From Salinispira pacifica (GTDB lineage: Bacteria; Spirochaetota; Spirochaetia; DSM-27196; Salinispiraceae), in NCBI RefSeq assembly GCF_000507245.1, contig NC_023035.1, forward strand, positions 1,899,501-1,963,500: DNA of 64,000 nucleotides. Reading direction: 5' to 3'. Shown piece by piece: positions 1 to 64,000 of the stretch (position 1 is the stretch's first letter; every line of letters begins with the position of its first letter). The notes beneath the pieces are model-generated. The model was not told the origin of the DNA and did no database searches. It was given only the letters and a program-made list of their open reading frames with translations. A program made the position numbers and the translations under genes.

Positions 1-214
1 GGATGTGGAACTCCGACGCTGTATTCACAAGAGATTGGGCCCGATCCGGAATACTGCCGCGGACCTCATCAACTCCAAGCTCTTTTAACAGGCCGCTGGT
101 GATGGCCCGGTAAATATTTCCCGAGTTCAGGTACACCAGTCTGCTTCGGGAACCCACCATTTTGGCTACCGTGGATTTGCCGCTGCCTGCAGGACCGTCA
201 ATTGTGACAATCAT
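1..214 (-). CDS. cmk: Cytidylate kinase, N-terminal part (cut by window edge)
   Basis: Cytidylate kinase phosphorylates CMP and dCMP using ATP in pyrimidine nucleotide salvage. Only about the first 71 residues are in the window; the rest lies beyond base 1. The translation opens MIVTIDGPAGSGKSTVAKMV, with the P-loop GPAGSGKST close to the N-terminus as in the family, followed by YLNSGNIYRA, which matches the acceptor-binding region (usually YLDTGAMYRA). The ATG at 214-212 overlaps the rluB TGA at 213-211, so translation is probably coupled. The scpA-scpB-rluB-cmk order is common in bacteria and supports the call. Confidence 0.88.
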   Translation of the reverse strand, partial: MIVTIDGPAGSGKSTVAKMVGSRSRLVYLNSGNIYRAITSGLLKELGVDEVRGSIPDRAQSLVNTASEFHI

Positions 215-1149
215 TTGCTGCCGCCCCTTCCCTTTTTACGCCCTGCTCCGGGAGAGCGGCCTGTTCGGCTGGATCCATCCCGGTTCTCTGATCTACCGGG
301 CTTTCCGGTTTTTTCGGGGGGGCCGGACTTCCCCGGTTTTGAGGGGTGGCCGGGCTTTCCCGGTTTTCCGGGTTTTCGGCCGGCTGAGCCGGAGCTTTTC
401 CGGGGGCTGGATTTTGCAGGCCGCAGCTGTTTCTTTGCTTCCCGATGGAGGTTTTCAACCTCCGCCTTGGAAAGCTGACGGAATTTTCCTTCCTTGAGTA
501 TTCCCAGCTTCAGCGGCCCGAATTCGGTACGGTGGAGACGGGTGACTTTCAGGTTTCCGTGAGAAAACACGTTCCGGATTTCACGGTTTTTTCCTTCCGC
601 AAGATGCAGTACCACCTGACGGGGATTGATAAACTGAAATTTTTCCAGACGGTACAGCACTCCTTTAATCCGGACGCCTTCCAGCCATTCCTGTAGAAGT
701 TCCCGGGGAATGGGTTCCTTGGTCTCTACGGTATACTGTTTAATCAGGCCGGACCGGGGATGGGATGCGCTGTGGGCGAAATCCCCGTCGTTTGTGAGCA
801 GGAGAAGTCCGGTGCTCATAAAATCCAGGCGTCCTATGGTGAACAGACGCTGGGAAAAGGAATCCTGCACCAGATCCATTACTGTAGGTCTTCCCTCGGG
901 GTCGTGGGCCGAGGAGATGAATCTGGCAGGCTTGTGGAGCATAAGATAGAGGTGTTCTTCTTCGGGGCTTACGCTTGTACCGTCGAAGCGAACCTTATCT
1001 GCGGGCTGCACCCGGTAGCCAGGTTCCCGGATCACTTTACCGTTCACCGTGACCCTTCCATCTTCAATTAATTCCGCGCTTTTGCGTCTGCTGGCAATAC
1101 CGCTTCGGCTTAGAAATACCTGCAGCCTGGGTTCTTCCTGTTGTTCCAT
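211..1149 (-). CDS. rluB: Ribosomal large subunit pseudouridine synthase, RluB/RsuA family, with a basic low-complexity tail
   Basis: This 312-residue protein has an S4 RNA-binding domain at the N-terminus (LQVFLSRSGIASRRKSAELI) and a RsuA/RluB catalytic domain with GRLDFMSTGLLLLTNDG, which contains the catalytic Asp. It should isomerise a uridine in 23S rRNA (RluB acts at position 2605 in E. coli), but RsuA or RluF specificity cannot be excluded. From about residue 242 the protein becomes a Lys/Pro/Gly/Ser-rich tail with repeated GKPG-type units, probably a disordered rRNA-binding extension. The start ATG shares one base with the scpB stop (TAATG) and the stop overlaps cmk. Confidence 0.88.
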   Translation of the reverse strand: MEQQEEPRLQVFLSRSGIASRRKSAELIEDGRVTVNGKVIREPGYRVQPADKVRFDGTSVSPEEEHLYLMLHKPARFISSAHDPEGRPTVMDLVQDSFSQRLFTIGRLDFMSTGLLLLTNDGDFAHSASHPRSGLIKQYTVETKEPIPRELLQEWLEGVRIKGVLYRLEKFQFINPRQVVLHLAEGKNREIRNVFSHGNLKVTRLHRTEFGPLKLGILKEGKFRQLSKAEVENLHREAKKQLRPAKSSPRKSSGSAGRKPGKPGKPGHPSKPGKSGPPEKTGKPGRSENRDGSSRTGRSPGAGRKKGRGGSK

Positions 1150-1697
1150 TACAATTCATCCTTATGCAGTTCGAACCGTGCCTGTTCCACTTCGTCGAGT
1201 TTCGGAAGATCTGCAATGCTGGAAAGACGGAACACTTTCAGAAACGTTCTGGTGGTGCCGAACTGGGTGGGTCGGCCGGGTGCATCTTTTTTGCCCACTT
1301 CCTGGATCAATTCTCTGTTCTGGAGAAGTTTGATCATGGAATCGGAGGAGACGCCCCGGATACTTTCTATCTCCCCCCGGGTTATGGGCTGACTGTAGGC
1401 AATGATGCTGAGAGTTTCCATTGCCGCTTTGGATAGCCTCTGAGTATTCTGTTTTCCGTAACGGTCTTTCAGGTTATTCCAAAGACTCTGCTTGGGTGTG
1501 AGCTGATAGGAGTCTCCCAGCCGCATTAATTCGATTCCCCGTTCTTCCTGGGTGTACAGCTCTTCCAGCTGCAGCAGAACGGCTGAAACCGCATCTTTCG
1601 AAAGTCCTGAGATTTTCGCAAGACTGCTTATGTGTACCGGGTCGGGTTCGAGAAACAGAATCGCTTCAAGCAGTGCTGTCTCAGTTTTCAACTTCAT
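1149..1697 (-). CDS. scpB: Segregation and condensation protein B
   Basis: ScpB is the winged-helix partner of ScpA and Smc in bacterial condensin. The protein begins MKLKTETALLEAILFLEPDP, contains the conserved region around METLSIIAYSQPITRGEIE, and ends in a charged tail. The frame is open up to base 1742, but the ATG at 1697 is chosen because AAGGAG lies nine bases upstream and it leaves only a 17-base overlap with scpA; Met codons at 1718 and 1742 are alternatives. The product from this start is 182 residues, normal for the family. Confidence 0.88.
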   Translation of the reverse strand: MKLKTETALLEAILFLEPDPVHISSLAKISGLSKDAVSAVLLQLEELYTQEERGIELMRLGDSYQLTPKQSLWNNLKDRYGKQNTQRLSKAAMETLSIIAYSQPITRGEIESIRGVSSDSMIKLLQNRELIQEVGKKDAPGRPTQFGTTRTFLKVFRLSSIADLPKLDEVEQARFELHKDEL

Positions 1698-2433
1698 CCT
1701 CCCCTTCTCCTTTTTCATGACGGCGTATCCGGATATCACCAAAAAGAGTATTCTGGAAAATCCGAATCACCTTGAATTTTACCGATTCAAGAATGGCTAA
1801 AAACGCACAGATCACATCCATTATGGAATCGGGTCTGATGATGATATCGGTGAACCGGAATTCTTCCTGCTTTTCCAGAAGCTCCCTGATCAGCGTGAGC
1901 TTCTCGTTCACGCTCACTTCCTCATAGAGGTCGATGATCCTGTCGGGAGTAAGTCCCTTCATGAGGCTGGAAAAAGTTGTGAGCAGATCCCATACTTCCA
2001 TCTCCTGCCACATTGGTTCGGCGTTATCGAAGGGTAGGTTTCTCTGTGCCTTTTCCCGTTCTATGATCCACTCGTTCTGGTTTTCCTTCTCCATCATGAG
2101 TTCGCTGAGTTTCTTGTATTTCTGGTATTCGATCAGTCTGTCCACCAGCTCCTGCCGGGGATCCTCAAGCTCATCTTCCAGATTGATATCCACCGGAAGG
2201 AGCATGCGGCTCTTGATATAGAGCAGCGTGGATGCCATCACATAGAATTCCGACGCCCTCTCAAGGTCGGCCATTTCACCCGCCCGCATAAACTCCAGAT
2301 ACTGGGCAGTTATGTGAGAGATGGGAATATCATATATGTTTACTTCATTTTTCTTAATCAGGAAGAGCAGCAGATCCAGGGGACCTTCGAAATCCTTTAA
2401 GCGAAAATGGGTTTTTGATTCTTCACCTGTCAA
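1681..2433 (-). CDS. scpA: Segregation and condensation protein A
   Basis: ScpA is the kleisin subunit that bridges the Smc heads in the Smc-ScpAB condensin. The 250-residue protein has the family's N-terminal signature FEGPLDLLLFLIKKNEVNIYDIPI, shown here as FEGPLDLLL followed by KNEVNIYDIPI, and a C-terminal winged-helix segment. The start codon is TTG (2433-2431), overlapping the folK TGA at 2432-2430 as TTGA, so scpA is probably translated by coupling to folK. The 3' end overlaps the start of scpB. Confidence 0.9.
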   Translation of the reverse strand: MTGEESKTHFRLKDFEGPLDLLLFLIKKNEVNIYDIPISHITAQYLEFMRAGEMADLERASEFYVMASTLLYIKSRMLLPVDINLEDELEDPRQELVDRLIEYQKYKKLSELMMEKENQNEWIIEREKAQRNLPFDNAEPMWQEMEVWDLLTTFSSLMKGLTPDRIIDLYEEVSVNEKLTLIRELLEKQEEFRFTDIIIRPDSIMDVICAFLAILESVKFKVIRIFQNTLFGDIRIRRHEKGEGEDEVEN

Positions 2434-3011
2434 TTATTTTTCCTCAGCTGAGAAGTGAGGCCATTATAAAGAGGCCTCGGGCTGAGGTAAATACCCTGGG
2501 AGGGATCATTTCGAAGCTCCCGCTCCATATTTTCCAGGGGCTCACCGCTTCTTGGATCGGTCAGCCGGGAGTTGAGCTCCAACAAGGGGACCAGAACGAA
2601 CCGCCGTTCATGGTACCGGGGATGGGGGATGATCAGATTCTGACGCTCTTCACTGCTCCGTGATTGTTGGTTGCCGGAATCATCTGCCGGGACGATCAGA
2701 TCATTCCATAAAATGATATCGATATCCAGATTCCGGGGACCCCAGCGGATCTCTCCTGATCGGTTCCGCCCCCGGGAGCGTTCAATCCGGTGGATCTCCC
2801 GGAGCACATCTCGGGGTTTCATGTGTGGCGGCGGGTTCAGACAACATGCACAGTTCAGAAAATCCGGCTGATCCCTCAAGCCCTGTGGAGTACTGGCATA
2901 GAGGGAACTGATCCGGAACCCTGATCGGCTGATCCCTTTCAGTTCCTCAAGAGCTGAAACCAGGTGCTGCTCAGAATTACCGCTGTTGCTTCCAAGGCTC
3001 AAATATACCAT
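2430..3011 (-). CDS. folK: 2-amino-4-hydroxy-6-hydroxymethyldihydropteridine pyrophosphokinase
   Basis: FolK transfers pyrophosphate from ATP to 6-hydroxymethyl-7,8-dihydropterin in folate synthesis. The 193-residue protein begins MVYLSLGSNSGNSEQHL, matching the family start (LGSNLGD...), and has RWGPRNLDIDIILW, the conserved RxGPRxxDxDIL metal-binding motif, followed by IPHPRYHERRFVLVPLLEL. It is the first gene of the folK-scpA-scpB-rluB-cmk group; no other folate gene is nearby. A 62-base gap separates it from recA, with no clear terminator. Confidence 0.93.
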   Translation of the reverse strand: MVYLSLGSNSGNSEQHLVSALEELKGISRSGFRISSLYASTPQGLRDQPDFLNCACCLNPPPHMKPRDVLREIHRIERSRGRNRSGEIRWGPRNLDIDIILWNDLIVPADDSGNQQSRSSEERQNLIIPHPRYHERRFVLVPLLELNSRLTDPRSGEPLENMERELRNDPSQGIYLSPRPLYNGLTSQLRKNN

Positions 3012-3073
3012 GCACCCCTCCCCCTCTATCAGTTAACGCTCCGGAATGGATCCCCGGGGAGTCCAGAGGTGTT

Positions 3074-4264
3074 TTAAAAAAGATCCTCGCCGTCGGATTT
3101 CTTGTCCGCCGCTGCAGGGCTTTTTGCGGCCGGGGTTTTCTTCGCCGGAGCATCGTTTTTAGCGCCGGTTTTTTTCGTCTCGCTATCCTTTTCGCCGCCT
3201 TTTTTCCCCTCACCGATAATCCGCTCATTGGGGAAAAGCTGCTGCCGGAGTTTGCTCATAATTTCGCTGTAGAGCTCGGGATTTTCTTCCAGATAGGTTT
3301 TGGCGTTGTCCTTCCCCTGTCCGATCCGTTCCTCTCCATAGCTGTACCAGCTTCCGCTTTTATTAATATAGCCGTACTTCACCGCAGCATCCACAAGGCT
3401 TCCGGTGGCGGAAACACCCTTTCCGAACATAATATCCATCTCGATCCGCTTGAACGGCGGTGCCACCTTGTTCTTCACCACTTTTACACGGACGGTGTTA
3501 CCGATGGCATTATCTGTTCCCTTGGAGATGGTTTCAACCTTCCGTACTTCCAGCCGTACCGACGAATAAAATTTCAGGGCATTACCGCCGGTGGTGGTTT
3601 CGGGGTTGCCGAACATCACACCGATTTTCATCCTGATCTGGTTAATGAAAAACAGGCATGCACCGGACTTGGATATTGTACCGGTGAGTTTACGGAGAGC
3701 CTGACTCATGAGCCGGGCCTGCAGGCCCACATGGCTGTCCCCCATATCGCCATTAATTTCCGCCTGGGGAGTCAGAGCTGCAACCGAGTCCACCACAATA
3801 ATGTCCATGCTTCCCGAGCGAACCAGAGTTTCGGCGATTTCAAGAGCCTGCTCTCCGTTGTCCGGCTGACTTACCCACAACTCATCAATATTCACCCCCA
3901 GATTGCGGGCATACACGGGATCCAGGGCATGCTCGGCGTCGATGAATGCGGCAATTCCGCCCCTTCGCTGGGCTTCTGCTATGGCATGGAGGGCAAGGGT
4001 GGTTTTACCGGAAGATTCGGGTCCGTAAATCTCAATGATTCTCCCTTTGGGATACCCTCCCAGACCCAGGGCTTCATCCAGAAGAATTGACCCGCTGGGA
4101 ATGCACTCGATATCCAGATTCTTCAGTCCGGTACCCAGTTTCATGAGAGAACCTTTGCCGTACTGCTGTTCGATCTGTAGCCGTGCGGCCTCCAGTGCTT
4201 TAACCTTCTCTTCCTGGGATTCAGGAGTGGCCGTTTCCTTGGTGGTGGTGCTGCGTTTCGCCAT
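3074..4264 (-). CDS. recA: Recombinase RecA
   Basis: RecA forms filaments on single-stranded DNA, catalyses strand exchange and triggers LexA-type cleavage. The 396-residue protein has Walker [10 protein letters not shown], Walker [11 protein letters not shown], and the L2/polymerisation core [27 protein letters not shown] (present as [11 protein letters not shown] and [14 protein letters not shown]). The C-terminus after about residue 350 is a Lys/Ala/Asp-rich tail ending GEDLF, as in many bacteria. GGAGGAAC lies just before the ATG. The upstream region carries a good sigma-70-type promoter, but I see no classical SOS box. Confidence 0.97.
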
Positions 4265-4316
4265 AGTTCCTCCGAATATGATACCGGCAGAATTGCATTT
4301 TTGATTTAATTTGTTG

Positions 4317-4346
4317 AGTATAAATTCTTGCTGCTGGGCTGGTCAA
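4317..4346 (-). promoter_or_regulatory. Probable sigma-70-type promoter of recA
   Basis: On the minus strand TTGACC (4346-4341) is followed after 18 bases by TATACT (4322-4317). Transcription would start about 40 bases before the recA ribosome-binding site. No GAAC-N4-GTTC or E. coli-like LexA operator overlaps it. Confidence 0.6.
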
Positions 4347-4388
4347 GCAAGGTTTTTTCATGTCAAAGCTGAAAAAGTGGTTTAAGAT

Positions 4389-5513
4389 ATGGGCATGAGC
4401 CTGGATAATGATATTTTACTCGTCTCCACACGCTCCATGGATGAATACCGTGAGCGGGTTGCCTATCATCTGAGAACATTTCCCGATTTCTACGATCACA
4501 ACGGCAGAGATAACCGTGATGTGGAGATTATGAGCCAGAATCTGCGGGTTGTAACCTTTGCAGACGGGGAACTTGAGGTTGAAGCTCCCTTCACTGTCAG
4601 GGACAAGGATGTATTTCTCATTGCCGGGTCCAGCAGAAACCAGGCCGGCATCAATCAGAATGAATGCAAAATGGAGCTGTATCATGCCATTGACTGTATC
4701 AAACGGGGGACACCCAGGAGAATTACGGTTATTGAGCCCTATTTTTCCCCGTCACGATCGGACAGAACCACCCGGCGCAATTCCGTAGGATTCTGGGTGC
4801 ATACCAAAATTCTTTCCAATCTCGGTGCCGATACCATCCTCACCTATCAGCTGCATTCCGATAAGTCCAAAACGGCAATAGATCCCACCATATGTCATAT
4901 GGAAGATATCCCTGCGGTGCCCATGATGATGGAATATATTACCAGAGAGATCATCAAATCCGAAGAATACTGGCAGCAAATCCGGAGCAAATGGGTGTTC
5001 TGTTCAGTTGATGCGGGGGGTGAAGGGATGGCCAGAAGCTATGCTCAGGCTTTTCAGGCTCCCCTGATTATCGCTCACAAACAGCGGGATTATGCCCATA
5101 CCAACACCATCAAGCAGATCAACATTTTATCGGATACAGATATTACCGGACGGGATGTCTGGATCGTGGATGATATGATAGATACCGGAGGCTCAATTGT
5201 GGCTCTGATCACCGAACTGAACAGAAGAGATGTGGCTTCGGTAAATATAGCCGCCATCCATCCTGTACTGTCCGGTCCGGCTGTTGAACGGCTGAAAGAT
5301 CTGCATCATTCCAAGATGCTTCGAGAGCTGCTGATACTGGACACCGTTAACCTCACCCAGGATGTTCTGGACGCCCTTCCATTTCTCCGTGTTGTCAGCT
5401 CTTCAAAGCAGACTGCAGAGATTATTATGGGCATTCATGAGAACATGTCCCTCTCGCCCTTCTTCGACGATTTCTCTGTACAGAAATATTTCAGAAATCC
5501 CCCCCTGGAGTGA
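4389..5513 (+). CDS. prs: Ribose-phosphate pyrophosphokinase (PRPP synthetase)
   Basis: Prs makes PRPP from ribose 5-phosphate and ATP, feeding purine, pyrimidine, His and Trp synthesis. In this 374-residue protein FADGELEVEAPFTVRDKDVF corresponds to the ATP-binding flexible region, PYFSPSRSDRTTRR to the catalytic loop region, and VWIVDDMIDTGGSIV is the PRPP-binding signature. It is longer and more divergent than the roughly 315-residue class I enzymes, so it belongs to a variant subfamily. It is a lone plus-strand gene diverging from recA. Met1 (4389) and Met3 (4395) are both possible starts, neither with a strong ribosome-binding site. It carries an intact sense-strand G6 run at 5015-5020. 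Confidence 0.88.
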   Translation: MGMSLDNDILLVSTRSMDEYRERVAYHLRTFPDFYDHNGRDNRDVEIMSQNLRVVTFADGELEVEAPFTVRDKDVFLIAGSSRNQAGINQNECKMELYHAIDCIKRGTPRRITVIEPYFSPSRSDRTTRRNSVGFWVHTKILSNLGADTILTYQLHSDKSKTAIDPTICHMEDIPAVPMMMEYITREIIKSEEYWQQIRSKWVFCSVDAGGEGMARSYAQAFQAPLIIAHKQRDYAHTNTIKQINILSDTDITGRDVWIVDDMIDTGGSIVALITELNRRDVASVNIAAIHPVLSGPAVERLKDLHHSKMLRELLILDTVNLTQDVLDALPFLRVVSSSKQTAEIIMGIHENMSLSPFFDDFSVQKYFRNPPLE

Positions 5514-5572
5514 TACAGGGATGGAAACATTGAAATTTGTTCGTCAGCTTCATGTAATTGACGGAAAACCGG

Positions 5573-6022
5573 TTAAAATTCTTTCCTGGAATCGATAAGC
5601 AGGGTGACAGGACCGTCATTCATCAGGGAAACATCCATGTGGGCCTGAAATTCACCGAACCGGCAACGTTGATGTCTTTGAAGAAACATTTCCTCCAGAT
5701 CCGAGAACAGTTTCCTGGCATGATCGGGTGAAGCCGCTTTGTTATAGCTTGGGCGTCGGCCTTTCCGCGTGTCGCCGTAGAGGGTGAACTGGCTTACCCC
5801 GAGGAGCTCCAGGTTCAAATCCAGGAGGCTCAAATTCATAATTCCCCGGGAGTCATTGAAAATCCGGAGATTCAGAATCTTATCCACCATGTAATTCATA
5901 TCGTCCAGGGTGTCATCCTGCTCTATTCCGATTAATGCCAGAATTCCCGAGGAAATGGAGGATTTCATTTCTTCCCCCACCATGACGCTGGCTTGTGAAA
6001 CCCGCTGTACTACTGCCCTCAT
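5573..6022 (-). CDS. dtd: D-aminoacyl-tRNA deacylase
   Basis: Dtd hydrolyses D-aminoacyl-tRNAs (and Gly-tRNA-Ala), a chiral proofreading step in translation. The 149-residue protein has normal family length and begins MRAVVQRVSQASVMVG. SQFTLYGDTRKGRRPSYNKA matches the family's active-site motif SQFTLxxDxxKGxRPSF, and NDGPVTLLIDS near the end is the conserved NxGPVT (Gly-cisPro) motif. It is convergent with prs; the 59 bases between them contain no clear terminator. Confidence 0.95.
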   Translation of the reverse strand: MRAVVQRVSQASVMVGEEMKSSISSGILALIGIEQDDTLDDMNYMVDKILNLRIFNDSRGIMNLSLLDLNLELLGVSQFTLYGDTRKGRRPSYNKAASPDHARKLFSDLEEMFLQRHQRCRFGEFQAHMDVSLMNDGPVTLLIDSRKEF

Positions 6023-6098
6023 GATGAAAACTCCTGTATACGAAAACTGCCTGGTTCCGGAATGGAAAGGCCGGCTGTGCGACTACCGAAGGGTGATT

Positions 6099-7190
6099 TT
6101 ATCCATCGGTTTCAGCCATTCTGCGCAGGGAACTTCCCCGAAGCCGGAGTTCGCCGTCGCTGCCGGCAACCTGGGCGATGATCTCCACCGGTTCTCCCCC
6201 TTGAAGCTCCACTGCGAAATCCAGTAAAACCGGCACGGTTCCTTCAACCACCTTCCCGTCGTGAAAGCCCACAAGAAAGTCGAAGAGTATTTCTTCATCG
6301 CTGACACGTACGTTGGCGGCCCTCCCCTTCCAGCGGACATATACTCCGTGGTGGAGTCTGGGCTGAGCTGCCACCTCCTCATAGCTGAAGGGATCCCGGA
6401 AGTTGGTAAAATCCGGTTCTCTCAGTTCGGAAATAAGCAGGGAGATTCGATCCTTGATGGCTACCGGTGCGTTGGAATAGAGAATTCTATTACCGTGATA
6501 TCTCACAAGATTATCCCGGAACCCGTGGAAATACCGCCGGACTTTTTCCAGCTCCTCATCCAGCTGTTCATTTGTAAAAATGATATCGGCGGCTCTGGAG
6601 TAATCTCCGCTTCCGTATTCTTCAATTTGGATATCAAGCAGTTCCTGCCCCTCACGGAACGGCAGGGACTTTTCAAGAGTTCGGTTGATCAGAACGGCCG
6701 CAAGAGGGATGAGAACAATTACAACCGCCGCAAGCATCACTTTGAAAACCGTCGGCCAGATTATTCTGGGATGAGCTGCCAGAATAATCCCGTATTTCCG
6801 GTTTTCGATAAATTCAAGCCAGTCATCTTCTTCATAACTTTTGGCCATCTCAAGAGCTTTCAAAGCCTTTTTGTTTGCAGGGTCAATATCAAGAATTTCG
6901 AGCCAGATTCTCAAAGCTTCGGTGATCTTTCGCCTGCGCAGCATTACAACGGCCAGTCCCAGGAGGGTATCGATTCGCTGAGGATCCAGATCCCGGGCTC
7001 GCTGAAAATAACTGTATGCTCCGCCGAAATCGCCGGTATACAGACAGGCGTACCCCAGCATTTCGTGATATCCGGTATCTTTCCGGTACAGAAAAATCTG
7101 CGGGCTCAGCAGGGATATCACCTGTCCGTATTTTTTTTTGGCGAAGAGAAGGCGGGCCTGTGCGAGATCGCTGGATTTTTTCTGCTTCAT
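6099..7190 (-). CDS. TPR-repeat protein with one central membrane segment
   Basis: The first 140 or so residues of this 363-residue protein form TPR-like helical repeats (for example GYACLYTGDFGGAYSYFQRA, then LGLAVVMLRRRKITEALRIW). A hydrophobic span VMLAAVVIVLIPLAAVLI at about residues 157-175 should cross the membrane once, leaving the TPR part in the cytoplasm and a C-terminal domain of about 185 residues outside. I do not recognise the C-terminal domain. AGGAAG lies about ten bases before the ATG. It is the last of three consecutive minus-strand envelope or TPR genes; a structural or assembly role is only a guess from architecture. Confidence 0.7.
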   Translation of the reverse strand: MKQKKSSDLAQARLLFAKKKYGQVISLLSPQIFLYRKDTGYHEMLGYACLYTGDFGGAYSYFQRARDLDPQRIDTLLGLAVVMLRRRKITEALRIWLEILDIDPANKKALKALEMAKSYEEDDWLEFIENRKYGIILAAHPRIIWPTVFKVMLAAVVIVLIPLAAVLINRTLEKSLPFREGQELLDIQIEEYGSGDYSRAADIIFTNEQLDEELEKVRRYFHGFRDNLVRYHGNRILYSNAPVAIKDRISLLISELREPDFTNFRDPFSYEEVAAQPRLHHGVYVRWKGRAANVRVSDEEILFDFLVGFHDGKVVEGTVPVLLDFAVELQGGEPVEIIAQVAGSDGELRLRGSSLRRMAETDG

Positions 7191-7244
7191 TGCTGTATAT
7201 ACTTCCTTGAAAATTCCGCCGTGTATTGATTCTTTCCGAAAGAC

Positions 7245-8468
7245 CTACTCATCGGGCCGGGTGTTTCCCGCCTCCATGGGATCAGAGGTTTCCGGTAGAT
7301 TCTCCCTGATGGTGGCCAGGATTTCTTCAAGAGCCGCTACCTGACTTTCATCCAGACGGGCGGGAGATGTCAGAAGCCGGTCTATTTGTTCCAGAAGAAG
7401 GTCCAGCGTTTCGATATCCTGCACCAGCGGTGCAATTTGCCGCAATTCAGCGCGGCTGAAAGATTCCATGCCGCTGTTTCTGTCAGCAGCCGATTCTTCC
7501 TGCTTTACGGTCGGCGGGGAAGATTCTGAAACGCTTCCGTCCATGCTGTGGAGAGCCGGATTATATTCCATGATGGAGGAAGTTTCCAGCAGCTCTATCT
7601 GTCGGGATATCCGCCTTTGATATTCTCCATTACCTTCGTTTTCCTCCCGGGGCACGTAACTGACAATGAGTGAATATTCCACGCTGCTCTGCCCCCGGAG
7701 ACGTTCAGGACCGAAGTAGAGATTCAGTGCACTGTCATTGATGGAAAACGGGAGCAGATTGAAATTTCTTTCCGCCGATGCCGTATATTCCCAGCGGCTC
7801 TCGTTCAAACGTTTCCAGTTTGCCGCCACAATTTTTCTGGGCCCCCGGATCCTGTCTGCTGCAAGGAGGAACATGGCCGATCCCAGACTGTTGCCGCTGA
7901 GAATATACGGTTCCCTTCGCCCCGGGCTGAACTCATATTCCCGGATAATGCCGGGTTCGGCTGTTGTGACAAAATGAGAGGAGCCCAGCTCTCCCAGCAC
8001 GGTGTCGAACAGGGCGGAAAGCTCTGTTCGAAGAGGCTCTGTACCTGTATTGATGATCTGGTAGCGGATTTTCACCCCGATAATTTCAGACCCGCTTTGG
8101 TTTGCGCCGGCTTCATCCCCGGGGGTACTCCCGTTCTCCCTCTGAAGAAAGGAAAAATGCTGGTTCACCTGAAGGTCATCCCAGACATACTGAAGGGCCA
8201 CTCCATCCCGGAACTCGCCGATGGAAATTCCATGAGACTTATCCTCTCCGAGAACACTGATGCTGTCACCGATCCGTATACGAGTGTGGGAACTTCGCGG
8301 ATTGTCGTTGAATAAAAGATCGCCATTCTCATACAGAAGAGCAAAACGACCGCTTTGCTCATACAGTTTCAGTTGATACGGTCCGGCTTCCACTTCCAGT
8401 GCGAAAAGTGAAACGGATACCCATGCAAGGCATAGAAAAACCGCTGTTACTTGCGAAAATCGATTCAT
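7245..8468 (-). CDS. Exported protein of unknown function
   Basis: The 407-residue product opens with a signal peptide (hydrophobic VTAVFLCLAWVSVSLFALE after MNRFSQ), so it is probably periplasmic or envelope-bound. The middle is beta-rich, with many short alternating segments such as YQLKLYEQSGRFALLYENGD; the last 100 residues are acidic, Ser-rich and helical. I recognise no catalytic motif. Its ATG overlaps the stop of the upstream TPR gene as ATGA, so the two are translationally coupled and probably act together. Spirochaete-specific lineage is an inference from the lack of any family I know. Confidence 0.65.
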   Translation of the reverse strand: MNRFSQVTAVFLCLAWVSVSLFALEVEAGPYQLKLYEQSGRFALLYENGDLLFNDNPRSSHTRIRIGDSISVLGEDKSHGISIGEFRDGVALQYVWDDLQVNQHFSFLQRENGSTPGDEAGANQSGSEIIGVKIRYQIINTGTEPLRTELSALFDTVLGELGSSHFVTTAEPGIIREYEFSPGRREPYILSGNSLGSAMFLLAADRIRGPRKIVAANWKRLNESRWEYTASAERNFNLLPFSINDSALNLYFGPERLRGQSSVEYSLIVSYVPREENEGNGEYQRRISRQIELLETSSIMEYNPALHSMDGSVSESSPPTVKQEESAADRNSGMESFSRAELRQIAPLVQDIETLDLLLEQIDRLLTSPARLDESQVAALEEILATIRENLPETSDPMEAGNTRPDE

Positions 8469-9490
8469 TGATTCCCCTGCATTTCCCTGATCTGAGACTC
8501 CAGCCCAAGGACCAGTTCTTCTTTGAGCTTCAGCGCATCCACTTTCAGTCGGATAAGATCCAGGGTGGCCTGAATATCCGGATCATCACTGCTGAACACT
8601 ACCTGTTCTTCCTGAATGTTTTCTCCAGCTCCGGAATCCTTCTCCAGCTCTAGGTTTCGAATTTGATTTTCAAGGCGCCGTATTTCATTCTGCTGTGAAT
8701 CAATGGTCTGCTGCAAGCGGGTCTGCCGTTCTTCCAGTCCGTCCACTTGTGCAAGGAGTTCCCGAATCTCTTCGGCATATACTTCGTCGGCATTTCTTGC
8801 CAGCCGCTGTTGATATGAGGCGATGGCTTCTTCGTACTGCTGCTCGTTTTCCCGGAATTCCTCAAGAGTCCGTATGGATTCCTCCTGGGTCCACTGGAGA
8901 AGTTTGAGCAGCTCCTGTTCACGCCGGCTCATGGTGATTACCGCCAGCCGGTAGCGGGCAGCTTCCACCCGATAACTGGTGGGAAATTCTTGAAGAACGG
9001 CTGTAAACATTTTTTCCGATTCATCCAGTTGTCCCAGGTGAAATAAGGCTTCCCCCGTCCAGTAATAGGCGTTGGCCACAAAGGGGCTTGAAGGATATCC
9101 GCTGATAAAATCTGAAAATGCACGGATGGCAGACTCATATTCACCTTTCAGATAGAGAATTCTTCCTCTCTGATACCGTCCTTCCGGATAATTTTTGTTC
9201 TCCTGGAAATTGTTCAGAAAAAAGTTCAGATTTCTTTCGGCATCCTGAATCCGCTCCTGGGCTATCAGCACCTTGGCTATCCAGAAATACGCATCGCCCC
9301 GAAGAGAAGAGTATTGGGGATCAAGGAGCAGTTGCCTGAATTCAGCCAGGGATTGGGAGTACCTGTTTTCCCGGAAATTCTCAATTGCTGAATCGAACAG
9401 GGCTTCGCCGCTTTGAGCGTAGATATGAGAAAGCGGAATAAAGAATATCACAATGATGGCAAGAATTGCCCCGGCACGCTGATTTTTCAC
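8465..9490 (-). CDS. Exported TPR protein with C-terminal coiled coil (YbgF/CpoB-like architecture)
   Basis: A signal peptide (AILAIIVIFFIPLSHIYAQS) precedes TPR-type repeats in which FDSAIENFRENRYSQSLAEF, FSDFISGYPSSPFVANAYYW and GQLDESEKMFTAVLQEFP stand out; this spacing is typical of the tol-pal-associated YbgF/CpoB and BamD-like TPR families. Residues from about 215 to 335 form a long charged coiled coil, the reverse of CpoB, where the coiled coil comes first. It is 341 residues and overlaps the next gene by four bases. An envelope-scaffold role is inferred, not shown; the tol-pal genes are not in the window. Confidence 0.7.
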   Translation of the reverse strand: MKNQRAGAILAIIVIFFIPLSHIYAQSGEALFDSAIENFRENRYSQSLAEFRQLLLDPQYSSLRGDAYFWIAKVLIAQERIQDAERNLNFFLNNFQENKNYPEGRYQRGRILYLKGEYESAIRAFSDFISGYPSSPFVANAYYWTGEALFHLGQLDESEKMFTAVLQEFPTSYRVEAARYRLAVITMSRREQELLKLLQWTQEESIRTLEEFRENEQQYEEAIASYQQRLARNADEVYAEEIRELLAQVDGLEERQTRLQQTIDSQQNEIRRLENQIRNLELEKDSGAGENIQEEQVVFSSDDPDIQATLDLIRLKVDALKLKEELVLGLESQIREMQGNQ

Positions 9491-9534
9491 AAAAATACCC
9501 CTCTTTCTTCAATCATCGGTATGATCGCCGACAT

Positions 9535-10203
9535 TTATACTCTTTTCTCCCCCTTGAGAGAAGAAACAAACCCGGCTTTATCCTGGGAGGTAAAAAACGC
9601 GCTGCCGCTTACCAGTACATCTGCACCGGCGGCGACTGCATCGGCGGCAGTCCGGGAATTAATGCCGCCGTCAACACTAATAAGATAATCATATCCGCCG
9701 GTTTTTCTCAGCTCGACAAGCTGACGGATTTTATCAAGACACTGGGGAATCAGCGACTGACCGCCGAAACCGGGGTTCACGCTCATAACCAGAATCTGAT
9801 CTATGAACGGTAGAAGCTCCTTCACCGAAGCCACAGATGTTGAGGGAACGATGGAAATTCCCGCCTTGATATTTCTGGAGTGGATATACTGGAGCAGTCT
9901 GTGGCTGTGGATCTCGGCTTCGCTGTGGAAGACCAGATAATCGGCCCCTGCCTTAATGTACTCATCCGCCAATTCCCCGGGATTATCCACCATCAGATGA
10001 ACGTCGAAAGTTTTCCCGCTGTGAGGTCGAAGATCATGAATCATCTTCGGACCGAAGGTAAGGTTGGGAACAAAATGTCCGTCCATTACATCGAGGTGCA
10101 CCCAGTCCGCCCCGGAAGCATGAATATCGTTGAGGGCCTGTTTTAAATTACTGAAATCAGCTGATAATATAGAGGGTGCTATCAAAGGAGTTGGATATAT
10201 CAT
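9535..10203 (-). CDS. rpe: Ribulose-phosphate 3-epimerase
   Basis: Rpe interconverts ribulose 5-phosphate and xylulose 5-phosphate in the pentose phosphate pathway. The 222-residue TIM-barrel protein has APSILSADFSNL at the start, WVHLDVMDGHFVPNLTFGP (metal-binding His and catalytic Asp), HLMVDNPGELADEYIKAGAD, MSVNPGFGGQ and ISVDGGINSRTA with the second catalytic Asp, all diagnostic. It is divergent from the next plus-strand gene across a 49-base AT-rich gap. Prs nearby uses ribose 5-phosphate, but the genes are on opposite strands and not in one operon. Confidence 0.96.
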   Translation of the reverse strand: MIYPTPLIAPSILSADFSNLKQALNDIHASGADWVHLDVMDGHFVPNLTFGPKMIHDLRPHSGKTFDVHLMVDNPGELADEYIKAGADYLVFHSEAEIHSHRLLQYIHSRNIKAGISIVPSTSVASVKELLPFIDQILVMSVNPGFGGQSLIPQCLDKIRQLVELRKTGGYDYLISVDGGINSRTAADAVAAGADVLVSGSAFFTSQDKAGFVSSLKGEKRV

Positions 10204-10252
10204 ATTATATATTTACCAAAAAACCTAATTACTGCATAGTAAAACCAAAGGC

Positions 10253-11191
10253 ATGTTAAAAAAGCGTAGAGAATTTCACAGTAAAATTGAACAACTCATT
10301 GAAGAATGCGCGGAATACATAGCCGACGGCAGGTTAAAAGACGGATATGAATCGCTGGACAGAGCGCTGAGTCTGGATTTTGATCATCCCGGGGTTTTGG
10401 CAGGACTGAAATATATCAATTTCTGGCAGAGCCGCATCAATACTGCGATTCGAAGATCGGAGCATATTGATCAGGCAGAGACCCTGCTCCATTACTGGAA
10501 GGATTTTTCCCGTTTTATCCGGGGATTTCAGGGAGATGAGCGGCTTATTCAGAGTTTTCGCCGCTTTGTATTTTCCCGGGTGCTTGAACTTTTTTCCGGA
10601 ATTCCGGACGGTGATAAAGATGCCGACATCCTCATGTGGCGGGGAATAGCCTGCAAGGGCATGGGAAATTACGATGATGCCCTTGATCATTTTACTGCGG
10701 CTCTTCAAACAGCCTCGCCCAGGGCGCGGCTGTTGAGCGAACTTGCGGATATCTATGCTCTGGTTGGTGAGGATCAGAAGTCCCGGGTAATGTTCAGGGA
10801 AGCGTTTTTCACGGATCCGCAGGATGTGGATGTGGAAGGCTTTGAATCGGAACTGTTTATTCGACTCTGCAGAAAGGTTGAAGAAAAGGGTTTCACCGGT
10901 TCGGAACTGAAAGAATGGATTCCTGTGTATGGAAGTCTCTGGGGCATTCTGAATGTAAAACGGGAACTCAGGGCACTGGAGTACGGAAAACTGCGACAGA
11001 AAATTTTCGCAATGGAGCAGGAACTTCGGGACAGCCGAAGAAGCGAGATTGTGAAACCCCGACTCCTGAATCATTATTTCTGGCTTATTGACCATCTGGT
11101 TATGAACCGTGAACATCAGCAGAAAATCGATGAAATTCTTCTGAAAATCCGCAGCATTTCAGCTGATGTTTACAAGCTGTATACAAAGTAA
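10253..11191 (+). CDS. TPR-like protein of unknown function
   Basis: The 312-residue protein has no signal peptide or membrane segment. It consists mainly of amphipathic helices with at least one clear TPR pair (GIACKGMGNYDDALDHFTAA followed by LSELADIYALVGEDQKSRVM), and the N-terminal 50 residues also fit a repeat. I see no catalytic motif. It is followed 123 bases later by the large greA homologue on the same strand, which itself has a TPR-like N-terminal region, so a functional link is possible but not demonstrated. Confidence 0.65.
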   Translation: MLKKRREFHSKIEQLIEECAEYIADGRLKDGYESLDRALSLDFDHPGVLAGLKYINFWQSRINTAIRRSEHIDQAETLLHYWKDFSRFIRGFQGDERLIQSFRRFVFSRVLELFSGIPDGDKDADILMWRGIACKGMGNYDDALDHFTAALQTASPRARLLSELADIYALVGEDQKSRVMFREAFFTDPQDVDVEGFESELFIRLCRKVEEKGFTGSELKEWIPVYGSLWGILNVKRELRALEYGKLRQKIFAMEQELRDSRRSEIVKPRLLNHYFWLIDHLVMNREHQQKIDEILLKIRSISADVYKLYTK

Positions 11192-11203
11192 TAAGTGTTC
11201 GAT

Positions 11204-11240
11204 ATAATGAATGATAATAACTTCACGAAAACACGCTTCG
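11204..11240 (+). promoter_or_regulatory. Possible promoter for the greA-like gene (weak)
   Basis: The 123 bases between the TPR-like gene and the greA-like gene are AT-rich. A TATAAT at about 11215-11220 has only a weak TATACA-type -35 seventeen bases upstream, which falls inside the end of the preceding gene. No hairpin with a T-run is evident, so read-through from the TPR-like gene is also likely. Confidence 0.25.
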
Positions 11241-11314
11241 TGCCAAATTTGTACATCTTTATATTAGTTATGTATGGCTATGTATAGCTGATTCAATTCA
11301 GGAGCACTTGAACA

Positions 11315-14056
11315 ATGTCGGAAAAGATTCTCAACACAATTACTGAGCAACTCAATGAAGAAAAATGGACTCGCGCAACCCTGTCCAATTATACGGTGAA
11401 CCACTACGTGGAACTGGATGAATTATTGGATCAGGTGTTTGACGCCGATCTTGAAGATGAAGTGATGGAGTTGTGCGAAGAGCATCTTTCCCACTCCAAA
11501 AACAGCATTATTGCCCTTTATCTTTCAGGAATTATCAGTCTAAATCGTCAATCCATTGACGATTCCAACCTGCTTCTTCTGATCAACATTTTTACGGAAA
11601 ATCACCGTTGGAACATCGTGAAACATCTGAGCAACCGCATTCTCGATTTCGGAGAAAACCGCCATGCTCTGCGCACCCTCGCCGAATGTTACAACAATGA
11701 AGGGGACGTAGCATCTCTCTACGAGGTATGGGAACGCCTCATCCGCGTGGATTACGAAGAAGCGGATATAGTCAAGAAGCTCGCGGAACATGAAGAGGAA
11801 GAGGGCAATATTGATACTGCGGTGGCCCATTATAAGAAGGCCATCTACCGTTATATTAATAAGAAAATGTTCACCCAGGTGCATGAGCTGTGGCAGAAAC
11901 TGCTGGAGCTTGTACCCGGCGAGACGGAGTTCTTTTATCATGCCGAGGGAAGAGTTGCCAAGCTTCTTAACGAAGACAGGGCCATCCAGCTCCTTGAGGA
12001 ACTGTACCCCCATTTCAATGAGAATAAAAAGTGGAATACAGCTATAGAAATTCTCAAGCGCATTCTCAGCTATGACAACAAGAATCCCTGGGCCAGGAAA
12101 GAGATAACCGACTGCTTCCGGGCAAAACATGCAGGCCACAGTCAGCTGGAAGAATATATCAAACTCTCAAACCTGAGTCAGAATTGGCGGAATGTTCATG
12201 ACGCAATCTCCGATTTTGAAAAACATATTGCTTTTGATGCTGGCAACTTCGTGTACCACCGTTCATGGGGTGTGGGAAGAATCAAAAAAATCAAGGGCGA
12301 TGACATAGTTATCAATTTCATGAAAAAGCAGAATCACGTCATGTCCCTGAAAATGGCCGTAAGCAGCCTGAAAATTCTGGGCAGAGACCATATCTGGGTA
12401 TACCGCATTACCAAAAAGAAAGAAGCTCTGAATAAGAAAGTCAAAAAAGACCCCCTGTGGGCTCTTAAGGTGATCATCAAGAGTTTTGACAATGCGGCTG
12501 ATATGAAAAAGATCAAGGCCGAGCTTGTACCCGGAATTCTCAGTACAAGTGAATGGACCAGCTGGAGTTCAAAAGCCAGGGATCTGCTGAAAACCGATGA
12601 ATCTTTCGGGAATTTCCCGGATAAACCGGATACATACGTCGTACGGGACCAGCCCATCAGTCTTGAAGAAAAAACATACAACCGTTTCAAAGCGGAAAAG
12701 AACTTTTTTGATCGGGTAAAAACTATTCAGGAATTCCTGGACTATGTGAATGAGGAAGATGACACCAGCTCCATTGAAAGCGATTTCTTCAAGGATATGT
12801 TTGATTATTTTGTGGGATATGTCCGCAATCCCGGAACATACAATGAACAGACTATTTCAGCTCTGTTGATAGTCCGCCAGGTGATTGAGCGGTTTTCCTT
12901 TCTCAACCCCGGCGTGAACCTGGGGTTCCGGGATTTCTTCAATCAGCTGGAATCCTATGAAGAAACGTTTAAAAACATTGAAAACAACGAAGTGCGTAAG
13001 GCATTCCTCAGCGCAGTACGGAAACAGATCAAGAACTGGCATGAAATTTACATCAATATTCTGCCCCATCATCTTCAAAAGGATGTGATCAGGGATCTCA
13101 TAACTGCTGGTCACATGGATCTGGTAATTGAGAAGTTTATTGAAATTTACGACGCCTACCGGGATCAGCGGGAGTCCTTTATCTGGTTTGTCCGCAATTG
13201 CTGGGAGGACGAATGGTTCCAGGAAACAGGAATCAGCACTGAGAAATATCTCATTGCCATGATTCATCTTCTGGATCTTACTGCACGGGATATTGACAAC
13301 AAGCGGGATGTGAGTCTCAACAGAAAGCTCAATAAACAGATTCAGAACTTTCTCATTAAAGATGAACAGATTATTACCTACATCAATCAAAGCGATGAAG
13401 AAGGGATCGGGCGGATCTACTCTCTGCTTGAAGATGTGAAGGATCTGGACCCTGCGGTGATGTCGAATATCCGGAAGACCATCGCGGCCCGCTTCCCCAG
13501 CTTTGAATTCTTCGGTGAATCTGCAACGGTGGTTGAGACTGTTTCCCGGAGCGGATTCTATGCAATGATGCGCAGCTTTGAGGAACGCCAGAAAGCCCTG
13601 AAACAGCTGCACGAGGTGGAAGTACCCAAAAACTCCAAGGAAATTGCTGCAGCCCGCGAATATGGCGACCTGAAGGAAAATGCAGAGTACAAGGCAGCCA
13701 AGGAGCGGCAGGATTATCTGAATACCACCGCCAGAAAATGGGAAGAGGAGCTTCAGGCCGCACAGGTTGTGAAGCCAGAAGATGTGAAGGATGACCGGAT
13801 TTCCTTCGGCACAACCGCAGTACTGGAAAACCTCAACAGCGGCGAAGAGGAACGGTACACCATTATGGGTCCCTGGGAATCAAATCCTGAAAAGTCGGTG
13901 CTCAGCCATCTATCACCCTTTGCGAGCCATCTGATGAACAGGAAGGTGGGTGATGAGATTGAGTTCACCATCAACCAGAGGGACTACAAATTCAAAGTGA
14001 AGAGCATCGAAAAGGTAGACTTCGCCAAGATGGATATTATTCCCATGAAGGTATGA
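11315..14056 (+). CDS. greA: Giant GreA-type transcription factor with a long helical N-terminal region
   Basis: The last 150 residues of this 913-residue protein are a recognisable GreA/GreB module: the coiled coil with the acidic tip (AAREYGDLKENAEYKAAKER, matching GDLxENAEY, whose Asp and Glu reach into the RNA polymerase active site), then an FKBP-like C-terminal domain. GreA rescues backtracked polymerase by stimulating transcript cleavage. Residues 1 to about 250 are TPR-like helical repeats, followed by a segment around VYHRSWGVGRIKKIKGDDIVI resembling a small beta-barrel and more helices. Normal GreA is about 158 residues; the large form is known in Borrelia and Treponema. AGGAG lies ten bases before the ATG. 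Confidence 0.88.
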   Translation: MSEKILNTITEQLNEEKWTRATLSNYTVNHYVELDELLDQVFDADLEDEVMELCEEHLSHSKNSIIALYLSGIISLNRQSIDDSNLLLLINIFTENHRWNIVKHLSNRILDFGENRHALRTLAECYNNEGDVASLYEVWERLIRVDYEEADIVKKLAEHEEEEGNIDTAVAHYKKAIYRYINKKMFTQVHELWQKLLELVPGETEFFYHAEGRVAKLLNEDRAIQLLEELYPHFNENKKWNTAIEILKRILSYDNKNPWARKEITDCFRAKHAGHSQLEEYIKLSNLSQNWRNVHDAISDFEKHIAFDAGNFVYHRSWGVGRIKKIKGDDIVINFMKKQNHVMSLKMAVSSLKILGRDHIWVYRITKKKEALNKKVKKDPLWALKVIIKSFDNAADMKKIKAELVPGILSTSEWTSWSSKARDLLKTDESFGNFPDKPDTYVVRDQPISLEEKTYNRFKAEKNFFDRVKTIQEFLDYVNEEDDTSSIESDFFKDMFDYFVGYVRNPGTYNEQTISALLIVRQVIERFSFLNPGVNLGFRDFFNQLESYEETFKNIENNEVRKAFLSAVRKQIKNWHEIYINILPHHLQKDVIRDLITAGHMDLVIEKFIEIYDAYRDQRESFIWFVRNCWEDEWFQETGISTEKYLIAMIHLLDLTARDIDNKRDVSLNRKLNKQIQNFLIKDEQIITYINQSDEEGIGRIYSLLEDVKDLDPAVMSNIRKTIAARFPSFEFFGESATVVETVSRSGFYAMMRSFEERQKALKQLHEVEVPKNSKEIAAAREYGDLKENAEYKAAKERQDYLNTTARKWEEELQAAQVVKPEDVKDDRISFGTTAVLENLNSGEEERYTIMGPWESNPEKSVLSHLSPFASHLMNRKVGDEIEFTINQRDYKFKVKSIEKVDFAKMDIIPMKV

Positions 14057-14109
14057 TCCGCAGGTAATTTTCACGATTACAGAAGCAAAAAACGATTATT
14101 ACAGATACA

Positions 14110-14149
14110 AAAAGGGGATGTCTGAAATGCAACTCAGACATCCCCTTTT
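14110..14149. terminator. Bidirectional intrinsic terminator between greA and typA
   Basis: A perfect 16-base-pair stem (14110-14125 with 14134-14149) closes an eight-base loop. The stem begins with an A-run and ends with a T-run, so it can stop transcription from both the plus-strand greA-like gene (ending 14056) and the minus-strand typA (ending 14218). Confidence 0.88.
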
Positions 14150-14217
14150 ACATTTAAAGTTTCCGTACTTGCATATGTTTCAGAACTGCGGCTGCACACG
14201 AAAGTCCGGAGCGGCAA

Positions 14218-16044
14218 TCAGGAAAATTTCTTTTTCTTGGCGCTCACTTTTCTGCTCTGGGCTGAGAGATCCTCTTTTCGGAGCCGGAGTGCATTGGGTG
14301 TGACTTCCAGAAGTTCATCATTACCCAGATAGTTGAGACATTGCTCAAGTGTTAGGGGCACCACAGGTGTGAGAATAACATTGTCATCCCTCCCGGAAGC
14401 CCTGACATTGGTCAGCTTCTTTTCCTTTACCGGATTTACATCCAGATCGCCTTCGCGGTTATGCTCACCGATAATCATCCCCTCATACACTTTGGTTTTG
14501 GGAACGATGAAAAGCCTGCCCCTCGGTTCAAGATTAAAAAGTGCATAGGGCACAGATTCGCCCTGGCGGTCGGAAACCAGACTCCCGGATTTACCCGAGC
14601 GTATGTCACCCCGGTACTCCTCGTAGCCCAGAAAACTGGAGTTTAGAATACCCGTGCCCTTGGTGTCGGTGAGAAATTCATCCCGGTACCCGATGAGGGC
14701 TCTGCTTGGGGCGGAAAATTCAAGGCGAACCCTTCCGCTTCCGTGATTGGACATGGTGATCATCCGGCATTTCCTGCTGGAGAGTTTCTCGGTAACAATT
14801 CCCATAAACTCTTCCTGACAGTCAATAAAAAGATGCTCCACGGGCTCAAGTTTTCGCCCCTTTTCATCCTTCTTGAAAATTACCTCCGGGCGTCCCACAC
14901 AAAACTCGTAGCCTTCCCTGCGCATGGTTTCGGTGAGAATGGCAAGCTGAAATTCTCCCCTGCCCTTCACGTTGAAACCGTCCTTGTCCCGTATCCGCTC
15001 CACCTGGAGGGAAACATTTTTCAACGCCTCCCGCTCCAGACGGGCCCACAGTTTGGTAGGCTGAACATGTTTGCCGTCCTGTCCCGCGTAGGGTCCTGTG
15101 TTTTTCATAAAGCGCATGGATACGGTTGGCTCATCCACTTTGATTCTGGGCAGGCTTACGGGATGTTCTCTGGTACACACCGTATCACCGATCCGTACAT
15201 CCTCTATTCCCGAGAGCACCACAATTTCTCCGGGTTCAGCCGTATCCAGGTCGCTGAGACCGATGCCCTGGTAAACCTGGAGCTTGCTAACCTTAAGAGG
15301 ATTCGCCTTGCCGTCAATGTCCAGGCACACCAGATTATCTCCCGAATGGAGAACTCCGTTGTGTATCTTTCCCACGCATAATCGGCCCAGATATTCATTA
15401 TACGAAAGGTCGCTCACCAGCATCTGCAGAGGGGCATCATCCTGATAGTGATGTCCGGGAAAGGTTTTAACCAGGGAGTCCAGAACAATTTCCAGGCCCT
15501 GGTCCTCATCGTTTAGAGATGTTTTGGCCACACCGTCCCGGCCCACCGCATAAAATACCGGGAATTCCAGCTGATCCTCATGGGCGTCAAGATCAATCAG
15601 GAGGCTGTAGATTTCGTCAAGAACTTCCAGAGGTCTCGCATCCTGTCGGTCGATCTTGTTGATTACGGCGATCAGGGGAAGTCCCTGATCCAGAGCCTTT
15701 TTCAATACGAACCGGGTCTGGGGCAGCGGTCCTTCGGAGGCATCCACCAGCAGGATGGCGCCGTTCACCATGCTCAATGCACGCTCCACCTCCCCGCCGA
15801 AATCGGCGTGCCCCGGAGTATCCAGGATATTGATCTTCACATCCTTCCAGGCAATGGAGCAGTTTTTGGCAGAGATGGTAATGCCTCTCTCCCGTTCAAG
15901 ATCCATGCTGTCCATAATACGTTCTTCGGTCTGTTGATTTTCACGAAAAAGCCCGGCAGTCTGGAACAGTGCATCAACCAGGGTTGTCTTGCCGTGGTCA
16001 ACATGGGCGATAATCGCCACATTACGTATTTGATTATTTGTCAT
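14218..16044 (-). CDS. typA: Ribosome-associated GTPase TypA/BipA
   Basis: BipA is a translational GTPase of the EF-G family that helps 50S assembly, growth at low temperature and stress adaptation. IAHVDHGKTTLVDAL is the G1 P-loop, RERGITISAKN the switch I region, DTPGHADFGGEVER G3, and NKIDR G4. The C-terminal domain specific to BipA includes RGRLFIVPKTKVYEGMIIGE and NHGSGRVRLEF-type segments. The ATG at 16044 is chosen because GGAAG lies eight bases upstream; an in-frame ATG at 16068 has no ribosome-binding site. The product is 608 residues, the usual size. Confidence 0.96.
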   Translation of the reverse strand: MTNNQIRNVAIIAHVDHGKTTLVDALFQTAGLFRENQQTEERIMDSMDLERERGITISAKNCSIAWKDVKINILDTPGHADFGGEVERALSMVNGAILLVDASEGPLPQTRFVLKKALDQGLPLIAVINKIDRQDARPLEVLDEIYSLLIDLDAHEDQLEFPVFYAVGRDGVAKTSLNDEDQGLEIVLDSLVKTFPGHHYQDDAPLQMLVSDLSYNEYLGRLCVGKIHNGVLHSGDNLVCLDIDGKANPLKVSKLQVYQGIGLSDLDTAEPGEIVVLSGIEDVRIGDTVCTREHPVSLPRIKVDEPTVSMRFMKNTGPYAGQDGKHVQPTKLWARLEREALKNVSLQVERIRDKDGFNVKGRGEFQLAILTETMRREGYEFCVGRPEVIFKKDEKGRKLEPVEHLFIDCQEEFMGIVTEKLSSRKCRMITMSNHGSGRVRLEFSAPSRALIGYRDEFLTDTKGTGILNSSFLGYEEYRGDIRSGKSGSLVSDRQGESVPYALFNLEPRGRLFIVPKTKVYEGMIIGEHNREGDLDVNPVKEKKLTNVRASGRDDNVILTPVVPLTLEQCLNYLGNDELLEVTPNALRLRKEDLSAQSRKVSAKKKKFS

Positions 16045-16120
16045 TTGGGAAACTTCCTTTGAGTCCATTATAAAATTTTTACGTCAGTTACAGGGTTACA
16101 GGACGGTGGACAGCCTTTGG

Positions 16121-17551
16121 CTACAGCCGTTCCAGTGCATTTCGGGCATTGGCTCTCAGAGCAGGATGAGCCTCCTCATCCTCGGAAAGCTGCTCAAGAT
16201 AATCCCGGTGAGAGGCAATCTGATTCCGGGCAATTCCCCGAATACCATAAATCTGGATAATATAATTCTCATGGCCGAGCATCCGTTCATACAATGAGCC
16301 GGCCGCAGTGAGTTTGTTCAGACTCAGTTCTTTGCAGATGGTATCCAAAAGGCGATTGTTCTCGTCATCCCAGGTTTCAGCCATTACCCGTTCAATGTTC
16401 TCCTTGCTTCCGGGAAAGTCATTACGTATGAGCAAAACTGCGGCGGTCTGGCGAAACTGATCTCCCAGCTCCTCATCTTCCAGCGCTTCTCTCAGGTACT
16501 GCCGGGATTTCCGGCTCTCAATGGAAGCCAGACTTCGGAATGCCTGGTGTTTGATATTGGTTTCGGGGTCATTTTGGGTCATATACCGCAGGGGTGCAAA
16601 AGCGTCATCGAAGGGATTTTCCTCAATCCCCCGAAGGGCCGTCATTCGTATTCGCCAGAAAGAATCCCTCAGCGCTTCAAGATACAGCTCCTGCACTTCT
16701 TCCGGTTCAAAGGAGGAAAGAGCTGCAACCGCTGCCGTCCGGATAAGGGTATCTGATGATGAAAAGGCATTACTGATCACATTCATGGCCCGGGAATCGG
16801 CATATTGGCCGGCAGCATTGATTGCGGCAATTCTCAAGGTTTTTTCGATACTCTCATCACCCGCCAGATCAAATATCAGATCCCGGCTGCCGGGATGCTG
16901 AATTCTTCCCAAAGCCCGGAGGATGGCTTCCCGCACGGGAATTTCCAGATCGGGATCCTCATAGTACTCCGCAAGAAATTCGGCGGCTGGCCGGTATTCG
17001 GTTTCTGCGGTGTACTGTATGGCTGCAAGCTGTACTTCGTAGCCTTCTTCTTGAATTATCTCAGAACTCAGTTCCCATAAATCCTTATCCATGGGATGGT
17101 TTCGTTCTTTCAGATGTTGAAAAAGCCGTATGGTGAAATTCCGGGGGATATCCTGATAGAACATCAGCTCATCCAGTACCGCCGGTATTGCATCGTCCCG
17201 TTCCAGTGCTTCGAAGTAATCAAGAGCCTTGATTCTCAAAGACTGTCTTGAACTGGAAACCAGGGTGAGAACCGGGTCCGCAAGCCGGGCATCTTCGAGT
17301 TCTATCATCTCCTCAATAGTGGAAACAACGGAGCTGTCAATTCCATAGAGAATAGTCTCTTCCCATTTTTCATACAGACTCTGCTGTACATCCTCTTCTC
17401 CGGATGAATTTTCAGCATCGCCGGCGTCCTCCTGGCCGAGGATCGCCCCTCCGGATGTAAACCAGAAAAAGGAAATCAGCATCATACACAGAGCAAGGGG
17501 CTGGAACGCATGTTCGGGATTTTTTAATCGGTCCATTTTTGTTTTTATCAT
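16121..17551 (-). CDS. Exported HEAT-repeat protein
   Basis: The 476-residue product has a hydrophobic N-terminal stretch (FQPLALCMMLISFFWF, then a plausible signal-peptidase site) and then at least eight HEAT/PBS-lyase-type repeats of about 30 residues, for example REAILRALGRIQHPGSRDLI, LRIAAINAAGQYADSRAMNV and LIRTAAVAALSSFEPEEVQE. Such solenoids bind other proteins; no enzyme motif is present. It is probably periplasmic. It lies just downstream of murJ on the same strand, separated by 17 bases, so it may belong to the dut-lptFG-tgt-murJ transcription unit. The exact start is uncertain, with no ribosome-binding site seen. Confidence 0.75.
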   Translation of the reverse strand: MIKTKMDRLKNPEHAFQPLALCMMLISFFWFTSGGAILGQEDAGDAENSSGEEDVQQSLYEKWEETILYGIDSSVVSTIEEMIELEDARLADPVLTLVSSSRQSLRIKALDYFEALERDDAIPAVLDELMFYQDIPRNFTIRLFQHLKERNHPMDKDLWELSSEIIQEEGYEVQLAAIQYTAETEYRPAAEFLAEYYEDPDLEIPVREAILRALGRIQHPGSRDLIFDLAGDESIEKTLRIAAINAAGQYADSRAMNVISNAFSSSDTLIRTAAVAALSSFEPEEVQELYLEALRDSFWRIRMTALRGIEENPFDDAFAPLRYMTQNDPETNIKHQAFRSLASIESRKSRQYLREALEDEELGDQFRQTAAVLLIRNDFPGSKENIERVMAETWDDENNRLLDTICKELSLNKLTAAGSLYERMLGHENYIIQIYGIRGIARNQIASHRDYLEQLSEDEEAHPALRANARNALERL

Positions 17552-17568
17552 ATCTAAAATAGTCGGTA

Positions 17569-19130
17569 TCAGCCCGGGTTCCTCTTAATCACTAAATATA
17601 CCGCATTAAGACGAAGAAGCACAAACATTCCGAATATGGAGAGAATCGCAGGGAGACTGATCAGAAGAAAAATACCCAGATTCCGGAGGTTTGAACCGCC
17701 GACCCAATAGTCTCCGGCCAGGTACTTCCCAATCAGAATGATCAGCACCCCTGGAATGAGGGATAGCAGAATTTTAAAAAGATCCCGGAAAATGGGTTTG
17801 AATGAGATATCAGGAAACCGTTTCCTGCTTTTCATCAGCAGCCATCCTGAAGCCGCAATGTAGCTGATACTGTTTGCCAGGGCCAGCCCCCGAACCCGAA
17901 GGAAGGTTTCTTTCAGCCAGAGAGAGAGAATAATATCCAGCACGGTGATAATCAGCGCATTATAGACCGGTACCCTGACATCCCCGTCGGAGTAGCACAG
18001 CCGCTGAAGAAAATTATTCAGCCCCACAAACAGCAGTCCCGGAGAATACCAGAACAGCACCTGGGCTGCCAAACGGGTATTTTCCACGGTAAAGGCCCCC
18101 GCTGAAGGGCGGCGGATATCAGTTCGTTGCCCAGCATCATCAGGCCCAGGGAACTGGGGATCAGAAATGTCATAAGGCCCGCGATTCCGAATTCCACTGT
18201 TCGTGAGGTTGCGGCTCGATCTCCCGATGCAATCTGTTTACTCAATCTGGGAAATAAGACGGTGATAATTGATGCGGAAAAGATGCCGAAGGGAAGCTGC
18301 CAGAATACAATTGCATAGGACATTGCCGACCCGCTCCCCGTTTCCATTTCGCTGGCGAAACGGGCTGCTATCTGCTGGTTGATCGCAAAGACTCCGCTGG
18401 TTGCAAGTACCGGCCCCCAGTTCCTGAGAATCTCACGGAATCGGGGATTGTTAAATGAAAAGTTGAAGCCGAAACTGTAACCCTGTTTAAAAAATTCCGG
18501 AAGCTGAACAAGAACCTGGGCCATTCCTCCCACGAGAACTCCCACGGCCATTGCAAAAATTCCGAGCTGCGTATGAAACAGAAGCAGACTGCTGATCACC
18601 GAAATACTGAACAACAGAGGTGTTAATGCGGGAACCACAAAACGCTCATTTGAATTGAGCGTTCCCATGAGGACGGCGGAAAAGCTGATAAACAGAATGT
18701 AGTGGATAATATATCTGAACAATTCTGCAGCAAGCCGGTGCTTTTCCGGATCCTGGAAATTCAGCAGCAGGGAAACAAATGCAGAGGGAAATATGGCCGC
18801 AAGAATGAGTATAGGCAGGAGAACCAGAAGCTGAAAGGCCAGCAGATTTTTCACAATAGTTTTGGATTGGTTTTTACTTGGGTCCTCCACCAGATTCCGG
18901 CTGAGAACCGGAATAAATGCAGTCGATAATGCTCCCTCGGCAAGGAGTTTTCTCAAATTGTTTGGAATGTTAAACACCAGGTTCAAAACATCAGCCTGAC
19001 CGCCGGCTCCGAAGAGAGCTGATATTATTCCGATCCGCAGGAATCCAAGCAGCCGGGAAGCCAGGGTGGAGATCATTACGATTCCCGTTGAACGGGCGGA
19101 GGACCTGAGACTATTTACCGGGGAACTCAA
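17569..19130 (-). pseudogene. murJ: Lipid II flippase MurJ, reading frame broken once in a G-run
   Basis: MurJ flips lipid II across the inner membrane for peptidoglycan synthesis. The 5' frame (19130 to about 18100) gives a classic MurJ N-terminus (ASRLLGFLRIGIISALFGAG, then NIPNNLRKLLAEGALSTAFI, QLPFGIF). It then shifts at a C-run on the plus strand (18096-18100, GGGGG in the mRNA). The downstream frame, readable to 17569, continues the family (VENTRLAAQVLFWYSPGLLF, then QRLCYSDGDVRVPVYNA). Adding one G restores LQRGAFTVENTRL and a roughly 520-residue protein of normal length. Explanations are base-call error, true mutation, or -1 slippage; essentiality argues against a dead gene. The start overlaps the tgt stop as ATGA. 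Confidence 0.85.
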
Positions 19131-20245
19131 TCAGGTATCCCCATGGAATACAGGTCAAGAAAGGATCGTTTGAATTCCAGGAAACGGTTTTCATGGATCG
19201 CCCTCCTTGAATCTTCCACAAGCTTTTTCAAAAACCAAAGGTTATGGAGGGAAGCAAGCATGGGGCCCAGCATTTCGCCTGCTTTGAACAGGTGCCGCAG
19301 ATAGCTTCTGCTGTAGGCGGCTGTGGGACTGTGCTCGCTTACCGGACGGGTGTCGTATTCATAGCGCTGGTTTTTCAGAACCAGTCTTCCATGGTCGGTG
19401 AACAGTGTGCCGTTTCGGGCAACCCTGGTGGGAAACACGCAATCGAACATATCGATGCCGTGCTCGATTGCTTCGAGAATATATTCAGGAGTACCCACCC
19501 CCATTAAATACCTGGGTTTTCCGCCGGGAAGAAGAGGGGCCGTGAACGCCAGATAATGCTGAAACTGATCAAAGGGTTCCCCAACAGAAAGTCCTCCGAT
19601 TGCATAGCCCGGCAGATCCAATGCGCTGAGCTCTTCAGCGCTTCTGGCCCGTAGATCCTCATAGAAGTTCCCCTGCACTATGCCGAACAGTTTACCCTGG
19701 TAGGTTTCTGTGGTGGTTTCCCAGCTGTTTTTCGCCCGAAGGGCCCAGCTGGTGGTGATTTCAAGTGCTTCCCGGGCAGATTTGTGGGAAATTCCCGGTT
19801 CCGTGCATACATCCAGCACCATCTGAATATCCGAGTTCAATATTTCCTGTATTCCCACAACTTTTTCAGGGGTGAGGAAATGTTTTGATCCGTCGATGTG
19901 AGATCGGAACTCCACCCCTTCATTCGTCACTTTTCTGAAGGGTGCAAGTGAGAACACCTGATATCCGCCGCTGTCGGTCAGAATGTTTCCATTCCAGTTA
20001 TTGAAGCCGTGAAGTCCGCCGAACTTTTGAATCACATCCATGCCCGGACGCAAATACAGGTGGTAGGTATTTCCCAGTATGAGCTGTACGCCCATGGAAA
20101 AAAGATCCTCCAAACGCACAGCCTTTACGCTGGCATTGGTGCCCACGGGCATAAAAACAGGAGTATCCACATTTCCATGAGGAAGATGAATCTGTCCCGT
20201 CCTTGCTTCGCAATGTTGGTCTTTATGTAATTTCCGGTATATCAC
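19127..20245 (-). CDS. tgt: Queuine/preQ1 tRNA-ribosyltransferase lacking the usual zinc cysteines
   Basis: Tgt swaps guanine 34 for preQ1 in GUN-anticodon tRNAs. The 372-residue TIM barrel has DSGGYQVFSLAPFRKV (catalytic Asp region), GGLSVGEP and DCVFPTRVARNG. The C-terminal zinc site is unusual: in E. coli it is CxCxxC before NYSRAYL plus a later His; here the matching stretch is DTRPVSEHSPTAAYSRSYL, without cysteines and about three residues shorter, while the His (SLHNLW) remains. QueA, which makes the next modification, is elsewhere in the window (45862-46989). It overlaps murJ by four bases. Confidence 0.9.
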   Translation of the reverse strand: MIYRKLHKDQHCEARTGQIHLPHGNVDTPVFMPVGTNASVKAVRLEDLFSMGVQLILGNTYHLYLRPGMDVIQKFGGLHGFNNWNGNILTDSGGYQVFSLAPFRKVTNEGVEFRSHIDGSKHFLTPEKVVGIQEILNSDIQMVLDVCTEPGISHKSAREALEITTSWALRAKNSWETTTETYQGKLFGIVQGNFYEDLRARSAEELSALDLPGYAIGGLSVGEPFDQFQHYLAFTAPLLPGGKPRYLMGVGTPEYILEAIEHGIDMFDCVFPTRVARNGTLFTDHGRLVLKNQRYEYDTRPVSEHSPTAAYSRSYLRHLFKAGEMLGPMLASLHNLWFLKKLVEDSRRAIHENRFLEFKRSFLDLYSMGIPD

Positions 20246-20271
20246 CTGTGAAACCTCTTAGTATCTGAAAA

Positions 20272-21354
20272 TCAGGTTTTTGCCCTGCTGAGAATATACA
20301 CCGCAGCCAATCCGGTGATGAGAGTGCCCGCCCATGCGCCGGTTACACTGCCGATCAGACCGATGCTTGCAAAAAGTCCCGAAAGCATTTGAATGGAGTA
20401 ATATACAATGGATAAGCCCAGTGAAACAAGGAGGCTCATTGCCAGGATGTTCTTTTTATAGCTGCCTCCAATGGCGGCAGAGAGGATTGTGACAATCAGA
20501 GGAGTGAAGGCAAATGAAAACCGTTCATGGTACCGGGTAAGATCCTTCCTGTAGGGAAATCCGCTCTCCCTGAGGAACTGAATATAGTTCCTGGCCTCGG
20601 AAATTCTCATGGCATCTATTTCGCCGAACTGATTGGTGAAATTTTCCGGTTCCAGGTCAAAATCCGGTGCGGAAAAACGCGCCTCATCCAGAATTTCAAA
20701 GCCATCTTCGTCTTCCTTTCTGCGAAGAACGGTTGCACGATGAAAGACCCAGCCGTCATCCTCCCACTGGGCCCATTCTGCACGAATTTGTGTGTGTATC
20801 AGCATTTCTTCGTTTCGTCTGACGATGGTTACATCATCAAGACGCTGTTTACCGTGATCATAGTACCCTGCCCGGTATATCACTTCCCCGCCCCTGGTCT
20901 GAATGGTGATATTCGCCTGATTCAAATTCTGGGGCCGGTTTCGAAGCAGACTTGTGCTCAGCTCTTCTTTCTCCCGAAGCATGGGGATGGCAAACCGGTC
21001 CTGAAATGCAAACAGACCGATGCTGATAAACGCGGAAATAATAATCAAGGGCAGGATGAAACGCTTCAGACTGATTCCGCTTGCAAAAACCGCAATCAAT
21101 TCATTGTTGGAATACAAGGTTCCCATGGAATAGGAAACCGAAAACAGCAACGCAATGGGCGTTGAAAACACTATGCAGGTCGGCAGATAATACCACTGAA
21201 CCAGAAGAATCTGGAAAAACGGCACCTCTCTCTCAATATAGCGAACGATGTTCACGAATAAATCCGAGGCATTGATCAGTATGGTGAAAAATGCAAGAGC
21301 TCCAAGGAAAATGGGTATGAAATTTCGAAGGAGCAGACGCGTGAGTACTCTCAA
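20272..21354 (-). CDS. lptG: LPS-export-type permease, YjgP/YjgQ family (LptG-like)
   Basis: LptF and LptG are the membrane subunits of the LptB2FG transporter that extracts lipopolysaccharide-type lipids from the inner membrane. The 360-residue protein has an N-terminal membrane helix (FIPIFLGALAFFTILINA), two further ones (STPIALLFSVSYSMGTLYSN region), a periplasmic beta-jellyroll-like middle, and three C-terminal helices. SNNELIAVFASGISLKRF is the family's conserved loop (E-L-x-A-x-x-A-S-G). It pairs with the neighbour two bases upstream. Many spirochaetes lack classical LPS, so the substrate is open; assignment of F versus G is by gene order only. Confidence 0.85.
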   Translation of the reverse strand: MRVLTRLLLRNFIPIFLGALAFFTILINASDLFVNIVRYIEREVPFFQILLVQWYYLPTCIVFSTPIALLFSVSYSMGTLYSNNELIAVFASGISLKRFILPLIIISAFISIGLFAFQDRFAIPMLREKEELSTSLLRNRPQNLNQANITIQTRGGEVIYRAGYYDHGKQRLDDVTIVRRNEEMLIHTQIRAEWAQWEDDGWVFHRATVLRRKEDEDGFEILDEARFSAPDFDLEPENFTNQFGEIDAMRISEARNYIQFLRESGFPYRKDLTRYHERFSFAFTPLIVTILSAAIGGSYKKNILAMSLLVSLGLSIVYYSIQMLSGLFASIGLIGSVTGAWAGTLITGLAAVYILSRAKT

Positions 21355-21356
21355 GG

Positions 21357-22646
21357 CTATCTCCTCAAATATCCGTACAGAAGTACAGATCCTGCAGCCA
21401 ACATGAGAATATTGGGACTGAAGGTGATCAATGCAGGGGGAATGGAAGTTAATCTGAGTCCAAGGGCTTCTATTGCAACCAGTATTCCCCAGTAGCCGGA
21501 AGCCAGAATTAGGCCGAGAATGATTCCCAGAGTTCTGCCGTGTTTCAATGCCATGAGTCCCAGTGGAAAACCGATGAAAATGAAAGTCAGACTTGCCAGA
21601 GGTATGGAGAATTTTTTCCAGAATTCTATGCGGTACAGTCTGAGCGTCCTGTCAAACATGAAGGTACGGGGATTTTCACCCAGACGGTCGTATGCACGTT
21701 GAAATTGCACCAGAAGCTGTGAGTCCCGGTTCTCGGCAATGGAGAATGCGGTTGCACCGAAGCTCCTGTAGTCCTGATGATAATCCAGCAGTTGATCCTG
21801 CTTTCGCAACTCAAACTGTTCCTCACGCTTTTGGACCAGAGAAAAAACATCCCGGGCACTCATCTCTCGGACACTGGGATTGTTGATATTGAATACAATA
21901 TTTTCCAGCAGGATATTATAGTCCATGTTTTCCGCCCTGCTTTCGTGTATGCGGTTTTCCGAACTGGAAATAATTTCAACATCCCGCAGATTGAGAGTGA
22001 TAATACCCTTTCCCGTATCATTCTGGATGAGGGCTGCTTGAGAGGCACTGATAGTACGCTCCGAGCCGTCTTCGGCCCGGTCGATAATAATAATACCCTG
22101 AATAACATCATCAACCACATCTCCGGTTACAATGGTGGCATTCTCGTAATTACGAATGGCATAGGGCTCAATGATCAGTCTGCTGTTTGAATACAGCAGT
22201 TCCTGATACAGTTGACTGTAACGCATGGTTCCCAGGGGAAGAAAATAATCGTTGGTAATAAATGATAAGCCGCTGAGCAGCATTGCGGAGAGGAGGATAG
22301 GGTACAAAAGATTGGTGAAACTGATCCCGCTGGCTCTGGCAGCCTGAATCTCCCTCCCCTCGCTGAGCTTCCCCACTGCGAGAATTATCCCTATAAATGA
22401 AGCATAGGGTACCGAGAGGGCAATGATTGCCGGCATGGCGTAGAGAATCAGTCTGAGAGTATCGATGACCGAAACCTGTTCCGCAAGACGGTCCCGGGCA
22501 ATCACCAGAATCTGGTTTACAAAAAAGATGGCCAGGAAAAACAGGAAGGCAACCAGAAATGAGAAGAGGTATTCCCGTGTTACATATCTCTGGAGAGTTC
22601 CGGGCAGCTGAAACCCTTCCTTTCCGAAAAAGATGCTCCTATTCAC
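21357..22646 (-). CDS. lptF: LPS-export-type permease, YjgP/YjgQ family (LptF-like)
   Basis: This 429-residue paralogue of the next gene has the same topology: an N-terminal helix (FLVAFLFFLAIFFVNQ), helices around PAIIALSVPYASFIGIILAV, the family loop GKLSEGREIQAARASGISF, a long periplasmic domain (about residues 130-310) and C-terminal helices (LASLTFIFIGFPLGLMAL). It overlaps the dut 3' end by eight bases and is two bases upstream of lptG, so the pair is co-transcribed and should form a heterodimeric channel with an LptB ATPase encoded outside the window. Confidence 0.85.
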   Translation of the reverse strand: MNRSIFFGKEGFQLPGTLQRYVTREYLFSFLVAFLFFLAIFFVNQILVIARDRLAEQVSVIDTLRLILYAMPAIIALSVPYASFIGIILAVGKLSEGREIQAARASGISFTNLLYPILLSAMLLSGLSFITNDYFLPLGTMRYSQLYQELLYSNSRLIIEPYAIRNYENATIVTGDVVDDVIQGIIIIDRAEDGSERTISASQAALIQNDTGKGIITLNLRDVEIISSSENRIHESRAENMDYNILLENIVFNINNPSVREMSARDVFSLVQKREEQFELRKQDQLLDYHQDYRSFGATAFSIAENRDSQLLVQFQRAYDRLGENPRTFMFDRTLRLYRIEFWKKFSIPLASLTFIFIGFPLGLMALKHGRTLGIILGLILASGYWGILVAIEALGLRLTSIPPALITFSPNILMLAAGSVLLYGYLRR

Positions 22647-23103
22647 CGGTACTCCCGAAACCGCCCTCCTGACGTACCGTTGCGTTCAATCGGCTTTCAT
22701 CCGCAACAGGATGAAAATTCGCCTGAACCACAGGAGCGAACACCATCTGGGCAATCCGTTCCCCGGGATTAATCTGAATTTCATCCGCAGATAGATTAAT
22801 AACCAAAACCTTGATTTCGCCGCGGTAATCCGCATCGATTGTACCCGGCGTATTGGGCAGAGACAGCCCTTTTCGATATGCCAAACCGGAGCGGGGCCGG
22901 ATTTGGGCCTCAAACCCCCGTGGAATTTCCACACGTATTCCCGTGGGAATGAGTTTCCGCTCAAGGGGCTGAAGAGAGACAGGGTCGCTGATCCCTGCGG
23001 TCAAATCACAGCCCGATGCGCCGCTGCTTGCATATGCGGGGAAAATTCCTGATTCGCTGTGAATGGGCACATCAACCTGAGGATGATCTTTGTTCACTTC
23101 CAT
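22639..23103 (-). CDS. dut: Deoxyuridine 5'-triphosphate nucleotidohydrolase (dUTPase)
   Basis: Dut hydrolyses dUTP to dUMP, keeping uracil out of DNA and supplying thymidylate synthesis. The 154-residue trimeric-type protein shows the five motifs: ASSGASGCDLTAG (I), RPRSGLAYRKGL (II), NTPGTIDADYRGEI with the catalytic Asp (III), PGERIAQMVF (IV) and a C-terminal EGGFGSTG (V). It is the first gene of dut-lptF-lptG-tgt-murJ; the pnp terminator lies about 36 bases upstream, so its promoter must sit close by or transcription reads through. Confidence 0.96.
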   Translation of the reverse strand: MEVNKDHPQVDVPIHSESGIFPAYASSGASGCDLTAGISDPVSLQPLERKLIPTGIRVEIPRGFEAQIRPRSGLAYRKGLSLPNTPGTIDADYRGEIKVLVINLSADEIQINPGERIAQMVFAPVVQANFHPVADESRLNATVRQEGGFGSTGE

Positions 23104-23138
23104 TGTTATCAGCTCCCTGATGATAGTTCACATATAAA

Positions 23139-23162
23139 AAAACGGGCCCGAGAGCCCGTTTT
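23139..23162 (-). terminator. Intrinsic terminator of the rpsO-pnp transcripts
   Basis: A nine-pair stem (23139-23147 with 23154-23162) with a six-base loop ends in six Ts on the minus strand, about 40 bases beyond the pnp stop. Confidence 0.82.
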
Positions 23163-23200
23163 ATGCAATCCTGTTCCGCTAAACGGACCAAAAGAGACGA

Positions 23201-25384
23201 TTAATGCCTTCTGCGGTCGCCGCCGCGGCCTCTGTCACCGCCCCGGTCTCCGCCTCTGTCTCCACCTCTGGGGGGACGACCGTGAGATCCGCCTCGATCA
23301 CCTCTGGGCTGAATATCCTCATCCACCAGGGTTGTAAGATTGACCCGGCCCATTTTATCGATTTCGATAATCTTTACCGGCACTTCCTGATTCAGTTCGA
23401 GAACATCTTCAACCTTGTTGATCCGTTCTTTGGACATCTTGGAAATATGACACAGTCCTTCCTTACCGGGAAGAAACTCAATGAAAGCACCGAAATCCAC
23501 GATTCTGCGGACAACACCGGGATACACTTTTCCCACCTCAGGCTCTTCCAGAAGAGAGAGAAAACTGTCCTTGGCGTCCCGGGCGTTTTTGGCATCCCTG
23601 GAATAGATGGTAACCGACCCGTCATTTTCAATATTGGTCTCAACCCCGAACTTCTCGTTTACGCCCTTGATAACCTTTCCGCCGGGACCGATGAGGGTTC
23701 CGATGCTTTCAGGATCAACATGAAAGCTGATAATTCTCGGGGCATATTCGCTGAGTTCGCTTTCAGGCTCGGCGATCAGGGAATTCATAATTCCCAGAAT
23801 ATGCATTCTTCCCTCTTTGGCCTGGGCAAGTGCGGTTTTCATGATCTCCGGGCTTACGTTAGACACCTTAATGTCCATCTGGAATGCGGTAATACCGTTT
23901 TCAGTTCCCGCGACCTTGAAGTCCATGTCTCCCAGGTGATCTTCTTCACCAAGAATATCACTGAGAATTACAGAATCGCTGCCTTCCTGAACCATTCCCA
24001 TTGCAATGCCGGCAACCGGCTTGGAAACCGGAACCCCGGCATTCAGAAGAGAGAGGCTTCCGCCGCACACCGTAGCCATGGAAGATGAACCGTTGGATTC
24101 AAGAACTTCGGAAACCACCCGGATTGTGTAGGGAAAGTCGCCCTTTGCGGGAAGTACCGAGGCAAGAGCCCGGTGAGCCAGGTGTCCATGGCCGATTTCA
24201 CGGCGTCCTGTTCCAAGGCGTCCGGTTTCACCCACACTGTAGGGAGGGAAGTTATAATGCAGCATAAACGCTTCACGTTTGTCGCCGTCAATGTCATCCA
24301 TGATCTGTTCATCCCTGGCAGTTCCCAGGGTGGTGATGGCAAGAGCCTGTGTTTCTCCCCGGGTGAACAATGCAGAACCATGCACTCTGGGCAGGACATC
24401 CTTCTCAACGGTGATGGGACGGATATCTGTGGGTGAACGTCCATCAACCCGAAGTTTATTCTCTATAATGGATTTGCGCAGTATTTCCTGCTCAATATCT
24501 TCAAACACCGCCTTGAATTTCTTCTGATCTTCATCGGCGATCTGCTCGGCGTATTCTTCCTGGAACTGTTCAACCACCTGACGGATGGCAGCATACCGTT
24601 CGAATTTACCCTTAACAAAGCAGGCTTTTTCAAGGAGGGGATAGGCTTTTTTCCGGATTTCATCCTTCAGGGGGAAGCTGTCGTCCACCTCAACCAGAGG
24701 AAGTTTCTCCTTGCCTGCCAGTTTGCGCAGCTCCAGCTGAGCGTTGCAGAGTTCAGTGATTACCGGCCGTGCTTTCTCGATGGCCTCAATCATCTGCTCT
24801 TCGCTCACTTCCTTGGCGCCGCCCTCAACCATGGTAATTCCTTCAAGGGTACCGGCTACAATGATATCCAGATGGCTTCGATCAACCTGTTCAAAACTGG
24901 GGTTCACCACATATTCATCATCAACATAGCTGACCCGCACGGCACCTACCGGTCCGTCGAAAGGGATGTCGGAAACCATAACCGCTGCAGAGGCAGCCAC
25001 CATTCCCACAACATCCGGGGGATTCACCATATCCGTTGATATTGTTGTGGGTACCAGTTGAATTTCACGTTTGAATGATTTACTGAACAGGGGCCGCATG
25101 GGACGGTCAATGAGGCGGGAAACCAGAATTTCCTTGTCCTTGGGACGTCCTTCCCGCTTTAAAAATCCGCCGGGGATTTTTCCGGCTGCATAGTACTTTT
25201 CATTGTAATCCACACTCAGAGGAACGTAATCAAGATCCTCCACGGGCTTGGAACCGCAACAAACTGTGGCAAGGACGGCAGAACCGCCAAAGGTTGCAAA
25301 TACGGAGCCGTTGGCCTGCTTGGCCATACGGCCTGTTTCAAGGACCAATTCTTCGGCGCCTATTTTCAGTGTTACACGATGCAT
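23201..25384 (-). CDS. pnp: Polyribonucleotide nucleotidyltransferase (PNPase)
   Basis: PNPase is a phosphorolytic 3'-5' exoribonuclease of the degradosome and RNA turnover. The protein has two RNase PH-like domains (start [20 protein letters not shown]; second-domain core [15 protein letters not shown]), a KH domain ([17 protein letters not shown]) and an S1 domain ([20 protein letters not shown]), then a Gly/Arg/Asp-rich tail with repeated RGGDRGG units. The frame is open to 25417, but the ATG at 25384 follows GGAG closely and gives the family start; the product is 727 residues. It follows rpsO, as in many bacteria. Confidence 0.96.
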
Positions 25385-25416
25385 TATTTCTCCTAATCGC
25401 CTACCATTATAGCACA

Positions 25417-25460
25417 AAACCGGGAAACTGCGCCCCGCATTGGGGCGAACTTCCCGGTTT
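25417..25460 (-). terminator. Long compound stem-loop between rpsO and pnp
   Basis: An outer 10-pair stem (25417-25426 with 25451-25460) encloses an inner 6-pair stem (25431-25436 with 25442-25447) with a GC-rich loop end. On the minus strand it is followed by only TTTTG, then TATAAT at about 25408-25413. It may be a leaky rpsO terminator, or, as known for E. coli pnp, a leader hairpin for RNase III and autoregulation. The TATAAT could give pnp its own promoter, though I see no good -35. Confidence 0.65.
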
Positions 25461-25475
25461 GTCAGGGCGAATCAG

Positions 25476-25745
25476 CTATTTACGCAGATTCAGTTCGCTG
25501 AGAAGCGCTCGGTAACCTTCAAGATCCTTGCCTTTAAGGTATCTCAGCAGGCGACGACGCTGACCGACAAGCTTGAGGAGACCACGTCTTGAGGAATGAT
25601 CCTTCTTGTGATTCTTCAGATGCTCGGTGAGCTCAGTGATTCTCTGAGTGAGAAGGGCAATCTGAACTTCGGTCTTTCCGGTATTCTTTTCGCTACCGCC
25701 GAACTTTTCCACGACTGATTGTATCTGTTCTTTTGTAAGAGACAT
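25476..25745 (-). CDS. rpsO: 30S ribosomal protein S15
   Basis: S15 binds 16S rRNA helix 22 early in small-subunit assembly. The 89-residue protein has the full family pattern: [65 protein letters not shown]. The longer frame to 25799 is not used, because the standard N-terminus begins at 25745 with GGAG upstream. The gene is preceded by a strong promoter and followed by pnp. Confidence 0.97.
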
Positions 25746-25863
25746 TAATTGATACTCCTTGGTAATCTTACTCGTATTGATTATATATATCATCCTCATG
25801 ATGGTGGCGAAAGACAGATTGTCTCAGTCATGAAGACTAAATCACGAAGAATGACAGCACATT

Positions 25864-25892
25864 ATTATCTTGATGAATGCAGCCCATGTCAA
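25864..25892 (-). promoter_or_regulatory. Strong sigma-70-type promoter upstream of rpsO
   Basis: TTGACA (25892-25887) and GATAAT (25869-25864) on the minus strand are 17 bases apart, close to consensus. Transcription would start about 110 bases upstream of the rpsO ATG, leaving an S15-responsive leader possible. The site lies just past the truB stop, so rpsO-pnp can be expressed apart from the rimP-truB operon. Confidence 0.68.
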
Positions 25893-25916
25893 GGGTTGCC
25901 GGTTTTTACACCCCTT

Positions 25917-26876
25917 TTACGAGAGCTTGTGAAACACTCCCCGATACGTCAGCCGGGTCTGGGGCTGAATATCTCCGCCGGCCTGGAACAGTGCTGCAAG
26001 CTGATCATACTCATCCATCACGGCAAAAATCTGAGGCGGCGAATCGCCGCTTCTTTCGATCAATGGGGCTCCAAGCTCCCGGAAGTACAGGTCCTTTCCC
26101 AGACGAATTCGCCGGGCAAGATCGCTGTCTGCCTGAAACAGCTGAAAACCGGGAATTCGGCGGATAAGATCACTGCCGCAGATCATTTGATCAATGACCC
26201 ATTCACCACCCTTCTCCCGGATTTCATCCAGGGTCAGCGCTTCGTCCAGGTGAAATTCTCCTACGGTGGTACGCTGGAGCCGTTCGACATAGGCCCGGCT
26301 TCCCGCGGCAAGCCCCAGGTCCCGTGCAAGGCTGCGGATATACGTTCCTTTTGAACAGTGAATGTCAAAATCTCCCCGGGGCGGATTCCAATCTCTGATT
26401 TCCAGGGAGTGGATAACAATACGGCGGGAAGGAATATCAAAGTCATCACCCTTCAGGCTGCGTTTGTACGCCCTCTGTCCGTCAACATGGACTGCCGAAT
26501 ATTTCGGCGGGACCTGATCAAGATCTCCCCTGAAACGTGAAAGAACCTCTTCCAGCCGTGATCCATCCGGGATTTCTGCAGTGGCAATCACTTCACCTTC
26601 GGGATCCAGGGTTTCCGTTTCTTTACCGAACTCAATGGTGGCGTGGTAGCGCTTATCCATATTGCTCAGATATTGCACAAAGCGGGTTCCCTGACCGGCG
26701 AACACCAGCATCAGGCCCGAAGCGAATTTATCCAAGGTGCCGGCATGCCCGACTTTTTTAATGCCGAGAGCCTTTTTCAAGGGGGATAGTAGTTGAAAGC
26801 TGGTTATTCCCGGCGGTTTATGTATGAGAATCAGACCCGGAGGGATCGTCCTCTCCGGGCTCTTGCTGCTGGACAT
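25917..26876 (-). CDS. truB: tRNA pseudouridine-55 synthase
   Basis: TruB converts U55 of the T-loop in nearly all tRNAs to pseudouridine. The 319-residue protein has [20 protein letters not shown], the catalytic-Asp motif GHAGTLDKFASGLM, and the PUA-side region. The start ATG at 26876 lies 59 bases inside rbfA and gives a normal N-terminus. The last codons (encoding GVFHKLS) contain a 15-base match to the termini of the small mobile elements in this window. The gene is in the usual place between rbfA and rpsO. Confidence 0.93.
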   Translation of the reverse strand: MSSSKSPERTIPPGLILIHKPPGITSFQLLSPLKKALGIKKVGHAGTLDKFASGLMLVFAGQGTRFVQYLSNMDKRYHATIEFGKETETLDPEGEVIATAEIPDGSRLEEVLSRFRGDLDQVPPKYSAVHVDGQRAYKRSLKGDDFDIPSRRIVIHSLEIRDWNPPRGDFDIHCSKGTYIRSLARDLGLAAGSRAYVERLQRTTVGEFHLDEALTLDEIREKGGEWVIDQMICGSDLIRRIPGFQLFQADSDLARRIRLGKDLYFRELGAPLIERSGDSPPQIFAVMDEYDQLAALFQAGGDIQPQTRLTYRGVFHKLS

Positions 26877-27246
26877 TCAATTCCTTCAGTTTCTGAGTTA
26901 CTTCAAAGCCTTTGGATATTCCATCGTCCCGAACAAAAGTGAGCTTGGGAGTGTTCCGGGTGCGCATCCGTTTTCCCAACTGGCGCTGGATAAAACCGGC
27001 TGCGGAATTTAATCCCTCCACAGCCTCGCCCAATTCACGGTCTTTCAAAAATGCACTGATATGGATCCGTGCATAGGCAAGATCCCGGGAAACTTCCACA
27101 GCACTGATGCTGAGCATACTGTTTACCCGGTGATCCTTGATTTCACCCTTTAATATCAGCTCACTGACGATTTGTGTGATCTGATGCTCTACTTTTTGTA
27201 AGCGAAAATTACCCATCTGGTCCGGTTTATTCCTTCTCTCCGTCAT
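26818..27246 (-). CDS. rbfA: 30S ribosome-binding factor A
   Basis: RbfA is a KH-fold assembly factor that binds immature 30S subunits near the 16S rRNA 5' helix. The protein has [20 protein letters not shown], the KH-domain stretch [20 protein letters not shown] and [20 protein letters not shown], all typical. ATG 27246 (overlapping infB by 20 bases) and ATG 27216 (11 bases after infB, with GGAGAGAAGG upstream) are both credible; the family usually starts near the second. The C-terminus runs into truB. Confidence 0.9.
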
Positions 27247-29884
27247 CGGAGGATGCTTTCTTTTCTTTTGCCTGTTCTTTTTCCAGTTCCACCAGGGTTT
27301 TTCCAAGCTTACGGGCAATTTCCTTCACCTGGAATACCTCAATAATGTCGCCGACCTTGATATCGTTATGATTTTCAAGTCCCACACCGCATTCGTATCC
27401 CTGGGCTACTTCCTTGGCATCGTCCTTAAACCGCTTGAGAGAACTGAGTTTGCCGCTGAATATTTCTACACCTTCGCGGTACAGACGGGCAATGCTGTTT
27501 CTTCGAACCAGACCGTTGGTGACATACGCACCTGCGATAACGCCCACCTTGGGAACTTTGAAGGTATCCCGTACTTCGATGGTACCCATATGTTCTTCTT
27601 TCAGCTCAGGCTCAAGCATTCCTTCCATGGCGGAGCGGATATCTTCCACAACATCGTAGATAATGCTGTATTTCCGGATTTCAACCTTCTCCTGATCTGC
27701 CAGAATCTGCGCCCGGGATGTGGGCCGCACATGAAATCCTACGATTATCGCATTGGAAGCTGATGCCAGATTGATATCACTGTCGTTTATGGCACCGGCG
27801 CCTGCATGAATTACTGAAAGCCGGATTTCAGGGGTGGAAAGCTTCTCAAGAGCGCCCTGTATGGCTTCCACAGAGCCCTGTACATCCCCTTTGATAATGA
27901 TCTTAAGATCCTGGATTGAACCCTGCTGTATGCTGTCATAGAGATTGTCCAGTGTAATCTTCTTCACATTTTTGGCGGCTTCCATTTTCTTCAGTTCCTG
28001 CCGCTTATCGCCGACTTGTCGGGCCTGACGTTCGCTGGCAGTCATCTGGAATGGATCGCCGGCATCGGGAATACCCGAAAGTCCGATGATTTCCACGGGC
28101 ATTGAGGGGGTTGCTTCTTCGACCTGCTGTCCCCGGTCATTGAACATGGCCCGGATACGTCCGGGATATACGCCGGCAACAAAGTTATCGCCGACTTTCA
28201 TTTTACCCCGTTCGATGAGAACAGTAGCAACGGTACCCCGACCCTGATCAATTTTTGATTCAATGATCTTGCCTTCGGCCCGGGTTTCGTGGTTGGCATT
28301 CAGCTCCAGAACTTCAGACTGGAGCAGAACCCCTTCCAGAAGCTCATTGATTCCTTCACGTTTCAGCGCAGAGATTTCATAAAACATGGTATCGCCGCCC
28401 CAGTCCTCCGCAAGGAGTTTATAGTCCGCAAGCTGCTGCTTCACACGGTCAATATTTGCTTCGGGCAGATCAACCTTGTTCACGGCAACCACAATGGGCA
28501 CCTTAGCGTCCTGGGCATGCCGTATGGCTTCGATAGTCTGGGGCATCACGCCGTCATTGGCTGCAACCACCAGAATGACGATATCGGTTACCTGGGCACC
28601 CCTGGCACGCATGAGGGTAAACGCTTCATGACCCGGTGTATCCAGGAATGTGATTTTTCCGCCCTTGGTTTCGACCTGATACGCCCCGATATGCTGGGTA
28701 ATTCCTCCGGATTCATCGGCCACAACGTCGGTGGAGCGGATTGCATCCAGAAGCTTGGTTTTACCATGGTCAACATGTCCCATAACCGTTACGATGGGAG
28801 GTCTGTTTCTAAGGTCCTCATCCTTGTCGTCTTCGGTTTCGATGATAGTTTCATCGTACAGGGAAACGATATTCACTTCACAGTTGTACTCCGCCGCAAG
28901 AATGGTGGCGGTTTCAGCATCAATCTGCTGATTGATGGTTACCATCATGCCCATACCCATCAATTTACCGATAAGATCACTGGCCTTCAGGTTCATTTTC
29001 CGGGCCAGTTCACTCACCGTAATCACTTCCATGATATCTACGGATTTGGGAACGGGGTTGGTACGCTGTACCGGCTTTTTCCGGTTAAAGTGAATCTCTT
29101 TCTCTTTATGTTTCTCTTTTCGTTTGTAATTATCGTTCTTTTTCGATTTATAGAACTTTTTGCTGCTCTGCTTCTGTTCTCCGCTGGGAGGCATGGGAGC
29201 AGGAGCCGCACCGGGTCCCCGGAAACCGCCGCCGCCCGGTTTTTTATTAAACCTGCCTGGGCCGCCCCGGTTATCACCTCTGGGAGGCGGTCCTCCGCGG
29301 TTGGGACCTCTTCCCCCGTCACGGCTCTGAGGTCTTCCCTGTCCGCCCGGTCCACCGGGTCCGCTGCTGGGTTTATTGCTGCGGAAAGAACGGTGAGGCT
29401 TGTCGCCCTTGCCGCGGTTCTTGTCTCTGGGACCGACGTACTTACCGCCGACAATGCCCTGTTTGGTTGCGGCATTCTTGGGATCACCGGACTCTGCGCC
29501 CTTGGGTTTTTTGGATAAATTGCCTGCTGACCGGGGAGCCTTGGAATCGGTTTTCTTCGCTTCGCTCTTCTTCGCCTCGGGTTTGCGGGTATCAGCTGCA
29601 TCCCCTTCACCGGCCTTTTGTGAGCCTTTTTTTGCTTCCCCGGTATCTGCGCTTTTCTTAACGTTTTCTTTCTGGACCTGTGCGCTCTTCGCTTCCGCAG
29701 CTTCCTTGCCTTCCTTTGAACCGGAAGCCTCGGTTTTGCTGGATTTACGCTTTACAACCACTTTCTTTTTGGGCTTCTTCTGATCTGAAGCCTTTTTCTC
29801 AGCCGGTTTTTGCGCAGAGTTTTCCTTTCGGTGTTTTATGAGTTCTGCCTTTGGTTTTTGTTCTTGTTCTTGGTCCTGAGCCAT
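27227..29884 (-). CDS. infB: Translation initiation factor IF-2 with a long basic N-terminal extension
   Basis: IF-2 is the GTPase that delivers initiator fMet-tRNA to the 30S subunit and promotes subunit joining. Of 885 residues, the first 280 or so form a low-complexity Lys/Ala/Glu segment followed by Gly/Arg/Pro-rich repeats ([12 protein letters not shown] type). [20 protein letters not shown] is the IF2-N domain; [14 protein letters not shown] (G1), [16 protein letters not shown] (G3) and NKVDL (G4) form the G domain. The C-terminal domains are full length. It lies in the standard nusA-infB-rbfA order. Confidence 0.97.
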
Positions 29885-29907
29885 ATCTATCCTTTCTGCC
29901 CCTCGTT

Positions 29908-31536
29908 CTATTCATCTTCTTCTTCGATGATCTCAACGGTGTCCATGATTATATTTTGAATTGTGAGAACATCGTCTTCGTTCAACCCGGGTATTTCTGC
30001 TATCTCTTCGTCTTCCATATTCAGCAGATCCACAATTTCCACAATACCCTTGGCCTTCAATGTTTCCACTATATGCCCCGGTATACCCGGCAGCTCTGAG
30101 ATCAGATTGATCTCCTCTTCATCTTCTTCATAATCATCTTCATCACCGTCTGTTTCTTCTGCATCTTCTTCATCAGCCTCATAGTATTGTTCTTTTGATT
30201 CCTCATCAAGGGGTTCAGACTCTTCCTGCCCTTCCTCGTCGGATTCTTCCTCGATGATTTCAAGGTTCTCACTGATGATTTGCTGAAGAAGTTCGACATC
30301 GTCTTCCGTAAGACCATCGAGCTGGGTCATTTCGTCAGCTTCGAGATTAACAAGGTCTTCGATATACTCAATATTGTCCCGATTCAGAATGGCGACAAGC
30401 CGGTCACTGATATCGGGCAATTCTGCAATCCGGGTGATCTCAAAATCGTCGTTGAAGAGGTCATTAATCGCCTGTTTGCTGGCAATGGTAACATCCATCT
30501 CTTCAAACTGTGCTTCGGTTTTTACATCGATGTTCCAGTCCACAAGACGGTTGGCCAGACGGACATTCAGCCCCTGCTTTCCGATTGCCAGGCTCAGCTG
30601 ATCTTCATCCACAATTGCCAGAGCATGTTTTTTTGCCTCATCCAGGATCAGTACCTGTTTGACATTGGCAGGACTGAGAGCATTTTTAATGAGATCCCGG
30701 GGATCGGTTTCGAACTTGAGAATATCAATTTTCTCGCCCTCCAACTCCCTGACAACGGCTTGAATCCGCACACCCTTCAGTCCGACACATGCACCAACAG
30801 GATCAACGTCCGGACGATTGGAGTAGACGGCAATCTTGGTTCTGTATCCGGGCTCACGTACAATTTTAAAGATCTCGACTGTTTTATCGTAAATTTCGGG
30901 AACTTCAAGTTCAAATATTTTCCGAACGAATTCCGAATGTGTCCGGGTGAGAATGATCTGCAGACCGGAGGCGGTTTTATTCACCTCGTAGATCATGGCT
31001 TTGATACGATCGTTAGGACGGTATGCTTCCCTGGGGCTCTGATACCTCCGGGGTAAGAGACCTTCAGTTTTCCCCAGGTCCACGAAAATAGTTCCGTTAC
31101 GTTCCCTCTGATAATATCCAATGATCATCTCACCCTCTTTCCCCTTGAATTCTGAGTAGAGGGTGTCCTTCTGGATTTCTCTGAGAGTCTGGCGGGCTTT
31201 CTGCTTGGCGCTCTGCACTGCAACCCGGTCAAATTCCTTGGGATCTATTTCAATAAGCAGCTCATCGCCAACTTCAGCCTCGGTATTCAGCTTTTTTGCT
31301 TCATCAAGCTCAATTTCGTTTACCGGATTGTAGACGTCTTCTACAATTTCTTTCTGGGCATAGATTGCCACTTCACCGTTTTCTTCATCAAATTTAACCA
31401 CAGCATTATCTGTGGTTCCGTAGGTTTTCTTGTAGGCAGCGAGGAGAAACTCCTCAATGGTTCGAACAACAAGATCTTCCGAGATCCCCTTTTCACTAAC
31501 CAATGCCCGTATTGCATCTGCAAGACCTGAAGCCAT
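29908..31536 (-). CDS. nusA: Transcription termination/antitermination factor NusA with C-terminal acidic repeats
   Basis: NusA binds RNA polymerase and modulates pausing, termination and antitermination. Domains in order are the N-terminal polymerase-binding domain, S1 ([20 protein letters not shown]), KH1 and KH2 ([34 protein letters not shown]). From about residue 350 there are helix-hairpin-helix repeats ending in [20 protein letters not shown] and [20 protein letters not shown], separated by a very acidic Glu/Asp run. At 542 residues it is longer than Gram-positive NusA because of these repeats, which resemble the acidic repeats of E. coli NusA. Confidence 0.95.
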
Positions 31537-31587
31537 CTTATTTGACCTCCTGAAAAACTAATTGCGCTTTCACAATTTCGTCGGTAT

Positions 31588-32046
31588 TTATTTTTTTGTT
31601 TCACTGATAGATTCCGATTTTCCGGAAGATGGTTTTCCATTCTTTTTTCCGCTTTTGGTTCCGCTCCTGGGCTCGGGGATCAGGACGACCTCCCCTTCTT
31701 CCACCCGGGAAATGATTCCCCGGAACCATTGATCTCCCACCAGGACCTTTACTGCTTTTCCGGCAAAAAGTTCAAATTCAAGCAGGCTTGAAAATTTACG
31801 CTCCAGCCCTGGGGAGCTTACCTCCAGCGCGATATCACGATTATCCAACAGGATCTCCAATCTGGGAAGAATAGTCCTGCTGATTTCCTCGCATTCCCGG
31901 GTACCGATCCCGTTTTCAGAGAAGGCAATGATATTCACATGAACCCGTCCCTTTACATTGGCGCTGCTGGCCTCAATGAGAGTGTATCCCAGACCTTGAA
32001 TTACCGGCTCGAGCTGTTCATAGAGTGCTCCGGGTTTTTCCTGCAT
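31588..32046 (-). CDS. rimP: Ribosome maturation factor RimP
   Basis: RimP binds the 30S subunit during assembly of the S12 region. The 152-residue protein begins MQEKPGALYEQLEPVIQGLG, has the family's conserved centre DNRDIALEVSSPGLERKFSS (the E-V-S-S-P-G-L-x-R motif) and a C-terminal SH3-like domain, then a Lys/Ser-rich tail. It starts the rimP-nusA-infB-rbfA-truB operon. Promoter elements in the 100 bases upstream are not obvious. Confidence 0.93.
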   Translation of the reverse strand: MQEKPGALYEQLEPVIQGLGYTLIEASSANVKGRVHVNIIAFSENGIGTRECEEISRTILPRLEILLDNRDIALEVSSPGLERKFSSLLEFELFAGKAVKVLVGDQWFRGIISRVEEGEVVLIPEPRSGTKSGKKNGKPSSGKSESISETKK

Positions 32047-32149
32047 TACTGTCGATCTCCTGATAATAATCGGCGGTTAAACTTTGGTTAACGGATACGT
32101 TTACGCTCACAAGGGTCTGCCCTGCCTGCAGGGCGAACATCCGCACAAT

Positions 32150-32177
32150 AAAAAAAGAGCCGGAAGGCCGACTCTTT
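32150..32177 (-). terminator. Intrinsic terminator downstream of the comF-like gene
   Basis: A ten-pair stem with one mismatch (32154-32163 with 32168-32177) and a four-base loop is followed on the minus strand by a run of seven Ts. It ends transcription coming from comF (and perhaps mutS). The 220-base gap between comF and rimP otherwise holds a small GC-rich palindrome at 32119-32134 and no gene that I can support. Confidence 0.8.
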
Positions 32178-32266
32178 CAAGCTGGTGCAACTCGAATGTG
32201 TGTACTAAATATACCACAACGCAAATTTGCTGTCAATTCACCACAGTATATTTCCCGGTCGCCGGT

Positions 32267-32971
32267 TCAGTCTGATGCGAGAGCGATGGCTGCCACCTGA
32301 TGAAAACCCGCTTCCCGAAGAAGCTGACGGCTGTACACCAACGTCGCTCCGGTAGTTACCACATCATCAAGAAGAATTATCCCGGTAGTATCCGGATCAG
32401 ATCCGGCAACACACGCGTTCACTATCCGGCGTTTAATCTGAAAGGAATCGGCAACATTGAGAAGACGCTCTTCCCTGTTCAATGATTTCTGGGCGGCGGA
32501 GGATTTTCGGCTGAGAAACTGACGATAGATTACCGGATATTGATATTTTGAGCCCAGCCATGAAGAGAGATGCCGGCATATTTTCGCCATATGATCGTAT
32601 CCCCGATACATCCGACTTTTCCGTGATCCCGGAGGATGGGTAAGAATCGTGGTGAAGCCTTTCCACCCCCGTTCATCTATGCATTGAAGAACATGGGGCA
32701 GCAGGAAGGCGGCCAGAGTTGCCGACAATCTGCTGTCATATCCTTTTTTATATCGGATGATCAATTCCGCCAGTTTTCCGCTGTATACTCCGCAAAGTGA
32801 CAAACCGGATTCTCTTCGGGATGAATTGGATGAGCCCGGCCTGAGAAGTTCCATTCGCGACATGCAGCAGTGACAAAGACCGGGAACACACCCGTAACTT
32901 CCATGATGGCCGGGGAGATCTGTACCGCAGAGCGCACAGCATTGCCCCGGCAGTGAGAGGCACATATCCAT
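32267..32971 (-). CDS. comF: ComF/GntX-type amidophosphoribosyltransferase-like protein
   Basis: The 234-residue protein has an N-terminal cysteine cluster (CCALCGTDLPG, then CHCCMSRM) that looks like the zinc finger of ComF proteins, and a C-terminal phosphoribosyltransferase fold with the PRPP-binding motif GIILLDDVVTTGATLVYSRQ. ComF proteins support DNA uptake or processing in transformable bacteria, and related proteins occur widely where uptake is untested. No other competence gene is in the window. It lies downstream of mutS on the same strand. Confidence 0.85.
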   Translation of the reverse strand: MDMCLSLPGQCCALCGTDLPGHHGSYGCVPGLCHCCMSRMELLRPGSSNSSRRESGLSLCGVYSGKLAELIIRYKKGYDSRLSATLAAFLLPHVLQCIDERGWKGFTTILTHPPGSRKSRMYRGYDHMAKICRHLSSWLGSKYQYPVIYRQFLSRKSSAAQKSLNREERLLNVADSFQIKRRIVNACVAGSDPDTTGIILLDDVVTTGATLVYSRQLLREAGFHQVAAIALASD

Positions 32972-33046
32972 ATACCAATTACCGGAAAAACGACATCCCT
33001 GCCTGAAAATATTATGTCAGGATCGAACTGTCAGCCCACGACTGCA

Positions 33047-35655
33047 TCACTCTTTTAGATGTTTCTGCATGCGGCTGAGATGATTGAGGGCTTCAATGGG
33101 GGTGCAGGTATTCAGATCCAGATGTTTAATCTCCTGGAGTACCATTTCATCCTGCCCGAAAAGTCCCCGCTGAAATCCCCCTGAAGCCATTTTGCGGCTT
33201 CCTTTGCGGTTGCTGCTGTTTGCAGATATGTTCAGCCCTGAACTGCTCTGCTGTATTTGGTCCAAAATCTCACCGGCACGAAAAATCACTTCATCGGGAA
33301 TCCCGGCTATCTGAGCCACATGAATCCCGTAGGAATTATTGGAGGGCCCCTCTATTACCTTGTTGAGAAAAAGAATCTCACCGTCTTCTTCACTCACCTG
33401 CAATGAAAGATTTACCATGCCTTTGTGTTTCAAGTCGGACAATTCATGAAAATGGGTGGCGAAAAACGTGCGGCACTGCAGATGGTCAAGAATATAATCG
33501 CTCACCGCCCAGGCTATGGAAAGTCCGTCCTGGGTACTTGTACCCCGCCCCACCTCGTCCATGATCACAAGACTCTGGCGGGTTGCCTGCCTGAGAATAT
33601 GAGCGGTTTCATTCATTTCCACGAGAAAAGTGGACTCACCTCTGGCAAGATTATCCGAAGCTCCCACTCTGCAGAAAATCCGGTCGGCAATACCCAGTCT
33701 GGCCGACTCTGCGGGAACGAAACTGCCGATCTGTCCCATTAAAAGAATCAAGGCGTTTTGCCGCAGGAACGTACTTTTTCCGGCCATATTCGGACCGGTG
33801 ATGAGATGAAAATAATCGTCGCCGTTTCCGCTGATCCGGGTGTCGTTGGGAACAAAGGCGGAGTTTTCCAGAAATGCTTCCACCACCGGATGCCGCCCCC
33901 CTGAATTTCCATTAACTGCTTTTCGATCATTTCAGGGCGGGTGTACCCTTTCAGAGTGGCCTGATATGCAAAACTTTGGATACAGTCAAGAGCCGCAAGA
34001 ATTTCCCCGGCCTCCTGAAGGACCGGCAGCTGCTCCCCAACCTTGTTTCTGAGCTGAATAAAAAGTTCCTGCTCCCTCTGCATACGCTGGTCCCGGGAGC
34101 TGCTTATTCGCTGCGCAAGCTCCTGCAGTTCAGCGGTGGTATATCTGTCGGCATTCACCAGACTCTGGCGGGGTTCAAAATGACACGGGATATTTTTTAC
34201 CTGGGCCTTGGACACCTCCAGAAAATATCCCACCACCTTGTTGAATTTAATTTTCAGGTTTCCAATTCCGCTGAGCTCTTTTTCTCTTGCAAGATATGCA
34301 TCCAGCAAATCCTGGGCGTTAGACTCCGTGTCTGTCAGTTCGTCAACCAGCGCATCATATCCCCGGCGAATGATCCCACCCTCATTGATTTGGGTGGGAG
34401 GATCATCAAGAATTGCATCGCCGATCATATCCGCCGCCCGCTTCAGCTCCGGTATGGAACCGGCATTAAATATTTCGGCCAGGGGACTGTGATGCAGCAG
34501 TTCGTACAGATTCAGCTGACTGTGAAGTGAGTTTTGGATCGCCTTCATATCTTTAGGATGGGCTTTCTCCATGGCTACCCGGGCAGAGAGGCGCGGCAGA
34601 TCAAGTGCCTTCCCGAGAATATCCCGGCAACGGTTCAGGAGCAGTTGATCATGGTAAAGCAGCTCAACAAAATCCTGTCTCCGTCTGATTTCTGATACAT
34701 CAACAAGGGGTTCGAGAATCCATTGCTTGAGAAGCCGTCGCCCCATGGAGGTTCGGGTCTGATTGATAATGGTAAACAAACTCTGATTCTCACTGCCGTC
34801 TGAGGTATTCCGAATCAATTCCAGATTTTTCTGGGAATTATTATCGATGAGCATGTGATCATCATCCTGGACAACCCTGAGAGAATTGATGTGGCGGATC
34901 TTTCTGCCGGCGTTTTCCTCCACATACTGGAGAAGCGGGCTCAGTGAATCAAGCTCGGGATTGGAAGGTTCAAGGCCGTAGGATTTCAAATTCTGAAGTG
35001 ACATGATATCGCAGAGGAGACCGTATCCGTTGGAACCGCTGTAATGCCAGTCCGGAAAGCGATTAATGATGAGACTGCTTCGCCCAAGCTCTTGGTTCAG
35101 CCAGGGGTAGGATTGAAAAAGAGTTTCCTGAATCAGTATTTCACGGGGATTGTACCGGGCCAGTTCTCTCAAGAGACCGCTTTTCATATCAGCGGAAGCG
35201 AAACTGTTAAGAATCAGATTTCCCGTGGAAACGTCGATGCATGAAAAGCTTAAACGACCGGGATCTGATTCTGATGCGGAGAAACTGGCAATAAAATTGT
35301 GGTCGCCGGTCTTCAGAAACTCTTCGTCAAAAACTGTACCCGGCGTCAGGATCTCCACGACCTGACGTTCTGCGATACCCTTCCCTCCCTCAGGCATTTT
35401 CGTCTGCTCGCAAATGGCAACCTTTTTACCGGCTTCAAGCAGCTTGGGAATATAGGAACTGGCAGCATGAAAGGGAATTCCGCACATGGGAATCCCGTTC
35501 CGGGCAGTCAGGGTCAGGCCAAGAACTCTGCTGGCCTCTTTTGCATCTGTTTTAAACATTTCATAAAAATCACCAAGACGAAAGAAAAGTATCTTGTCTC
35601 TGTGGCTGGATTTAATCCGTTCGTACTGCTGCATCATAGGGGTTGAATCTGACAT
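33047..35655 (-). pseudogene. mutS: DNA mismatch repair ATPase MutS, reading frame broken once in a G-run
   Basis: MutS recognises base mismatches and small loops. The 5' frame (35655 to about 33900) encodes the mismatch-binding domain with FYEMF (Phe-x-Glu, GDFYEMFKTDAKEA), the connector, core and clamp domains. At a G6 run (C6 on the plus strand, 33896-33901) the frame shifts; the other frame continues through the ATPase domain with GPNMAGKSTFLRQ (Walker A), DEVGRGTSTQDG (Walker B) and FFATHFHEL to 33047. One extra G gives MEIQGGRHPVVEAFLENSAF, the family consensus, and a protein of about 869 residues. The site GGGGGGC would also fit -1 frameshifting. Confidence 0.88.
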
Positions 35656-35765
35656 AGTTTAGGGAGTATATTATAAAAGTATAAGAAAAGAAATAAATAT
35701 CAGAGAGAACTTGTTGAGCAAAGTATGAGATGCAGCAGCACAATATATACTGAGGGTTAATCCTT

Positions 35766-36260
35766 ATGGAACACTTCTGCTTCAAACGGGAATCGGAAAC
35801 CCTCTATCTGCGGGGAAGCGGCAGGCTTACTTCGCAGAACAGCGAGGAATTTAAAAATACGGTTTTCAGTTTCCTGAACACACAGGCATTGCGGAAAGTC
35901 CTGTTTGATCTTTCCCAGTGCGACTATATGGATTCCACCTTTCTTGGAGTTTTGGTGGGAATATATAAAAAAATGAGAGGGCACGGCGATTTCTGCATCG
36001 TCAAACCCTCGGAAGAAGCCACCCAGCACCTGAAAAGCATGGGTATGGACAAAATCATTACGATCCAGATGGAAATGACCGATTTCCCCGGAGACATGGG
36101 CAGTTGCCCCAACATACCTACCAAAGACGCCGAATCAATTCTTCATGCACACAAAAACCTGATGGAACTTTCCCAGACCAATGCACGTAAATTTTCTCTT
36201 CTCGCAAGCGTTCTGGAGCGTCAGATTCAACACAGCGGCAGCAGCAAAAATCAGTGCTGA
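35766..36260 (+). CDS. STAS-domain (anti-sigma factor antagonist-like) protein
   Basis: The first 100 residues match the STAS fold of SpoIIAA/RsbV proteins: LYLRGSGRLTSQNSEEFKNT, then KVLFDLSQCDYMDSTFLGVL, where the Ser of DST is the usual phosphorylation site, and a helix ending in AGE-like GHGDFCIVKPSEEA. The remaining 60 residues form a helical tail. In partner switching such proteins bind an anti-sigma kinase; no kinase or phosphatase gene is adjacent, so its partner is unknown. It lies in the opposite orientation between skp and mutS, and its stop is nine bases before a small mobile element. Confidence 0.8.
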   Translation: MEHFCFKRESETLYLRGSGRLTSQNSEEFKNTVFSFLNTQALRKVLFDLSQCDYMDSTFLGVLVGIYKKMRGHGDFCIVKPSEEATQHLKSMGMDKIITIQMEMTDFPGDMGSCPNIPTKDAESILHAHKNLMELSQTNARKFSLLASVLERQIQHSGSSKNQC

Positions 36261-36269
36261 CACAATTGC

Positions 36270-36411
36270 AGTGCACCGAAGCTTGTGAAGCGTAATTTTT
36301 CTATTCAACACAACCATGGATTTAGTGTCGCTAATATTCACACCCCAACCAGTGGCGCCTTGAAAACTTCAAATTTCAAAAAGTGATGCTTTTCACAAGC
36401 TTCGGTGCACT
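36270..36411. mobile_element. MITE-like element, copy A (about 142 bp)
   Basis: The ends are inverted repeats, AGTGCACCGAAGCTTGTGAA on the left (36270-36289) and its exact complement on the right (36392-36411), with weaker pairing continuing inward. There is no coding frame. The ends match those of the insertion sequence at 52800-54196 in about 18 of 20 positions, so it is probably mobilised by that transposase. The right end lies eight bases from the skp stop codon. I see no target-site duplication. Confidence 0.82.
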
Positions 36412-36419
36412 GTATACAA

Positions 36420-36953
36420 TCAGCGGGCGGTAGCCCTCAGCCGTTCCAGAACCAGATTGGTGATGTCCACTTCCTGACTCCACCACAGCAGTTTATCGTC
36501 GTTGGAGGATACCACCACAGTGAACCCGTTCGCCTCGGCCACGAAACTGATTGCACTTTGAAGTTCGCTGAGAAAGGTTTCAGAATTCAGCAGGCGCTGC
36601 TGACGATCATATAGCTGGCGCTGCTTGATCCGCTGAAAGTCCTGAATATACTGCTGCTTTTCGTAGATCTCTTCATCCAGGCGAAGGGCTTCATCCTCGT
36701 CCCCGTCTGACTCGGCGTCCAGTTTTTGCTCCTGAAGCCGCCGCAGGATGGCCACGTGGCCGTCCAGTTCCTGCTGGATCTCTTCTTTCAGATTTTCCAG
36801 CTCCCTCACTGCCGTGGAATCGGCGAAAAATGAATTGTACACTCTGGTAATGTCCACCACTCCCACGGTTGTCAGCTGCTCGGCTGCGATGCCCGATGCT
36901 GCGAATATAATCAGGATTGCCGCAATGGCGAATTTTCTAATGGTTTTCTCCAT
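36420..36953 (-). CDS. skp: Periplasmic chaperone OmpH/Skp-like
   Basis: Skp escorts unfolded outer-membrane proteins to BamA. The protein starts MEKTIRKFAIAAILIIFAAS with a signal peptide cleaved near GIAAEQ, then VGVVDITRVYNSFFADSTA (family start is VDxxxVF), a long coiled-coil arm and the C-terminal region. The frame is open to 37055, but the ATG at 36953 follows GGAGGGA and gives the signal peptide; the product is 177 residues. It lies directly downstream of bamA, as in T. pallidum (TP0326-TP0327). Confidence 0.88.
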   Translation of the reverse strand: MEKTIRKFAIAAILIIFAASGIAAEQLTTVGVVDITRVYNSFFADSTAVRELENLKEEIQQELDGHVAILRRLQEQKLDAESDGDEDEALRLDEEIYEKQQYIQDFQRIKQRQLYDRQQRLLNSETFLSELQSAISFVAEANGFTVVVSSNDDKLLWWSQEVDITNLVLERLRATAR

Positions 36954-37069
36954 TCTTTCTGTCTCCCTCCGGAGTAATGTATTGGTTTTTCTCACCGGGA
37001 CTTGGGTTTTGATCCCGGCAGGCGTTTCCGGAAGTCCATGACCTCCGGAAAGCACCGTATTGTATGATT

Positions 37070-39757
37070 TTACAGACTGATTGAGAAAATCAGACTGAGA
37101 CCGCTTCCGTCTTCTTCGGGATTATTGAATAGATTTCCATCCTGCCAGTTAACGGTGCCGTTTTGAATATTAAAAAGTTTACCCAGATATATCCGGAACG
37201 GGAACTGGGGTATGCTGAACCTGAGTCCGGCTCCGAAACCGAACAGCCAGTCCTGCTCCCCTTTGCTGAAAATGTCAGCCCGGTCAGAAGTGAGGCGCAC
37301 GGCTTCCCCGAACATATCGAACCAGAGAATGTCCTCGGATATAGGCATTCGAAGCTCCAACCAGTTATTCAGGAGGGCCTGGCCTTCACCACGGGCGGGC
37401 CAGCCCCGGGCGATGGTCATACTGTTGGTTGCCAGAAGCCTGCCTTCGGCTTCGAAGCTGCCCGCTCCCGGATATGTCCAGAACTGGTCAAGCATGAGAG
37501 ACAGACTGCTGTTGGCTGCCAGCACCATCTTCCAGCTCCATGTATCGCTTACTTCCAGATCAAAAAGGGTCTTGTACGCCTGGAGGGTGGTGTCGGTCCG
37601 AATATAGTTTTTCGCACCTCCCAGAACCCCTCCGGTGTAATTAAATCGCTGTTCTATCAGATATCCGTTCTGGGGATTGAAGTATACGTCTCGGTTATCA
37701 AGACCGATGCTCATGGAAATCCGGTTCTCGAATTTGAAAACTCCCAGGTTTTCCCGTGTCTGATAGCTGTAGGGCCGGTACAGACTGTCATCATAGCTTA
37801 CGTGATTCAGGTTGCTCGATACAGCCCCGTTCAGATTGATCCATCCCAACTGTGTCCGTCTACGGATCCCCGTAGAAAGGCTTCCTCCTACAGACCATTC
37901 CACATATTCCATTTTATTTTCATCGGGAACAGCTGCCGGTCCGCCTGCATATTCGTAATCAGTTTCCAGATTGTATTCGTCTATATCGCTGGCAGTGGGC
38001 ACCCCGGGAAACGGCTCACCTGCATCGTAATTCGGTTCAAAATTTTCATCACCGTCATTAGGGTATTCGGTTTCTTCGCTGAATACATAGATGCCGGTAA
38101 AGGGGTCGGGCACACTGAGGTGATCATCCTGATCATCCTTATCGAAAATAGGATAGAGAACATCCTGCAGTTCATCATTTTTCACCTGACGGTCCACTTG
38201 AAGACTCGCACCACCGGACCAGCGTTCCCCGAACAGCCATCCGTCCTGAAAGTTCAGGGCAAGACTCTGCTGATTTGGGCTTACATTCAGGTCGGCTCCG
38301 ATGGTTTGTCCCCGTCCAAGAAAGTTATTATCTGACCATTTCACCAGACCGGACAGGGGAAAATCACCGCCGCCGCCAACGGAAAAGCCCAGGCGAATAT
38401 CGGTGGTCTGGCCTTCTTCCAGATTGATGATCAGATCCATGAGGCCGGGTACACTTCCCTGGGGGGTTTCCACTGCAGGCACATCGGCAAAGTACTGGGT
38501 GTTGTAGAGGTTGCCGATTCCCTGACGGATTTTCGAGGCGGAAAATACATCCCCCTCTTCAAAGGGCAGTTCGCGGTAGATCACTTCATCCAGGGTTTTG
38601 GTATTTCCCCTGACGATGATATTTTCAATATATGCCCTGCCCTGTTCAACAATATCTACGCTATAGGATATCTGCTGCAGAGCTTCATCCCGGGTTTCGG
38701 AGAAGTTGATCTGGTTGAAAATATACCCGCCCTTGTAATACATGTCATTCACTGCCTGAACACCCTGCTGGAAGGTCTGAATGTCCAGCACATCCCCTTC
38801 TTCAAGGTTGACTTGGGAGCGGAGCTCTTCATCGCTGAAGATCGTATTGCCGTTGAATTCGATGCCGCCGAAGAACCATGCGATTCCTTCATCGATGTAG
38901 TATGTCAGATCGAGAAACTGCCGTTTTTTATCTTCATCCAGAACAATTTCCTGTTCGATGTCCAGAACTTCCGCATCCACATATCCGTTCTGACCGTAGT
39001 ATTCCAGAATATTCTGGGTATCAAGTTCGAGATTACTTGCCTTGAAGGTTCCGGGATTGAATAAGCCCTGCTCTTTGCTCTCTATAACCGAGCGAAGCTT
39101 GTTTTCGGTTGCGAAGTTGATGCCGCTGAATGATATATTGCGGATATTGGTCTGATACCCTTCGTCGATTGTGAAACTGAGAATCCTGGCGTTCCGGTCG
39201 GGATCAGGATCTTCGCTGTAATTGAATTCCACGCTCACATCGGCGAATCCCCTGTCGTTGTAAAGACTGATAATTGCGTCCGTGTCTATCCGGGCCTGGG
39301 AGCGGGAAACCAGTTCACCCTGGGTGAGGATAATCTCGCTGAGAATAGTCTCCCGGCGGAGCTTCTGATTGCCCTGAAGCCGGATTTCCGAGATAACCGG
39401 ACGTTCCTCAACGGTGAAGCGCAGGATCATTTCGGTGCGTTCCTCGTTTCCGGGAACGGCCTCGGGTATAATCAGGTCGAAGTATTCAAGGTTGTATAGA
39501 CGCCTCTGGAGATCCAGAAGCACATCCTCTGTGAAAAGATTCCCCAGGAAGGGTTCGACAACGCCCTGAAGATCATTTTCCGAAACATTATTGAGTCCCT
39601 GAAACTCGACGTCCACGATGGGTTTATTGAGATACCACTCTTCATTGTTCTGTCTGTTGTTCGGGCCGTCATTCCGACCTTCATTCTGGGCGAATGCCGT
39701 ACCCAGGGCTGTCATCAGGATCAGCAGGCTTAACAAAAATCTATGCCCCATGCTCAA
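37070..39757 (-). CDS. bamA: Outer-membrane protein assembly factor BamA
   Basis: BamA folds beta-barrel proteins into the outer membrane. The 895-residue protein has a signal peptide (FLLSLLILMTALGTAFAQ), five POTRA-type repeats (for example VDVEFQGLNNVSENDLQGVV, then ISEIRLQGNQKLRRETILSE, and AYIENIIVRGNTKTLDEVIY), and a C-terminal Omp85 barrel with strand-like alternation; the last residues are SLIFSISL, so the terminal aromatic usual for barrels is absent. ATG 39751 is an alternative start. Gene order tamB-bamA-skp is typical of spirochaetes. Confidence 0.94.
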   Translation of the reverse strand: MSMGHRFLLSLLILMTALGTAFAQNEGRNDGPNNRQNNEEWYLNKPIVDVEFQGLNNVSENDLQGVVEPFLGNLFTEDVLLDLQRRLYNLEYFDLIIPEAVPGNEERTEMILRFTVEERPVISEIRLQGNQKLRRETILSEIILTQGELVSRSQARIDTDAIISLYNDRGFADVSVEFNYSEDPDPDRNARILSFTIDEGYQTNIRNISFSGINFATENKLRSVIESKEQGLFNPGTFKASNLELDTQNILEYYGQNGYVDAEVLDIEQEIVLDEDKKRQFLDLTYYIDEGIAWFFGGIEFNGNTIFSDEELRSQVNLEEGDVLDIQTFQQGVQAVNDMYYKGGYIFNQINFSETRDEALQQISYSVDIVEQGRAYIENIIVRGNTKTLDEVIYRELPFEEGDVFSASKIRQGIGNLYNTQYFADVPAVETPQGSVPGLMDLIINLEEGQTTDIRLGFSVGGGGDFPLSGLVKWSDNNFLGRGQTIGADLNVSPNQQSLALNFQDGWLFGERWSGGASLQVDRQVKNDELQDVLYPIFDKDDQDDHLSVPDPFTGIYVFSEETEYPNDGDENFEPNYDAGEPFPGVPTASDIDEYNLETDYEYAGGPAAVPDENKMEYVEWSVGGSLSTGIRRRTQLGWINLNGAVSSNLNHVSYDDSLYRPYSYQTRENLGVFKFENRISMSIGLDNRDVYFNPQNGYLIEQRFNYTGGVLGGAKNYIRTDTTLQAYKTLFDLEVSDTWSWKMVLAANSSLSLMLDQFWTYPGAGSFEAEGRLLATNSMTIARGWPARGEGQALLNNWLELRMPISEDILWFDMFGEAVRLTSDRADIFSKGEQDWLFGFGAGLRFSIPQFPFRIYLGKLFNIQNGTVNWQDGNLFNNPEEDGSGLSLIFSISL

Positions 39758-39774
39758 AACTCCTAGTTAAAATA

Positions 39775-42700
39775 TCATTGACCAGAACCGGGGAAGAAAT
39801 CCCGGGTGAAGGTCAGGGTGTGATCTGTTACCCAGAGTGACTCCGGGTTCTCCGGCGCAAATGACCAGGTCAGATTAAAGAACGGTGTTATCCATTCCAG
39901 ACTTACTTCCAAATCAACTTCCAGGCCGACCAGGTCGTTCACCGGTCTATCCAGCGGGCTCTGTTCCTGGAGCTGTGCCATTGCCTCAAGGAAAACTTCA
40001 TCGCCGATGTATTTACCCACCAGCAGTGTTGTGTTCTGAAGGTACTTTCCCAGAGATACCGGACTATTGTTTAAAGGATATTCAGCGCCGGGGGTTACAA
40101 TAACATCTTCCAACAGGTTCTGGAAGAGGCCGGTTCGCAGGGAAAAAAGATCCAGATTAAATCTGCTGCGGATTTCATCTTCTATTTCCTTGAAAACCCC
40201 TACCTGCCCCAGGATTTCGCTCCCGGATAATACCGCATCGCTGATCAGAATCTCGTTGTCGGGATTATTACCTGCTACCCTTCCCCCAAGCAGAGCAATA
40301 ATTTCCGGCTCGCTCTTACTGGGGTCGGAGGTAAATCGTGGCTGCAGCTCGGAAAGGGTGTCCTCCACGATTTCCAGATAAATTCTCACCGGACCGTTCT
40401 CATCGGTGCCCCGCACCTCCGCGTTCAGACTGAGAAGCGGATTGAACTGCTCCTCATTTTCGTTAAAGCGGATTCTCCCCTGGCGGACATAAAAATTCTG
40501 CTCAAAATAGAAGATTTCACCGCCCCGGAGGGGTACATCTCCCACAAGACTCATCTCATATGGAGGCGAAGAAAGCTGAAGCCGTATACCTTCACCGCTG
40601 AGGGCGGTACTCCGAAGGATCGGGAAATTTCTGCTGGGCCAGAAAAATTCCACACCTCTTCCTGCGGTGATCTTGAGATCAATATCCAGCGGATTCTCAT
40701 TTGTTTGATCCTGAGATTCATCTTCGGCGAAACTGCTGAGAGTAATTCCCGTGGCATTGGCTTCAACCGCACCGTTTATTGAAAGTCCCCCGGTTCCCAG
40801 ATTCAGTCCGATTTGAACATCGCCGTTACCCCAGCCGTCCACCACAACCGAGGAAAAGTCATAGGAGATGGGAATACCCTCTGAAGATGTGGAGATATCC
40901 AGAAGCAGTTCATCGGGTACCCAGCGATCCATGCTCAGACTGCCGCTGAGGCGGGCAGTGCCATCTCCGGCCTGAACCGGTATTTCCGGGAAAAAGAGGG
41001 ATTTCCCTTCCAGAATGACAAATATGGATTCGGCAAGAACCGCTCCGGGTATTATATCAAGTTCCGCCTCCACATCCTTGGCGATAATGGTGCCGTAGAA
41101 GTCCGGATCCACGATACTTCCGGTAACCCGTAGAGCCCCCTCTGCAGTTGCACTGTTGACACCAATAAAGCTTTCAGGGTCATTCACCAAAAGATCCCGC
41201 AAAGCTATCTGCATGTTATTCAGATTCATGTCGATATTACTATTGGTAAAAAACCCTTCTCCTTCAAACTGTACAGGCAGGGGATCTGAAAAGACTATGG
41301 AAAAACTTCCGTCCCGGTTGAGACTCCCGTTTACAGCATCAGAGGCCTCCCTTGGGCCACCGCGTACCTGAAGATCCTCCGACTCCTCCTGGAGAACGAA
41401 GCTCCAGACTTGCGGTGCCTGAGGACCGCTTTCACCGGAGAGGGCGGATGTTGAAACCGAAGGAGCCGTAAGACGAAGTTCCCCTCTGGCTTCCCGCCAA
41501 AGATCTGAGAGTTGAATTGCCTGGTCGGTTTCTCCCCGGATTACATCCATGGCCCTGGGCAGACTGATTCGGCTTTCCAGATATTGAAATACTTCCTTGT
41601 TTCCCGAAGAATCATTCAGCAGAAGATCGCCTGCGACATTAAGTGTGGTATCATCAAAGTCATAGGACGCCTGGAGATTTCCAAGCCCCAGGCTTGTTAC
41701 TTCCAGGCTGCTTGACGTGAGTGAAATAGATCTTGAGTCTAATTGTCCCTGGATCAGGAAGCGCAGGCTATCATTGTTGAGCCTGGTGTTCAGCGAACGT
41801 GCCTGGAAATCCAGAACCGGAGAACTGAGGCTTCCGCTGACAGAAGCTTCAGCAGCGATGAGCCCGGAAATATCAACCAACCCCAGCCTTCTGGTGGGAA
41901 AATTATTCAGCTCTGCCCTGCCCCGTATATTCCCCGAATTCAGGACGCCGCTAAAGCGGTACGTTTCCAGCTGGTTCTCAAGAACAACATCTGCTGAAAC
42001 TGATCCGCTGCCGACATCTGTGGAAATACTGCCTCCACCGGAAAGGCTTGAGACAATATCACTGTAACTCAGAGCGGAGATCTCAAGCCCCTGGGAGATG
42101 CTGCCCTGGGCGGATAATTCGAGAGTGGAACCTTCATCACCTGCTATGGGAAGTATCATGATCCGGTTCATCCCCAATCTCCGGATGTCGATCCGGGAAG
42201 TTGAAGGATTGTTCATATCAATCTCAAAATCGGCTTCCATATATGCTCCGGCCTGTTCCCCTAGATTTTCCAGGGGAACATTGCCCACCTTGAGCTGAAG
42301 TTTTGAGATTTCGTCCCCGGCCAGAAATTGGGCTGAGCTGCTGTAGCTGCCTTTCAGATCCGCATTGCCGCTGTCAGGATTGTAGTTAACGGCAAAACTG
42401 TAGGGGAAGCCGTTCAGCCTGCTCTCCATATCGAGAACGTATCTGTCCGGAGATCGAAAATCGCCGGTTCCTGCAAGTTCAAGGGCCAGGGATTCGTAGT
42501 TGAGCTGAATTACCGGAATCCGGAGTTCGCCGTTTTTAAACACCGCCGTAACATCCAGAAAATGGGGAGGAACGGGTTGGCTGGAAGGCACTTCTGTTTT
42601 CCGAATCAGGAAGTTCCGGGTCTGAACTATCAGGTTACGCTCTTTTCCTTTGACCGAGCTGCTGCCCTGAATTGATCCCTGGATAACAGCGCCATCAAGG

Positions 42701-44394
42701 GGATCTGGAAGCTGTAAAGAAGTTCGGCTTTCATTGGATAGTGTGACAGCCGCTTCCATGCTCTCCCGGAGAGGAATATCATTAATCCGCAGATTAAAAT
42801 CACTTTCATCAATCTGGATGCTGTTGTCCACCAGTTTTGAACTTCCGGAAAATTCTATGCTTCCCATGCCCGAGCTGAGACCGCTGCGGAGATCCGCAAA
42901 AATTCTTTGATCTTCCACTCTGGCTGAAAACTGTGTATTGCCTATTTTCAGGTTTCGTATATCCGTGCTGCTCAGTTCACCATTGAGCCTGGAATTATCA
43001 TAGTTCATGGTGAAGGCGGTGCTGAACGCCGGAGCATCCAATAAGTTCGCGGCATTCAGTCTGCCCGATGCCTGAAACATCAGCGGCCTATCCTGCACAA
43101 ATCCCGAGAGGGTAAGGGCATTGCCGCTGGCCGATTGATATTCAAGCTTGTTCACAAGAAGTCTTCGGTTTTCAAAATTCAGATCCGTGCTCAGATTTCC
43201 CACTTCATCCAATATGGGCGCGTAGCCGGTCATTTCCAACCAGCCTTCTCCGGAAGATGCGGCGATGCTTGTTCCCAGGCGGAAACTGATGCCCGCAGAG
43301 ATCACTGATCCCAGGAGTCGGTTGTACACCGGATCTCCCGCATTCAGGTTCAGTACATTTGCAGGAGTCCATTCTGCGGCATTAAAACTGATATCAACAT
43401 ATTCCGATGAAATTATGTGCCGGAATTCCAGGCCGAAGGGCTGACTGCCTTCCAGGCTGCGGAACACGGCCTCCCCCTGCTCCAGTCCCAGATAAAACTC
43501 CAGGGGTTGGATACGGAACAGCTCAGACTGAACATCCCTGGTGCTGATAAACATTTGCAGCTGAGTATCCCTGAGAATATCACCCAGGGTATCTTCTCCC
43601 CGGGGCATAACCGGAGAAAGCCCCTGTCTCCGCAGTCTGGGGGGAACTATTGCAGTACCTCGAATTTCACTCACCCCGTTGAAACGGAAGGTTTCTTCCG
43701 GCGAAGGGATATCAAGTTCACTCACTGTAGTGAGATCCACGCTGATTTCCCGGTCGTCAAGCCTGATAAACCCGGAGGAGATTCGATTTCTGGACTGTAA
43801 CGAGCCTGTCTGAATGGATTCTGTGTCCTCCATCCGGTATTCCACCGCCAGGTTGCGAACGTTCAGGGTCAGTTCCCGGGAAATCCGTGAAAGGAATTGG
43901 GTGACCTCATTCAGAGGCATATTCAGTCCATCAAGGAACGGGGCTGGGTTATCCTGTTCATCGGCAGCAGAGGGCGGGGAATTATCCCGGGTTACCGCAG
44001 GGGAATCGTCTCCCGGGGGGATCAGACGATGAAGATATATGTCACCTCCCCTGACTTCAACCGTCTGGGGTGCTGCCAGGGCATTGCCCCGAAGCACCTC
44101 CCGGATATCATAGCGGAAAATAAGACGGTCAATGGTGAGAAGCGTAACATTATTATCATCATAGACCCTGAGATTTCGGATCTCTATATAGGAGAAAATG
44201 GAAGGATGTATTGAGGAAAATTCGATATTATTTCCGAGACTTTCCTCAATAAAAAGGAGAATTTCATTCTTCAGCACACCCACCCGCTGGCTCAGCTGCT
44301 GCTGAACAGGGTAGAAAACCAGGAGAGTAAGAAGAATCAGGAGCACTACGACTGTTATCTGGAGAACCGCAATGATGCGGTATTCGGCTTTCAC
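39775..44394 (-). CDS. tamB: TamB-family translocation/lipid-transport protein (DUF490)
   Basis: TamB is an inner-membrane anchored, beta-taco protein that reaches towards the outer membrane and moves lipids or helps outer-membrane assembly. The 1539-residue protein has an N-terminal membrane anchor (ITVVVLLILLTLLVFYPV), AsmA-like early domains, very long beta-repeat stretches, and the DUF490 C-terminus containing PEIIALLGGRVAGN and RFNLDLFSLRTGLFQNLLED. It lies 17 bases upstream of bamA, the Omp85 partner it is expected to work with, which fits the known TamB/BamA relation in spirochaetes. Confidence 0.9.
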   Translation of the reverse strand: MKAEYRIIAVLQITVVVLLILLTLLVFYPVQQQLSQRVGVLKNEILLFIEESLGNNIEFSSIHPSIFSYIEIRNLRVYDDNNVTLLTIDRLIFRYDIREVLRGNALAAPQTVEVRGGDIYLHRLIPPGDDSPAVTRDNSPPSAADEQDNPAPFLDGLNMPLNEVTQFLSRISRELTLNVRNLAVEYRMEDTESIQTGSLQSRNRISSGFIRLDDREISVDLTTVSELDIPSPEETFRFNGVSEIRGTAIVPPRLRRQGLSPVMPRGEDTLGDILRDTQLQMFISTRDVQSELFRIQPLEFYLGLEQGEAVFRSLEGSQPFGLEFRHIISSEYVDISFNAAEWTPANVLNLNAGDPVYNRLLGSVISAGISFRLGTSIAASSGEGWLEMTGYAPILDEVGNLSTDLNFENRRLLVNKLEYQSASGNALTLSGFVQDRPLMFQASGRLNAANLLDAPAFSTAFTMNYDNSRLNGELSSTDIRNLKIGNTQFSARVEDQRIFADLRSGLSSGMGSIEFSGSSKLVDNSIQIDESDFNLRINDIPLRESMEAAVTLSNESRTSLQLPDPLDGAVIQGSIQGSSSVKGKERNLIVQTRNFLIRKTEVPSSQPVPPHFLDVTAVFKNGELRIPVIQLNYESLALELAGTGDFRSPDRYVLDMESRLNGFPYSFAVNYNPDSGNADLKGSYSSSAQFLAGDEISKLQLKVGNVPLENLGEQAGAYMEADFEIDMNNPSTSRIDIRRLGMNRIMILPIAGDEGSTLELSAQGSISQGLEISALSYSDIVSSLSGGGSISTDVGSGSVSADVVLENQLETYRFSGVLNSGNIRGRAELNNFPTRRLGLVDISGLIAAEASVSGSLSSPVLDFQARSLNTRLNNDSLRFLIQGQLDSRSISLTSSSLEVTSLGLGNLQASYDFDDTTLNVAGDLLLNDSSGNKEVFQYLESRISLPRAMDVIRGETDQAIQLSDLWREARGELRLTAPSVSTSALSGESGPQAPQVWSFVLQEESEDLQVRGGPREASDAVNGSLNRDGSFSIVFSDPLPVQFEGEGFFTNSNIDMNLNNMQIALRDLLVNDPESFIGVNSATAEGALRVTGSIVDPDFYGTIIAKDVEAELDIIPGAVLAESIFVILEGKSLFFPEIPVQAGDGTARLSGSLSMDRWVPDELLLDISTSSEGIPISYDFSSVVVDGWGNGDVQIGLNLGTGGLSINGAVEANATGITLSSFAEDESQDQTNENPLDIDLKITAGRGVEFFWPSRNFPILRSTALSGEGIRLQLSSPPYEMSLVGDVPLRGGEIFYFEQNFYVRQGRIRFNENEEQFNPLLSLNAEVRGTDENGPVRIYLEIVEDTLSELQPRFTSDPSKSEPEIIALLGGRVAGNNPDNEILISDAVLSGSEILGQVGVFKEIEDEIRSRFNLDLFSLRTGLFQNLLEDVIVTPGAEYPLNNSPVSLGKYLQNTTLLVGKYIGDEVFLEAMAQLQEQSPLDRPVNDLVGLEVDLEVSLEWITPFFNLTWSFAPENPESLWVTDHTLTFTRDFFPGSGQ

Positions 44395-44472
44395 ATCTAC
44401 CTCATTGATGAGCTGGCGCTTTTTAACTATAACTGTATCACAGTCTAATCATAAAGAAAAAGGCGGGAATCA

Positions 44473-45108
44473 TTGTTTGGTAACAGCAGCCTGTTGAAAG
44501 GCCTGATAGTTTTTGAAGGACTCGACGGTGCGGGCACCACCACTCAGCTTCGAAGTCTTGAAGCACGGCTTGAAGCCCTGAAACGTCCATATTACATCAC
44601 ATTTGAACCCACCGACGGAGCTGTCGGACAGGTGATCCGAACTGTCCTTGGAGGGAAGGAAGCTTTTCAGCGGGAAACTCTTGCCCGCCTTTTTTCCGCA
44701 GACCGGTATGAACACCTTCATGGAAACGACGGAATGATTGCACATCTGGATCGGGGTGATCTGGTAATAACAGACCGCTATCTGTTCTCATCTCTGGCCT
44801 ACCAGGGCCTGGACCTGGGCATGGAAAAAGTCTGGGAATTCAACCGGGACTTTCCTCTGCCGGAGATTCTGTTATTCTTTGATATCCCCCCGGAAGACGG
44901 GGAGCGCCGCTATTCCCGAAGAGACAGTCTTGAAATTTATGAAAAACTCAGTACCCAGCATGCGGTCCGGGATAATTACATGGAAATTCTTGACCACTTG
45001 AAGCAAAGCGACTGTGAAGTGATTATTATCGATTCCACCAAGAGCATAGATAAAATTTCAGATCAGGTATGGAGTATTGTATCCCGCCATCCGATAGTTA
45101 CTATGTGA
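44473..45108 (+). CDS. tmk: Thymidylate kinase with an altered P-loop
   Basis: Tmk phosphorylates dTMP to dTDP. The 211-residue protein has LIVFEGLDGAGTTTQLRSLE at the N-terminus, where the P-loop Lys (usually GxDGAGKTTQ) is Thr, then LFSADRYEHLHG, the DRY-like motif DLVITDRYLFSSLAYQG and the lid region. A TTG at 44473 is taken as the start, with GGCGGG upstream; TTG at 44494 is possible. The gene diverges from tamB and overlaps the next gene at ATGTGA. Confidence 0.88.
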   Translation: MFGNSSLLKGLIVFEGLDGAGTTTQLRSLEARLEALKRPYYITFEPTDGAVGQVIRTVLGGKEAFQRETLARLFSADRYEHLHGNDGMIAHLDRGDLVITDRYLFSSLAYQGLDLGMEKVWEFNRDFPLPEILLFFDIPPEDGERRYSRRDSLEIYEKLSTQHAVRDNYMEILDHLKQSDCEVIIIDSTKSIDKISDQVWSIVSRHPIVTM

Positions 45109-45725
45109 AGAACCGTAAATTTCTACTTCTTTTCATACTTCTCCTTGCCTTTGTGCCCGGAAGAACCGGTTCCCGGCTTCATGCCTACCGGCTGATCTAC
45201 CGCGAACAGCTCTACGAACTCCATCACCGGCAGCTTTATAACTATCCGTTGGATATCGCCGAGAACATTCACTGGCTTGAAACGGCTCTTCGGGCTGATT
45301 TCGCAAATCCCCTGAATGCCCTGGCCAGAATTGAGAGCGACCGGGAATGGGATAAATACCGTCCGCTGTTTACCATGCATTTGAACCTGAAGCTCACCGA
45401 GCTCTATCTGCTGTGGGCAACCGGCTATTACAAATTCGATGCGTATTTTTATAATTATCCATGGAAAGAACAGAACCTTGAAAGCCTGGAAAAATCCGAA
45501 ACCCTACTGACCTATGCACTTGTCTATTGGGATGAGGCCAGAAAATATGCCGCCGAAGCCGGGGAGTTTCAATGGCTCTACCTGGAGGAAGTCCAGTTCT
45601 GGGAAGATGAGCTTTACAGAATTCAGCAGGGGGAGCTGGACTATAGACGAATTATCAATAAGCATCTGGATCGTCTCAGGGAAGTCCGCTCGGAATTTGA
45701 AGCCATGGATTCCTCAACATACTGA
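45105..45725 (+). CDS. Small exported protein of unknown function, coupled to tmk
   Basis: The 206-residue product starts with GTG at 45105, overlapping the tmk stop (GTGA). It has a signal peptide (FLLLFILLLAFVPGRTGSRL), so it is probably periplasmic. The remainder is strongly helical and aromatic-rich (YNYPWKEQNLESLEKSE, LVYWDEARKYAAEAGEF), ending in charged helices. No domain is recognised. Coupling to tmk may be a conserved spirochaete arrangement; this is inference. Confidence 0.7.
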   Translation: MKNRKFLLLFILLLAFVPGRTGSRLHAYRLIYREQLYELHHRQLYNYPLDIAENIHWLETALRADFANPLNALARIESDREWDKYRPLFTMHLNLKLTELYLLWATGYYKFDAYFYNYPWKEQNLESLEKSETLLTYALVYWDEARKYAAEAGEFQWLYLEEVQFWEDELYRIQQGELDYRRIINKHLDRLREVRSEFEAMDSSTY

Positions 45726-45763
45726 AAAAAATACCGGCCCGGCTGCTCACCCCGCCCTATGCG

Positions 45764-45847
45764 GGACCCGATGCAAAGCTCCAACCGCGGAGTGTCGGCT
45801 GACCAGGCGCAGCTGCACATACAGGACCCGATGCGGGGCTCCAACCG
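45764..45847. repeat. Two 24-base direct repeats spaced 60 bases apart
   Basis: Copies at 45764-45787 and 45824-45847 read GGACCCGATGC, then AAA or GGG, then GCTCCAACCG; 21 of 24 bases agree. They lie in the 136-base convergent gap between the exported protein and queA, where no gene can be supported. There are no other copies that I noticed in the window. Confidence 0.75.
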
Positions 45848-45861
45848 GCAGGTCGCCGCAG

Positions 45862-46989
45862 CTATCGTATCAGCATTGCGTCTCCATAACTGAAAAACCG
45901 GTATTTTTCGTCAACTGCTTCCCGGTACACCCGGAGAATTTCATCCTTTCCGGCGAATGCGCTTACCAGCATCAATAGCGTTGACTCCGGGGTGTGAAAA
46001 TTGGTCATCAGCATGTCCACAACCTGAAACTTGTATCCGGGATAAATAAAAATATCCGTGCTGTTTCTGCCTGCCGGAAGTTTCATTTGTTCTGCATTCC
46101 ATGCCGATTCCAATGTCCGAACCGAGGTTGTGCCTACAGCAAGCACCGGAGCACCGGCCTGCTTATGGCGGGTGATCAGTTCGGCGCTTTCCTGTGATAC
46201 TTCGTACTCTTCACTGTGCATGTTATGATCGAGGATACTTTCGCTTCGAACCGGTAAAAAGGTTCCCAGTCCCACATGCAGAGTGATTTCACAGCGGCGG
46301 ATGCCCCGTGCATCCAGCGCTTCAAGAATTGATTGAGTAATATGGAGCCCCGCTGTGGGCGCTGCAACAGAGCCTTCCCGGGATGCATACACTGTCTGGT
46401 ATCGTCGGTCATCGCTGCTGTCGTCTTCCCGTTCGATGTACGGCGGGAGAGGAACGTGTCCCTCCCGGCTGAAGTAGCTCTCATCAATCTGCCGATCCAG
46501 ACGGATAATTCTGAGACTTTCTTCGGTGGCGATAATTTCGCCCTTGAGATCAGCCGGGAACTCATAGCTGCGGCCGGGTTTCTGTCGTTTAGTTTTGCTC
46601 ACCATCACCTGCCAGGTATCGCTTGGCTGATCCTGGGGCAATGAAGAGAACCCGGTGCCGATGTGAGCGGTGCTCCCCTCTGGATTTCCGGAGATCATCG
46701 GAGCCAGAAAGAGAAACTCCACCCTGCTGCCGGTATCGCTTGTGGCGTACACCCGGGCTTTCCGCACACGGGTGTTGTTGAATACCATCAGGGTATCACG
46801 GGGGATATGATCCGCCAGCCTGGATACCATGTCATGGGTTACCCGATCCTCCGCCCCATGACTGGTGTTTTGACTGCGGTACTCATTTTTTCTATCGTAT
46901 ACGAGAAGTCGGGAACCGCCCCGGGTTTCCGAAGGATGCTGAGCTACAAGCTCTTCCGGCAAATCAAAATAAAAATCTTTGGTTTTCAT
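45862..46989 (-). CDS. queA: S-adenosylmethionine:tRNA ribosyltransferase-isomerase
   Basis: QueA transfers the ribosyl part of SAM onto preQ1-tRNA to form epoxyqueuosine. The 375-residue protein begins [19 protein letters not shown], and contains [32 protein letters not shown]-type (here [15 protein letters not shown]), [20 protein letters not shown] and [19 protein letters not shown], all diagnostic. ATG 46989 is chosen over 47031 because of the family N-terminus and a GAGG ten bases upstream; it overlaps ruvB by 26 bases. It works in the same pathway as tgt. Confidence 0.95.
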
Positions 46990-48052
46990 ATCTATTTTCG
47001 TCCTCATCGCCCCGGGAGGATCCAGGGTCATTCACGTTTCCATTTGATGCAGGTCTTTTTTCGGGCATCTCCAATCCAAGATGATTGTATGCCCGATGGG
47101 TCACCGTCCTTCCCCGGGGAGTCCGCATGAGAAACCCCTGTTGGATCAGGTAGGGTTCATGAAAATCCTCCAGGGTATCCACCGATTCACCGATGGATAT
47201 GGCCAGTGTTTCAGCCCCAACGGGACCTCCGCGGTAATGGTGAATAATGCTTCTCAGTATTTCACGGTCCTGATGCTCAAGCCCAAGACTGTCAATCTTC
47301 AGGCGCTTCAGCCCCTGAGCCACCACATCCCGGGTAATTACACCGGAGCCGAGCACATCTGCAAAGTCCCGCATTCTCCTGAGAATTCGGTTCGCAATAC
47401 GGGGAGTCCCCCTGCTGCATTGGGCAATAAAGTCAATGGCATCCTGTTCAATTTCCACCTGGAGGATTCCCGAAGATCTTCGAATTACCGAGCTCAGCTC
47501 AGTGGGAGAATACAGTTCAATGCGGATATCAATGCCAAAGCGGCTGTAAAGTGGGCTGGCAACTTTACCGGCCTTGGTTGTGGCTCCAACCAAGGTAAAG
47601 GATGGCAGAGGAATTCGCACGTTTCGTGCAGCAGGACCCTGGCCGATTACCCAGTCCAGCTCGCCGTCTTCCATGGCGATATAAAGCATCTCTTCAATTA
47701 CCGGTTTCAAACGGTGAATCTCATCAATGAAAAAGACGGCGCCGTCTTCAAGAGTTGTGAGCATTCCTGCCAGATCTTTGGGCTTATCCAGCACAGGCGC
47801 AGAGGTGACCCGGAACTCAACACCCAATTCCTGTGCCACGATGCCCGCCAGGGTGGTTTTCCCCAATCCCGGGGGACCGGATAGAAAGAGATGATCAAGA
47901 GCCTCTCCCCTCTTCCGGGTTGCCTGTATGAAAATTGACAGATTATCCTTGATTCCTTCCTGACCCTGAAACTCTGATAGAAGCTGAGGTCGAAGATGGT
48001 GTTCTATTGTGTGATCTTCAGAAGACTGGCTTGCATCAAGGGAAAAATCCAT
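46964..48052 (-). CDS. ruvB: Holliday junction branch-migration ATPase RuvB
   Basis: RuvB is the AAA+ motor that moves Holliday junctions with RuvA. The protein has [20 protein letters not shown], Walker [20 protein letters not shown], Walker [10 protein letters not shown], sensor [19 protein letters not shown] and the C-terminal winged helix ([13 protein letters not shown]). ATG 48064 and 48052 are in frame; the latter has GGAG six bases upstream. The C-terminus carries an extra Asn/Asp-rich tail. It is in the yebC-ruvC-ruvA-ruvB-queA set. Confidence 0.95.
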
Positions 48053-48072
48053 ACCTGACTCCATGTATCCGG

Positions 48073-48708
48073 TTAGCTGAGCTCAATAATTGCCTGCCGC
48101 AGGGCTTCGCCCTGCTCCAATGAAGGATTCTCTTTCAGGATCCTCTGAACTGCTACTCTGGCGGATTTTTTGTCAAACCCCATATCAACAAGAGCCTGAC
48201 TGAGTTGATCGTCAACAACTGTGTTGACTCCAGGAGTTTCGGTGGGAATGTCCTCCCCGTCGGCTTCTCCTGCAGTCCTGAACTCCAGCATTTGATCCTT
48301 CAGGGTAAGAATAATCTTTTTCGCCCCTTTCAATCCGATACCCGGAAGTGAGGTGAGAAAACCTTCATCCTCTCCCGCAATGGCCCGGGAGATTTCCGAT
48401 GGTGATACTGCTGAAAGGATCTTCATACTCTGGCGGGGACCGACTCCGTTCACCTTATTGAGAAGTAGAAACAGCTGCTTTTCATGAATGCTGGAAAAGC
48501 CGAACAGAGTCATTTGATCTTCACGGTGATAAAGATGTGTGTACAGCTGAATTTCCCCGGCGCCGGAATCATCACTGCTGATAAGGGAATGAATATCGTT
48601 TCTTGTCCGGGAACTCACTTCAAGTTCCCAGGAAATTCCGTTCCGGTCTTCGATGACCGCCGTGTTCTCCTGGAGTGGCCCCGGCAACCCTCGGATTGCA
48701 TATATCAT
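48073..48708 (-). CDS. ruvA: Holliday junction DNA helicase subunit RuvA
   Basis: RuvA binds the four-way junction and loads RuvB. The 211-residue protein begins [10 protein letters not shown], has the tandem helix-hairpin-helix core ([20 protein letters not shown], then [20 protein letters not shown]), and a C-terminal RuvB-contacting domain ([20 protein letters not shown]). The start overlaps the ruvC stop by four bases (ATGA). Confidence 0.95.
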
Positions 48709-49205
48709 GATTGTATTATTCCAGAAAAACCCTGTTCCTGCCAGAGTGCATACGCTGCTGCCAGGGCGTCAGCCGCATGATCGCTTGAGGGGGCTTCCTT
48801 CATACCTAAAAGCAGTTGAACCATATGCTGCACCTGGGATTTTTCCGCTCTGCCCACCCCGCTGATTCGCTGCTTGATTTGAGGGGGCGATAAAGAAACT
48901 GCAGTTATTCCTGACATCTCACAGGCCAGAAGAATTACCCCTCTTGCATGAGCAACCGGAATGGCAGAGCCTACATTTTTGGCGAAAAAAATACTCTCTA
49001 TTCCTGCAGCCGACGGAGCGTAATGTTCCAAAACAGCCATGCATTTTTCATAAATTTGCAGCAGTCTGTTCTGCTCCGGCGATGCGGAGTCTGTACGAAT
49101 CTCACCATGTTCGAGCTGCCTGACACGGGAACCCTGAACTGAAATCACTCCATAGCCCGTGGAAGCAAGGCCGGGATCAAATCCAGCCAGAATTGTTTCA
49201 GGCAT
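48705..49205 (-). CDS. ruvC: Crossover junction endodeoxyribonuclease RuvC
   Basis: RuvC resolves Holliday junctions. Its RNase H-like fold shows the acidic residues: [15 protein letters not shown] (first Asp), [15 protein letters not shown] (Glu), and [14 protein letters not shown] with the final two acidic positions. ATG 49205 overlaps the yebC stop region and is preferred to an in-frame TTG at 49214, because GAGGG lies about eleven bases upstream. The product is 166 residues, normal for the family. Confidence 0.94.
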
Positions 49206-49941
49206 CCGGATCAAATCCCTCGGGAATCTCCAGGTTTGAGCTTACATTTTGAACATCATCGTTATCATCCAGGGTATCCAGAAGTTTCAGTACTTTCCTG
49301 GTTCCATCCTCATCAAGACTGATGTTGGCGTCTGCAATCATGGTCAGTTCCGACGAATCGGGAGTGAAGCCCTCTTCTTTCAGGCTTTCAAGAATCGTCT
49401 CGTAATCTTCAGCTGCGGTGATGATCTCTATGCTTTCTGAATCTGAAGACATATCCTCCGCTCCAAGTTCCAGAGCCTTTTCAAAAATCGTTTCCTCATC
49501 ATGATTTTCCGGAGAGAACGTAATAACGCCTTTTCGATTAAACATATAGGAAACACATCCGTTCTCACCAAGGTTGCCTCCGGCCTTGCTGAATATGGAC
49601 CGGACATCCGCAGCGGTTCGGTTTTTATTGTCTGTGAGGGTTTCAACCATCACCGCAACTCCGCCGGGTCCGTAGCCCTCATATACGTTTTCAAAATACT
49701 CCGTGCCTCCGAGTTCGCCCAGGCCTTTTTTGATGGCACGCTCGATATTATCTTTGGGCATATTGGCACTCCGGGCTTTCAGCACCGCGGTACGAAGCCT
49801 TGGATTTGTATCAATATCGCCGCCGCCCATTTTTGCGGCAACGGAAATCTCTTTTATGAGTTTTGTAAAGAGCTTGCCCCGTTTCGCATCAGCTGCGCCT
49901 TTTTTGTGTTTAATTGTGGACCATTTACTATGACCTGACAT
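49198..49941 (-). CDS. yebC: YebC/PmpR-family regulator or translation factor
   Basis: YebC-family proteins have been reported as DNA-binding regulators and, more recently, as translation factors that relieve stalling at polyproline. The protein begins [20 protein letters not shown], the family signature, followed by [16 protein letters not shown]-like (here [20 protein letters not shown]) and [19 protein letters not shown]. The frame extends to 50010, but ATG 49941 has AGGAG upstream and gives 247 residues. It heads the ruv operon, a common arrangement. Confidence 0.95.
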
Positions 49942-50117
49942 CCGATAATCTCCTGTGTTTGTTAATTGCAGACTGGGAATGCGGCAGAACCCGGGAGCCT
50001 CTGCTGGCAATGGCCTCAGCTGATAAAAGCCTCAGCTGAAAATGGATGGAAATCGGCATCTGCAGTGTCCGAACATCGCATACACCCCTGAATTTATCAT
50101 AAATTTAAAGCATACGA

Positions 50118-50146
50118 AAGTTATCAGGGCCCGGTATATCTGTCAA
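50118..50146 (-). promoter_or_regulatory. Possible promoter for yebC-ruvCAB-queA
   Basis: TTGACA (50146-50141) on the minus strand is followed at 17 bases by TAACTT, a weak -10, in the 210-base gap between lepB and yebC. A second AT-rich stretch nearer to yebC contains TATGAT, so the true -10 is uncertain. The rest of this gap shows no gene. Confidence 0.35.
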
Positions 50147-50151
50147 GAATC

Positions 50152-50874
50152 TTATTCAGCCGCAGATTTTCGGCCAAAAAGATGAATTACTTTTCCGCGG
50201 ATTGCTGAAATATGAACCGGCCCCCATGACGGAGATCCGAATGCAGTTTTCCGGTTATCCGGAAGCAGAAAGACATGTTCATCCGGTACGGATTGGCTGT
50301 TGGTAAAATAATTATTCAGGCTGTCAGGGTGATTAAACGTCTCGTCTGGAAATGTCAGGCTGTATGTACTCTCTTGCACCAGACTTTCTTCAAGATAATC
50401 CCCATTGCCGTCTAATTGGACATATGCCCTCGATCCGTTGACATAAACCCTGTCTCCGGGTACTGCGATTACCCGGCGGATAATCCATGGACGCCTATGC
50501 TGGAACGGGCTGTCAATTCCCAGCCTCCGAATATGAAAAAAATCTAGCAAATCATATAAAACCGGAATATAGGGATCTTTGCTGAATGGTGATTGCAGAA
50601 CAACAATATCACCCCGTTCGGGAGAATCGAAATCAGGAAGACGCACATGCGTAAAAGGTAACATCAATCCATAGGGCAGCTTGGAAATTATCAAATTGTT
50701 ACCGGACTCAATCCCGGGCTGCATACTGCTGCTTGCGGCTTCAGCCGTATCCAGAAAAAAACTGGTGAGCACCTCGTAGAACAGGAACATGGAAAACAGA
50801 ATGGCCAGAAAGGAAAACACAATCCTCATCAATAAAGACCTGTGCCGGTATCCGGAAATCTTTTTCGTGCGCAT
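50152..50874 (-). CDS. lepB: Signal peptidase I-like protein with altered active-site motifs
   Basis: The protein has an N-terminal membrane segment (MRIVFSFLAILFSMFLFYEV) and the SPase I motif around the nucleophile Ser (AASSSMQPGIESGNNLIISK). The box D motif reads WIIRRVIAVPGDRV: the general-base Lys of IKRxxGxPGD is Arg. Box E is PDNRKTAFGSPSWGPV, against GDNRxxSxDSRxxG, so Ser, Asp and Arg positions are also changed. It may be catalytically altered or inactive. ATG 50874 is chosen because the longer frame to 50976 overlaps the smpB promoter. SmpB next door matches the T. pallidum TP0184-TP0185 order. Confidence 0.82.
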   Translation of the reverse strand: MRTKKISGYRHRSLLMRIVFSFLAILFSMFLFYEVLTSFFLDTAEAASSSMQPGIESGNNLIISKLPYGLMLPFTHVRLPDFDSPERGDIVVLQSPFSKDPYIPVLYDLLDFFHIRRLGIDSPFQHRRPWIIRRVIAVPGDRVYVNGSRAYVQLDGNGDYLEESLVQESTYSLTFPDETFNHPDSLNNYFTNSQSVPDEHVFLLPDNRKTAFGSPSWGPVHISAIRGKVIHLFGRKSAAE

Positions 50875-50904
50875 AAGCTGAAACACTACACAATCGGCAA
50901 AGAA

Positions 50905-50933
50905 TTGACAAGGAAAATACCCCTGCTTACAAT
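50905..50933 (+). promoter_or_regulatory. Strong sigma-70-type promoter for smpB
   Basis: TTGACA (50905-50910) and TACAAT (50928-50933) are spaced by 17 bases, about 75 bases upstream of smpB. Confidence 0.75.
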
Positions 50934-51008
50934 GCGCCTTACATCGGTAAACAAATATGAAGTAGTTCCCGGACAAAGAGTGTAAGATACTACAATAGGA
51001 TTAAATTA

Positions 51009-51467
51009 ATGGCGGAAGGAACCAAACTTCTCAGCAAAAACCGGCGTGCGTTTCACGAGTATCACATATTAGAACGGTACGAATGCGGGATTATGCTGGC
51101 AGGTACAGAAGTAAAAAGCATGAAGTCTGGAAAATACAGTTTCGTGGACAGTTATGCCAGGATAAAAAATAATGAACTTTGGCTTGTGGGACTGCACATC
51201 ACCCCGTATGACCACGGGAACATTCACAATCATGAGCCGGTACGTGACAGGAAGCTTCTGGTAAACAGAGACGAGTTGACCAAACTCGTTAGAAAAACTG
51301 ATGAAAAAGGGTTAACCCTGGTTCCTCTGAGTTTCTACCTCAAAGGCGGCCTGGTAAAAATGGAGCTTGGCGTGTGCCGGGGTAAAAAACTTCACGATAA
51401 GCGGGCAAGCATTAAAGAAAAAGATTTAAAACGGCAGTCCGAACGAGAGATGCGAGGCCGTATTTAG
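51009..51467 (+). CDS. smpB: SsrA-binding protein SmpB
   Basis: SmpB binds tmRNA and brings it to stalled ribosomes for trans-translation. The 152-residue protein has KLLSKNRRAFHEYHILERYE, GIMLAGTEVKSMKSGKYSFV, DSYARIKNNELWL, and KGLTLVPLSFYLKGGLVKME, then a basic C-terminal tail (DLKRQSEREMRGRI) as in the family. Its RNA partner ssrA begins about 940 bases downstream on the same strand. A strong promoter precedes it. Confidence 0.97.
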   Translation: MAEGTKLLSKNRRAFHEYHILERYECGIMLAGTEVKSMKSGKYSFVDSYARIKNNELWLVGLHITPYDHGNIHNHEPVRDRKLLVNRDELTKLVRKTDEKGLTLVPLSFYLKGGLVKMELGVCRGKKLHDKRASIKEKDLKRQSEREMRGRI

Positions 51468-51475
51468 GAGTTGCA

Positions 51476-52276
51476 GTGAAAAATTTTCCAGAACCCGGGG
51501 AACTCATTTCTTACCTGGAAGACGCAAAAGCATTTGCCCGTATCGGAGGCAACATCAGTTCTCATTACTTTGGCAGCCAGATTGATGTACATTGGAAGGC
51601 CGATGACAGTCCCGTTACCAAAGCGGACCGGGAAAGCGAACAAGCAATGAAAAAAGCCATTCTTGAAAAATTTCCCGACCACAGCGTTCTTGGAGAAGAA
51701 TTCGGTGAAAGCGGCACTGCCGATTCACCATGGCAATGGGTTCTTGATCCGATTGACGGCACAAAAAGTTTCATCCACGGTATTCCCCTTTATACCGTTC
51801 TCGTTTCACTGACTTATAAAAAGGAACCTGTGATCGGCGTTGTTTACAACCCTCAAAGTAATGAAATGTTGGCGGCGGGAATGGGTATGGGGTGCTGGTA
51901 TAACGATTCAGCATGCCGGGTCAGCGAAACATCAAGCCTGTCCGAAGCCCGGCTCATGACTACCGATCCCGGCGATCTTATAAGAAGGTCAGGCAACCCC
52001 GGGATTGAACTTTTAAAGACTTCGGCCATAAGCAGAACCTGGGCCGATGCCTATGGATATCTGCTCGTTGCCACCGGAAGAGCCGATGTAATGCTGGATC
52101 CCATTATGTCACTGTGGGACATAGCCTGTCTTTACCCCATAATCAGTGAAGCAGGTGGTGAAATTACGGATATACGGGGAAAACGGGGTATATCCGACAG
52201 TGCGGTTGCCAGCAACGGTATTCTCCATCAGGAAATTATGTCAGTATTAGGCAACAATGAGTATCATCAGCATTAA
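51476..52276 (+). CDS. Inositol-monophosphatase-family phosphatase (HisN-like)
   Basis: The 266-residue protein has the Mg-dependent phosphatase motifs: GEEFGESG (Glu pair), WVLDPIDGTKSFIHGIPLYT (DPxDGT metal site) and LWDIACLYPIISEAGGEITD (WD...GG). It is nearest in pattern to the HisN type (histidinol-phosphatase or inositol-phosphatase), but substrate cannot be fixed from sequence. GTG at 51476 has TAGGAG upstream. It is nine bases after smpB, so the two are co-transcribed. Confidence 0.82.
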   Translation: MKNFPEPGELISYLEDAKAFARIGGNISSHYFGSQIDVHWKADDSPVTKADRESEQAMKKAILEKFPDHSVLGEEFGESGTADSPWQWVLDPIDGTKSFIHGIPLYTVLVSLTYKKEPVIGVVYNPQSNEMLAAGMGMGCWYNDSACRVSETSSLSEARLMTTDPGDLIRRSGNPGIELLKTSAISRTWADAYGYLLVATGRADVMLDPIMSLWDIACLYPIISEAGGEITDIRGKRGISDSAVASNGILHQEIMSVLGNNEYHQH

Positions 52277-52361
52277 AATCCCAATACATCATGATACCCA
52301 CGAGCCTGAAGAGTCGGAGTCGGCATTTACACACTCATCTGCCGGCATATGATGAATACTC

Positions 52362-52390
52362 TTGAATAAGCCTTTGATAATACGTATATT
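52362..52390 (+). promoter_or_regulatory. Promoter of ssrA
   Basis: TTGAAT (52362-52367) and TATATT (52385-52390) are spaced by 17 bases, about 20 bases upstream of the mature tmRNA 5' end, leaving a short leader for RNase P removal. Confidence 0.65.
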
Positions 52391-52408
52391 ATCCTTTGCA
52401 AAAAACAT

Positions 52409-52755
52409 GGGGGTGTTCCGGATTCGACTGGAGCGGATCCAGGGATACGTTGCAGGTGGAGCGCCATCTCCTGATTGGCAACCTTTATAACTGCTAACGA
52501 TGCAGATTATGCAATGGCAGCCTAAATAGTGCTGTCACGGACACTCAGGGTGCAGTCCTGAATCCTGAACTGTCTGTTAGAAACCAGGACTTGCTTTCTG
52601 TCGGGCTTTGACGGCAGGAGGGACTTTTTCAAAGACCGGATGTGGAAAGGCCTGTCGACCGGCCTGAAGCGTCTTAAAAATCAAATGCGTTGACTAAACC
52701 TGTAGACGCGTATTTCTTACCCTTCAGGACGCGGGTTCAACTCCCGCCACCTCCA
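52409..52755 (+). ncRNA. ssrA: Transfer-messenger RNA (tmRNA)
   Basis: The gene begins GGGGGTGTTCCGGATTCGAC and ends with a T-arm (GCGGGTTCAACTCCCGC) and CACCTCCA. The 5' GGGGGTG pairs with 3' CACCTCC as a seven-pair acceptor stem with a G-U at the third pair, the alanine identity element. CCA is not encoded. The tag frame starts at GCT 52493 and stops at TAA 52523-52525; it reads ANDADYAMAA, ten residues ending with the Ala-Ala degradation signal. It rescues stalled ribosomes with SmpB, encoded just upstream. Confidence 0.97.
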
Positions 52756-52757
52756 AT

Positions 52758-52789
52758 AAAAGCTTCCAACCGCAAGGGGGGAAGCTTTT
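52758..52789 (+). terminator. Intrinsic terminator of ssrA
   Basis: AAAAGCTTCC (52758-52767) pairs with GGAAGCTTTT (52780-52789), and a T-rich stretch follows. Confidence 0.85.
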
Positions 52790-52799
52790 GTATATAATT

Positions 52800-52822
52800 A
52801 GTGCACCAAAGCTTGTAAAAAA
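52800..52822 (+). repeat. Left terminal inverted repeat of the IS
   Basis: Twenty-three bases, exactly complementary to 54174-54196. Confidence 0.9.
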
Positions 52823-52868
52823 ACACAGCAAATTCAAGCAGCAGTAATTCTTTTCCGGTGTATGGTTT

Positions 52869-54065
52869 ATGAACACATTACAACCATACATCACCAGACT
52901 GCTGACCCAAATCAGCACAAATTCTCTTGAATTTACTCACCACAGCCCGGTCCCCCACTGCTCAAACCCCCATTGCCCCCGGTTTGCAGACCAGAAACCC
53001 CATGATCAGTCATGGTTCAGGTTTCATGGATGCTACTTCACCAAAGCCTTCGGCAGGGTTCCGCGTTATCGCTGTCAGGATTGCGGCAAGACCTTTTCCC
53101 TCCAGACATTCCGCATGGATTACTACGTGAAAAAGCCGGTGGACTACATCCAGCTGATTCGCCAGCTTGTCTCTTCCAGCGGACAGGGCAACATGACCCG
53201 TTTCACCGGTATGCGCTATGAGCAGATCCAGAACAGATACGAGCGCATCTGCCGGGTACTTCTGGCCATCCATTCTGATATGCGCAAGCTGATCAAACCG
53301 GAAGATGAGTTCGCCCTGGACGGCTTTGAATCCTTCAGCGTGAGTCAGTTCTTCCCCAACAACATCAATATCCTGGTGGGAAGCGGCTCAGAGTTGATAT
53401 ACGCAATGGGATATTCCCAGCTGAGGCGTAAAGGACGGATGACTGAAAGACAGCGGCAGAAGCGAACTGACTTAGAGCAAACCCTGGGCAAGGCTCCGGG
53501 AAATGCCGTTGAGAAATCGGTCCAGTCCATCCTTACCCACTTGTGTAAATACATGAAAGATAAAGACATACCGAATGTTACGCTGAATACCGACTATCAC
53601 AAGGCGTATGTTCGGGCCCTTTCGAAGGTGCCTGAGGGCAGGTCCCGGATACATCATCGTCAGCATTCATCCACCCTGCCGCGCACCCCGTCAAACCGGC
53701 TGTTCCCGGTGAATTATGTGGACCGGCAGTTTCGCAAAGATCAGGCGAACCACGTGCGGGAGTCGGTACAGTTCGCCCGATCTCCTGCCGCAATGATGGT
53801 GCGGCTGAGCATATATCAGATGGTTCATAATTATCTAATGCCCCGGAGGGTACGGGATCAGAGAAAAGGAAACTGGAAGACCAGAGGAGAACAGCTTGGC
53901 GTTCCGGGATGGAAGCTTCATGAGGTAATCAGAAAACACTGGGATAGGAGAGTGTTTCTGAACAAATGCAGCTTATGGGAACCTGAGAAGATGACCTGGC
54001 TGCTTGGATGGCGAAACCGGGGGATTGATTCAGGCCGCAGGCTGCCGTTTCATGTGTGGGTGTGA
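52869..54065 (+). CDS. DDE-type transposase with N-terminal zinc ribbon
   Basis: The 398-residue protein has an N-terminal zinc-ribbon (HCSNPHCPRF, then YRCQDCGKTFSLQ), a helix-turn-helix-like stretch (QGNMTRFTGMRYEQIQNRYE) and an RNase H-like core. Candidate catalytic acids are the Asp in FALDGFESF, the Asp in TLNTDYHKAY, and an Asp in NYVDRQFRKDQANHVR; the last region, ending FARS, resembles the IS1-type C-terminal motif. It is longer than IS1 (232 residues) and IS1595 proteins, so it may be a distinct group. It is intact and is the only gene in the element. Confidence 0.85.
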   Translation: MNTLQPYITRLLTQISTNSLEFTHHSPVPHCSNPHCPRFADQKPHDQSWFRFHGCYFTKAFGRVPRYRCQDCGKTFSLQTFRMDYYVKKPVDYIQLIRQLVSSSGQGNMTRFTGMRYEQIQNRYERICRVLLAIHSDMRKLIKPEDEFALDGFESFSVSQFFPNNINILVGSGSELIYAMGYSQLRRKGRMTERQRQKRTDLEQTLGKAPGNAVEKSVQSILTHLCKYMKDKDIPNVTLNTDYHKAYVRALSKVPEGRSRIHHRQHSSTLPRTPSNRLFPVNYVDRQFRKDQANHVRESVQFARSPAAMMVRLSIYQMVHNYLMPRRVRDQRKGNWKTRGEQLGVPGWKLHEVIRKHWDRRVFLNKCSLWEPEKMTWLLGWRNRGIDSGRRLPFHVWV

Positions 54066-54173
54066 CTGAACTGAAGTGTAAGAGAAGTGGCGGTCAGGGC
54101 TGGTTGTAGACGTGAAATCGGGCTGGATTCCGGATCGATTTTTCGGAGCGTATCGGCCGGATTGCGACGAAAG

Positions 54174-54196
54174 TTTTTTACAAGCTTTGGTGCACT
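54174..54196 (-). repeat. Right terminal inverted repeat of the IS
   Basis: Exact complement of 52800-52822. Confidence 0.9.
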
Positions 54197-54252
54197 GAAA
54201 AACCGTTTAAAGTCTGGTATTTGTTCCGATAATCATTACCAGGAGAGTTCAC

Positions 54253-54810
54253 ATGATACCAGCACTCATTGTTATTGCCTTTTTTCTTTCTCTTGGGACG
54301 GCATTCTACAGCCTATACAGAAAACTGATTTTGGAAGAATTCATAGGTGAGTGTGATATGCTCAAAGACAGGATCCATATTTTGTACAGAAGATGGGCAA
54401 AATCCTTATCGACAGAGGGTTTTTACCGTGAACATCTTCAGCTTCTCGTTTTTGGCGGAGCATGCGGGAATACTGAAGATAATCAGCTCCTGCTTGAGGT
54501 TCTGTATCAGCAATTGATGCTTTTAGAGCTGCCCCTTCAAGAGGAAATCCTTGCTGCAAGGGATGAATACGCAAAGATGGTTCGCAGGTATTCTCTGCGT
54601 ATCTCTGCCTCAGCGGCTATCAGTGTGGTCCGGTACGAAGTCGTTCATCGAATCAGAATGATCTCACACGGCGAGAATGACCAAAATATTATCTCTGATT
54701 ATCCAGGGGCTCTTATCAGCCGCTTAACAAGAGTTATGAGTGCTTTCACAAGTGCAGACGCTTCTTCAAGGCGTGGCGAACCCTTGGCACTCGGTAGATC
54801 AGGTAGATAA
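54253..54810 (+). CDS. Small membrane-anchored protein of unknown function
   Basis: The 185-residue frame begins with a membrane anchor (IPALIVIAFFLSLGTAFYSL), followed by a helical cytoplasmic or periplasmic domain without recognised motifs. CCAGGAGAG lies just before ATG 54253. The C-terminal 65 bases overlap the 3' end of the DUF6320-like gene on the other strand. The gene begins 57 bases beyond the insertion sequence, so its promoter might be disturbed or supplied by the element. Confidence 0.6.
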   Translation: MIPALIVIAFFLSLGTAFYSLYRKLILEEFIGECDMLKDRIHILYRRWAKSLSTEGFYREHLQLLVFGGACGNTEDNQLLLEVLYQQLMLLELPLQEEILAARDEYAKMVRRYSLRISASAAISVVRYEVVHRIRMISHGENDQNIISDYPGALISRLTRVMSAFTSADASSRRGEPLALGRSGR

Positions 54811-55612
54811 TCAATGCTGCTGCCAGTGACGACATGAGTACAATGGATGACCAACGGGATACATGAAGTTGAATATCCAGGAAGCGGCTGACAAGAACAT
54901 CAATTCCCATGTTAAATAACCCGATGTACACCAGAATCAGAGAGCTAAGCCGATATCTGCGGCGCCGAATACTGCTGGCAGTGAAAAACACTGCGGCAAG
55001 AAATGCGGTGGTTAGTAGCGAGATGGGCAGTCCCAGCTCAACAAACCATTTACTGTCAGAGTACCCTTCTTGAATAATCAGCAGATACGACGCAAGGATC
55101 AGTCCATCAAGGACGGCTGCAAACAGCCCTTTGCCTCCCCTGAGAATAGTGGGCACTACCAGTATTGCAGTCACAGTCAGAATTGAAGAGGAAGCGAGTA
55201 TTCCCCAGCCGGAGTATCCTGTAATTATATCAAGTAAAAATAGATATGAAGCGGTTGTAACCATATCGGCTGTCAGTGCTGCACCGATGGATTTTCGAAG
55301 AAAAAGAAGCGGAAAGGCCAGGATCAACCATGCGAATGATAGAGATAGAAGCACAATTCCTGCCCAGTCTGCACTGCTGTCCGGGGCAACATCCACGGTT
55401 ATGCTGATAATTCCCGCAAGAATAAACAGAATCGTAAACAGGCCCATAATATTGGATGCTGGTTTGGGTGGCTGTGGTGCCTGTTTGGTCACAGGATATA
55501 AATCCTGCTCTGTATCAATCTGATAGTTCTTCTTCATTACCGGCGTATGGCAAAGGGGGCATTCCGGTTCAGAAGCCGCCAGTTCAACTCCGCATTCCAC
55601 GCAATATGGCAT
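54746..55612 (-). CDS. Zinc-ribbon, multi-pass membrane protein (DUF6320-like)
   Basis: The 288-residue protein begins MPYCVECGVELAASEPECPL with two CxxC pairs forming a zinc ribbon, followed by a short linker and about eight hydrophobic spans (IMGLFTILFILAGIISITV, GIVLLSLSFAWLILAFPLLF and others). This layout matches the DUF6320 family as I know it, which is often next to acyltransferase genes, as here (three-base gap). The likely role is a membrane partner of that enzyme, but this is inference. Confidence 0.72.
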   Translation of the reverse strand: MPYCVECGVELAASEPECPLCHTPVMKKNYQIDTEQDLYPVTKQAPQPPKPASNIMGLFTILFILAGIISITVDVAPDSSADWAGIVLLSLSFAWLILAFPLLFLRKSIGAALTADMVTTASYLFLLDIITGYSGWGILASSSILTVTAILVVPTILRGGKGLFAAVLDGLILASYLLIIQEGYSDSKWFVELGLPISLLTTAFLAAVFFTASSIRRRRYRLSSLILVYIGLFNMGIDVLVSRFLDIQLHVSRWSSIVLMSSLAAALIIYLIYRVPRVRHALKKRLHL

Positions 55613-55615
55613 CAG

Positions 55616-56899
55616 CTACCTCCAATTACTCTGTATCTTTACCGGTACGGATTGCTGAATAAGCTCCCGGAAAAAGCGTCGCTCAATTTTCGGATCTTCA
55701 GTACTTCGTACAAAATTGATATATATATTGCCGTTATACCCCAGCATGGATAAACTTGATCCGATTTTTCTGTTGGGGCCCAGTTGGAAATCCAGCCGTT
55801 CAACATGCTCCTGAAGTTCCGGCGGAAGTGTCACATTGCCCAGGTTGGAGAGCATACCCGAAAACAATCGCTCGCCTACACTGTGGGAAACAAGGCGTAT
55901 CACTAAATTTTTTATAAATAGCGGCATGCCTCGTATTACCGGATTTGTCATTGCCGCCACATTGGGGCTGAACTCACGCTGGAGAATGCGGGGGCGATTG
56001 TTAAGAGTGAGCTGGTGGTGAATACTGTGAAGCAGCTCGGAAAATTGATATCGTTCTTCCTTCCATCGATAGATGCTGGGGGTAAGAAAATGAGAGAAAT
56101 TTCTCCTGGTCTTTGAAGGAAAATGATTTCGCAGATTTACGGGAATGCACAGTCTGATAGGAGCCTTGCGCTTAGAAACGGGTCCTTTTTCCTGAATATC
56201 CTGCAGAACTTTTAGATATACCGCAGTAAGAAACACGGTGATGCTTGTTTGGTGCCTGGATGCAGCCTCTTTGAGCCTGGTGTAAGGGATAACTCCATGG
56301 ATGTGATGTATTGTACCGGATTCTGCTGCGTCTCCACGGTATTGAAAGGCCGGGGGATCCCCGCCGCTTCGTGGCATTCCAGGCTTATGGTATCGGACAA
56401 ATGCATCTTCGATTTCTTCAGAAGACGGAGTCTCCGTGACGTCCAGGACAGTTTCATCCCTGGGGATACTATATCCACGTTCACTCAGGTACTCAGCGGC
56501 GAGAGTCAGGAGAAAAGACATGCCTCCTGTTCCATCGGTAAGGCTGTGAAAAAACTCCACGGCTATGCGATTCTTAAAATACCGGACTCTCAGAAGGTGA
56601 CCTTTGCTGCGACGATAATCCAGCCGCATACATGGATTGCGCACGTCTTTCTCAACCAGCAGGGGATTACGGTTTTCATCCAGAACATTCCAGAACATTC
56701 CTCGCACCAGGCGAACTCGAAATGTTGGAAATCTCGTGAGCACACGATTCACAGCTTTCTGAAGCGGTTCCTTGCGAATTTCTTCTTTCAGGGTAACCGC
56801 AAGCCTGAATACAGCGGTTCTGTTGTCGCTTTCGATGGTGGGGAAAAGATGAGCCGCATTATCAAGGGGAAACCATCTTTTTTGTATATGATCTGCCAT
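55616..56899 (-). CDS. Condensation-domain-like acyltransferase
   Basis: The protein resembles the alcohol acetyltransferase/PapA/condensation superfamily of CoA-dependent acyltransferases: the catalytic motif HxxxDG appears as FFHSLTDGTGGMSFLLTLAA, and a late segment LSNLGNVTLPPELQEHVERL matches the usual second-half motif. It has no carrier protein or other NRPS domain nearby. ATG 56899 (Met7 of the open frame) is taken as the start. Substrate unknown; it probably acts on a lipid or alcohol with the DUF6320-like membrane protein downstream. Confidence 0.78.
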   Translation of the reverse strand: MADHIQKRWFPLDNAAHLFPTIESDNRTAVFRLAVTLKEEIRKEPLQKAVNRVLTRFPTFRVRLVRGMFWNVLDENRNPLLVEKDVRNPCMRLDYRRSKGHLLRVRYFKNRIAVEFFHSLTDGTGGMSFLLTLAAEYLSERGYSIPRDETVLDVTETPSSEEIEDAFVRYHKPGMPRSGGDPPAFQYRGDAAESGTIHHIHGVIPYTRLKEAASRHQTSITVFLTAVYLKVLQDIQEKGPVSKRKAPIRLCIPVNLRNHFPSKTRRNFSHFLTPSIYRWKEERYQFSELLHSIHHQLTLNNRPRILQREFSPNVAAMTNPVIRGMPLFIKNLVIRLVSHSVGERLFSGMLSNLGNVTLPPELQEHVERLDFQLGPNRKIGSSLSMLGYNGNIYINFVRSTEDPKIERRFFRELIQQSVPVKIQSNWR

Positions 56900-56948
56900 G
56901 TGTCCGAAGCATAGCATAGATGGTAGGTAATTGCATTACGAAATTTAC

Positions 56949-56985
56949 ACCGGGAATCGTGGTTTCTGCACGATTCCCGGTTTTT
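56949..56985 (+). terminator. Terminator-like hairpin
   Basis: An 11-pair stem (56949-56959 with 56971-56981) is followed on the plus strand by a T-run (56981-56985). No plus-strand gene ends here. It could insulate the minus-strand acyltransferase from read-through or be the old permease terminator now cut off by the MITE next to it. Confidence 0.6.
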
Positions 56986-56992
56986 CTGTATT

Positions 56993-57123
56993 AGTGCACG
57001 GAAGCTTGTGAAACACTGCCTTTTCTAACAAAAAACAACATATTTAGTGCCTGAAAAATACCCGACACCATCAGTATGGTTGAATTTTTGGAAATAGATT
57101 TTTTCCACAAGCTTTGGGGCACT
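56993..57123. mobile_element. MITE-like element, copy B (about 131 bp)
   Basis: The left end reads AGTGCACGGAAGCTTGTGAA and the right end is the complement of AGTGCCCCAAAGCTTGTGGA, four mismatches between them. There is no coding frame. Ends match the IS and copy A, and the interior shares TTTAGTG plus nearby bases with copy A. It lies five bases beyond the purine permease stop codon. No target duplication is evident. Confidence 0.8.
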
Positions 57124-57128
57124 GTACA

Positions 57129-58418
57129 TCAGATAAAAAATTTGATGAGCATCACCGCAGCTACAATATACGTAGCCACCGATACCTCCCTGAACTTACC
57201 AGTAAGGGTTTTCAGAATCACATAGGAGATTATTCCGAACACAATTCCTTCAGCAATGCTGTACGCCAGCGGCATCATAATGATAGTAAGGAATGCGGGA
57301 AGTGATTCGGTGATATCCTGGAAATCGATATCCTTCACCGGACTCATCATAAATACACCTACCAGAATAAGCGCAGGTGCGGTGGCGGCTCCCGGAACCA
57401 TCAGAAAGAGGGGGCTGAAGAACAGCGCCAGAGCGAAGAGCCCTGCAGTTACCAGTGCGGTGAGACCGGTACGCCCGCCTTCTTCGATTCCTGATGCACT
57501 TTCAACATAGGTGGTCACGGTGGAAGTACCGAAGATTGCACCTACTGTTGTACCGATGGCATCGGCAAAAAGAGCCTGTTTGGCCCGGGGAATTTTTCCG
57601 TCTTTTTCCAGGATTTGCGCCTTGGTTGAAACTCCGATCAGGGTGCCCACGGTGTCGAACATATCAACAAAAAGAAAAGTGAACAGTACCAGCAGCATTT
57701 CAAGACTGAGAATCTCGGTCCATTCAAACTGGAACAGAATCGGTTCAAGACTGGGCGGTCTGCGAAAGAGAGTGAATCCTTCCAGGTTTGTTACACCAAG
57801 GGGAATACCCACGACGGTTGATGCGATAATCCCCCAAAGCAGCGCACCTTTCACTTTAAATGCAAGCAGAACTGAAGATATTATCAGACCGAGCACCGCA
57901 AGGAGAACGGCAGCAGAGGAAAAGTCACCCAACTCCACCAGTACGGCAGAGTTATCGGAGATAATACCCGCGTTCTGCATTCCGATGAAGGCAATAAACA
58001 GTCCGATACCCACGGATATCGCCTTTTTAATATTGGAGGGGATCAGACTGATAATTGCTTCCCGTATGTTAAATGCGGTAAGTATCAGAAAGATAATCCC
58101 TTCCAAAAACACTGCTGTCAGTGCGAACTGCCAGCTTTTTCCCATTCCCAGAACCACGGTGAATGCAAAAAATGCATTCAATCCCATTCCGGGAGCCAGA
58201 GCGAAAGGCAGTTTTGCCCACAAGGCCATCACCAGTGTGGCCACCACTGCAGCCAGGGCTGTAGCAGTGAACAACGCAGGTGCAGGCATTCCGGTAGCGG
58301 ACAGCGTAGCCGGATTCACGGCGAGAATGTACGCCATGGTGAGAAAAGTGGTAATACCCGCCAGCACTTCAGTACGTACTGTAGTATTGTTTTTCTCAAG
58401 CTGAAAAAATTTGTTCAT
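57129..58418 (-). CDS. Guanine/hypoxanthine-type permease, NCS2/AzgA family (PbuG-like)
   Basis: The protein has 12 or so hydrophobic spans and family motifs: NTTVRTEVLAGITTFLTMAY, NPATLSATGMPAPALFTATA, FALAPGMGLNAFFAFTVVLG, SGIEEGGRTGLTALVTAGLF. This is the AzgA/PbuG-type subfamily, which imports guanine, hypoxanthine or adenine by proton symport. ATG 58418 has GGAG seven bases upstream and is preferred to 58430. It is near the guaB-purA-guaA operon but separately transcribed; substrate is not determinable. Confidence 0.88.
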   Translation of the reverse strand: MNKFFQLEKNNTTVRTEVLAGITTFLTMAYILAVNPATLSATGMPAPALFTATALAAVVATLVMALWAKLPFALAPGMGLNAFFAFTVVLGMGKSWQFALTAVFLEGIIFLILTAFNIREAIISLIPSNIKKAISVGIGLFIAFIGMQNAGIISDNSAVLVELGDFSSAAVLLAVLGLIISSVLLAFKVKGALLWGIIASTVVGIPLGVTNLEGFTLFRRPPSLEPILFQFEWTEILSLEMLLVLFTFLFVDMFDTVGTLIGVSTKAQILEKDGKIPRAKQALFADAIGTTVGAIFGTSTVTTYVESASGIEEGGRTGLTALVTAGLFALALFFSPLFLMVPGAATAPALILVGVFMMSPVKDIDFQDITESLPAFLTIIMMPLAYSIAEGIVFGIISYVILKTLTGKFREVSVATYIVAAVMLIKFFI

Positions 58419-58484
58419 TTTCAACTCCATTAATGTATTTTTTCCCCTTCTTTGCGCTATGGGGATTTGAATACGATGTTGATG

Positions 58485-58934
58485 TTATGCTCCCTGAATT
58501 TCTCCGGGTTCATAGGTTTGGATTATCTGCCTCCACTCTTCCGGAAGGCGGGTGCTTTTCCCGGTTTCTTCGTTGACACTGACCTGTACGGTTTTGGCCC
58601 GGGCTGCCAGTTCGGAATTTTCGCCGTTGATTTTCAGAATGAGATATTCCATTTCAAAACTCCGGCCACCAAGTCTGCTCACCCGGGTCCTGATTTCAAC
58701 TTTTTCGTTGAGAAGGATGGGTAGTTTATACTGAATTTCCACCCCGGCTACAACCAGGCCGAGATGCCGGATATCGCCGTCCCAGCCCAGAACATCTCTG
58801 GCATATGCGAGTCTGGCTTCCTCCAGATAGTTCAAATATTTGGCATTGTTTACATGAGCCAGTGCATCCAGATCAATAAACCGCACTTCCATGATCCGGG
58901 AATGTCTGTAGTTTTCAATCTCTTCAACATTCAT
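58485..58934 (-). CDS. Acyl-CoA thioesterase, hotdog fold (YbgC/FadM-like)
   Basis: The 149-residue protein has the 4-hydroxybenzoyl-CoA-thioesterase-type motif VRFIDLDALAHVNNAKYLNY with the catalytic Asp and His region, then VAGVEIQYKLPILLNEKVEI. ATG 58934 follows AAGGAG and is preferred to the open-frame start at 58967. Thioesterases of this kind hydrolyse short- or long-chain acyl-CoAs; the specific substrate is unknown. Confidence 0.85.
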   Translation of the reverse strand: MNVEEIENYRHSRIMEVRFIDLDALAHVNNAKYLNYLEEARLAYARDVLGWDGDIRHLGLVVAGVEIQYKLPILLNEKVEIRTRVSRLGGRSFEMEYLILKINGENSELAARAKTVQVSVNEETGKSTRLPEEWRQIIQTYEPGEIQGA

Positions 58935-59055
58935 TTTGGACTCTCCTTGTGTGATTTTCCGTTTCATGCCCCGGTTGCCGGGGGTTCAGAAGCTGCCGAA
59001 AAAAGTCTGGAAAAACAGCTTGACTCCCCTCCAGCATTTCCTGAGATTATTTCTC

Positions 59056-59448
59056 ATGAAACTCAAATATATTTTGACGCTATCCATTCTGTTGTTTTCC
59101 GGAGCGGTGCTTGCAGCACAGGGTACCCAGTCGGAAACGGAACTTGACCATTGGGAGGACCTTCGCAATCTTCTACAGGAAGATGAAGATATCCTCCTGT
59201 TGGATGTTCGCAGCCTTCCGGAATATGAGCAGGGACACATTCCCGGTGCAACGCTTCTTCCACATGTAAATATCCCGGGAAACCCGCCCCAAGTGCCCAA
59301 GGATACCCGGATTATTGTGTACTGCCGCAGCGGTAACCGGTCGGCTCAAGCGCTGCGGATGCTTACTGAGCAGGGATTCAGCAATGTAAGCGATTTCGGC
59401 GGTATTTACCGCTGGGAGGGCGAATTGAATCGAGGTTCTGCGCCCTGA
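59056..59448 (+). CDS. Exported rhodanese-domain protein
   Basis: The 130-residue product has a signal peptide (MKLKYILTLSILLFSGAVLA) and a single rhodanese domain with LLLDVRSLPEYEQGHIPGAT and the active-site Cys loop IIVYCRSGNRSAQALRML, followed by FSNVSDFGGIYRWEGEL. It is a periplasmic single-domain sulfurtransferase of the PspE/GlpE type; natural acceptor unknown. The frame is open from 58936, but ATG 59056 gives the signal peptide. Confidence 0.88.
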   Translation: MKLKYILTLSILLFSGAVLAAQGTQSETELDHWEDLRNLLQEDEDILLLDVRSLPEYEQGHIPGATLLPHVNIPGNPPQVPKDTRIIVYCRSGNRSAQALRMLTEQGFSNVSDFGGIYRWEGELNRGSAP

Positions 59449-59499
59449 ACATCTCTTCGTTACCACCACTGGATTTATCAGCCCTGCATCTTCCGGGAA

Positions 59500-61062
59500 T
59501 CACTCCCACTCTATGGTTGCCGGCGGTTTGCTGCTGATGTCGTATGCAACCCGTCCGATATGGCGGACCTGATTTGTGATCCTGGATGATATTTCCAGCA
59601 GATCATTCATCTCGAAGGGGTAGACGTCAGCTGTCATCCCATCTCTGGATATGATGGCCCGTAAAGAACAGACATAGCCGTATTCCCGGGCATCACCGGT
59701 GACTCCCACAGAGCGTACCGGCAGAAGCACAACAAAAGCCTGCCAGATGTTGTGGTACAGCCCCCTGGCCTTCAGCTCGCTGATAAATATATGGTCCGCT
59801 TCACGAAGAATCTGAAGTTTCTCCCGGGTTATTTCCCCGATAATCCGTACCGCAAGGCCGGGACCGGGAAAGGGGTGGCGGTTTACCACATCCGGGTCAA
59901 TTCCCAGTTCGATACCCAGAGCCCGCACCTCATCCTTATACAGTTTGGATAGAGGTTCAATGATCAATCCCTGTTCCCGTTTGCGCTCAACCAGGGGGCT
60001 TCGGACATTATGATGACTTTTGATCACCTTGGCTTTGTTGCCCACACCCTTACCGGACTCGATCATATCGGTATAAAGAGTGCCCTGGGCAAGAATCGAG
60101 TTTTCCACACCCAGTCTGGCAATTTCCCGTTCCTGAACCCGTATGAAGGCATCACCGATAATCTCGCGCTTTTTCTCCGGATCGGAGACTCCTTCGAGGG
60201 GATCAAGAAAGTCTTTTTCCGCATGGATAATATGGAGGTGGGTGGCACCAAGAGCTTTCAGTGTCTTTTCAACCTTGACGGATTCATTTTTTCTCATTAA
60301 CCCGGTGTCGATATACATGAGATGGACCTGATCATGGGGCAGACTTTTTAGAAGCATACCTCCTACAACGGTTGAATCAACTCCCCCGGATATCAGCAGA
60401 AGCACAGGCTTGGACCCGGCCTGTTTCCGGATATCCTCAGCAGCTTCCTCCATATACATGTGCATGTTCCATTCTTTGCCGGCCCCGCATATTTCACATG
60501 CGAAATTGGAGAGTATTTCACTGCCGTATTCGCAATGGCTCACTTCCGGATGGAACTGCAGTCCATAGACTGGTAATTCCTCATGGGATACCGCCGCAGG
60601 ATGATGATGTTCACTTTCAGCGATTATCCGGAAGCCCGGTGCGGGAGTATCAATGCTGTCGCCATGACTCATCCAGCTGATGAAACCCTCGGGTATATCT
60701 TTAAACAGCGGGCTTTGATGGCGGAATTTGATGCGGTTTCTGCCGAATTCACGGGTATGTTTCTGCTCAACCCGCCCACCCAGATCGTGGGTGAATCTCT
60801 GGAGTCCGTAACAGATTCCGAGGATGGGCCGTCCGTCCTCCAGAAAACGCGGATCCAGAGCGGGTGCATTGTGATCATACACAGATTCGGGGCTCCCGGA
60901 AAAAATAAATCCTTTCACGTCATCCATATGGATGACATCCGGAATCCGGTCATATCCGGTATCTCCGGGTATGATCTCACTGTACACTCCCAGTTCCCGG
61001 ATTCTTCTGGCAATGAGCTGGGCGGTCTGTCCGCCGAAATCTAGTATTAGTATTGTGTCCAT
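59500..61062 (-). CDS. guaA: GMP synthase (glutamine-hydrolysing)
   Basis: GuaA makes GMP from XMP and glutamine. The N-terminal class I amidotransferase has ILGICYGLQRFTHDLGG (nucleophile Cys) and FHPEVSHCEYG (His-Glu); the ATP-pyrophosphatase domain has LLLISGGVDSTVVGGMLL. The C-terminal dimerisation domain ends VAYDISSKPPATIEWE, the usual end. It overlaps purA by 16 bases, so guaB-purA-guaA form one operon for the IMP branch point. Confidence 0.97.
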   Translation of the reverse strand: MDTILILDFGGQTAQLIARRIRELGVYSEIIPGDTGYDRIPDVIHMDDVKGFIFSGSPESVYDHNAPALDPRFLEDGRPILGICYGLQRFTHDLGGRVEQKHTREFGRNRIKFRHQSPLFKDIPEGFISWMSHGDSIDTPAPGFRIIAESEHHHPAAVSHEELPVYGLQFHPEVSHCEYGSEILSNFACEICGAGKEWNMHMYMEEAAEDIRKQAGSKPVLLLISGGVDSTVVGGMLLKSLPHDQVHLMYIDTGLMRKNESVKVEKTLKALGATHLHIIHAEKDFLDPLEGVSDPEKKREIIGDAFIRVQEREIARLGVENSILAQGTLYTDMIESGKGVGNKAKVIKSHHNVRSPLVERKREQGLIIEPLSKLYKDEVRALGIELGIDPDVVNRHPFPGPGLAVRIIGEITREKLQILREADHIFISELKARGLYHNIWQAFVVLLPVRSVGVTGDAREYGYVCSLRAIISRDGMTADVYPFEMNDLLEISSRITNQVRHIGRVAYDISSKPPATIEWE

Positions 61063-62276
61063 AGTTCCTGTCTGATGATTGTCTGGCTGCGTTCCGGTCC
61101 CACCGATACCACGGTAACAGGGGTTTCGGTGAAATCTTCAATGTAGCTGATATACTCTTTCACTTCTTCAGGTAGCTGCTCATAGCTGTCGATCCCGGTT
61201 ACATCTTTTTTCCAGCCGGCAAATTTTTTAAGAACTGGTGTTGCTTTTTGAAGATCCTTCACGGATACAGGAAAATCACGGTACTGCTTACCGTCAATCT
61301 CATAGCCCACGCATACCTGTATCTCATCGAAGCTGTCATACACGTCGATTTTTGTGAGGATCAGACCGTCTAGTCCGTTGGAGATACAAGCATATCTCAG
61401 GGCAACCAGGTCAAGATAGCCGCAGCGACGGGGGCGGCCGGTGGTTGCACCGTATTCTCTGCCGATGTCACGAATACGGTGTTCCAGTTCGCCGTCCCGA
61501 TCGCTGGTAAATTCGCTCGGGAAGGGCCCGTTCCCGACCCTGGTGGAATAGGCCTTGAATACTCCGAGAATACCGTCAATCTGCCTGGGACCGATCCCGG
61601 CACCCAGACTTGCTCCAGCTGCCGCCGAATACCCCGAGCTTACAAACGGATAGGTTCCAAGATCCAGATCCAGGAGTACACCCTGGGCTCCTTCCAGGAG
61701 CATTCGCTCCGGTGAACTGCCGTGTATAAATGAAGTAATATCAACCATCATTTCCTTGAGCCGTTCACGGTATTCCTCAAGGAAGCTTCGATCTGAATCG
61801 TCCAGTAAACTTAATCGGTTATCATCATCCAGGTCGGCCATTCTGATGCCGTCCCGGCTTGATTTCAGACTGTAGGCAATGCCGATACCCCGGCCGGTGG
61901 TTCCGATGGGTTTTTTCCGCTGGCTGTCCTGCCGTTTATCCAGTTCTTTATATCCCGGGAGAACTATATGGGCCCGGCTTGATATCAGCACCCTGCCCTT
62001 CCAGTCAACGCCTTCTTTTTCAAGGTCGGCGAGTTCCTGAAAGAGGCTTTGGGGATCGATAACCATACCGCTTCCAAGCACTACGGTTTTTCCGGGATAC
62101 AGAATCCCTGAGGGAACAAGGTGGAGTTTGTACGTACGTTCGCCATGCACGATGGTGTGGCCGGCATTTGCTCCGCCGCTGAACCGGACAATCACATCAG
62201 CCTCAGAGGCCAGATAGTCCACCATCTTTCCCTTACCTTCATCTCCCCATTGGGCACCGATAACAACAAGATTCAT
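61047..62276 (-). CDS. purA: Adenylosuccinate synthetase
   Basis: PurA converts IMP and aspartate to adenylosuccinate using GTP. The 409-residue protein has VVIGAQWGDEGKGKMVDYLA (GTP-binding), GGANAGHTIV, and GTTGRGIGIAYSLKSSRD (IMP-binding). It is 11 bases downstream of guaB and overlaps guaA. Placing it between guaB and guaA puts both IMP exits on one mRNA. Confidence 0.97.
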   Translation of the reverse strand: MNLVVIGAQWGDEGKGKMVDYLASEADVIVRFSGGANAGHTIVHGERTYKLHLVPSGILYPGKTVVLGSGMVIDPQSLFQELADLEKEGVDWKGRVLISSRAHIVLPGYKELDKRQDSQRKKPIGTTGRGIGIAYSLKSSRDGIRMADLDDDNRLSLLDDSDRSFLEEYRERLKEMMVDITSFIHGSSPERMLLEGAQGVLLDLDLGTYPFVSSGYSAAAGASLGAGIGPRQIDGILGVFKAYSTRVGNGPFPSEFTSDRDGELEHRIRDIGREYGATTGRPRRCGYLDLVALRYACISNGLDGLILTKIDVYDSFDEIQVCVGYEIDGKQYRDFPVSVKDLQKATPVLKKFAGWKKDVTGIDSYEQLPEEVKEYISYIEDFTETPVTVVSVGPERSQTIIRQELWTQY

Positions 62277-62287
62277 ACGAGATATCC

Positions 62288-63724
62288 TTAACGTGAGTAG
62301 TTGGGGGGTTCCTGAGTAATGGTCACATCATGTGCATGACTCTCTTTCAAACCCGCAGCGGTTATCTTAATGAATTTTTTGTATTGCCGCAATTCGTTAA
62401 GATCGGCGCATCCCGTGTAGCCCATCCCCTTTTTCAGTCCGGTTACCAGCTGATGGAGATATGGCCGCAATTCGCCTTTGTAGGGCACTCTTCCTTCCAC
62501 ACCTTCGGGAACCGGTTCGTCGTCCGGATTCATCTGATACCGGTCACCCGATCCGCTTCTGATGGCACCGATACTTCCCATTCCCCGGTAGGTTTTAAAG
62601 ATTCTTCCCTCATATATTATTTCTCTCCCGGGAGCCTCTTTCAGACCCGCAAAGAGGCTTCCGATCATTACGGCACTTGCTCCCGCTGCTATGGCTTTGG
62701 CGATATCACCGGAATATTTGATACCGCCATCGGCAATTACCGGAATGTTGTGTTTTGCAGCCTCTTCTGCTGCCCAGAGAACTGCAGAAAACTGAGGTAC
62801 TCCGATGCCTGCCACAACCCGGGTGGTGCAGATCGATCCCGGCCCTACGCCCACTTTTATGGCATCTGCTCCCGCTTCAATTAGCCGTTTTGCACCGTCC
62901 GCCGTTGCGATATTTCCCCCGATTACCGGGATATCCCAGTGTTTTTTAATATAGGCCACCGATTCAATAACCTTGCTGCTGGATCCATGGGCTGAATCGA
63001 TTACAATAAAATCAGCCTTGGCCGCAGTGAGTAGTGACAGTCTGGCGTCAATATCATTGGGACCCACAGCAGCCCCCACCAGAAGCCTGCCATGTGAATC
63101 CACCGCAGCATTGGGAAAATTGCGGTGTTTTTCCATATCCTTTACGGTAATAAGGCCGGTAAGCTTACCTATATTATCCACAACTGGCAGTTTTTCTATG
63201 CGATGCTCATCAAATTTCGCCTGAGCACTTTCAATGTCCGGTGTGCCGGTTTCCACCACAGGATCTGGAGTCATGGTATCTTCCACGGTACTGTTCAAGT
63301 CGCTGTTGAAACGCATATCACGGGAGGTGACGATACCTACAAGATGATTATCGTCGTCCACAACCGGCAGACCGCTGATCCCCTCTTCCTCCATAATACG
63401 CTTCACTTCATGCAGGCTGGTATTGGTTCGGACAGTCACCGGATTCTCAATCACCCAATTCAGATGCCGCTTCACCTTGGCTACCTGTTCCGCCTGTGCT
63501 TCGGGGGTAAGATTCCGGTGAATCACCCCGGCTCCTCCGTCCAGGGCCAGAGCGATTGCAAGTCTGGCTTCGGTCACTGTATCCATTGCGGCGGAAATCA
63601 CCGGTACATTCAGCTTTACGTCGGGAAAGAGTTCCAGTCCAACATCTGTATCTCCCGGAAGCACCTGAGAGTAGCCGGGCTTCAGCAGCACATCATCATA
63701 ACTGTAGGAATCTGTAAGTTCCAT
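62288..63724 (-). CDS. guaB: Inosine-5'-monophosphate dehydrogenase
   Basis: GuaB oxidises IMP to XMP with NAD. The 478-residue protein has the TIM barrel interrupted by two CBS domains ([40 protein letters not shown]), the catalytic Cys loop [20 protein letters not shown], and [12 protein letters not shown]. The CBS pair may sense nucleotides. AGGAGG lies before the ATG. It heads the guaB-purA-guaA operon; the upstream region contains a hairpin and the 3' end of a group II intron. Confidence 0.97.
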
Positions 63725-63768
63725 TCTTTAACCTCCTGGGTTGGTGTTTCATTGTCTTGGGGGTACAC

Positions 63769-63798
63769 GGCATACCGGAAACTTTTTCCGGGTACGCC
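63769..63798 (-). other. Hairpin in the guaB leader
   Basis: Bases 63785-63798 pair with 63769-63781 over about 13 positions with one bulge and one mismatch, and a three-base loop. On the minus strand no T-run follows. It may be a leader structure or a remnant of the intron insertion site; I recognise no riboswitch class. Confidence 0.45.
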
Positions 63799-63802
63799 AA
63801 TA

Positions 63803-63883
63803 TCGAGTAGGGCAATAAAGGAGGAATGACCTCCTTTATTGTCCCTCTCACAGAACCGTACGTACGGACCTCGTATACGGCTC
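63803..63883 (-). mobile_element. 3' end of a group II intron (domains V and VI)
   Basis: Read on the minus strand, GAGCCGT...ACGGTTC (63883-63853) forms the lower stem of a domain-V-like hairpin of 31 bases, and the following long stem (about 63850-63805) ends with CCCTACTCGAT, in which a bulged A gives a domain-VI branch point. This is the typical end of a bacterial group II intron; most of the intron lies beyond base 64000. Domain V is shorter than the usual 34 and lacks an obvious GNRA loop. Confidence 0.72.
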
Positions 63884-63893
63884 CTGTCTTCAG

Positions 63894-64000
63894 TTATCCA
63901 GCAAGCTGCCGGACAGAAATTGCGACCTGTACCTTGTCGAGAGAAAACAGATTCATCTCTTCAAAGTGCTTGTTTTGCAGCGCCATGGCTGCAAGCGGAC
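63894..64000 (-). CDS. C-terminal end of a probable group II intron maturase (partial)
   Basis: An open frame enters from the window edge and stops at TAA 63896-63894, eleven bases before domain V. Its last 35 residues include ALQNKHFEEMNLFSLDKV, which resembles the C-terminus of some group II intron reverse transcriptases (class C type), with a family-like N-x-x-F-E-x-x-L-x-S-L pattern. The catalytic region is outside the window, so this is position- and pattern-based only. Confidence 0.5.
   Translation of the reverse strand, partial: PLAAMALQNKHFEEMNLFSLDKVQVAISVRQLAG

Follow-up and report, generated by a model that had tools for sequence, protein, structure and literature searches.

The closest described systems are MITEAba12 of Acinetobacter, which is described as highly conserved, with no trend reported in its target sequence (PMC6382973), and the QMITEs of Coxiella burnetii, among which QMITE2 has repeats of 7-9 bp and a core of 113-145 bp (PMC10969869). 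Here, I argue that a 142-bp element of Salinispira pacifica (copy A), found in a 64,000-nucleotide stretch of its genome (the window), is very probably a non-autonomous MITE that a resident 1.4-kb IS1-like insertion sequence (IS) mobilises in trans through its transposase. That the MITE and the IS form a previously undescribed family, but one of an ordinary kind of mobile DNA, is well supported; in a term search, the S. pacifica genome paper (PMC4511686) yielded nothing on insertion sequences or MITEs.

Copy A spans positions 36270..36411, the canonical orientation of its family being on the minus strand, and takes up nearly the entire gap between two convergent genes. On one side is a gene for a STAS-domain protein of the anti-sigma factor antagonist type (35766..36260, plus strand), whose stop codon lies 9 bp before the element; on the other is skp/ompH (36420..36953, minus strand), whose stop codon lies 8 bp from it. 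An earlier note on this DNA had described an element of this length with inverted ends and no coding capacity, eight bases from the skp stop codon, and all of this is borne out. The terminal inverted repeats (left, 36269..36289, plus strand; right, 36392..36412, minus strand; each including one flanking base) are arms of 21 nt, 100% complementary with 102 nt between them, the outermost C/G pair being counted, and the list of open reading frames contains no coding frame of note that overlaps the element. The core of the inverted repeat, AGTGCAC-NN-AAGCTTGT, is common to every copy of the family.

If the geometry of the family is applied to copy A, the left target copy TGACACAAT (36258-36266) is followed by a 3-bp spacer TGC, the two together covering 36258..36269, and opens with the TGA stop codon of the STAS gene. 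On the right, at 36412..36423, a 3-bp spacer GTA is followed by the target region TACAATCAG (36415-36423), which includes the stop codon of skp (TCA at 36420-36422). As the edges of the target coincide with the two facing stop codons, neither reading frame is damaged. The target duplication of copy A has itself decayed, with 3/9 positions matching.

The pattern of the family ends occurs at 6 sites in the window (0.23 expected) and at 109 sites in the S. pacifica genome, the reversed control giving 0. These sites pair into about 38 MITEs, namely 10 of 131 bp, 27 of 141-144 bp and one of 169 bp, and into eight IS copies of 1395-1397 bp; the genome-wide search for further copies proposed in the earlier note hence speaks for a mobile element. 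The family displays what is expected of a MITE: it is short, non-coding and bounded by inverted ends, its copies are dispersed, its ends are those of the eight IS copies, and target duplications are found at the level of the family, those of copy A being decayed. A family model built from the sequences of 37 copies alone returns those same copies and a few truncated remnants, and the end pattern gave no match among viral contigs. The second MITE of the window (56993..57123, minus strand) belongs to the 131-bp class and lies 5 bp from the stop codon of a transporter-like gene (57129-58430, minus strand). Elsewhere in the genome, at about 1046312-1047931, there is a 1622-bp element that carries diverged versions of the family ends and is unlike the 1.4-kb IS, and at about 279307-279340 a 36-bp relic made of two end sequences that meet nearly tail to tail.

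The autonomous partner in the window is an IS1-like insertion sequence of 1397 bp (52800..54196, plus strand), with a transposase reading frame of 398 aa (52869-54065, plus strand). As the earlier note had stated, its ends are those of the MITEs, about 20 bp being common at each end. The eight 1.4-kb copies are 94-98% identical among themselves. Beyond the ends, the MITE cores have no match in the IS, so that a simple recent origin by internal deletion of the IS was rejected. The IS stands directly behind the terminator-like stretch of the tmRNA gene (52409-52755, tag ANDADYAMAA), which ends about 45 bp before it. S. pacifica also harbours a second IS family of four copies, with a transposase about 45% identical and with ends CGCCCCAAACAATGTGGAA; one 150-bp pair of these ends is located at 3067291-3067440.

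The transposase of the window has no match in Pfam; in NCBIfam it matches ISL3 and IS1 only weakly, its score for the IS1 family being 16 bits against a curated cut-off of 100. Four of five aligned relatives match the NCBIfam model transpos_IS1, the best at 2.1e-7, which is again below the curated cut-off; for all these scores fall under it, the element is named IS1-like rather than IS1. Residues D151, D242 and E298 do not vary among the five aligned relatives, in keeping with a putative DDE enzyme. Comparison with solved structures returned zinc fingers only.

IS and MITE also share the geometry of their targets, a 9-bp duplication with a 3-bp spacer on each side, and in both the consensus of the target flanks is symmetric, about TAANNNTTA. 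The duplications flanking the MITEs give 146 matches, against 106 +/- 8 after shuffling (0 of 5000 shuffles reach the observed value), and two IS copies retain a perfect duplication (9/9). As for gene ends, taken from gene calls made by a simple codon-usage script, 23 gene 3' ends lie at most 60 bp from a MITE and 9 of the 23 are at exactly 9 bp; under uniform placement the binomial P is about 6e-11, a figure which gauges the departure from uniformity and not its cause. MITE copies often lie 9 bp past stop codons because, given the target rule and a compact genome, targets often include stops. The stop-codon spacing at copy A is accordingly a feature of the family and a by-product of target choice.

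The S. pacifica MITE was found in none of 40 related genomes searched, and relatives of the transposase are present in many of them. Likewise, none of 13 skp loci of relatives carries the element. The mark of an old structural element named in the earlier note, an identical sequence at the corresponding position in distant relatives, was thus not encountered. The gene mutS follows skp directly in 11 of the 13 loci; in the two genomes of the same family, the stretch following skp yielded neither mutS nor the STAS gene. The skp loci of relatives thus lack the STAS gene as well as the MITE. In S. pacifica, mutS (33748-35655, minus strand) lies beyond the STAS gene as seen from copy A. Hence the claim that the element separates skp from mutS is right in that copy A does lie between two genes that are direct neighbours in 11 relatives; the inverted STAS gene lies there too, however, and copy A alone is not what separates them.

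Taken together, the ends shared with the IS, the shared target geometry and the 13 skp loci without the element argue for a MITE that was probably mobilised in trans. The IS1-like transposase would recognise the ends common to IS and MITE, which are its putative binding sites, and would mobilise the MITE in trans; insertion would duplicate 9 bp of an AT-rich, roughly palindromic target with the 3-bp spacer on each side, and copy A would have inserted in this way in the gap between the facing STAS and skp genes. Against this reading stand the fact that copy A keeps no clear duplication and the want of any likeness between the MITE cores and the IS beyond the ends.

By analogy, an independent IS/MITE pair in a genome of the same class but another genus (G050) would lend support to mobilisation in trans. 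It comprises about 30 MITEs of 148-151 bp, many of them recent and 8 with perfect 9-bp duplications, and an IS whose transposase is 38% identical to that of S. pacifica. The duplications are of the same target type as in S. pacifica, whereas the end sequence is another one and the ends are not specially preserved. A further genome (G007) holds six MITEs of 83 or 93 bp, a 10-bp step, whose ends are like those of an IS of this group in G007. To judge by G050 and by the 150-bp pair of ends of the second S. pacifica IS, several members of the group thus have companions of similar size. With the family model, no likeness of the cores to those of the MITEs of G050, of G007 or of the second S. pacifica IS was detected.

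A peculiar feature of the S. pacifica family is the contrast between its ends and its cores. Compared in pairs, the 27 long copies differ on average by 0.557 in their cores and by 0.030 in their ends; for the ten 131-bp copies the values are 0.21 and 0.019, respectively. The ends deviate at 17/1184 sites. Length hardly varies within the family, and the cores of the long class are near-saturated though their length is fixed. Where duplications are recognisable (12 copies), they differ at 24/108 sites (22%), as against 4/192 (2%; p 2e-8) for the end arms, a comparison to be read knowing that these copies were chosen by a duplication match of at least 6/9, some of which may be due to chance, and that related copies do not contribute independent sites. 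In G050 the duplications differ by 6% and the ends by 13%, with no end preservation of the S. pacifica kind. If duplications begin identical, as the perfect cases in G050 suggest, the ends in S. pacifica would have been preserved after insertion.

This pattern is what would be seen if the MITE had come by transposition and now served the host, a putative DNA-binding protein, of the host or the transposase itself, recognising the paired ends beside genes' 3' termini, with selection keeping ends and spacing while the core drifts. Besides the duplications, the few deviating end sites set against such divergent cores speak for it, as does a core-only search, which found no copy of the 131-bp class with decayed ends. 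On the other hand, target duplications are already absent from some young IS copies, and the divergence of the cores could predate the last jump; a role in place is, all considered, unlikely. Its broader form, in which dozens of long-resident MITEs would have been co-opted as DNA-binding sites beside gene ends all over the genome, their paired ends held at near-fixed spacing while cores and target duplications drift, appears quite improbable.

Along the same line, the two size classes are 10-11 bp apart, which is close to one helical turn, and the near-constant length with its 10-bp steps might reflect a spacing rule for joining the ends within very short DNA; this is suggestive only, for a single deletion could make each step. 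Islands of direct repeats 30-32 bp apart in the core (5.8/12 matches against a background of 3.0) were set aside as weak, neighbouring spacings giving nearly equal values.

Another way in which the ends could matter is as outward promoters, their -35-like boxes, together with the target sequences, driving antisense RNA into flanking genes. A case in point would be TTCACA-17-TACAAT (36392-36420), which reaches across the right end and the target of copy A and points antisense into skp, and such pairs occur at 12 of 69 MITE ends, random places in the genome giving 3.3 +/- 1.8. AT-rich targets alone raise the number of matches, though, this null having been drawn from genic and intergenic DNA alike, and a single one of the 16 IS ends carries a pair; outward promoters are very doubtful.

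The earlier note had further proposed that the symmetric ends act as a terminator or processing hairpin for the bamA-skp mRNA, and had asked that the RNA be folded. Copy A does form a strong hairpin on either strand, its folding beating all 200 shuffles (z -8.4 on the plus strand, -7.0 on the minus strand). The fold of the MITE consensus retains only the end stem, which is invariant in sequence, so that covariation speaks neither for nor against this stem. The cores fold only mildly better than shuffled sequence (mean z -1.3 and -1.0); a conserved RNA structure in the core was rejected, for the hairpins of single copies are not borne out by pairs in the consensus or by convincing covariation.

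Despite the strong end stem, its position directly after two stop codons and the general discussion of MITE transcripts as possible terminators (PMC10969869), a terminator, processing or stabilising signal is highly improbable, for the interval 36150-36550 contains 0 sites with the G+C-rich hairpin and T-run of an intrinsic terminator, directly beyond the stem the sequence is A-rich and not T-rich, no compensatory pairs occur beyond the invariant stem, end positions 8-9 within it are mismatched in 27 of 37 copies, and Rfam returned no structured RNA element at E 1. The constraint on the ends looks like DNA sequence recognition more than paired RNA; an incidental effect of copy A on the skp mRNA may nonetheless exist.

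To sum up, to the known MITEs is added a MITE/IS pair for Salinispira pacifica, along with a parallel pair in another genus, and the preserved ends beside near-saturated cores of fixed length allow a test of the general question of what preserves the ends of old MITEs, be it renewed mobility or a role in place.

In comparison with known systems, the S. pacifica IS resembles the IS1 family in its zinc-ribbon N-terminus, in the D151, D242 and E298 residues conserved in the five relatives and in a target duplication of 9 bp, within the 8-9 bp of that family; it departs from it in its sub-cut-off scores, its weak ISL3 matches, its single reading frame of 398 aa and its length of 1.4 kb. Among the MITEs, the likeness to QMITE1 and QMITE2 of C. 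burnetii (PMC10969869) lies in ends more conserved than the core, but the sizes of these two vary widely, whereas that of the S. pacifica MITE hardly does. MITEAba12, of about 113 bp, likewise has a near-constant length, the ends of a resident IS (ISAba12) and 9-bp target duplications, with copies both with and without them (PMC6382973). End sequences and IS are others in Acinetobacter, and what sets S. pacifica apart from MITEAba12 is the near-saturation of its cores and a target consensus, TAANNNTTA, with stop codons at its edges.
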